Of a stretch of DNA of 32,788 nucleotides, positions 1 through 32,788 are shown one piece after another. Made by a program: the position numbers and the translations under genes. Positions within the stretch are counted from its first letter, which is position 1. Every line of letters begins with the position of its first letter. A model generated the notes under the pieces. It had not been told where the DNA came from. It saw only the letters and a program-made list of their open reading frames with translations, and did not search any database. This stretch comes from Parcubacteria group bacterium Gr01-1014_29 (lineage in GTDB: Bacteria > Patescibacteriota > Minisyncoccia > Ryanbacterales > 2-02-FULL-48-12): assembly GCA_007376195.1 (NCBI GenBank), contig VMFT01000012.1, forward strand, positions 1-32,788, written 5' to 3'.

Positions 1-9
1 TTTCATGAT

Positions 10-44
10 AAAAGCCGCGCCTGATTCAACAAGGTGCGGCTTTT
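10..44. terminator. Bidirectional intrinsic terminator
   Basis: A 13-bp stem (10-22 paired with 32-44, one G-T pair) closes a 9-nt loop. It is followed by TTTTTG on the plus strand and TTTTATC on the minus strand. It lies at the end of the leftward protease / kinase / regulator operon and should end that transcript. The stop codon of the last ORF (26-28) sits inside the loop. Confidence 0.8.
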
Positions 45-313
45 TGTATTGTACTCAATTTTGGGCTGGAAGGGGAGTTTCGTAATTCACAGTTAATAAG
101 CCCCATCCCAATGATAATTTGCGCGACCACCCCTAAAGTAATTGCCGCGATATAGAGCGGATGCATGCCGCGGTTGCTAAGATATTCGTCTACAAATGAT
201 ATCGAAACCGATAGCAGTACAAGAGGAATAAAAACACGATAGTGCGTCTGCAGAGCTTCCCATCCCGCGATCAACGCTTCCTGTATTGAGAATGGCGGCG
301 TTTGCATAAACAC
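26..313 (-). CDS. Small membrane protein, probably a truncated remnant
   Basis: This 95-residue ORF starts with GTG (313) overlapping the stop of the response regulator; an ATG at 307 would give a protein two residues shorter. It begins 'SIQEALIAGWEALQTHYR', which resembles the start of multi-pass membrane proteins common in Patescibacteria. Two hydrophobic segments follow (about 28-42 and 53-73). After 'GMGLIN' the sequence turns polar and stops within 20 residues, where I would expect the family to continue with more membrane segments. The last codons and the stop lie inside the terminator hairpin. It may be a 5' remnant of a longer gene, or a genuine short gene that merged with its terminator. 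Function is unknown. Confidence 0.5.
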   Translation of the reverse strand: MFMQTPPFSIQEALIAGWEALQTHYRVFIPLVLLSVSISFVDEYLSNRGMHPLYIAAITLGVVAQIIIGMGLINCELRNSPSSPKLSTIQKAAPC

Positions 314-696
314 TACCGCTTAAAATCCGTAATAACTTTTTTTACTCGCTTCACTATCTCGTCCAAATCCATACTTTTATGCACATAATCGCTTACCCAA
401 ACTTCCTTGGCTGCTTTTTCCGCTTCGGGAGTAAAGTCCTCATTCGTCAAAAATATAATTGGTATGTCTTTCGTCTTCGGTTCAGTTTTTAAACGGCGCG
501 CTATTGTATATCCATCTGTGACAGGCATCCTGATATCCAACAGTATCACAGCGGGCATAAACCGCCGCGCCATTTCCCGACCGGAATCGCCGTCATGCGC
601 ATACATAACCTCAAAACCAGCGCTTGCAAACTTTGCTCCAAAAAGCCGTTGGATAGCAGGGTCATCGTCAATGAGGAGAATATGATTATTCTTCAT
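313..696 (-). CDS. Single-domain response regulator (CheY-like receiver)
   Basis: A 127-residue receiver domain with no output domain. The acidic pocket is D10-D12, the phospho-acceptor is D54 in 'ILLDIRMP', the switch Thr is T84 in 'IIFLTNED', and the conserved Lys is K107 in 'DYVHKS'. All key residues are present, so it should be phosphorylated. Its ATG overlaps the end of the histidine kinase gene by 4 nt, so the two are translationally coupled and presumably cognate. With no DNA-binding domain, output must come through protein contact, or the protein acts as a phosphate sink or relay. The cytoplasm is the expected location. Family assignment is firm; the partner and output are inferred. 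Confidence 0.93.
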   Translation of the reverse strand: MKNNHILLIDDDPAIQRLFGAKFASAGFEVMYAHDGDSGREMARRFMPAVILLDIRMPVTDGYTIARRLKTEPKTKDIPIIFLTNEDFTPEAEKAAKEVWVSDYVHKSMDLDEIVKRVKKVITDFKR

Positions 697-2450
697 GAAG
701 ATAGTGTATCATTTCCTTTTGGAAGCGAAAAGCTGAATGTGGAACCTTTTCCTTCTTCCGAATGGAACCACACAGTTCCCTCCATGCGTTCAATGAGCTC
801 TTTTGTTATAAAAAGCCCGAGACCCGTACCTTGAAGACCGCTTTCCCGAGCCGCTGCGGTACGATAAAACTTCTCAAAAATTTTTCCTTGTTCGCTTTTT
901 GGTATACCAAAACCAACATCTGCTATATGAGTAACAACGCCGACATCTTTTGTTTCGTGGGAAATAGTAATAGTACCGCGTTCACGATTATATTTTATCG
1001 CATTCGTGACAAAGTTCATGATAACTTCTTTCAAGCGCACCGCGTCCGCTTGCACGATGAGCGCGTGCGTTGGGCGTTCATAGGATAGCGTCAAACGTTT
1101 TTCTTGCATCAGCGGCTTAATTCCCTCCCGTATCGTATCAATGCTTTCTCGTATATCCAGAGGAACAACCTGAATTTGTATCTTACCGGCTTCCGAACGC
1201 GCAATTTCCAAAAGATCATTTACCAGCTGCAATAGCTGCTCATTCGCTTTGTTCGCTTCCGTTAAGTATTCCCGCAATGTACCCGAAAATTTTCCAGCAT
1301 CTCCCTCCAGAATCATTGAGATATATCCTTTGATTACCGTTGTGGGCGCGCGAAGTTCATGCGCTGCGATAAACACAAACTCATTCTTGAGTTCCTGCAA
1401 GCGCTTGAGGCCTTTTGTCATAGCGCTAAACGCTTTCCCTAATTCTTCCAATTCATCGCCCGTAGAGATAAAAACACCTGATTCAAAATCGCCCTGTTCA
1501 ATGCGTCGAGCACCTGCTTCCAGGGAACGGATGGGGTATACAATGCGCGCTGCAAACAGAAAAGCGACGAACACCACTCCCAGCATGCTTGCAGCAACTA
1601 CAACAATAATTTGTTCACGGATATCATCAATAATGGTATCAACTTCCGCCAAGGGCCACTCTACTATCAATGTCCAACCCGCTAAGAGCACGCGCTTGGC
1701 GCCCGCAACAGCAGTGGTACTAAATATACTCTCATACCGATCTGTCTCGTCGAGTTGCGCAATGAGTGCCACTATATGTTCACCCGGTTTGACAGAACCA
1801 AATGATTCTGTTCCCACATAAACTCCACGATTGTCCGCAAGTACAATATAGCCAGTCTCGCCAAGCCGGTGAGCCGTCAATGAACGCACCAGCAGGCTCA
1901 AATCAATTTCCGCAATAACAACCTGTACCACCTCTTCTCCCGCACGTACAGGAGAAGCCATGACTACGTTCGGGCCCGTGGCGGTATAGTACACACTCCC
2001 TATATATGGCATGCCACTCAGCGCCGTTTTGAATGCCGGTAAATCTGAGACGTATAGAAGCGGCCCACCGCGCGGCGTGCGGGAAGCACGCGCCGTTTCT
2101 TTTCCTTCAGGAGAGACAAACAATACCTCGACAAACTCATCATGCTCGGCGCGCAATGCCTCTGCAAGCCGCGATTGCCACTGATCAATCCCCGGCGTAA
2201 TTTCTGCTGCATCAAGCGCCTCAAGCCGCACATCGAGAACGCCCATCAAATCAGAAAAAAATGTCGTCACTTCTTCTTCCTTTGCCCGCAATGTTTCGTG
2301 TTCTATTACAAGCACATCCTGGCGATGCGCTTGATCCAGCAGCACAAGCGTAATCCATCCCAGCAATAACGCGGGAATCGCCGCAAGCACTAAAAACAAA
2401 GAAAGAATCTTGTCGCGAAGCGGACTGGTAAAGAAAAAAAGGTGTTTCAT
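693..2450 (-). CDS. Membrane sensor histidine kinase (Cache-like sensor, HAMP, HisKA, HATPase)
   Basis: 585 residues. TM1 is at about 15-38 and TM2 at about 280-303. Between them lies a roughly 240-residue extracytoplasmic region with double-Cache character ('NVVMASPVR' 161-169, 'GYIVLADNRGVYVGT' 200-214). A HAMP linker (about 300-350) leads to HisKA, with phospho-accepting H364 in 'AAHELRAP'. The HATPase domain has an N box around N483, a G1 box 'DVGFGIP' at 511-517 and a G2 box 'GTGLGL' at 541-546, so the kinase looks complete. The gene overlaps the protease gene upstream (ATGA at 2447-2450) and the receiver gene downstream (693-696), so all three are coupled. The ligand is unknown. Its genomic partners suggest it senses something at the cell envelope or in the wall-bound surface protein; that is inference. 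Confidence 0.93.
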   Translation of the reverse strand: MKHLFFFTSPLRDKILSLFLVLAAIPALLLGWITLVLLDQAHRQDVLVIEHETLRAKEEEVTTFFSDLMGVLDVRLEALDAAEITPGIDQWQSRLAEALRAEHDEFVEVLFVSPEGKETARASRTPRGGPLLYVSDLPAFKTALSGMPYIGSVYYTATGPNVVMASPVRAGEEVVQVVIAEIDLSLLVRSLTAHRLGETGYIVLADNRGVYVGTESFGSVKPGEHIVALIAQLDETDRYESIFSTTAVAGAKRVLLAGWTLIVEWPLAEVDTIIDDIREQIIVVVAASMLGVVFVAFLFAARIVYPIRSLEAGARRIEQGDFESGVFISTGDELEELGKAFSAMTKGLKRLQELKNEFVFIAAHELRAPTTVIKGYISMILEGDAGKFSGTLREYLTEANKANEQLLQLVNDLLEIARSEAGKIQIQVVPLDIRESIDTIREGIKPLMQEKRLTLSYERPTHALIVQADAVRLKEVIMNFVTNAIKYNRERGTITISHETKDVGVVTHIADVGFGIPKSEQGKIFEKFYRTAAARESGLQGTGLGLFITKELIERMEGTVWFHSEEGKGSTFSFSLPKGNDTLSS

Positions 2451-3199
2451 ATGCCAAGAGCGGTTAGGGTTTCCGGAGAAAGATACGCCTCCTCAAGCGG
2501 CACACGCACCCGTCCCATGATATCCCGCGACTGTATCAGCTCAACATCGACCTCTAAACCGTCCGGGAACACTTTTTTTGCGGTTCGGTACCCGTCCGGC
2601 ACACCCAACGCATGATAAAATTCGTGCGCAAAGAACGTACTCGCAACATCACGCGTATCAGAACGTTCAAAAAAAATTCGCGATAGTAATGCCACATGTT
2701 TGCTTCCACCCGCTCCGACGCCTTCATACAACACCAGCAGTATTTTATACGGCGAGGCGGTATCTAATGATATCTTCAAACCGTCGAGTATTTCTTCTGC
2801 AACGGGGCGCAGCACTTGTGGATCGTTATGTTGAAGGAGATTTATATCATACGCCGCATGCGTTTCTCTTCCCACAACCGCTTGTGGGTGTATGGTATAG
2901 GTTACGCGGGAAGACCCCCGAAACTGAACATCATGGAATTTTTGCAAGCGCGCAAGTTCTCTCTCTAACAGCGTATGCCATACTTCAGTCGGAACAGGTG
3001 TTGCACCCTGCGGCACAAAATATACTGCCGTTACCTGAATATCAGCAGTCAACTCTACGGGATTATCATAGGCATGCGGCTGGGGAACAGTGAGCGCCGG
3101 AGGCGGAGAGACATCGGAAGACCCGACGAACATAATGAGAAAGACAAGTGCAGCGCCAATGAATCCTATGATGGCAATGACATATATGCGCATAGACAA
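2447..3199 (-). CDS. Membrane-anchored metzincin-type zinc metalloprotease (putative)
   Basis: 250 residues. One N-terminal hydrophobic segment (about 4-25) works as signal anchor, so the catalytic part should face outwards. The zinc site is 'HEFYHALGVPD' (192-202), which fits HExxHxxGxxD, the metzincin form seen in snapalysin-like enzymes where Asp replaces the third His. A likely Met-turn, 'DIMG' at 226-229 with M228, follows 26 residues later as in metzincins. The rest is not recognisable by eye. It sits 3 nt after the giant surface protein gene and overlaps the sensor kinase start by 4 nt. A role in processing the surface protein, or in making the kinase's signal, is plausible but inferred. 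Start could also be M3 (3193). Confidence 0.8.
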   Translation of the reverse strand: MSMRIYVIAIIGFIGAALVFLIMFVGSSDVSPPPALTVPQPHAYDNPVELTADIQVTAVYFVPQGATPVPTEVWHTLLERELARLQKFHDVQFRGSSRVTYTIHPQAVVGRETHAAYDINLLQHNDPQVLRPVAEEILDGLKISLDTASPYKILLVLYEGVGAGGSKHVALLSRIFFERSDTRDVASTFFAHEFYHALGVPDGYRTAKKVFPDGLEVDVELIQSRDIMGRVRVPLEEAYLSPETLTALGI

Positions 3200-3202
3200 A
3201 TC

Positions 3203-6200
3203 CTAAAATACTCGTGCTCCCAAAAGCACATTCATCTTCATGCGCGTGGAAGGTCCCACAAAACCGGTGCCAGCCGAAAGTCCTACCGGCAGAAGAATTT
3301 CTGCACGATATTTCTCTTGGAAACGAATAACGGCTTTCTGCGTCAGCGAACCGAAGTATCCCGTAATAAGTCCTTCTGGATAGACGCCCTCCTTCAACAA
3401 AAGCTGTTGGAGAAGAGTAACGTCGCTGCTTGTATTGTCGAGGGTGAGGTTTCTTTCAAATGAATCTTCGGCCGTTGATTTTGTTGCGGGTAGCGCTGAA
3501 CCTGTCGGCGTCCCCAAAAGTGTGTTTATCTTTGCACGTGTGGAAGGTCCCACAAAACCGGTGCCACCCGAAAGTCCTGCTGGCCGAAGAATTTCCGCCC
3601 GGTATTTCTCTTGGAAACGGACAACGGCTTTCCGCGTCAGAGAACCGAAATAGCCGGTTATTCTCCCTTCTGGATACACACCCTCTGCCAATAAAAGCTG
3701 CTGAAGAAGTGTAACATCAACACCTTCGTTTCCAAGAGTAAGATTACGTTCAAGTAGTATTAGCGACTGCGCTTGTCCAGACGGCAACGCGGCCACGCTC
3801 AACGGTGTCTCCCCCCCTGCCGAGGAAACCAATGCGGTTGCAGAAGTATTATCAGTGTTTGCTGACTCGTTTCCTGCCGCATCTACCGCACGTACAGTAT
3901 AGTAATAGAGAGTTCCTGCAACGAGATTCTTTGTATCGGTAAAGATATTTGTGAGAACCTCCACCGCTTGACTTATTCCCAGTTCCTGTGCCGAGAGCGA
4001 TCGATACACCTTGGCATGATGAAAGTCTGCTGACGGATTTATCCAGGTAAGCCCAATTCCTCCTATTGCAAGCGCCGTTGCAACAACCTTGGTGGGTGCG
4101 GCGGGCGGAGAAATATCGGCTGCTGCCACAATAGCAAAGCGGGTGAAATGATTTACCGATGCCGTAACCACCTGTTCCTCTTTATTCACTACAGAACTTT
4201 CAAGTGTCTTCCATGTGCCGTTCGCCTCATCCCAAAAACTCATGACAAGATCGTCCTCACGCGCCCCGAGAGCAATTACGTTCTCTTCCGTATACGGTAT
4301 TGTTACGGTTACATTGGTGTTAAACAGGGTAATCTGCTGACCCGTCTCATCGCGCGCCGCTAAATCATATGCCACACCGACCACTTTAACTTCGCCTTGC
4401 GAAGGCGCGCGCGTGTCCGGTGTTGCGCTGATACTAACAGAACCGGACAGAGATATCGCATTCGCGGACGCTACTATCGTAACACCGTCTTTCACTTCCA
4501 CAACAGTCGGCTCTGCGGCGCTAGATGTTTGTACCACCGCTTCGGCCAAATTTGCATATTTGGCAATATGAATATCCTGCATCACGTTTTCACTTCCCAC
4601 CTTGACCAGTATCTCATTTGATTTATAGAACGCGCCGGTAATCTCTCCTCCCGCAGCGATCGTCCATGTATCCGATGCTGTTACATTCAAGCGAAAGATG
4701 CCTTCGGGTCCGGAAAAAGTCTCTTGGTACCCACCCGTATTCGACCACCCCCAGACAAACATATTGGGAATGGGAGCATCCTCCAGAAAAACACTGCCAA
4801 TTATGGCAAGATCAGCTTTACGCATCTGTAAATCAAGCGTCTTTGTCTCTCCATCTGCAATGGTGATGGCAACTTCTTTTGAATTGATGAATCCGCGATC
4901 CGGCGCCACAAATGTTTTTATAAAGTAAGATCCTGCAGACACCGCGAGACGATATGTTCCATTCGCGTCAGTTTCGGTGCCGGCAACGATGGGATCTTTA
5001 AACTCTTCTGACTCGATCGCGCCGGAAAAGCTCGTTTTACTCACCCCCACAAATGCATTGAATACTCCTGTTCCTGTCGGATCCGTCACACGGCCCATCA
5101 GTACAGCACTCGCTTTCTTTACAACCAAGTCCTTCGTACCTGTTCCTCCCTCAGCCACGGTAACTTCCACGTTCGGTTCATGATGCGAGAGATAGCCGGA
5201 TGCAGGATCAATATCATATCCGAGATACCAGGACCCTGCGGCAACACGCAGTGTATACTGTCCTGTTTGAGGATTCACCAGCGTCTCCTGCCATGAACCC
5301 TTGCCAGTCGTTGCAAACACTTGTGCTTTGATACCCGTCACAACCGTTCCTTTCTCATCCTTGAGCGTACCGGTAATTGTTGCCGTGTTTTTGGCTACCC
5401 CTACCTTCACGGACGTTGTCTCTCCCGTGCGAAGTGTTACTGTTTGAGCCTCTCCTGCCGTATATGATGATTCGGGTGGAAGAAACACGAAGAGAGAATA
5501 AATCCCCGCGGGCGCTTTGAAAGAAAACACGCCGCGCTCAATCTGTCCGCCAAGTCCTCCGTTTTGTTCATACGACTGCGAAAGATTCGCAAACCCATAG
5601 AGGTTGGAAAGAACCGCCCCCGCGGAGTCAATAATAGTTCCGGAAATACCCGCATCCGCAACGCGCAGAGTAAAGTTTACCGTCGCCGAAACGCCGGATG
5701 AAATTGAAATACTTTTGGGCGGATCGGAGCTGTAGTAGTTTGTTGAGGGGTCGGCATACGCGTGCACCTCCCATGTTCCCGGCGTAACCAATATATCAAA
5801 GAAGCCAGTTGCATCGGTTTTTGCAGACGCATATCCGGATGCTGTTGGCATCCACGCGCTTACTTCAACGCCGCCTATGCCTTTTCCGTTTTCATCACGC
5901 ACAAACCCGTTGATGTGATCAGTTTTTTTAATGAGATATATCGTACCCGCATCTGCCGTTCCTCCCTTTGCTACGGTAACAGACGGAATGGAAGGCGCTG
6001 TAAATGAAGAATCTTGGCCCCATACAAAAATCTTGTAGGTACCCGCGGTGACGGATAGCCGGAATACGCCAGTAGAATCAACCGAGCCGCCGAAGCGCTG
6101 TCCATCAGAAGATTCCGCATTAGGGTACACGGCATCCCGCGGGGGCGGCGTGCCGTCCGGCAATAGAATCTTTCCCGTAATCGCGGCGTCCGTAGCAGTA

Positions 6201-8194
6201 ACTACAAAATTGAGAGACTTGGTCTCACCAGTGACATCATCCTTAAATGTAACAATACTCGGCTCTTGGCCATAACTCCATTGAGAAGTTTCGGACGTGG
6301 GGTGTACCGAAACTTCCCACGTGCCGCCGAGCACCTTGAGCGAATAATTCCCGGAACTCGTAGTCGGCACATCAACCCATTGCTGGGTGTTTTTATTAAA
6401 TGCTCCCACGGAAGCGTCGGTAACAAAACGGCCATCAGAATAGGTAACAGTTCCGGTGATTGTCTTAGTTGCCTCGACAAGAGTGATGGTACCGAGATTT
6501 TTCACCTCGCCGGAAGCAATGGTAACGCTCGGCAACTGCGGAGCAGCAAATGTTTTATCATTGCTCCAGATGGACATTGTATAGGTACCGGCGGGTACCG
6601 GGATACGAAAACCTCCGCTGGCATCCACCGAACCGTTAAACTCACCTCCTTCCGATGCCCGTAAACCAACCGAAACGGTATACGCTGGCAGCGGCGTGCC
6701 GTCAGGCTTAAGAATGGTGCCCCGCGCTTCAGCGTCTGCTTTTGTGACGGTAAACATAAGCGGTAGTGATTCTGCTGTTTCATCGTTTGCAAACGTGACA
6801 CCCGTAGGTTGTGCATTGTAATTCCATCCTGCAGATGGCGACGTGGGCCCCATCGAAACTTGCCAATAGCCGCCGGAAACATGAAGAGAAAAAGTGCCTG
6901 TGGAATCGACTTCGCCGTACACATTTTCTTTTGTTGAATCCCGAAATATGCTCACATAGGCATTCGTTACCGGCGTGCCGTCGGAATACTTCACCGAACC
7001 CATAATAGTTTTGGGCGCCGTTACCAGTGTAATAGTACCAACATCTTTCGTCTCGCCAGAAGCGACAGAAACTGACGGCACGGGGGACGCTATCAAAGAG
7101 GAATCCTGGAAATTAACAGAGACATTGTATGTGCCAGCGGCAACTTTTATCATAAATGATCCGTCCGTTGTAATGTTGCCGCCAAACCACGATCCGCCGG
7201 AACTCTGGAGATTTACATGTACCTTCATCATATCAGGAACACTGCCATCTTGTTTTAGTACCTTCCCTTTTATGGAGCTTTCAGTACGCACCACGGTAAA
7301 GGTAGCCGTTGTTTGTTCGGCAGTTTCGTCTTTTGAAAAAAGGACAGTCTTATTAGATTGATTATAACTCCATGTTGCTTCGGAGGTGGCAGGATATACA
7401 TACAGCTCCCATGAGCCGCCGGATACCGCAAGTGTATATGATCCATTGGATGCCGTTCCTGTTTCCTTGCTCTCATTTGTCTCCTTATTCCAGGCGCTTA
7501 CCTTTGCATCTGTTACTGCAGTGCCGTCTGCATACGTAACACTACCGGTGATAGTTTTTGTTAATACCGCCAACGAAACAAACACTATATTTGACTGCCC
7601 CGAACAGCCAGAAGAGTTGCAGGCAACAACATGGTATTCATACGAACCAACTGGAAGAGAAGGATCGTTATACATTTTCAACGAATACGGTTGTGTTGCA
7701 ATGAGTTCCCAGGAACCGCCATTCTTCCGACGATACATTTTAAACGTCTCGGTATTTGAGGCAGTATCGGTCCATATGAGACCTACATCTTTGCTCCCAG
7801 TAGCGACCGCTGCCGAAAGACCACCCGGTGTGGAGGGCGCGCCCAGAGAAGTGCTACCACTGCCGCTAGAACCAGATCCCGAAGAGCTTGAACTTGAATA
7901 AGAGCAATGATTAGTGCCGCTATCCCAAACACATCCAGATGTTGACGTACAACTCGCACTGCTGGTATATGAATCGCACCCCGCCTTACACGAATTGGTA
8001 GTGCTATCCCAATAATAACCTTGAGGACAGGAACTAGTAGTTCCGGTACTGCTGTCTGTCACGCATGAATTTGTAGCACTATCCCAATGATACCCCTGCG
8101 GGCAACTCATTGTACCTTCCGCGTTGATAAATGAAACCGCGACTACAAAGACAAAAACAATAAAACTTATATAAAAAACAAATCCTCGTTTCAT
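3203..8194 (-). CDS. Giant secreted wall-binding repeat protein
   Basis: 1663 residues. A signal peptide (about 1-25) is followed by Cys-rich 'CPQGYxWDSxTNSC' units (31-44, 56-69), a third variant (73-97) and a Ser/Gly linker. Next comes a fibronectin III domain (about 120-208). Three alternating pairs of carboxypeptidase-regulatory-like beta-sandwiches follow (about 213-755, period about 180 residues), then about five single, more divergent copies. A domain ending 'VNHFTRFAIV' (ZU5-like) comes before a second FN3 (about 1370-1465). Two near-identical peptidoglycan-binding-like modules (about 1481-1560 and 1579-1658) end the protein. This is a typical elongated adhesin-like stalk fixed to the wall at its C-terminus. 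It is the first gene of the protease / kinase / regulator operon. The ligand is unknown. ATG at 8194 is supported by the signal peptide. Confidence 0.9.
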   Translation of the reverse strand: MKRGFVFYISFIVFVFVVAVSFINAEGTMSCPQGYHWDSATNSCVTDSSTGTTSSCPQGYYWDSTTNSCKAGCDSYTSSASCTSTSGCVWDSGTNHCSYSSSSSSGSGSSGSGSTSLGAPSTPGGLSAAVATGSKDVGLIWTDTASNTETFKMYRRKNGGSWELIATQPYSLKMYNDPSLPVGSYEYHVVACNSSGCSGQSNIVFVSLAVLTKTITGSVTYADGTAVTDAKVSAWNKETNESKETGTASNGSYTLAVSGGSWELYVYPATSEATWSYNQSNKTVLFSKDETAEQTTATFTVVRTESSIKGKVLKQDGSVPDMMKVHVNLQSSGGSWFGGNITTDGSFMIKVAAGTYNVSVNFQDSSLIASPVPSVSVASGETKDVGTITLVTAPKTIMGSVKYSDGTPVTNAYVSIFRDSTKENVYGEVDSTGTFSLHVSGGYWQVSMGPTSPSAGWNYNAQPTGVTFANDETAESLPLMFTVTKADAEARGTILKPDGTPLPAYTVSVGLRASEGGEFNGSVDASGGFRIPVPAGTYTMSIWSNDKTFAAPQLPSVTIASGEVKNLGTITLVEATKTITGTVTYSDGRFVTDASVGAFNKNTQQWVDVPTTSSGNYSLKVLGGTWEVSVHPTSETSQWSYGQEPSIVTFKDDVTGETKSLNFVVTATDAAITGKILLPDGTPPPRDAVYPNAESSDGQRFGGSVDSTGVFRLSVTAGTYKIFVWGQDSSFTAPSIPSVTVAKGGTADAGTIYLIKKTDHINGFVRDENGKGIGGVEVSAWMPTASGYASAKTDATGFFDILVTPGTWEVHAYADPSTNYYSSDPPKSISISSGVSATVNFTLRVADAGISGTIIDSAGAVLSNLYGFANLSQSYEQNGGLGGQIERGVFSFKAPAGIYSLFVFLPPESSYTAGEAQTVTLRTGETTSVKVGVAKNTATITGTLKDEKGTVVTGIKAQVFATTGKGSWQETLVNPQTGQYTLRVAAGSWYLGYDIDPASGYLSHHEPNVEVTVAEGGTGTKDLVVKKASAVLMGRVTDPTGTGVFNAFVGVSKTSFSGAIESEEFKDPIVAGTETDANGTYRLAVSAGSYFIKTFVAPDRGFINSKEVAITIADGETKTLDLQMRKADLAIIGSVFLEDAPIPNMFVWGWSNTGGYQETFSGPEGIFRLNVTASDTWTIAAGGEITGAFYKSNEILVKVGSENVMQDIHIAKYANLAEAVVQTSSAAEPTVVEVKDGVTIVASANAISLSGSVSISATPDTRAPSQGEVKVVGVAYDLAARDETGQQITLFNTNVTVTIPYTEENVIALGAREDDLVMSFWDEANGTWKTLESSVVNKEEQVVTASVNHFTRFAIVAAADISPPAAPTKVVATALAIGGIGLTWINPSADFHHAKVYRSLSAQELGISQAVEVLTNIFTDTKNLVAGTLYYYTVRAVDAAGNESANTDNTSATALVSSAGGETPLSVAALPSGQAQSLILLERNLTLGNEGVDVTLLQQLLLAEGVYPEGRITGYFGSLTRKAVVRFQEKYRAEILRPAGLSGGTGFVGPSTRAKINTLLGTPTGSALPATKSTAEDSFERNLTLDNTSSDVTLLQQLLLKEGVYPEGLITGYFGSLTQKAVIRFQEKYRAEILLPVGLSAGTGFVGPSTRMKMNVLLGARVF
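3219..3753 (-). repeat. Tandem duplication of a peptidoglycan-binding-like module
   Basis: Copies at 3513-3753 and 3219-3459 are offset by exactly 294 nt and are highly alike in DNA and protein. Both encode 'NLTL.N...DVTLLQQLLL' followed by 'GVYPEG.ITGYFGSLT' and 'GFVGPSTR'. They form the C-terminus of the giant surface protein. Similarity at DNA level suggests recent duplication or gene conversion. Confidence 0.85.
5932..7558 (-). repeat. Three tandem two-domain repeats in the giant surface protein
   Basis: Three consecutive units of about 180 codons (starting near 7558, 7012 and 6469 on the minus strand). Each has a type-A domain ('TKTITGxVxYxDG..VTDA') and then a type-B domain ('KxDGT....', ending 'SVxxASGExKxxGTITLV'). 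Boundaries are approximate because they were read from the protein alignment by eye. Confidence 0.75.
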
Positions 8195-8206
8195 AAGAGA
8201 GTAATA

Positions 8207-8235
8207 TTAATATGTAATAAATAATAATTTGTTAA
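8207..8235 (-). promoter_or_regulatory. Candidate promoter of the giant surface protein operon
   Basis: On the minus strand, TTAACA (8235-8230) and TATTAA (8212-8207) are 17 nt apart. Initiation would fall about 6 nt before the ATG at 8194, giving an almost leaderless mRNA. The -10 matches the consensus at only 4 of 6 positions, and the region is AT-rich, so chance matches are possible. Confidence 0.3.
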
Positions 8236-8241
8236 TTTGTT

Positions 8242-8448
8242 TCATGTTGCTGTATATCCCAATTCTGCTATCGCTTTTACCAAATCTTCCTTTTTCACCT
8301 TTGCGGGATCAATTTCAAACACGCCCGTTTTCCCTTCATAACTCACTTCCGCCTTTGATACGCCATCCATCTGACTTGTTAACATTTGTATCCCCACCGC
8401 GCACGACCCGCAGTGCATGCCTTCAATATGTAGTTCTAGTTTTTGCAT
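8242..8448 (-). CDS. CopZ-like heavy-metal-associated (HMA) copper chaperone
   Basis: A 68-residue single HMA domain. The metal-binding loop is 'GMHCGSC' with C13 and C16, and the fold pattern (beta-alpha-beta-beta-alpha-beta, ending 'ELGYTAT') is complete. It should bind Cu(I) in the cytoplasm and pass it to the CopA ATPase encoded just upstream, whose own N-terminal HMA has the related loop 'GMHCASC'. It is the last gene of the copA transcript, 12 nt after the small membrane protein. Metal specificity is inferred from context. Confidence 0.9.
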   Translation of the reverse strand: MQKLELHIEGMHCGSCAVGIQMLTSQMDGVSKAEVSYEGKTGVFEIDPAKVKKEDLVKAIAELGYTAT

Positions 8449-8460
8449 ATTCTCTTAATA

Positions 8461-8838
8461 CTATTTAATAAGTATCTTTTTTACTCCATAAAAAATCATC
8501 ATACCTAATGCAAGAGATAAAAGAACAGCCAAGTCAAGCTCAAATCTGCCAGAACCAGGTAGTATGTCCCAACTGAACAAAAAACCATTCGGACTCGCCT
8601 CATCTAGAATAAAAACAATCCATGTAGGAAATGTCATTATAGCGCCGAACAAACCCACGTCTGTAGGATCTGCAAATGAAGGTCCGAATCCAAATGAATA
8701 AAGCCCCCATATTCCACCAAGGATAAGAAAGAAGGAAGTTTTTTTATATATTGCCATTATTTCAGATATATACGATAAGGTTGCATCAAACAACTTTTTT
8801 ATCTTCCGTCCCATCCCCTCGTTCCATCGGTGGTACAT
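8461..8838 (-). CDS. Small membrane protein between copA and the HMA chaperone
   Basis: 125 residues from the ATG at 8838, which overlaps the end of copA by 53 nt. In-frame ATGs at 8814 and 8757 give shorter forms, and the last avoids the overlap completely. There are two to three hydrophobic segments: one starting 'TSFFLILGGIWGLYSFGF', one around 'TFPTWIVFIL' and one around 'LAVLLSLALGMMIFY'. I do not recognise the family and see no metal-binding motif. Its position suggests co-transcription with copper export genes, but no function can be assigned. Confidence 0.65.
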   Translation of the reverse strand: MYHRWNEGMGRKIKKLFDATLSYISEIMAIYKKTSFFLILGGIWGLYSFGFGPSFADPTDVGLFGAIMTFPTWIVFILDEASPNGFLFSWDILPGSGRFELDLAVLLSLALGMMIFYGVKKILIK

Positions 8839-11278
8839 ACCGCTTAAGTGTAAGCGAGTTCGCTACCACCGATACGGAGCTAAACGCCATGGCAAATCCC
8901 GCGATTTCCGGGCGGAGTGTTGCCTGCGAAAAACTATAAAACACCGGGCCGAAACTTCCGAGCTGGCTTGAAAACGATACCACCCAATCAGCAGGCACCC
9001 CAAGCGAGCTCTGCGTAATAAGCAAATGAATGCCGCCCGCGATGGGAATAGCAAGCACGTTGTATATAAACGCCCAAAAAAGATTCTGCCATACTTTGCG
9101 AATAGTTTTCCCGGAAAGCTGAATTGCGGTTACTACATCACGAATATCATCTTTCACAAGCACAACCTGTCCAGTTTGCACCGCAACATCAGTGCCAGAA
9201 CCCACTGCAATGCCAATGTCTGCTTGCGCAAGCGCGGGTGAATCATTGATGCCGTCCCCCACCATGGCAACGCTTTTACCTTCCTTTTGAAGTTTTTTGA
9301 TAACATCCGCTTTATCTTGCGGCAGAACTTCCGCAAGTACGCGGCTGATACCCACTTGCTTTGCTATCGCTTTTGCGGTCTTTGGATTGTCTCCGGTTAT
9401 CATAATAACTTCCTTACCCATTTCTTTTAACGCATCTATCGCTTCCTTGACATTGGGCTTCAATGTATCAGCCATTGCGATGAGTGCCGTAAGTTGTTTA
9501 TCCACCGCAAGAAATACAACAGTCTTTGCTTCTCCTTGTAATTTTTCAAGCTGTTTTTTGTGGGGAGCGGCATCAAGACCCAAATCCGCCATATACAATT
9601 GCTGTCCCACATAAACCTCTCGTATGCCAATAGTGCCGTGTACTCCTTTTCCCGCAACCGCCTCAAAATTTTTCACTTCCTGCAATGAGCCAACTCCCTT
9701 CCCTTTTTCTACTATAGCGCGCGCTAACGGGTGCTCTGAACCCATTTCCACCGCGCCCGCAAAAAGCATTGCGTCTTTTTCTGAAATATCCTGCCGCAAC
9801 ATAACAACATCCGTTACCACTGGCTTTCCGATAGTCAGCGTGCCTGTTTTATCAAACGCAATTGCTTGTATGCGGTGTGCTTTCTCAAGCGCCTCTCCTC
9901 CTTTTAAGATAATACCGAATTTTGTTGCTCTGCCAATGCCCACAATAAGAGCAGTGGGAGTTGCAAGTCCCATAGCACAAGGGCACGAAATTACGAGTAC
10001 TGCGATCATGCGCACAAGTCCCGTGCGAAACGGCAGTGCGGCAAAGAAATACCACCCCACGAATACGAGTACTGATAAAACTACTACCACAGGAACAAAA
10101 TTCTCACTTATTTTATCAACCAGATTTTGAATCGGCGCGCGAGAAGCCTGCGCTTCTTCCACCATACTGACAATCTGATGAAGAAGTGTGTCTTTCCCGA
10201 CTTTGGTTGCCTTGAATTTAATCAACCCTTCCTGATTGATTGTCGCGCCAATTACTTCGTCGCCAATTGTCTTTGAAACAGGAAACGACTCCCCCGTTAC
10301 CACTTTCTCGTCAATATGGGACTTTCCTTCCAATATCACGCCGTCAACCGGAAACTTCTCTCCTGGCCGCACCACGACCGTCTCCCCTTGTTTAATATCG
10401 TCAATGGGCACAGTAACTTCCGCGCCGCCGCGCATAACATGGGCGTCTTTTGCTTCGAGTTTCAGGAGCTCTTTAATAGCGGCAGACGCGCGCCCTTTTG
10501 CTTTTGCCTCAAAGTACCTGCCTAATAATATGAAAAATAAAAGCGCTGCAGACGACTCCCAAAACGGATGGTCAATATTAAAAAATAAAAATCCGATTGC
10601 CGAGTAAAAATAGGCCGCGGACGTCCCTAGCGCAACAAGCACGTCCATGTTCGCGGAACCCACGCGGATAGCCGTAAAAGAATTACGGTAAAACGGCCAC
10701 GCGATAACAAATTGGATCGGAGTGGAAAGTATCCAGTAGAAATAATTAAGATCAATGCGAAACGGCGGATTCGCGACGTCCACAAATATGCCCGTGAGTA
10801 ATTCCAAGGGCTGCGCTACAAGCCAGAAAAGATATCCCGTTATATAGGAACCGTATGCCACGAAACCGGAACCCGACAACGTGGGTTGTCCGAGATTTAT
10901 AAAATCAAAAAACTCATGCACATGCGTCATGTTGAACATGTGAATGAGCATATAGTATGCAATGATGGGAAACGCCAGCAGAAACGCCGCCTTCACGCGC
11001 CGCCGCGCTTCTTCGATTTTTTTTGCTTCCATCGCCTCTTCCTCCTCAACAGTCGCGGAAACTTCGTCTGGGCGGATGATATCGTATCCAAGCTTATGCA
11101 CGAGCTCGTCTATTTTTCCGATTGTAATTTTTGACTCATCAAACTCAACCGCCGTTTTTTCCGCCCCGTAATTTGTTTTTATGGAAGTTACACCTTGCTG
11201 TTGTCCTATCAATTTGTCTATCAGGATAGAACAAGACGCGCAATGCATTCCTTTTACTTTTAGGACGAGTTTAGTCAT
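8786..11278 (-). CDS. copA: Copper-exporting P1B-type ATPase
   Basis: 830 residues. The order is an N-terminal HMA domain with 'GMHCASC' (C13, C16), TM helices, an actuator domain with 'TGES' (328-331), the membrane 'CPC' (432-434), phosphorylation site 'DKTGTLT' with D476, 'SEHPLARA' (HP at 516-517) and 'GDGINDSPAL' (674-683). The last helices carry 'YN' and 'MAFSS', which together with CPC are the Cu(I) ligands of the P1B-1 subgroup. It should use ATP to pump Cu(I) out of the cytoplasm. The loops after TM1 (about 115-180) and between the last two helices are longer than I expect for CopA. It starts with ATG about 20 nt downstream of a good minus-strand promoter and is followed by a membrane protein and a CopZ-like chaperone. 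Confidence 0.95.
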   Translation of the reverse strand: MTKLVLKVKGMHCASCSILIDKLIGQQQGVTSIKTNYGAEKTAVEFDESKITIGKIDELVHKLGYDIIRPDEVSATVEEEEAMEAKKIEEARRRVKAAFLLAFPIIAYYMLIHMFNMTHVHEFFDFINLGQPTLSGSGFVAYGSYITGYLFWLVAQPLELLTGIFVDVANPPFRIDLNYFYWILSTPIQFVIAWPFYRNSFTAIRVGSANMDVLVALGTSAAYFYSAIGFLFFNIDHPFWESSAALLFFILLGRYFEAKAKGRASAAIKELLKLEAKDAHVMRGGAEVTVPIDDIKQGETVVVRPGEKFPVDGVILEGKSHIDEKVVTGESFPVSKTIGDEVIGATINQEGLIKFKATKVGKDTLLHQIVSMVEEAQASRAPIQNLVDKISENFVPVVVVLSVLVFVGWYFFAALPFRTGLVRMIAVLVISCPCAMGLATPTALIVGIGRATKFGIILKGGEALEKAHRIQAIAFDKTGTLTIGKPVVTDVVMLRQDISEKDAMLFAGAVEMGSEHPLARAIVEKGKGVGSLQEVKNFEAVAGKGVHGTIGIREVYVGQQLYMADLGLDAAPHKKQLEKLQGEAKTVVFLAVDKQLTALIAMADTLKPNVKEAIDALKEMGKEVIMITGDNPKTAKAIAKQVGISRVLAEVLPQDKADVIKKLQKEGKSVAMVGDGINDSPALAQADIGIAVGSGTDVAVQTGQVVLVKDDIRDVVTAIQLSGKTIRKVWQNLFWAFIYNVLAIPIAGGIHLLITQSSLGVPADWVVSFSSQLGSFGPVFYSFSQATLRPEIAGFAMAFSSVSVVANSLTLKRYVPPMERGDGTEDKKVV

Positions 11279-11302
11279 ATTATTTTGTTGTGGATAACGG
11301 AC

Positions 11303-11331
11303 TTGACTTTATATTTAATAGAGGATATAAT
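11303..11331 (+). promoter_or_regulatory. Strong plus-strand promoter for a non-coding RNA
   Basis: TTGACT (11303-11308) and a perfect TATAAT (11326-11331) are 17 nt apart. Initiation is expected near 11338, just before the first complementary arm. It is the best sigma-70 match I found in the window and it points away from all the accepted protein genes. Confidence 0.75.
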
Positions 11332-11336
11332 GACAA
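11308..11336 (-). promoter_or_regulatory. copA promoter (minus-strand half of a bidirectional promoter)
   Basis: On the minus strand, TTGTCA (11336-11331) and TATAAA (11313-11308) are 17 nt apart, each 5 of 6 to the sigma-70 consensus. Initiation near 11301 would give a leader of about 22 nt before the copA ATG. It overlaps almost exactly with a plus-strand promoter. Confidence 0.65.
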
Positions 11337-11378
11337 TACGTTGTCAAGGCTGTATTGAACGAAACCGTTCGGTACTCC

Positions 11379-11410
11379 AAAGGGCTCACGTGGGTGAGCT
11401 CTTTGTTTTT
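11379..11410 (+). terminator. Internal intrinsic terminator-like hairpin
   Basis: An 11-bp stem (11379-11389 with 11394-11404, one G-T) with a 4-nt GTGG loop is followed by GTTTTT. The T-run lies on the plus-strand side only. Transcripts from the first promoter may stop here at about 70 nt. Confidence 0.7.
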
Positions 11411-11436
11411 GACAACAAACTTTGATATTATTTTAT
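11409..11436 (+). promoter_or_regulatory. Second plus-strand promoter candidate
   Basis: A perfect TTGACA (11409-11414) and TTTTAT (11431-11436) are 16 nt apart. Initiation would fall close to 11440-11443, where the tRNA-like module begins. The -10 is weaker than that of the first promoter. The -35 doubles as an arm of the competing local fold. Confidence 0.45.
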
Positions 11437-11439
11437 CGT

Positions 11440-11518
11440 GGACCTGAGGGCCGAGTCCGAACGGTTTCGGGAACAGCTTTGACAACTGTCTTTTGGGGTT
11501 CAACTCCCCCTCGGTCCA
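11440..11518 (+). other. tRNA-like RNA module (degenerate cloverleaf)
   Basis: GGGG-TTCAACT-CCCC (11495-11509) is a canonical T-arm with the T-loop consensus. It is followed after one C by TCGGTCC and A, like a 7-nt acceptor strand plus discriminator. Upstream are GGGCCGA (pairs 7 bp with TCGGTCC), a CCGA/TCGG D-arm-like stem, and ACAG/CTGT closing a 9-nt loop that contains TTGACAA. Against a working tRNA are the 9-nt anticodon loop, the very short D-loop, the T-stem mismatch and the absent CCA. GGACC (11440-11444) with GGTCC gives an alternative closing stem. Confidence 0.45.
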
Positions 11519-11526
11519 TTCACAAG

Positions 11527-11550
11527 AACTGCCATTATCGGCGGTTTTTG
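11527..11550 (+). terminator. Intrinsic terminator of the ncRNA locus
   Basis: AACTGCC (11527-11533) pairs with GGCGGTT (11540-11546) across a 6-nt loop, and TTTTT spans 11545-11549. The orientation is plus strand, matching the promoter at 11303-11331. Confidence 0.75.
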
Positions 11551-11588
11551 TGTCGTTGGGGGGTGAGAAAATGAACTTGACCATAAAA

Positions 11589-11978
11589 TTATAATTCATC
11601 GTAAAACGTCCTGCCATTTGAATTAAGTCTAAAAATCTTTTGTTTTTTTCCTACTTTTTCCCGATCGTCCAATAGCGCATACATCGTATAGTTCTGTCCT
11701 CCATCCAGTACTGTATAATAATAAGGCTTGTGCGTTACAGGATCGCTAGGAATTTCTGGAGGAATAAGGTCAATTAATTGTTCCGGATACCGTTTATGAT
11801 CGTCATAATATAGTAAAAGCCGCGTACGTAACTCATAGATATTTCTTTTCCTGGTAAGATTGGGGCCATGATCGGGGAGAGTGTGTAAATTAGATAGAAG
11901 AATAAACACTAGAAAAATACATATAAGAAATATAAACAAAGTTATCCATATTATTTTTTTCTTATAAACCATGATCAT
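11589..11978 (-). CDS. Membrane-anchored protein with GspG-like C-terminal domain
   Basis: 129 residues. A strongly hydrophobic N-terminal segment (about 9-29) is followed by a soluble domain: 'LRTRLLLYYDDHKRYPEQL', then 'IPSDPVTHKPYYYTVLDGG' and 'YTMYALLD'. This pattern (a helix, YP, DP.t..pY.Y, Y.lyA.LD) is that of the major pseudopilin GspG and similar Patescibacteria proteins. There is no prepilin peptidase site (no G/A-F-T-L-x-E before the hydrophobic stretch), so it is probably anchored rather than assembled into a pilus. It is 15 nt downstream of the cupredoxin gene and ends just before the ncRNA terminator. A second start at 11972 is possible. Function unknown. Confidence 0.75.
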   Translation of the reverse strand: MIMVYKKKIIWITLFIFLICIFLVFILLSNLHTLPDHGPNLTRKRNIYELRTRLLLYYDDHKRYPEQLIDLIPPEIPSDPVTHKPYYYTVLDGGQNYTMYALLDDREKVGKKQKIFRLNSNGRTFYDEL

Positions 11979-11993
11979 TAAAAGATTTAAATC

Positions 11994-12437
11994 TTATTCT
12001 GTCTTGACTAAATCTTTTACAGTGATAGTACCTATCATATCAAAATGCGTGCGGTGTCCCATAGGCGTATCGCCTTCTCCGCACGGCACTGAACAATAAA
12101 ACGGAAAATCTCCGGCCTGTGTGGCATCAAGTTTTATTCTTATTGTACTGTTTGCTGGCATACGTTGGGAGATGCCCAACGCATCAATCGCAATGCCGTG
12201 GTCGTACGAATCTTCGTTTATCACCGTTGCAATTATTGTATCTCCCCGGTCTACTTCAAATATTTCAGGAATAAACCGCCAATCGTCTTTCTTTGCAATA
12301 ATCGTTATCTCACGAATTACGCCAGTTGAGACCGGCACTGAACTTTCAGGCAACAGGAAATTACGGTAGAAAACACCGCTGCCTATGATTACCACCATCA
12401 ATATGATTATGATAAGATATTTGTTCATGTTACTCAC
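11994..12437 (-). CDS. Membrane-anchored cupredoxin with CuA-like ligand set
   Basis: 147 residues. A TM anchor (about 7-28) precedes a cupredoxin domain (about 40-142). Likely copper ligands are H80 ('DHGIAID'), C115 and C119 ('FYCSVPCG'), and H131 and M134 ('THFDM'). The C-x3-C and H-x2-M parts match the CuA site of cytochrome oxidase subunit II and related proteins. The spacing from the second Cys to the His is longer here, and an extra His (H128) lies in the insertion. Both Cys are present, so a binuclear CuA-type site is possible, although no oxidase subunit I is in the window. It should face outwards. Start is GTG at 12437, overlapping the upstream gene by 4 nt, or ATG at 12428. It likely stores or transfers copper or electrons. 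Confidence 0.85.
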   Translation of the reverse strand: MSNMNKYLIIIILMVVIIGSGVFYRNFLLPESSVPVSTGVIREITIIAKKDDWRFIPEIFEVDRGDTIIATVINEDSYDHGIAIDALGISQRMPANSTIRIKLDATQAGDFPFYCSVPCGEGDTPMGHRTHFDMIGTITVKDLVKTE

Positions 12438-13681
12438 TTTCCCACAAGGTACCTATTTACTCCCCAACTTAAAGCCCCGATTGCAATAAGTGATATGAAC
12501 AACAAACCCCACCACTGTGTCTGCAGCGATGCTTTCTGCACTACTTGTTCTTCCACGCGAATCCAAAACGTAGCGACAAGCGACTCGTCGGGAGACAGAC
12601 TGCTTCCCGCGGGGCGAAACTGCGCATACGCGCGATACAATCCCGCTGAAGGAAACACCGCGCGAAAATTAATCATATCGTCCGCTTCCTTCTCTGTAGT
12701 AGGGCCGGTATGAGCGCGCGCTTCCGGTACAATACGCATAGAGTGTGGGTGCTCGTCCTCCATCATTTCGCGCCCACCAGAATCTTCCGGATGCGTCCCG
12801 TTAGAAGTCTGACTTGTAACGGGATGCGCATGGATAAACTCTGACCAATCATCCTTGATAAGCGCAAGATGCATATCAGCTCCTAAATATGGCTCAACTT
12901 CAACCTCATTGCCTTGGGCATCGTGAATATCAAAATAGAGATCGTGATCCACCCCTTTGCCGATAGGTTCATTAGCCGCCAAGACAACCTGATATCCGCT
13001 TACAACAACACTCCGCGCAAATGTAACCCGCTTCTCATCGGTTGGCCCTTCGCCTTCGACTATAAACGGCTTGTGGCCAACAGTGTGAGTAACATCGTCT
13101 TTCTTAATTTCTGACCACACTTTGTATCGCCCGGGGTTAGCAAAGACGTAATCAATCGAAAATACTCCTGTATCTGCCAGCTCTCCTTCGAACATAATTG
13201 GCTGGGGGTGAATATGAAAAAACTCATTCATGTCGTCCCGAACACCGATAACATGCATCAGTTTCTCATGTCCATACTCAAGTCTGTCAGCAAGGATGGG
13301 CCTGTCTCCAGGTTTCTCGTTCACCCAAAAATCGAGCATGACCGGTATACCAACCGTGGGAATAGTCGTAGAGGTGCCTGGCAAAACATGAAGGTTTACC
13401 ACAAGGCCTTCGCGTACTTCGTTTTCTTCATGATACGTGGCAGCGTCATGCCCGCCATGCGCATTTCCTCCTCCAACGGACACGTCTTCGGGCATGTCCT
13501 CCATCATATGCCCATTATCAGACATCGTGGTATACAAAAATCGTAACGGCAGATAATAGACAAACGTAATAACAAGCAGCAGCGAAAACGACGTCAAAAA
13601 CCAGAAATGCCAGCTTTCTGCTTCCGCATTAATTATGGGTGCACTATTATTTTGTTGTTCTCCCTTATCCATTTTATACAC
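12434..13681 (-). CDS. His/Met-rich extracytoplasmic protein with two 'HxHP' domains (putative copper binding)
   Basis: 415 residues. The N-terminal TM anchor is 'WHFWFLTSFSLLLV' (24-37) and a second TM sits at the C-terminus (about 389-407). Between them lie a Met/His-rich stretch (53-84: 'GHMMEDM', 'HGGH'), then two related beta domains. These carry 'MHVIGVRDDMNEFFHIHP' (142-159) and 'MHLALIKDDWSEFIHAHP' (270-287), separated by about 128 residues. Another His/Met-rich patch lies at 296-324. The two HxHP motifs resemble those in YtkA/FixH-like copper-associated proteins. It probably binds copper outside the membrane next to the cupredoxin, whose gene it overlaps by 4 nt. Start is GTG 13681 or ATG 13672. 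Function is inferred from residues and context. Confidence 0.8.
   Translation of the reverse strand: MYKMDKGEQQNNSAPIINAEAESWHFWFLTSFSLLLVITFVYYLPLRFLYTTMSDNGHMMEDMPEDVSVGGGNAHGGHDAATYHEENEVREGLVVNLHVLPGTSTTIPTVGIPVMLDFWVNEKPGDRPILADRLEYGHEKLMHVIGVRDDMNEFFHIHPQPIMFEGELADTGVFSIDYVFANPGRYKVWSEIKKDDVTHTVGHKPFIVEGEGPTDEKRVTFARSVVVSGYQVVLAANEPIGKGVDHDLYFDIHDAQGNEVEVEPYLGADMHLALIKDDWSEFIHAHPVTSQTSNGTHPEDSGGREMMEDEHPHSMRIVPEARAHTGPTTEKEADDMINFRAVFPSAGLYRAYAQFRPAGSSLSPDESLVATFWIRVEEQVVQKASLQTQWWGLLFISLIAIGALSWGVNRYLVGK
13571..13612 (-). repeat. 42-nt near-identical anchor-coding repeat, copy 1
   Basis: Matches 16045-16086 at 39 of 42 positions. It encodes the 'WHFWFLTSFSLLLV' membrane anchor of the His/Met-rich protein. 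Similarity drops outside the repeat. Confidence 0.85.
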
Positions 13682-13686
13682 GCAAC

Positions 13687-16152
13687 CTACTTAACTGATA
13701 TATTCCAGACACCAATGTCGCGCCACGGATTGCCTCTGCTTACAGAAACCCCGATATCTTTTAATCTTGGCTTTTCATCTACAGAAATATGCTGTGAGAG
13801 TTTTTCTGTGCCATCATACATCAGAAAATAGTTCTTGATGCCAAATGCATCTATCCCTAGCGCAACGCGTGCCAGAGCTAATTGTCCCCCGTACGAGAAC
13901 CGGAGAGTGCCGCTGGCATGGCCACCGCATGTGACTCCATTTGTGTTCTTCGTCCCAATCCGCGCCATTACCTTTAAACTTAAGGTATCGCCGGAAGCCA
14001 AAACAGTTTCGGGAAGCGTGTCAAACAGTATGCTGATCTCTTTTGACTTCCCGCTTGAAAGACCCGTGATACAGCGTTTCTCGCTAGCAGCAAGGAGCAA
14101 ATCGTTGCGTAATAACTCTGCTCTGATATCAAATTTAGTTCCAATATCATCGCTATTCTTCAGACCAAGAAATACCGAAAGCGGCCCAAGAGAATGCAAT
14201 AATCCCTGATCTAAGCGCACATCATGCGTTTGTATTTCCGCAAAGCACGCGGCGCGTGGCTTTACCACAGGCGTCGGGCCCGTTAACCCCTGGCCCTCGC
14301 ATGGGTACACAACATACGTCCGATCCGCGTACGGCACGACCATATCCAGATAATCTCCCAACAAACGACCGCCGAGCGTAATCGGAATAGGAGCTTCATT
14401 GACTCGCAAGTTCGGTGAAAAATGTACGCCGTCCGAAGAGTAGGCATAATACACATCCAAGAACGGCTTGGTGGGCGAGCGCCTATGATCAAGGAATACA
14501 ACGTGAAGCCTGCCCAATTCATCTACACGAGGGCCAAAAGCAAACTGATCGGCTTCACCTTTATCATCATTTATGCGAACGGGTTGGGACCATGTAGTTC
14601 CTCTGTCATCAGTAAAGCTGGCAAAAACATTGTAATCGTATCCAGCTAAACCATATTCGAATTTTGGATCTGGCACTACTTTCTTTTCTTGTGTCCATAC
14701 AAGATGCAATCTTCCCCTATGCGGGCTTCCTTCATGAGTGTCTGCAACTATCTCTGCGGAGTCAAATGTTGAAAGGCCTCTTGAACTTCCCTGAAATGTC
14801 CTCATGCTTCCTCCGAGAAAAATTGCTGGAGTTGGAATCTCTTCAAACACCGGAGGATCCACACTCGAAAAACGAAGCATCGTATAATCTACCACTGTGC
14901 TGTCCGACCTAAAATCAGTTTTGATAGCGTACAATGTGCCATCTATCCCAACAGTAAGAGATTTTATAGCACCACCCGTATACCGAAGCGGATACTTTTT
15001 AAACGTTTTGCCTTTATCATGGGATGTATAAAATGCATACTCATGCTTTCTTGTATCCTCAAACCATGAGCTATTGGTAGTTATGTATATGGCATCAGTA
15101 TTGGGGTCTATCGCAAGCACCGGAAAATCTATCAACCAATCCCTCTGGATAGGAGGATATTTATCGGGGCTGGAAGGAAGTTTGTTGAAAAGAGATGCTT
15201 CAACATTGCCTGCATACCTTCCCGTAACAATAGAACCCGTTTTAATATATTCTCCTGATTCGTTTTGTACTATAGCATGGGAAGTGTGCGCGAATGAGCC
15301 GTCCTTAAAAAATCCGAGCCGCGAATCTTCTACCGGACGAATAGGTGCAGCGCCAATCTGAGAATACTCCTCATCACTCCACGTTCTCCCCGCATCTGTC
15401 GATCTGCGTACACCTTGCTTGTTGCTAACGATAAGTTCTTTGGGATCGTTAGGGTTGCCACCAAATACCATCTCCCAGTAACAATCGCCGTCATACCGGC
15501 ATACAACGGATCGAAACACCACCACATCTTTTTGGAGAGGAGTAAGTGCATCAAGCACTTGGGCAGTCAATGACTCGTAAGGATTAAAATCTTCTGCTTT
15601 AAGAAGTTCATTTGAATTCAGGCCTTCTATGGTAAGCGGAAGAGTATGCCAAACACCACCCGAGGAAGCAAAAGAAAGAATATATGCCCCCGTTTCCACA
15701 TCTCCGGGGATTTCAATAACGAACGCAGACCCACCCTCCGCCCCTTCTAGAGGAGAATGAGAAAGAGATATTTTAGAAGATGAATTTTTCTCGGATATAA
15801 GAAACATGTCACCTTCAACAGAAATCGGGGATGCCGGAGTAATAACGAATTTTCTGCCGGAAAAAATCCTAGTTACATATTTACTGGCAGGTGGCGCATA
15901 GCTTGGAACTTTTAGCCATAGTAAAAATTGGTCGCCCTCGCGGGACGTTACAACAAGAGGCCCAGGCGCGTCAGATGTCGGCAGTGGCTGTTCGTTTGTT
16001 TCTTGCTTTCTTAAAGAAGAAAGGAACAATCCTCCGATCAACACAACAAGTAGCAGCGAAAACGACACCAAAAACCAGAAATGCCATTTTAGAGCATCTC
16101 CCTTAGGAAGTACTTGTTTATTTCCTTTGAGTTCCACGTCATCCATAGACAT
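13687..16152 (-). CDS. Membrane-anchored sialidase-fold (BNR/Asp-box) protein
   Basis: 821 residues. The N-terminal anchor 'WHFWFLVSFSLLLV' (23-36) is nearly identical to that of the downstream neighbour. The ectodomain starts with a beta-rich segment and continues as a probable six-bladed propeller. It has Asp-box motifs 'STDAGRTWSD', 'SHDKGKTFKK' and 'TDDRGTTWSQ' and a variant 'SSDGVHFS'. The C-terminal 200 residues are another beta domain. Asp boxes mark the fold of sialidases, but many such proteins are not sialidases, and I could not identify the Arg triad or the Tyr/Glu pair. It is 5 nt upstream of the His/Met-rich gene, so co-expression with copper genes is likely. It may act in binding or sensing rather than hydrolysis. 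Start ATG 16152 (MSM), or 16146. Confidence 0.8.
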   Translation of the reverse strand: MSMDDVELKGNKQVLPKGDALKWHFWFLVSFSLLLVVLIGGLFLSSLRKQETNEQPLPTSDAPGPLVVTSREGDQFLLWLKVPSYAPPASKYVTRIFSGRKFVITPASPISVEGDMFLISEKNSSSKISLSHSPLEGAEGGSAFVIEIPGDVETGAYILSFASSGGVWHTLPLTIEGLNSNELLKAEDFNPYESLTAQVLDALTPLQKDVVVFRSVVCRYDGDCYWEMVFGGNPNDPKELIVSNKQGVRRSTDAGRTWSDEEYSQIGAAPIRPVEDSRLGFFKDGSFAHTSHAIVQNESGEYIKTGSIVTGRYAGNVEASLFNKLPSSPDKYPPIQRDWLIDFPVLAIDPNTDAIYITTNSSWFEDTRKHEYAFYTSHDKGKTFKKYPLRYTGGAIKSLTVGIDGTLYAIKTDFRSDSTVVDYTMLRFSSVDPPVFEEIPTPAIFLGGSMRTFQGSSRGLSTFDSAEIVADTHEGSPHRGRLHLVWTQEKKVVPDPKFEYGLAGYDYNVFASFTDDRGTTWSQPVRINDDKGEADQFAFGPRVDELGRLHVVFLDHRRSPTKPFLDVYYAYSSDGVHFSPNLRVNEAPIPITLGGRLLGDYLDMVVPYADRTYVVYPCEGQGLTGPTPVVKPRAACFAEIQTHDVRLDQGLLHSLGPLSVFLGLKNSDDIGTKFDIRAELLRNDLLLAASEKRCITGLSSGKSKEISILFDTLPETVLASGDTLSLKVMARIGTKNTNGVTCGGHASGTLRFSYGGQLALARVALGIDAFGIKNYFLMYDGTEKLSQHISVDEKPRLKDIGVSVSRGNPWRDIGVWNISVK
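16045..16086 (-). repeat. 42-nt near-identical anchor-coding repeat, copy 2
   Basis: Partner of 13571-13612 (3 differences). It encodes 'WHFWFLVSFSLLLV' in the sialidase-fold protein. Confidence 0.85.
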
Positions 16153-16164
16153 ATAAGATTCTTG

Positions 16165-16276
16165 TAATTTTCAAGTCACAATTTTCAATTTTCAGTGAAT
16201 TTTCAATTGAAAATTGAATCATTGGAACATTGATTGAAAATTGTAAATTGATAATTGAAAATTTTATTTTCAAAAT
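16165..16276. repeat. AT-rich palindromic intergenic repeat
   Basis: The gap downstream of the DsbD-like gene is built of repeated ATTTTCAATT / AATTGAAAAT words in both orientations. It includes the perfect 18-nt palindrome AATTTTCAATTGAAAATT (16198-16215). It can fold in several ways. It may act as a terminator or mRNA-end structure, or be a dispersed AT-rich repeat; no T-tract after a GC stem is seen. Confidence 0.7.
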
Positions 16277-16283
16277 ATAAACT

Positions 16284-17327
16284 TTAACTTTGATACTTCT
16301 TTTTATAATACCACCACAGGGGAATGATCCAAAGTAAAACCAATGTCCAATTTCCCAAGCTAAGCGGCAACCCAAACAAACCGGTGCCTGTTTCCAGCCC
16401 ATGACTATGAGGAGCTTCTGTATTTAAACGTTCTGAGATTATTCCCAGGAACCGTTCTTCCTGCGTTATTTCTTCAAATAGCGTGTGCTGACCCGAGTTC
16501 ACCCACCAATCATGCGTAAAAAGCCCAAGCACCAAAATAAACGCCGCCACAAACACCATAAGCCAGCCCGTTCCCCGCTCCACCTTTTCCCGATGAGCTG
16601 ACAACCATTTCAAACCGTTGATACCAAGAATTCCAAGCATCACAAGAAGTAAAAGCGGCAATACGCGCGCAACCGCGTGCACAAAAAAGAGCGACCACCC
16701 GTAAAAAATATTACCCGACCGCGCAATTTCCAGAAAAATAAGAGGAGTCGCCGGATGCGGGCATCCCACGCCGATATTTCCTAAAAATAATCCCAACAGC
16801 AATGCTTTCAGATAATCGCCTTTTTCTTGAATTATTTTAGGAGCCGCGCCCGAATAGGTTGGCATCCGAAATTTTATGAGTCCCAACTCACCGAGTGCAA
16901 ACAGATACGCAATGGTTCCCGCTCCAAAATAAAGCCAATTTTTTAGCACTTCCCCCTGAATGCCCAAAGAGCCAATAAATGTTTTCCCTATAACTGCCGC
17001 GAGCACTCCATACATGCTTAACGTCATGACAACGCCGATACCAAATGAGAGTGCTATGCCAAGCCCTTTCATGGGCCCCTTGCCCAGTGACAACGGCACA
17101 ATGACAAATGCTAATGGGAACGTGCATGGGAGCACAATCATAGTAAGCCCCATGGCATAGCTAAATAGATACCACCCGAACCCTTCGGGAGATGAAGTGC
17201 CAAAAAATGCCGCAAAAAGACCAAGTACAATTATGGCAGCCAAACCAAATGTGAGTAAAATAAACCCATGCCGAGCGTTTCCGTTCGGTGTTTGTGTTAC
17301 TGTTGGTTGTGAAGATGTTGTTTCCAA
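16284..17327 (-). CDS. DsbD/CcdA-family thiol electron transporter
   Basis: 347 residues with about seven membrane helices. The paired redox cysteines of the DsbD/CcdA core are visible as C68 in 'VLPCTFP' and C189 in 'GVGCPHPATP'; each is followed by Pro as in the family. Such proteins pass reducing equivalents from cytoplasmic thioredoxin to partners outside the membrane. A loop with 'EAPHSHG' (305-310) adds two His. There is no fused thioredoxin or DsbD-alpha domain, but a thioredoxin-like protein is encoded two genes upstream. The neighbours suggest thiol or copper-site maintenance (compare ScsB-type proteins and copper stress). Translation seems to start at TTG (17327), with no ATG near and no Shine-Dalgarno. 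Confidence 0.85.
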   Translation of the reverse strand: METTSSQPTVTQTPNGNARHGFILLTFGLAAIIVLGLFAAFFGTSSPEGFGWYLFSYAMGLTMIVLPCTFPLAFVIVPLSLGKGPMKGLGIALSFGIGVVMTLSMYGVLAAVIGKTFIGSLGIQGEVLKNWLYFGAGTIAYLFALGELGLIKFRMPTYSGAAPKIIQEKGDYLKALLLGLFLGNIGVGCPHPATPLIFLEIARSGNIFYGWSLFFVHAVARVLPLLLLVMLGILGINGLKWLSAHREKVERGTGWLMVFVAAFILVLGLFTHDWWVNSGQHTLFEEITQEERFLGIISERLNTEAPHSHGLETGTGLFGLPLSLGNWTLVLLWIIPLWWYYKKKYQS

Positions 17328-17351
17328 ATTAATGAAACATCTAAACTTTCA

Positions 17352-17472
17352 CATTTGCGACGCAGCGCTGTTTTAAAGCCGAGCTTTAAGCTCATAAGAC
17401 GCTGTATCCATTTGAAATGTTGGAAATGTTTCGACGGAAAAGCTCGGCTTTGGACAGCGCTGCCATCAAATG
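17352..17472. repeat. Long inverted repeat between the DoxX-like and DsbD-like genes
   Basis: CATTTG, CAGCGCTG and AAAGCCGAGCTTT (17352-17357, 17363-17370, 17375-17387) reappear inverted in the same order (17439-17451, 17455-17462, 17467-17472). The loop of about 50 nt holds TTGAAATGTTGGAAATG. It fills most of the 159-nt gap. It could be an mRNA structure that separates expression of the two genes, or a MITE-like insertion. No flanking target duplication is obvious. Confidence 0.75.
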
Positions 17473-17486
17473 CGTAAGTCCCCTAT

Positions 17487-17855
17487 TTATAATAAAAAGA
17501 ACAAAGCAACCGCCGCTCCCAGCGGCCCGAAATCGCGAAACGTAATTGAATCCACTCCCACCATAAGCAATATAGCGGCCATCTCAATTGCGGCAAGCAA
17601 TGCAACCACGCGCGTCAAACGCGGCCAGAACCAAAGCAAAAACACGAGCGCGAATAACAACTCGCTCGCTCCCTGCAGGCGAAGATATGTATCAAAACCT
17701 ACTGCATTTATTATGTCTTGGACCATGGCCGGAAGTCCACGCACAGCCCAGTGCCATGCAGTCGGATGCAAAAGTATGTCAACGCCTGAGTAGCCAAACA
17801 TGGCCGCTAAACCAAGACGGAGAGACCATTCTACACGTTTTTGATTTGATAGCAT
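17487..17855 (-). CDS. DoxX-like membrane protein
   Basis: 122 residues and four predicted membrane helices, the usual size and layout of the DoxX family. 'LRLGLAAMFGYSGVDILLHP' near the start and 'GASELLFALVFLLWFWPR' in the third helix fit the family pattern. Members take part in membrane redox or thiol-linked stress responses in some bacteria, but the biochemical activity is not settled. It is 7 nt downstream of the thioredoxin-like gene and shares the transcript direction with the DsbD-like gene, which supports a redox role. Starts at ATG 17855. Confidence 0.75.
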   Translation of the reverse strand: MLSNQKRVEWSLRLGLAAMFGYSGVDILLHPTAWHWAVRGLPAMVQDIINAVGFDTYLRLQGASELLFALVFLLWFWPRLTRVVALLAAIEMAAILLMVGVDSITFRDFGPLGAAVALFFLL

Positions 17856-17862
17856 GGAAAAT

Positions 17863-18132
17863 TTAATTTGAAAGCTCTTTTAATTTCTCCACAAACTTCT
17901 CCTTATCAAACCCTCCTGTCGCCCATAACTCTCCATCGAGAATAATTCCCGGGGAGGCAAAAATCATGTGCTTCTGTGCCATCTCCTGCCCTTCCGGTGT
18001 AGTTACATCAATATGCCGAAACGTTACGTTTGGCCAGTCCTTCTCTATGGAATGCCAAAACTCCTCAAAAAGTGCACAGTTTACGCAGCCGGGAGATGCA
18101 AGAACATCCAATGTAATAACTTTTTGACCCAT
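17863..18132 (-). CDS. Thioredoxin/glutaredoxin-like thiol protein
   Basis: 89 residues. A redox motif 'SPGCVNC' (C16, C19) sits at the start of helix 1, and the cis-Pro loop is 'ASPGIILDGE' (P61). The order and length match small thioredoxin-like proteins (Thioredoxin_3 type) rather than full thioredoxin. There is no signal peptide, so it is probably cytoplasmic. It could feed electrons to, or accept them from, the DsbD/CcdA-like protein two genes downstream. It starts 4 nt after the stop of the upstream exported protein, so they are probably co-transcribed. Confidence 0.85.
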   Translation of the reverse strand: MGQKVITLDVLASPGCVNCALFEEFWHSIEKDWPNVTFRHIDVTTPEGQEMAQKHMIFASPGIILDGELWATGGFDKEKFVEKLKELSN

Positions 18133-18136
18133 GAAT

Positions 18137-19039
18137 TTAGTATATCATATCCAATTCTTTTATAGCAGCATTGAGCGTATATAAATGCTCGCTTATTTCT
18201 ACTTGTGATATGCCTTTGAGAGAACGAAAGTTGATAATATCAAGCGCTGAGACGGAAAATTCTGGTTGTTCACGAATCTTTCTAAACACATCCCGTGATT
18301 TTGTAAGTACATTCATCGCCTTCTCTGCCGCCCGAAGCCCTGAGGGCGCAATACGCTGGGTAGCTTCTTCTAATGGCAGAGAAAGCGGCACGTTAAGATT
18401 GTTGAGTACCGAAATCATTGCGGTAAGATTTGGTTCTACGCGTTCCCACTCCTGCTTAAGAGTTGCGGCAGTTTTTTCATCAATACCCGTGAGGCTGCCT
18501 CCAAATGCTTTCGTTCCCGTCTCATCCACAGTTTTCATTTGTCCTCCCCACACTCGTTGCAAGTCGCCGGCAGTTCTGATTTGAGGCGCTGTAGAATCAT
18601 CCTCTTGACTTGAACCCCTATTTGTATCTTCCATGACAGTGAATATCTTTTCAAATTCAGCCAAAAATGTCATGAGTGAACCAGTATGCTCCACTTTTGC
18701 TGTTGCCTCATTGCATGCTTTCCCCAACAAACCAAGTGTTTCTTGAAAATATTGGTGAACCAATTCTCCGTGCATTGAGGGCTGTATGCCCGTGAGTTGT
18801 TGTTCCATGGAGTGAAGCGCATCGCATTGCTCACGCAGTACAGTATCCGCACGAACAAAATCCATCTCGTCTGATGGAGAAAATGAATGGAGAGCACTAA
18901 TTGCGTGAGGCACTGTTTGATACAATGGAACTACCGCTGCCGCATAGACAGAGGGAATATAGAGTTCCTGATAATAGTAATATCCCCAAACGCCTGCAAC
19001 GGCAGCAATCATAAGAGTAACCAGTCCTAGCGTTTTCAT
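18137..19039 (-). CDS. Exported helical protein, paralogue of the one at 22059-22877
   Basis: 300 residues. An N-terminal anchor (about 4-21, 'LGLVTLMIAAVAGVWG') is followed by 'YYYYQELYIPSVYAAAV' and a mainly helical body. The same layout appears in the 22059-22877 protein ('YYEFVYAPPVYSKAV'). A second shared stretch is 'IQPSMHGELVHQYFQETLGLL', matching 'LNPPFFGELRQFHNDLLGMI' there. I do not recognise the family and see no catalytic motif. It lies 4 nt downstream of the Cys-repeat gene and 4 nt upstream of the thioredoxin-like gene. A role at the outer face of the membrane is likely, with function unknown. Confidence 0.8.
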   Translation of the reverse strand: MKTLGLVTLMIAAVAGVWGYYYYQELYIPSVYAAAVVPLYQTVPHAISALHSFSPSDEMDFVRADTVLREQCDALHSMEQQLTGIQPSMHGELVHQYFQETLGLLGKACNEATAKVEHTGSLMTFLAEFEKIFTVMEDTNRGSSQEDDSTAPQIRTAGDLQRVWGGQMKTVDETGTKAFGGSLTGIDEKTAATLKQEWERVEPNLTAMISVLNNLNVPLSLPLEEATQRIAPSGLRAAEKAMNVLTKSRDVFRKIREQPEFSVSALDIINFRSLKGISQVEISEHLYTLNAAIKELDMIY

Positions 19040-19043
19040 AACA

Positions 19044-19667
19044 TTAACGCCTCATCACGTTTTGCTTGCAATCCTCGCGCATACGGACATCGGTAACCTT
19101 GCCGCAGTACGCAGGATCCCGATTTGCTTGACTCATGTAACAACCATCGCGTATATTAATATTTCCGATTTTTGTACAGAGTTCCGCATCTCCCATGCGA
19201 GACGCCTGGTTTGAAAAACAATTGTCACGATCATCCAGTCGTTGAATTTTCTCACATACCGCAGATCCGCCCGTTTGCTGGGCTAATGAAGAATAACACT
19301 TATCGCGAACGTCAATGGGCGCGTTGTCACAGATGGATGGATCATTCTGTTTAGAGGCGGACGTTGCATAACATTGTGCCTTAAACTCGCCTGTTTTAAG
19401 ATTTTCACAAATAGTAGGATCGTTTTTCTCAATAGCAAAGACAAAATGGCATATGTCGCGGGCAATATATGGGCTCGATCCCATACCACTTTCGTCAAGA
19501 GGCGTTGAAAGAAGAGGCAGCATCTCGCAAAGCTCCTTGCCTCCTTCTTTACTCACCATGATCGGACCCTTTCGCGCCATATACACGCCGAGTGCAGTAC
19601 TTACCACAAGGAGGACTCCCAGAACAGCGATGATAATATTTTTTGTGTTTGATGGTTGTTCATTCAT
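19044..19667 (-). CDS. Membrane-anchored protein with five Cys-pair repeats
   Basis: 207 residues. A TM anchor (about 10-29) precedes about five repeats of 25-27 residues, each with one Cys after a DP-type turn and a second after 'RD': 'NDPTICENL..AQCY', 'NDPSICDN..RDKCY', 'SAVCEKI..RDNCF', 'DAELCTKI..RDGCY', 'DPAYCGKV..REDC'. The Cys pairs probably form a disulfide in each helical hairpin, outside the cell. Similar Cys-repeat proteins are known from Patescibacteria, without a known function. Given its position beside thioredoxin- and DsbD-like genes, it may be a substrate of that system; that is inference. Confidence 0.8.
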   Translation of the reverse strand: MNEQPSNTKNIIIAVLGVLLVVSTALGVYMARKGPIMVSKEGGKELCEMLPLLSTPLDESGMGSSPYIARDICHFVFAIEKNDPTICENLKTGEFKAQCYATSASKQNDPSICDNAPIDVRDKCYSSLAQQTGGSAVCEKIQRLDDRDNCFSNQASRMGDAELCTKIGNINIRDGCYMSQANRDPAYCGKVTDVRMREDCKQNVMRR

Positions 19668-19708
19668 AGATTTATATACATGTATTCTTATTACCCATTA
19701 ATAGAAAG

Positions 19709-22048
19709 TCATCCACCATGAATGGCTTTTCCCGTTCCAATCCTTAACTGTTCCAGAGTTTTTAAAATTCTTGAAATGGATTCGAGAATGGATGCAAGAT
19801 TGCTTTTACCGATTTCAATTTTAGATATATTTGCCTGGCCGATTGAGTACACACGCACCACATTATCGTAATAACTGGATACATAGAGCGTAGTACCTGA
19901 AATTTCCAGACCATGCGCGCCAGGAATTGCAAATTCAGTCAGAGACGTACCCGTTGAGTCATATACATGAACTTTTCCCGCAGAGAGATCGGCAACCCAA
20001 ATTCTCGACGAGTCATCCATATCAATAAATAAGGGATCGTACGAAAGAGGAATCTCAGACAGTTTCGATCCCGTGGAGGTATTAATTGTTATTGACCTTG
20101 TGTAGGACCCCCCTCCCCAATTAGAAAAATACACCTGATCATTTTTATCAATGGCTATGTTTCTTGGATAATAACTGCTTCCAGTTGATATGGAAAACTT
20201 GGAATTGCCCTGCGTATCGAAGACTTTAACCGCATTCCCGGAACCGTATACATCTCCCTGGCTATTGATGGCAAGACCTTGATAAGATTGCTCGACAGAG
20301 AATTTATACAAAAAGTTCCCGTTTATATCAAAGACCTGCACTCGCGTGTTGTTGGTATCAGACACGAATATCTTGCCGGAACTATCAAACGCAATATCCC
20401 ATGGCTCACTGAACAAGCCGTCAGCAGAACCTCTTGAACTTCCTATGATTTGAACTTGTTTATATTGAGAATCAAAAACCTTTACATGATCGTTGTGATA
20501 ATCCGCAACATAGATTTTACCCGTTGAGGGATGTATCCCTATTCCCGCCGGATTTTTAAGTCCTGTCAGTGTTCCTATTTGAGTGATAGCGGGTGTTATT
20601 GCGGTAGATGCTGGCGGAGGAGGTGGCGTTAATGTTGTAAACATATAATCACCGCTTGTTGTCATATTTCCCGCGGCATCTTTTGATTTGACACGGTAGT
20701 GATAAAGAGCGCTAGAAGCAAGATCGATGAGTGCTATGCTGTGAGATGTAACGAAAGAAACCTCGGTTGGCATGTTACTCCCATATGAATCAGTAAGACC
20801 GTATTCCACTTGTGAATCTGATGCTTCATTAGTACTCCATGTAATAGTAGCGGATGTTTCCGTAATATTCGTCGCCTGCACATTGGAAATAGTTGGCGCA
20901 ATGGTATCGGTTATTCCTGTTGTTGAAGAGGTTGAAGACGCTGTCGATGTCGTGGTTGTTGATGTCGTAGCCGTAGTTGTTGTGGAAGGAGTTGAAGCCG
21001 ATGTCTGCGTTGAAGTCGTTGTTTGCGTTTGAGTAGAAGTTGTTGAGGATCCAGCGATTGTTGTTACAGTAGTAGTAGCAGTAGTTGAAGGTGTGCTAAC
21101 GATCTCGGTGAATACCGCTGTCGTTCCCGTATACGTTCCGTTTGATAACAATACGAATTTGTAATCGTATGTTTTTCCGTTACATGTTTTGATGACAGCA
21201 GTCAGACCTTCATAAGTAGAAAATGACACCTTGTTAGAGTATTGTTTCGGACATCCCGATAGATTCCCACTGTACGGGGAACCATTCTGTTGAACAATCT
21301 GGAAGTTCTGAATGCCAGATGATGTAGAGGTGGCTATGGTAATCAAGAGGACACGGCCTTTAATGAATGGCTGTTCCTCCAACGTAATGGACGGCCAGCC
21401 CGCAGGAAGTGTGACAGAAGACGGAGAAGTTATTGCTGTCTCAGATGTAGGAGTTTCCGCAGGCAGAGAGGATGTTGCAGATTCATGTGCAGGTGGTTGG
21501 GCCGGTATCGCGGGAACTGTTGTTGTCCCCGTGTGTCCCATTGGTTGAGCCGGAGAAGCAGGAATAGTGCCGGAGGGCGTAGCCGATCTTTGTGTTGAAA
21601 AAATCTCTTGTATTTTAGACAACGTTTTCGGTCCTACTATACCAATTGTTTCGATGTAGTGCTTTTCTTGAAATCTCCGCACCGCTTCTTCGGTAAGCGA
21701 ACCAAAAAAACCTGTCACCAGTCCTTCCGGATAAATATCAGGGAACTGTTTTAGGAACGCTTGTAGTTCTTTAACATCGTCCCCATCCACCCCTTTATAA
21801 AGAGAGCGGGATATGCGAAGTTCAATCTTCACCGCATTCAATTCCTCTTCTTGAAACTTTACTTGAGTTTTTAGTTCGGTAATCTGAGCTTGCAATGTTT
21901 TTATTTGTTCCTGAAGCTTCAACACAATCTCTTGAAGAGAAACATCATTTCCCGCGAGTATTTGAGCATGGGCAACGCCGATAGACAGCGCAAATGCGAC
22001 TACAAAATAGGCAAGCACCAATAAAAAATTATGTTTGTTGTGATGCAT
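19709..22048 (-). CDS. Secreted wall-binding protein with NHL beta-propeller
   Basis: 779 residues from ATG 22048. A TTG at 22093 would add 15 residues ahead of the signal peptide and overlap the upstream gene, so ATG is preferred. The order is a signal peptide ending 'GVAHAQ', a coiled coil ('LQEQIKTLQAQITELKTQV'), a peptidoglycan-binding-like module ('YPEGLVTGFFGSLTEEAV'), a Pro/Ser/Thr-rich linker and a small domain. A long Ser/Thr-rich stretch follows (encoded near 20930-21110), then an FN3-type domain ('ETSATITWSTNEASDSQVEY') and six NHL-like blades such as 'GIGIHPSTGKIYVADYHND'. A short helical tail ends the protein. It is probably wall-bound at the N-terminal side and presents the propeller outwards. 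The ligand is unknown. Confidence 0.88.
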   Translation of the reverse strand: MHHNKHNFLLVLAYFVVAFALSIGVAHAQILAGNDVSLQEIVLKLQEQIKTLQAQITELKTQVKFQEEELNAVKIELRISRSLYKGVDGDDVKELQAFLKQFPDIYPEGLVTGFFGSLTEEAVRRFQEKHYIETIGIVGPKTLSKIQEIFSTQRSATPSGTIPASPAQPMGHTGTTTVPAIPAQPPAHESATSSLPAETPTSETAITSPSSVTLPAGWPSITLEEQPFIKGRVLLITIATSTSSGIQNFQIVQQNGSPYSGNLSGCPKQYSNKVSFSTYEGLTAVIKTCNGKTYDYKFVLLSNGTYTGTTAVFTEIVSTPSTTATTTVTTIAGSSTTSTQTQTTTSTQTSASTPSTTTTATTSTTTTSTASSTSSTTGITDTIAPTISNVQATNITETSATITWSTNEASDSQVEYGLTDSYGSNMPTEVSFVTSHSIALIDLASSALYHYRVKSKDAAGNMTTSGDYMFTTLTPPPPPASTAITPAITQIGTLTGLKNPAGIGIHPSTGKIYVADYHNDHVKVFDSQYKQVQIIGSSRGSADGLFSEPWDIAFDSSGKIFVSDTNNTRVQVFDINGNFLYKFSVEQSYQGLAINSQGDVYGSGNAVKVFDTQGNSKFSISTGSSYYPRNIAIDKNDQVYFSNWGGGSYTRSITINTSTGSKLSEIPLSYDPLFIDMDDSSRIWVADLSAGKVHVYDSTGTSLTEFAIPGAHGLEISGTTLYVSSYYDNVVRVYSIGQANISKIEIGKSNLASILESISRILKTLEQLRIGTGKAIHGG

Positions 22049-22058
22049 TGTGTTTTTG

Positions 22059-22877
22059 TTACTTCTCGGGGTATTTCTCTCGAAGCTTATCAATAACCTT
22101 ATTTATCCTTTGTTCGCGCTCATCGCTCTCTTCATCAGAGGGAGACGTGAGCTGGGATGTTTGTACATTGCTTGCTGCCGCTTTTTTCACAAGGTCTAAA
22201 AACTTAATTATCTTGGAAACTGCTGCTTCTTCTTTCTTGGTAGGAGATATGCCGTCAACGCTTCCATCCAATGGATGTGCGGGGTCAAGCCTTTTTATGA
22301 ACCCGAGCCATACGTCAAACCCCGACTGTGCTTCTTCCCACGTTGATTTTATTTCAGAAAACGTAACATCTTTAAACTCAAATGACGGCTCTTTGCTTAA
22401 AATTTCGTTAATGCGCATCCGTATCTTAGGAAAAACATTCTCAAAATGCTTTTGCATATCGCCCATTGTCGCCGTTTTTTGATCAAGGTGTTTTGGCTCA
22501 AATATTGTTTCCAGCTCCAAAATCCCTCCGAAAAACGCTATCTGCTCTTCCTGTTGAGAGAAGTCAGGAAGCCAAAAATCTATCATACCAAGAAGATCGT
22601 TGTGAAATTGCCGCAACTCACCGAAGAAGGGCGGATTCAAGCGCGACAGTTTGTCTTTTGCCTGCTTTAAGAAATCGCTTTGTTGCTTTATGACGACAAT
22701 TTTGTCTGCCGGATCAGAAACACTTTCAGGCTGAAGTATTTCCCGATCTGCCGCCTCAAATTCTTTAATAACACTCAAAACCGCTTTACTATAGACTGGC
22801 GGCGCATACACGAATTCGTAATACGCGCCTCCCCCAAGAAGAATGATTACAACGATGATACTAAGAATTTTTTTCAT
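22059..22877 (-). CDS. Exported helical protein, paralogue of the one at 18137-19039
   Basis: 272 residues. An N-terminal anchor (about 4-19, 'ILSIIVVIILLGGGAY') leads to 'YYEFVYAPPVYSKAV' and a helical body, with an acidic, repeat-poor C-terminus ('SPSDEESDEREQR'). It shares the start motif and a 'GELRQFHNDLLGM' stretch with the 300-residue protein 3 kb downstream. No known domain is recognised. It sits between two large wall-binding propeller proteins, 19 nt after one and 10 nt before the other, so co-expression is likely. It may be an accessory factor for those proteins, which is a guess from position only. Confidence 0.8.
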   Translation of the reverse strand: MKKILSIIVVIILLGGGAYYEFVYAPPVYSKAVLSVIKEFEAADREILQPESVSDPADKIVVIKQQSDFLKQAKDKLSRLNPPFFGELRQFHNDLLGMIDFWLPDFSQQEEQIAFFGGILELETIFEPKHLDQKTATMGDMQKHFENVFPKIRMRINEILSKEPSFEFKDVTFSEIKSTWEEAQSGFDVWLGFIKRLDPAHPLDGSVDGISPTKKEEAAVSKIIKFLDLVKKAAASNVQTSQLTSPSDEESDEREQRINKVIDKLREKYPEK

Positions 22878-22896
22878 TTTGTTTTAGTCTTAATGC

Positions 22897-25509
22897 CTAC
22901 AAATTCAACTTGCCGGCGTTAACAAAAAATATGTCTCGTCCGCCGTTTACACTTGCTTGGTATGCTACGCCAACCGATCCATCCGCAAGCAAAATCTCAT
23001 CGGGTCCTCCTTCTCCGTAAACACCGAGCACTTTAAGAGACCAGCCATAGCTTCCTGGAAATGCGTAATAAACAGTTCCATACACACTATAAAATAGAAC
23101 CGGTTTACTAGTAATTTCGAGCCAATTGACGCCCATGTGCGCATCCCCGGAAATAAGTATTTTATGCGCAACATTCCAAGTTACGCCGTCGTTTGAAGAA
23201 AGTATGATTATGCCCTGATTGGTGTAAGAATGATACGCTAAATAAAACTTTCCGTCGCTGGTTTGCAAAAGCGATGAATCAAATTCAAAATTGTTCCCAT
23301 TGGTTATCCGAACCGGCGTTTCCCAGTTGGTAAGGTCGCGCGAACGCACAACAAACACGTCTGTTTTATTTACGTCCAGATTCTCTCTATACGTGTAGCT
23401 GACGTAATAATACCCGTCGGAAGCATGGATTATGGATCCGGCTTCTCCGTTTGCAGTTGTTGGGGTGACCTGTTGCTTGTTGCTCCATGTACTTCCGTTA
23501 TCGGAAGATGTAATAGTAACAATTCCTTCGCCGGACACGTCATTTTGAGCAAGTAACACAAGCTTGCCGGTTCTGTCGCGAATTACATCAATATCGTCCC
23601 AGCTTGAAAAAACAAAATGCGGCTCTGACCAGCTTTTTCCGTCATCTTTAGAAATTGACCCATACAGTTTTGCTCCGCGGTCCCCCCCTCCTGAATTAAA
23701 CACTGCCAAAACTTCGCCACTTGGTGTGCGCGTCAAAGCTGGTTCCTGCTCTGAATAAGCGTCAAACGACGTCACGCGCGATGGAGATAACTGCAGAGAA
23801 ACTGGAGTAAGAGTTTGCTCTACTGTTTCCACTTTCCCGCGAGTAACGCGGTCAAAACAAGGCCGCGTAGTAGAATGTGCACAATTGCCGTTAGCGCTGG
23901 ACTGCGTGTTTAACACTATGCGTGTTTTTGGGCCCACAACCCCCACCGGTTCAAGGCCATTTTTTTCTTGAAACTTTTTGACCGCTATTTCAGTTAATGG
24001 TCCAAAATATCCGCTTACAACCCCTTCCGGATACACATCCGGGAAACTTCTAAGAAACTCTTGCAATTTTTGAACATCCTCGCCCTTAGCGCCGCGCGCG
24101 ATTGTTTTGGTAAACTGAAGCTCAAGTTTTACTGCTATCAATTCCTCTCCCTGGGATTTTACTTGAGTATTCAATCCGGCGATTTGAGCCTGTAATGCTT
24201 TTATCTGGTCCTGAAGCTTCAAAACGAGATCTTGAATTTTCCCCTGCAACTCCTGCGTTACTTCCTTTGTTTCTGGTTGCGGTTGTTGCGGTGTCTGTTG
24301 AATTGTTTCCGGTTGAATGACCACGGGTTGTGGACATGTGTAACAAATTTCTGCTTTGGGAGTTTGCTTGGCGGCCGTTGCCGGCAATGAAGCAGTTTTA
24401 AATGATAGCGTTTCAGTCCGGACTTCGTTTTTCGCAGAATCCCACAAACGAATGTAGTAATAGTAGGTCGTATTTGGCAAGAGATATGTGAGAAGCGTGT
24501 CGTGGATGGTAGTGGAGTTTGAAGTAACTACTGTGGCAAATCCATCAGGCCGCGCGGTTGTTTCTATTTTATATTCCACAGTCGATATCATAGGAATACT
24601 TGTTTCCCACCGGACGTGCGCGCTTGTATCGGTGACCTGATCAACCCGGACATTAAAAACACGGGACTCCATTCCAATCTTGACGGGCGTACTCATAGAA
24701 ATATAAGACTGATACGGCGAACCGGTTGGATTTTTAGGGCTCGGCAATTCGTTTTGTATAACGTCGCTTCCTTCTTGAATAAGGACGGTATACATTTTAG
24801 CCGGATCAAGTTTTGGGCCGTTGTAGCTGTGTGAAAATGTACCTATAGTATTTGCCTGATCAATATCCAGGCCAGCGAGATACAGAGGGCCTTGGCCGAC
24901 AGGAACGCCTTCAAATATCTCAACTGTGTAATGCGCGAAGTTTCTGGGCCAGCCAGAGGGCACGGTCCAGCGCAAAGTGGTGACGCCGCCCGGGGAATCT
25001 CCGGGGGAAGGCGAAAGAATTTTGGTTTGCTCCAAAACATATTGAGAAGCGACTGGGGAGACGGCGACTTCTGAGCCGGAGGCATCTAAAACTGCAATGT
25101 AAAAATTGTATTGACCCACCGGAAATGCAGAAGCCGGTTCTAAGAGACTATGATGAAATTCCCAAAAGCCCGGGGCGCAAAAATTGCTTAATAGCCAAGA
25201 CCCAACAGTAATAGATTGGCCAGCGCTCTCAGTTCCAGGACATTTGCTGTAAATCGAGGCGGGGTTATTGAAAGTAGCAACCTCGGAAAACGCTGCTGCG
25301 CCGGGCCTTTTTTGATAAAATCGAAACGCCTTAACTTGGGAAATAAACGAGGCATCATAATTAAATCGAAGATCTTGAGTACGAAGACCGGTACCGGAAA
25401 CACCCCATTGCGCCTGGAGGTCATACGGCGCGGGAGGTGCGGCATGCGCAGTTCCAAAAAACAGAGTTACTCCGAAAATGATTGAGAAAAAGAGAAAAGT
25501 TTTCTTCAT
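22897..25509 (-). CDS. Secreted wall-binding protein with sialidase-like propeller
   Basis: 870 residues. A signal peptide ('FFGTAHA|AP', cut near 23) is followed by a beta domain of about 260 residues that contains 'PASAFPVGQYNFYIAV'. Next come an FN3-type domain ('VTDTSAHVRWETSIP'), a coiled coil ('LVLKLQDQIKALQAQIAGL') and a peptidoglycan-binding-like module ('YPEGVVSGYFGPLTEIAV'). A C-terminal propeller has Asp boxes 'SKDDGKSWSE' and 'SSDNGSTWSN'. The coiled coil plus wall module closely matches the same cassette in the 19709-22048 protein. The 260-residue domain recurs in the 28756-30300 protein. Sialidase activity cannot be claimed from the Asp boxes alone. Confidence 0.88.
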   Translation of the reverse strand: MKKTFLFFSIIFGVTLFFGTAHAAPPAPYDLQAQWGVSGTGLRTQDLRFNYDASFISQVKAFRFYQKRPGAAAFSEVATFNNPASIYSKCPGTESAGQSITVGSWLLSNFCAPGFWEFHHSLLEPASAFPVGQYNFYIAVLDASGSEVAVSPVASQYVLEQTKILSPSPGDSPGGVTTLRWTVPSGWPRNFAHYTVEIFEGVPVGQGPLYLAGLDIDQANTIGTFSHSYNGPKLDPAKMYTVLIQEGSDVIQNELPSPKNPTGSPYQSYISMSTPVKIGMESRVFNVRVDQVTDTSAHVRWETSIPMISTVEYKIETTARPDGFATVVTSNSTTIHDTLLTYLLPNTTYYYYIRLWDSAKNEVRTETLSFKTASLPATAAKQTPKAEICYTCPQPVVIQPETIQQTPQQPQPETKEVTQELQGKIQDLVLKLQDQIKALQAQIAGLNTQVKSQGEELIAVKLELQFTKTIARGAKGEDVQKLQEFLRSFPDVYPEGVVSGYFGPLTEIAVKKFQEKNGLEPVGVVGPKTRIVLNTQSSANGNCAHSTTRPCFDRVTRGKVETVEQTLTPVSLQLSPSRVTSFDAYSEQEPALTRTPSGEVLAVFNSGGGDRGAKLYGSISKDDGKSWSEPHFVFSSWDDIDVIRDRTGKLVLLAQNDVSGEGIVTITSSDNGSTWSNKQQVTPTTANGEAGSIIHASDGYYYVSYTYRENLDVNKTDVFVVRSRDLTNWETPVRITNGNNFEFDSSLLQTSDGKFYLAYHSYTNQGIIILSSNDGVTWNVAHKILISGDAHMGVNWLEITSKPVLFYSVYGTVYYAFPGSYGWSLKVLGVYGEGGPDEILLADGSVGVAYQASVNGGRDIFFVNAGKLNL

Positions 25510-25532
25510 TATGTATATGATTATTGTTTTTA

Positions 25533-26060
25533 TTAATCGGGAAGTATGTTAAGAATGCGTAAAATTATGGTGGAAATGGTATCGCCAAAATACCGTTGCT
25601 GCCAGCCCATTACCTCCCAATCGATATTATCCTTAGCTTTTTGCCAATGGCCTGAAATTTCTTGATCTTTAAGGGCTGAAACTTTAGGATCAGCGTTAGC
25701 CACCAAACCCTTGGTTATGCCCGTGTCTCCCAAAACCACTTTTTGAACGGCTTCAATGGCATTAAGATAAGGCCTGATTTTATTCAAACCCGTCTCCAGA
25801 GTTGTTACTCGCGATCCCAAACGCGCTACTTCTTTCTTTGATTCAGAGAGATCTTTCTCGCTGGTTTTCAACTTCAATTGTGTAAGTTCCAAATCTTTTG
25901 CAAGATCAGAATTTTTCAACACGGCGAGTTCCTTTTCAACTCCCGCTTTCTCGTCTTTTAAATCTGCAATCTGTTTCTCAAGCGACTGATTCTGGTAAAA
26001 GAAATACCCACCTACACCAGCTAGAATAATAAAAATCGCTGCAATGACAATATTTTTCAT
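25533..26060 (-). CDS. Membrane-anchored coiled-coil protein
   Basis: 175 residues. A short TM anchor (about 4-21) is followed by a long coiled coil (about 27-95: 'LEKQIADLKDEKAGVEKEL', 'LGSRVTTLETGLNKI') and a small helical C-terminal domain ('HWQKAKDNIDWEVMGWQQR'). I do not recognise a family. The start overlaps the end of the TMEM43-like gene by 4 nt (26057-26060), so the two are translationally coupled and may work together in the membrane. Confidence 0.8.
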   Translation of the reverse strand: MKNIVIAAIFIILAGVGGYFFYQNQSLEKQIADLKDEKAGVEKELAVLKNSDLAKDLELTQLKLKTSEKDLSESKKEVARLGSRVTTLETGLNKIRPYLNAIEAVQKVVLGDTGITKGLVANADPKVSALKDQEISGHWQKAKDNIDWEVMGWQQRYFGDTISTIILRILNILPD

Positions 26061-27196
26061 ATAACCCTCTTTTTCTTTTTGATAAAGACAAGAAAAACCA
26101 CGAGGGCAGCAACGGTAACCACCAAAGCAATAATGAGAGCAATAAGATTATGGATCAGCATTGAGACAAGAATGGTCACTATGGTCAATACCAATGATAC
26201 AAAAAATGTAACCATGCCTATCAGCGATCGGCTCAATGATCCAAAAATAGGCAGAATATCAAGTAACACACTGATGGGGCCGAATAGAGCTAAAAGACCA
26301 AACCACATCGCGAGAAAGCCCGCCAATCGCAATATCCATAACATCATCGTATATTCAGAATGAAGGGTCGCGACTCCTTCTTCTCGTGTACCGATAAAAA
26401 GCCGGTAGAGATTATTGCCGTCTTGGTCAAAGTAGGATTCTATGCGATTACCGTACCAAGCCCCAAAGATAGTCCCGGTAAACCCGAGGCGTAACGCGTA
26501 ATAACTCACGCGCAAATCGCCAATGGATGGATCTTCAAATGTGCCGCTCTCGCTCTTGCGAATAAATAGATAACCGTCATTGGCCAAAATCGCCCCCGTA
26601 CTCAAAGTTGTATTTTGTGCATTGAGCGGTACTTTCTCGAAATTAGGCAAAGTTACTCTTGATGGATCAAAGTTGTAAACTCCGATTGTCGCCGCTCCGG
26701 CTTTATTAGTGTAACTGTCTAAAGATTTTTGAGGATTCTCGTGTCCCTCCGGATGCCGAAAATTATCGGAGGATTCAGGTTGTTCCATCCACTCTTTCCG
26801 ATAGGTATACGTTGTCTCTGTAGTTTCCGAACCGCCAAGATTTGTTTTGCTTGTTGTTTCTTGATCTTCTTTCCACGCATACATCTCAACTTTTCGTTCA
26901 ACCGCTATAAATGTATCAGGTTGCAAAAATAAATTATCGCCGATAAGCTCGTCGGAATCAACAACCCCCGTTGTGGAGACGAACTTTCTATCCAACGATA
27001 GATCAGCAGTAACGCTTGTTGAGCTGATTTCTCTCGCTGTTTTGGCGATATCGGAAAGATCGACTCTTCCTTCGTTCCAATACAATAATCCGAATGAAGC
27101 AATAAAAAGTATAAAGCCGATAACCACGCCTTTTATCGAATTGACTATACGGTTACCGTATCCGCTTGTCGTTGTTGTTGTAAATTGATTGGGCAT
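26057..27196 (-). CDS. TMEM43 (LUMA) family membrane protein
   Basis: 379 residues. An early TM (about 20-42) ends in 'LLYWNEGRVDLS', the NEGR motif typical of the family. The soluble part contains 'VEMYAWKEDQET', 'LGGSETTETTYTYRKEW' and 'NFRHPEGHENPQ', all recognisable family signatures. Three to four TM segments follow near the C-terminus (about 280-372) and the tail is Lys-rich. In animals TMEM43 is an inner-nuclear-membrane or ER protein; bacterial homologues are known but their function is not. It is coupled to the coiled-coil gene by a 4-nt overlap. ATG 27196 is preceded by a weak promoter. Confidence 0.88.
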   Translation of the reverse strand: MPNQFTTTTTSGYGNRIVNSIKGVVIGFILFIASFGLLYWNEGRVDLSDIAKTAREISSTSVTADLSLDRKFVSTTGVVDSDELIGDNLFLQPDTFIAVERKVEMYAWKEDQETTSKTNLGGSETTETTYTYRKEWMEQPESSDNFRHPEGHENPQKSLDSYTNKAGAATIGVYNFDPSRVTLPNFEKVPLNAQNTTLSTGAILANDGYLFIRKSESGTFEDPSIGDLRVSYYALRLGFTGTIFGAWYGNRIESYFDQDGNNLYRLFIGTREEGVATLHSEYTMMLWILRLAGFLAMWFGLLALFGPISVLLDILPIFGSLSRSLIGMVTFFVSLVLTIVTILVSMLIHNLIALIIALVVTVAALVVFLVFIKKKKRVI

Positions 27197-27210
27197 AATA
27201 TGGTTATTGT

Positions 27211-27239
27211 ATCATAAATGCCATAGTACTAGTTGTCCT
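27211..27239 (-). promoter_or_regulatory. Candidate promoter for the TMEM43 / coiled-coil pair
   Basis: On the minus strand AGGACA (27239-27234) and TATGAT (27216-27211) are 17 nt apart, with the ATG about 15 nt downstream of the -10. The -35 match is 4 of 6. The 74-nt gap contains only a 5-bp ACTAG/CTAGT hairpin besides this. Confidence 0.3.
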
Positions 27240-27270
27240 AGTTATGCACACCAACATATCTCTGTCTGTA

Positions 27271-28263
27271 TTAAAATAATCTCCGAAAGAAAGAAGAAAT
27301 ACCTTCCCAAAACCTGAAGAAAAAACTTCGCTGCGGCTTTGGAGGGGGCTGCTGGGCCGGTACTCCGCTAACACTGGAGGGAGTAATTTCTTTTTCGGGC
27401 GTCGGAGCTTGGGTAGGCGTGGGAACTGGCTCTTTAACCTGGGAGGAAGAACTGTCTTTTTTCGCAACCATGGCACATGTCCATTTTGCGCCTATAGAAT
27501 ATGTTGTCGAATCTGGTTCCTGCGCTCGGTAATCATAGTAATTATAATCCTCATATCCCGGAAGCGAACAGCGAATAGTATGTTTTTTGCTGTCAAGCGG
27601 AACTTTTGCTTTTATTGGTGCGTTTCCGAGCAAAGATCCGTCAAGATACACTTTTGCCCCTGTGGGTTTTGAATCGATGATAAATACATGGGCCTTGGGA
27701 GGACCGTAAGCCGCATCAAAAGTAATAGTGCCGTTGCGTTCAAGTGTTTTTGTTTCGGGTGGGGGCGCTCCGTGATCATCCAAATCCTCGTAGGTTATAG
27801 TATATGTTCCGACTGGCATCTCTTCCTCCCACTTGAAACCTAGCTCTCCCGTCCGAGTTGTAGGACCTTTTAGAGTAAAATGAGGAATTGGCGGTGGAAA
27901 AGAGTTAAGAAGATAAACCTTGATCGTTCCTTTTCCTTGCGGATACCCTACTTCGTTATAACTTCCGACAAAGAGCAGTTTGCCGCCTTCTTTAAATTCT
28001 TTGATCTCGGGCAAAGGCGCGATATAACCGGGAACAGAGCCCCATGTGATGGTATACGTGCCTGGCGGCGCGTCAAATTTTGAAAAGTAATAACCATCGC
28101 CTGAGTACTCAACAGGTCCTTTGACTTGGAAAGTTGCACAAGAAAGATCTGATTTCACGAGAAGCCCCGGGTGCGGCTGGGAACTATCGGGGGTATTCAG
28201 AGTTGCAACACATAAGGATGATGTTTGCGCTAAAACAACACCGCCGGCAAAAGCCAGAAGCAA
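27271..28263 (-). CDS. Secreted PEGA-domain protein
   Basis: 330 residues from TTG 28263. The reading frame continues upstream without a stop through codons for K-I-G-I-I-T-V-V, which would complete a normal signal peptide (ending 'GGVVLAQT') if translation began at ATA 28290 or ATT 28284. After the signal come two related beta repeats ('PPGTYTITWGSVPGY' and 'PVGTYTITYEDLDDHGAPP'), a PEGA domain ('IDSKPTGAKVYLDGSLLG'), a Pro/Thr-rich linker and a basic aromatic tail ('FFFRFWEGISSFFRRLF'). PEGA domains are surface-layer-type beta sandwiches. It is probably secreted, and the tail may bind the membrane. Confidence 0.83.
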   Translation of the reverse strand: MLLAFAGGVVLAQTSSLCVATLNTPDSSQPHPGLLVKSDLSCATFQVKGPVEYSGDGYYFSKFDAPPGTYTITWGSVPGYIAPLPEIKEFKEGGKLLFVGSYNEVGYPQGKGTIKVYLLNSFPPPIPHFTLKGPTTRTGELGFKWEEEMPVGTYTITYEDLDDHGAPPPETKTLERNGTITFDAAYGPPKAHVFIIDSKPTGAKVYLDGSLLGNAPIKAKVPLDSKKHTIRCSLPGYEDYNYYDYRAQEPDSTTYSIGAKWTCAMVAKKDSSSSQVKEPVPTPTQAPTPEKEITPSSVSGVPAQQPPPKPQRSFFFRFWEGISSFFRRLF

Positions 28264-28291
28264 AACAACTGTGATGATCCCAATTTTTATA

Positions 28292-28744
28292 TTATTTATT
28301 ATACCTTATTTTTAATAACGGGCGTATAAGGAAAATAAAAGCTATAAGCGGCAACAACAAAACAAGCGTGTTGAAAGCAAAGTGAAGGTACACGCCGTCA
28401 ATATACCAGCCCAAAATGCCTTTGCACGGCTCGCAGGCGGTTTGGATATGCTGCCAAATCCTAACCGCGTGCTCAATTAAGTGGTAACCCTGAATAAGCG
28501 TGCCGACAATCAAAAGCCTCATTGCTACGCGGGAAGAAACATTCCGAAGCAAAAACCAAACGACCACCAGAAGCACGAAATACGCAGAATTGAAAACAAA
28601 ATGATTCCATTCAAGATCCAGGAAGAATAAAATCCCTTTAGATTCTTTTATCGGCAACCCAAGCCACCAGTGCTGATAGACTTGCGCAAGATGTTCAATC
28701 CAATGAAAGCCCTGAACTACTAAAGCCAGCGCTAAAATTTTCAT
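28292..28744 (-). CDS. Four-helix membrane protein with internal duplication of a His/Glu motif
   Basis: 150 residues and two homologous halves. Half one has 'QGFHWIEHLAQVYQH', 'KGILFFLDLEWNHFVFN'; half two has 'QGYHLIEHAVRIWQH', 'KGILGWYIDGVYLHFAFN'. The aligned residues H, E, H, Q, H and the later H-F-x-F-N are conserved in both. Together they give two His/Glu clusters within or beside the membrane, which suggests a metal or heme site, though this is inference. Half two adds two Cys ('CEPCKG'). I do not know a named family with certainty. It lies 11 nt after the large surface protein and directly before the PEGA gene. Confidence 0.82.
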   Translation of the reverse strand: MKILALALVVQGFHWIEHLAQVYQHWWLGLPIKESKGILFFLDLEWNHFVFNSAYFVLLVVVWFLLRNVSSRVAMRLLIVGTLIQGYHLIEHAVRIWQHIQTACEPCKGILGWYIDGVYLHFAFNTLVLLLPLIAFIFLIRPLLKIRYNK

Positions 28745-28755
28745 ACGTTCTATTT

Positions 28756-30300
28756 CTACTGCCCTATCCAGAACCGTGTTACCACATCTAGCATAGAGAT
28801 GTATGAAGATTTGGTGAGTGATACAGAATCAAGTACTTGCTGATTGTAGTTCTGGATATTCACGATGTATTTTTTTGTGGGATCAAGAGGAGTGATGCTG
28901 TCATAGACATAGGATGCGGTCGGCACACCAACTTTGCCATATAATCCTTTGTAATAGATGTAACTATACGATCCTTCCGGATACACTAAGATTCCAAAAT
29001 AGGGTTGAGACACGCCCGACGGCCAGCCGGTCTGGGCAACAGTCCATTCAAACTTTGGCGTGGAGACAGTGGGAGACTGCGCCTCGGTCGGGCTTACAAT
29101 TTTGGTTCGATCAAGCGCGAATTGCTTCAAGGTCGGCGTTATATTCACTTCCACGCCATCGCTTCCGATTGCCGCAACATAGTAATTGTATTCACCAACC
29201 GGGAATGATGTTGCCGCATAACTAGTTTTTAAGTACGCCTGCCAGTAACGATATGTCGTGCCGCAGCCAAAATAGAGCCGCCACGCTGAATCTATCGGGC
29301 TGAAGTTGGCATTGCAGGTCTCGGTAATGCCAGAAAACGTTCCCACTGCCTTGAAAGAGGTCTCACCCGGATTTTTCTGGTACAGCTTGAACGTAGTAAC
29401 ATCTGCCGGCTTGCCGTTCGTATAGCCGAATCTCACATATTGAGTATAGAGCGGATTCGTTCCGTATCCTCCGCTCCAATATGCTCCGGTATCCGGCTTA
29501 ACTTCAATGCTCAAGTCCTTCGTCGCGGTTCCTCCGAGCAGATCAGTAACTCCAACCGTGAATTTGAAAATTCCCTGCTGGCTTGACCATCCATATATCC
29601 TCCCGTAAGAATCCAAATAGAATCCCTGCGGGAGGGTAGTGGTGCTGGAAACCATACTCCATTTATACGGGGCGAGCCCTCCGGTTACGGTAAGCGCGGC
29701 ATTATACGACGTCCATATCATTGCCGCGGGTAAACTTTCGGTGTTTATGCTCACGGGCGGAGGAGGCACATATTGATCAAACCAGAATGTCACCGCGCCG
29801 GAACTCATGGACATATATTCCGTATACCCGGTTGTTATCGGATCAATCAGACTTCTTCGGTATGTCACGGTAGCGGTGTATTTTTTAGTCGGATCCAACG
29901 TGGGGCCGTTGTAGGTTCTGAATCCCGCGGTATCGCTTGGCGCGCTCAACCCCCACAGGGAGTAGACAGATTTGCCGGTAAACGCCTCTTGAATGTTTAC
30001 GCGATATGGTTTCTCAAGTGTTGTCGGCCAATCTTTTGGAATAGTCCAGCGGATGGTTGGTGTCAAGGAAGAAGAAGATAAAGGCGAATCAACACTCGTG
30101 GGGCTTGTTGTGATAGTAATCTCAAGTGCCCTCAGTTTCCAGCTTGCCAGCGAAATTTCACTGCCTGTGCTATCAACCGCCCGGAATTCGTAACGATATT
30201 CCCCCGCGGGAAATTCCGATGCCGGAGCGTATGTTTGATACTGCAAAGACCAGTTCGGATTCGGATACCATGAGTAGACTTTCACCATACGTTGCGGCAT
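28756..30300 (-). CDS. Large surface protein, 3' part after a frameshift
   Basis: 514 residues. This frame continues the gene at 30173-32788 and is very unlikely to be a separate gene: it has no signal peptide and begins inside a domain. The first 150 residues are the C-terminal part of a domain ('ASEFPAGEYRYEF') whose complete version follows later in the same frame ('TSFPVGEYNYYV') and in the 22897-25509 protein. A putative Ig (He_PIG-like) domain ('LPAAMIWTSYNAALTVTGG') lies between the copies. The protein ends 'VTRFWIGQ'. About 80 residues expected before the first copy are missing, which suggests a deletion together with the frame change. Confidence 0.7.
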   Translation of the reverse strand: MPQRMVKVYSWYPNPNWSLQYQTYAPASEFPAGEYRYEFRAVDSTGSEISLASWKLRALEITITTSPTSVDSPLSSSSLTPTIRWTIPKDWPTTLEKPYRVNIQEAFTGKSVYSLWGLSAPSDTAGFRTYNGPTLDPTKKYTATVTYRRSLIDPITTGYTEYMSMSSGAVTFWFDQYVPPPPVSINTESLPAAMIWTSYNAALTVTGGLAPYKWSMVSSTTTLPQGFYLDSYGRIYGWSSQQGIFKFTVGVTDLLGGTATKDLSIEVKPDTGAYWSGGYGTNPLYTQYVRFGYTNGKPADVTTFKLYQKNPGETSFKAVGTFSGITETCNANFSPIDSAWRLYFGCGTTYRYWQAYLKTSYAATSFPVGEYNYYVAAIGSDGVEVNITPTLKQFALDRTKIVSPTEAQSPTVSTPKFEWTVAQTGWPSGVSQPYFGILVYPEGSYSYIYYKGLYGKVGVPTASYVYDSITPLDPTKKYIVNIQNYNQQVLDSVSLTKSSYISMLDVVTRFWIGQ

Positions 30301-32788
30301 TATTCAGATCGGAAATTCGGATAGAGTAATCATTGCCTCCAGCTACATCTTGAGGTATAGACCAGTAGTAATAGTAGCGGCCGGCTTCTACTCCTTGTGC
30401 AAACCCGGCTATTTTCCGTAAGAAACTTCCGCCCTTATAAAGATCGAGAACAACCGTTTTGCTGGCAATCCCAAAGCTATCCCACGATATGGTATAGGTA
30501 CCACCCGGATACATCTCAACTCTTGCTTGCGGATCAAGAACTTTAATGAGAGACGTTTGGACTCCTTCTGCGGTCCGCACGTCAAAACGAAGCGAGTAGG
30601 GATAATAGTTTGGGTATGTTACCCCATTTACTTTATTGGAATCCTGCACACGAAACACCACATCATACACCCCTGCTTCGGTCGGTGCGCCGGAAAGAGA
30701 TCCGGAAGAAGAAAGTGTCACCCCCGGAGGCAAGCTCCCGGCAAGGATACTCCATGTATAGGGAGCAACTCCTCCGGAAGCAGAAGCATAGCCCGAAAGC
30801 GGAGTTCCTACTTTAAGAAGCTGCGGCGAATACCAAGTATTAGCAGAAATAGTATATGGCTCCCACGCAGGTGTTTGGTTAAATAGGGAAAGAGTCTCTG
30901 AAGGAACACGCGGGGTAGCCGGAAGATTTAACATTGGAGAATAATACACATTTCCGGGCTTATCTTCCATGCGCGCCCAAACATCAAGCGCCTGTGGAAC
31001 TGCTTTCCAAAGCCATTGCAAATAGGTATAATTGGAGCCGGTCCATATATTATAACTTGACTGCCCGGTTTCCGGATTTCGATAATTTATATTGTACTTT
31101 GTCGGGATATCAGAGATAACATAGCCCGAATCAACCACAGGCCAAAAAGGAATCTCACCAATATTTACATCTCCTGCGGTAACCGGGAAGGTGGCATAGC
31201 CATTGTTGATGAAAGGAAAGAAGGAGACGTATGCGTAAAGACCGGAGGCATTAGACCGTATGGAAAAATATCCGTAATTATGACCCGTGGGATACATCCA
31301 GAAGCTATGCCCACGAGAGAGCAATATGTCGGAAGTGGTAGCCGTTGTATTAAATTCACCGTTTAAGTTGGTAAGAGTATTATACCAGTAACTTCCGTCC
31401 CAGTTTTGAACATACGTATTGGTCAAAGGGACTTTGGTAAGATGATCTGTTAATCTTCCTTTTACGGTCATGTGGGAAGGGTATTGGACAACCGCAAATT
31501 TGGAGCTGAATCCGCGCACCGAGGGATCTCCGGCATCTACAATCTCAACGGTATAATCCTGGCCGGTTGGAAGATCGGCGGGAATTTTAACTCTCTGCCA
31601 GAACCAGCCAGTCGTGTAGGAAGTGCCGCTCAGGTAGTAACTTTGCAGGAAATTAGAAGCTAAATTACGGTAGAAAAATCCGCCCTTCCAAAGATTAATG
31701 TTCACCGTTTTGGACGTAACATTTGAGCTATACCAATATACCGGTCCGTCAAAGCCAGAATACCAAATTGACGAACTATACGGCTCATGAACCTTAATCG
31801 CGGAAGTCGCGGCTACAATAGAAAATGGTCCGTCGCTGATATCGTTTTGAACAGGCAAACTGATGTCAGAAACTTTGATTTGATAATCGGCGCCCTCGGG
31901 AATATCTCCGGGGATAACCCAATTGGTAATGAAGGCTCCGGTTTCTGCAGCCTGCGGGTAAGACGAGTAAATCGTCCGATAAGAAACGCCGTTCTTTAAG
32001 AGTTCAATCTTGACGGCCTTACTCTTAAGATCAATGGTCGCCCAACAGACGATGAAGGCCGAATTTTGCGAACCGACTTCGCCCCCGTTTGGTACAACAA
32101 CTGTTAACGTTGCCGATGGACTTACGATGAAAGCGCTGTTAGAGAGATCCCAATTGCCGGGAATATTCTCCGCGTCGTTCCAAGTCATAAGCGCCCCTAT
32201 TTCATCTTCCGAGAGAGCCATAATTTTATATTTTCCCGGAGCAATGTCGGTACAAACAGTCCCATCAAGACTGCAGACCGTCTTTGCGTTCCAATTGATT
32301 GTGCTGTTGGGCTTTTGAGATGCGCCGATCCGACCAACAATAAACTCACTGGGGTCAGAGCCGCCTACGGCAGTTTCTTCAACCAAAACGATATCAACCC
32401 GATCGGTGCCACCCGTCCAGCTAAGAGTAAAGTCTACCCCTTGAACAAGATTTTCCCCACCGTTCGGAAATATCACTTTTACTGGCGTTATAATTTGGGT
32501 CAAAAGGAATGAGGCCTCATTGGAAGTTCCGCTGGCGTTTGAAACGGAAACCGCGCAGGTCTCACCAATCTGGCAGGTAGTTCTCGTAGGAACGCTAAAG
32601 ACTAACGTTTTGCCGTCCGCAGAAGAAAGACTGGCCGCGGCACTCACGCCAGCAAAATTTACGGAATTTCCGGTAGCTGTAAATGCAGAACCGTTGATCG
32701 TCACCGTTGTACCAACCGGCCCTTTGGACGGCGAAAGACTTGTAATGACCGGTTTTGGAGGAGAAGCAACACTGAAAGCAATCAGAAA
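30173..32788 (-). CDS. Giant Ig/KRE9-like surface protein, 5' part, cut by window edge
   Basis: The frame is open to the right edge, so the start lies outside the window; a GTG at 32704 is internal. Domains in order: the end of an IPT/TIG domain and a full one ('PVITSLSPSKGPVGTT'), then three KRE9/Ser-Thr-rich-type domains ('VIFPNGGENLVQG', 'VVVPNGGEVGSQNSAF', 'VHEPYSSSIWYSG'). Next are a carboxypeptidase-regulatory-like domain ('VKGRLTDHLTKVPLTN'), a He_PIG Ig domain ('GGVAPYTWSILAGSLPPGV') and a fourth KRE9-type domain ending 'DYSIRISDLNN'. The frame then runs into about 40 codons that conflict with the overlapping frame of the 3' part and stops at 30173. This is an adhesin-like extracellular stalk. 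Function unknown. Confidence 0.8.
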   Translation of the reverse strand, partial: FLIAFSVASPPKPVITSLSPSKGPVGTTVTINGSAFTATGNSVNFAGVSAAASLSSADGKTLVFSVPTRTTCQIGETCAVSVSNASGTSNEASFLLTQIITPVKVIFPNGGENLVQGVDFTLSWTGGTDRVDIVLVEETAVGGSDPSEFIVGRIGASQKPNSTINWNAKTVCSLDGTVCTDIAPGKYKIMALSEDEIGALMTWNDAENIPGNWDLSNSAFIVSPSATLTVVVPNGGEVGSQNSAFIVCWATIDLKSKAVKIELLKNGVSYRTIYSSYPQAAETGAFITNWVIPGDIPEGADYQIKVSDISLPVQNDISDGPFSIVAATSAIKVHEPYSSSIWYSGFDGPVYWYSSNVTSKTVNINLWKGGFFYRNLASNFLQSYYLSGTSYTTGWFWQRVKIPADLPTGQDYTVEIVDAGDPSVRGFSSKFAVVQYPSHMTVKGRLTDHLTKVPLTNTYVQNWDGSYWYNTLTNLNGEFNTTATTSDILLSRGHSFWMYPTGHNYGYFSIRSNASGLYAYVSFFPFINNGYATFPVTAGDVNIGEIPFWPVVDSGYVISDIPTKYNINYRNPETGQSSYNIWTGSNYTYLQWLWKAVPQALDVWARMEDKPGNVYYSPMLNLPATPRVPSETLSLFNQTPAWEPYTISANTWYSPQLLKVGTPLSGYASASGGVAPYTWSILAGSLPPGVTLSSSGSLSGAPTEAGVYDVVFRVQDSNKVNGVTYPNYYPYSLRFDVRTAEGVQTSLIKVLDPQARVEMYPGGTYTISWDSFGIASKTVVLDLYKGGSFLRKIAGFAQGVEAGRYYYYWSIPQDVAGGNDYSIRISDLNNAATYGESLLMVSESELVFAVSNIRSGIGISRGGISLRIPGG

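Follow-up and report, generated by a model that had tools for sequence, protein, structure and literature searches.

The region 11303-11552 of the window, the whole stretch of 32,788 nucleotides that was analysed, is occupied by two independent predicted RNA genes on the plus strand, which adjoin the copper-pump gene copA. The first gene, RNA1, begins with the strong plus-strand promoter of the original prediction, TTGACT-17-TATAAT at 11303-11331 (11/12). The promoter is followed by a putative antisense RNA of about 70 nt (11339-11410), which we recognised from this promoter, from its complementarity to the second RNA and from an intrinsic terminator at 11378-11410 (12-bp stem and TTTTT), the internal terminator that had been expected; the same architecture is kept at 20 loci. 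Long-range pairing arms had been claimed over 14 and 17 bp, and two such arms are present. The 5′ seed of RNA1, GTTGTCAAGGCTGT (11340-11353), pairs over 14 nt with the anticodon-like arm of the second RNA at 11473-11486 (93%, one G.U), a pairing that shows co-variation, and the second segment CGAAACCGTTCGG (11360-11372) pairs over 13 nt with the D-arm at 11457-11469 (100%). A short open reading frame inside RNA1 (M-T-S-L-L type) is not conserved and was put down to chance.

The second gene, RNA2, is a predicted tRNA-like RNA that runs on the plus strand from about 11438 to 11550 and has its own terminator, a hairpin with a 13-bp stem at 11521-11552 that had likewise been foreseen. A second promoter with a perfect TTGACA had been assigned to it. 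This hexamer does exist at 11409-11414, but it lies 11 nt from TATTAT (11426-11431), a gap too short for sigma-70, and the promoter of RNA2 had been mis-assigned. The better reading is an extended -10 promoter, TGATATTAT (11423-11431), which ends 7 nt before GTGGAC; in the Paceibacteria homologues, read by eye, TGnTAtnAT also stands 7 nt ahead of GTGGA. What had been noticed as a tRNA-like 3′ end is only part of a full alanine-type cloverleaf at 11448-11518. This is composed of the acceptor 5′ strand GGGCCGAG (11448-11455, G3 at 11450), the D-arm CCGAA-CGGT-TTCGG (11457-11470), all 5 pairs of which covary, the anticodon-like arm ACAG-CTTTGACAA-CTGT with a loop of the U-turn type (11473-11489), the T-arm GGGG-TTCAACT-CCCC (11495-11509) and the acceptor 3′ strand CTCGGTCC (11510-11518) with U70 at 11515 and the discriminator A73 at 11518. 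As had been stated, no reading frame explains the locus: Pfam gave no match for the overlapping minus-strand ORF of 100 aa, and the locus is explained without any ORF.

The locus was also rightly called unrecognised. Neither the window nor any of 19 module loci matched an Rfam 15 family at the gathering score, and at E values up to 10 only weak tRNA-Sec and viral tRNA-like matches appeared. ARAGORN called no tRNA at the window locus, which is also absent from the tRNA matches (RF00005) of its own genome; among the module loci only L137 was called as a tRNA (tRNA-Ser). We rejected tRNA-Sec (RF01852), which at 30.7 bits stays below its cut-off of 47 and whose long variable arm is missing here, as well as tmRNA (RF00023) including a split or second tmRNA, which gave no match at the locus; the normal tmRNA of the genome is located at C45. 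Elsewhere the genome has a full-looking tRNA set, and with many isoacceptors present, among them Ser-UGA and Ala-UGC, the idea that RNA2 fills in for a missing isoacceptor was discarded as well.

Searches with a single-sequence covariance model (384 genomes of the class) together with a pattern scan of GTDB genomes gave the first true homologues, to which improved covariance models then added more divergent ones from a second class within the phylum. Altogether there are at least 21 further RNA2 loci in two classes of Patescibacteria, a phylum name that rests on the named relatives (Yanofskybacteria, Sungiibacteriota and Giovannonibacteria). With the window 22 loci were counted (L068, L091-L098, L131-L141 and L143). 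The prevalence is a lower bound, as genomes were sampled and the large searches scored about 11-12 candidates for each genome. The single-sequence model R1 had matches in 173 genomes, most of them weak; these appear to be ordinary tRNAs as judged from the loci inspected and were not counted. The distribution of the module is patchy, and it was not found in phages and plasmids by nucleotide search or in viral contigs by pattern search.

The cloverleaf of RNA2 is retained among these relatives. In an alignment of 12 members, which was fitted to the covariance model and with which a MAFFT alignment of 10 members agrees, 94.9% of the cells are paired and 14 of the 23 pairs have changed on both sides; this was matched by none of 500 shuffles, and slid controls reached 42-64%. 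RNA2 has an acceptor of 8 bp with G3.U70 and A73, a canonical T-arm and a short D-loop. G3.U70 is invariant in all 12 aligned members while acceptor pairs 5-7 vary, and an automatic scan detected it in 20 of the 22 loci, the exceptions being L068, which is mis-registered, and L139, which needs a bulge; A73 is found at all 22. G3.U70 together with A73 is the established alanine identity, and the tRNA-Ala(UGC) of the same genome (L012) has the same GGGCC...GGTCC-A end. RNA2 is a candidate alanine acceptor by both G3.U70 and A73.

In the 22 loci scanned the anticodon-like arm usually consists of 7-8 bp and a U-turn loop of 8-9 nt (mostly 8 nt), often YUNR, although the automatic hairpin caller mis-registers this arm in some members; in the window it has by eye 4 bp and a 9-nt loop and is less regular than in most members. 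A canonical tRNA (RF00005) with its 5-bp stem and 7-nt loop was therefore rejected. RNA2 could still be a true non-canonical decoding tRNA that inserts alanine by missense or, given the 8-nt loop, by frameshift, with RNA1 as its switch. It has the full cloverleaf with T-loop and A73, CCA is encoded in L098 and in all second-class members, a U33-like U is present in the loops, and AlaRS ignores the anticodon. Decoding is known for compact tRNAs whose arms are unusual, tRNAPyl being an example (PMC7609411). We nevertheless regard a decoding role as unlikely, since the loop triplets vary (CGA, UGA, CGU, UGU, UAC, UGC, UAU), since stems of 7-8 bp and loops of 8 nt depart from the norm of 5 bp and 7 nt (PMC7609411) and since the genome already has its own tRNA set.

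A linked RNA1 was found at 20 of the 22 RNA2 loci, and matched pairs are thus present in the window and at 19 further sites in distant relatives. RNA1 is laid out as a 5′ seed of 12-17 nt starting from about +1, a hairpin and a terminator, and in 19 of the 20 loci the seed lies 4-10 nt past the -10 of a promoter-like sequence; only L136 is without a convincing promoter. When the seeds of the nine tandem pairs were compared in the register that gave the best pairing, 132 of 134 cells were standard pairs and 31 cells in 13 of 17 columns were altered on both sides. The original prediction had offered two same-strand RNAs, the first complementary to the second, and the compensatory changes that it had demanded beforehand are indeed present in the homologues. 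Summed over the 20 loci the duplex energy of cognate partners is -966 as compared with -681 ± 22 for permuted partners (0/20,000), the cognate sum being somewhat favoured since the flank orientation was chosen by the best own energy; the sequence-level matches are independent of that choice. For the RNA1s of L068, L131 and L141 the own RNA2 ranked neither first nor second in cross-pairing. Paralogues within one genome (G100; G731; G910) bear different seeds. The pairing extends into the D-arm and, as read from the sequences, into the T-arm in some second-class members.

As a control we determined the flank duplexes of the ordinary tRNAs of the window genome, which were mostly between -23 and -38 kcal/mol, and inspected three stronger ones. 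The strongest, at tRNA-Asn, is explained by an adjoining degenerate tRNA copy, and those at tRNA-Val and tRNA-Arg look tRNA-derived too. Because duplicated tRNAs can mimic flank pairing in this way, an RNA1 in divergent or convergent position had to have a promoter and a minus-strand terminator of its own to be accepted. Such mimicry by duplicated tRNA gene fragments would also fit the possibility that the pairs arose by chance or are functionless remnants, be it a decayed inverted repeat of a mobile element or a tRNA pseudogene. The patchy distribution fits as well, and so do a tyrosine integrase (L095, 5476-6195) and a serine recombinase (L097, 2910-4483) that adjoin the module and the direct repeats of 18-22 bp (CCAACGGGGTGGGGGAGG) at 7291 and 7580 of L093, which flank the module there as if a cassette had been inserted. 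Set against the compensatory changes within RNA2 and between RNA1 and RNA2 and against the conservation of promoters and terminators, we consider decay or chance most improbable.

The relative orientation of the two genes is not fixed. RNA1 lies in tandem upstream on the same strand in the Paceibacteria members, a layout also seen in the second-class loci L131 and L132; the other second-class members carry it either divergently upstream (L133, L137, L140 and L143) or convergently downstream (L134, L135, L136, L138, L139 and L141). Each of these 10 opposite-strand RNA1s has its own terminator and, except for L136, a promoter-like sequence that puts +1 near the seed. This bears on the proposal, also made originally, that the locus encodes one RNA with alternative folds, for example an attenuator or a riboswitch-like leader. 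In the window both genes are on the same strand and 11330-11552 (223 nt) folds with -102 kcal/mol compared with -60 ± 4.6 for shuffled sequences (z = -9.2, 0/200), as would suit a single transcript. However, the 10 relatives with RNA1 on the opposite strand, the separate promoters and the fact that terminator 1 is complete before the partner would be made leave this proposal hardly tenable. The occurrence in tandem, divergent and convergent orientations argues for two trans-acting RNAs and rules out a single refolding transcript. The best explanation for RNA1 would be a dedicated antisense RNA that co-evolves with RNA2.

On the whole we lean towards a two-gene, protein-free RNA module, in which the antisense RNA1 neutralises the alanine-type tRNA-like RNA2, as a type VIII-like toxin-antitoxin system or as a regulatory switch. 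The computational support covers both RNA folds, the co-evolving complementarity, the cognate preference, the separate promoters and terminators and the three orientations. RNA1 would be made from the stronger promoter, which is near consensus while that of RNA2 is an extended -10 only; this is consistent with an excess of antisense RNA. Its 5′ seed is expected to pair with the anticodon-like loop and stem of RNA2, and the pairing would then zip into the D-arm, probably into the T-arm in some members, and undo the cloverleaf; as it runs into these arms, binding of RNA1 should abolish the tRNA fold. From the U-turn seeding, the D-arm pairing and the promoter strengths we infer that RNA1 holds RNA2 inactive. 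Free RNA2 might be charged by AlaRS and perturb or regulate translation. The conservation of its alanine identity, of the T-arm and of A73 suggests AlaRS, EF-Tu or the ribosome as its place of action, and RNA2 probably acts on the alanine or translation machinery.

The roles could also be reversed: RNA2 would then be in control and, as a stable tRNA-like sponge, would titrate RNA1 away from mRNAs as the true targets of RNA1. RNA1 is laid out like a seed-type sRNA with 5′ seed, hairpin and terminator, and an orphan RNA2 exists. Yet the seeds vary freely in step with RNA2 across the members, so that no conserved mRNA target is visible, and a sponge needs neither a conserved G3.U70/A73 nor a T-arm; such a reversal appears quite improbable to us. 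The orphan in G358 (L096) is an intact RNA2 without an RNA1 nearby, and a 15-nt seed pattern that allows G.U matched nowhere else in this 86%-complete genome. Free RNA2 is therefore not obviously lethal, which argues mildly against strong toxicity. Returning to neutralisation by RNA1, the rapid co-divergence, the varied seeds of paralogues, the patchiness, the unrelated neighbours and the recombinases at two members fit a type VIII-like toxin-antitoxin system. More tentatively, the antisense RNA could toggle an alanine-charged tRNA mimic in a new class of RNA-only modules of Patescibacteria, the mimic entering or blocking translation in regulated recoding or as a growth-arrest tRNA.

In type VIII toxin-antitoxin systems both partners are small RNAs, one opposing the other, in same- or opposite-strand layouts (PMC10767807). 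Like CreT/CreA and SdsR/RyeA, the module consists of two adjacent, protein-free RNA genes able to pair; CreA, however, works via Cascade and SdsR and RyeA overlap on opposite strands, whereas here two separate genes would pair with each other directly, the putative effector being tRNA-like. In U-turn antisense control, the classical path to rapid recognition, a single-stranded seed of the antisense partner meets a (Y)UNR U-turn loop of the target, followed by helix progression (PMC6562991). The module shares the U-turn loop in the target and the seed in the antisense partner with hok/Sok, pIP501 RNAII/RNAIII and bsrG/SR4, but their targets are mRNAs or leaders and not a structured tRNA-like RNA. 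With tmRNA it has in common the tRNA-like fold and G3.U70/A73 for alanine, but RNA2 lacks a tag ORF and carries a D-arm and an anticodon-like arm. For irregular allo-tRNAs, membership of TA systems or transposons was once a matter of speculation (PMC7609411). RNA2 resembles allo-tRNA and tRNA-Sec-like RNAs in the 8/4 acceptor-T composition and the short D-loop; it differs from these in lacking a long variable arm, in its alanine instead of serine identity, in the greater length of its anticodon-like arm and in having an antisense partner that co-evolves with it.

RNA1 and RNA2 may thus be previously undescribed small RNA genes forming an RNA-only on/off switch or toxin-antitoxin system. In a limited search of the open-access literature we came across no report of a tRNA-like RNA with a dedicated antisense RNA, nor of a module consisting only of RNA that is conserved across Patescibacteria. 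Should RNA2 be alanylated and RNA1 block it, the module would give direct RNA control over translation in organisms with very small genomes and few known regulators. It is compact, the seeds of paralogues differ, and it can be tested in E. coli; the covariance-supported family of 22 loci is a candidate addition to Rfam.

Except in L092 and L094, which are likely orthologous, the loci have unrelated neighbouring genes, and a protein partner for the module was discarded on these grounds. The module does face away from copA in the window, as had been described, but this looks accidental, the other members examined adjoining different genes. A perfect DnaA box (TGTGGATAA / TTATCCACA) lies at 11289-11297 just 5′ of the RNA1 -35. 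It is the sole strict match in the 32.8-kb window, and in the window, L092 and L094 such a box stands 148-149 nt before the RNA2 start; replication-linked control is possible. In L134, L137, L139, L141 and L143, and as a variant in L135, an operator-like palindrome of 12-14 bp, TGTACGATCGTACA, is located just 5′ of RNA2 or between the RNAs; it had no other copy in 425 kb of fetched sequence. The window genome also has truncated or overlapping duplicate tRNA genes, upstream of tRNA-Asn at L009 and in a tRNA-Thr pair at L022. L091 contains at 931-5124 a ribonucleotide reductase-like ORF of 1397 aa with, by eye, an apparent intein. Finally, a protein of 1663 aa is encoded at 3203-8194 of the window; it has six carboxypeptidase-regulatory-like domains as well as peptidoglycan-binding domains, and a histidine kinase gene lies nearby (693-2450).
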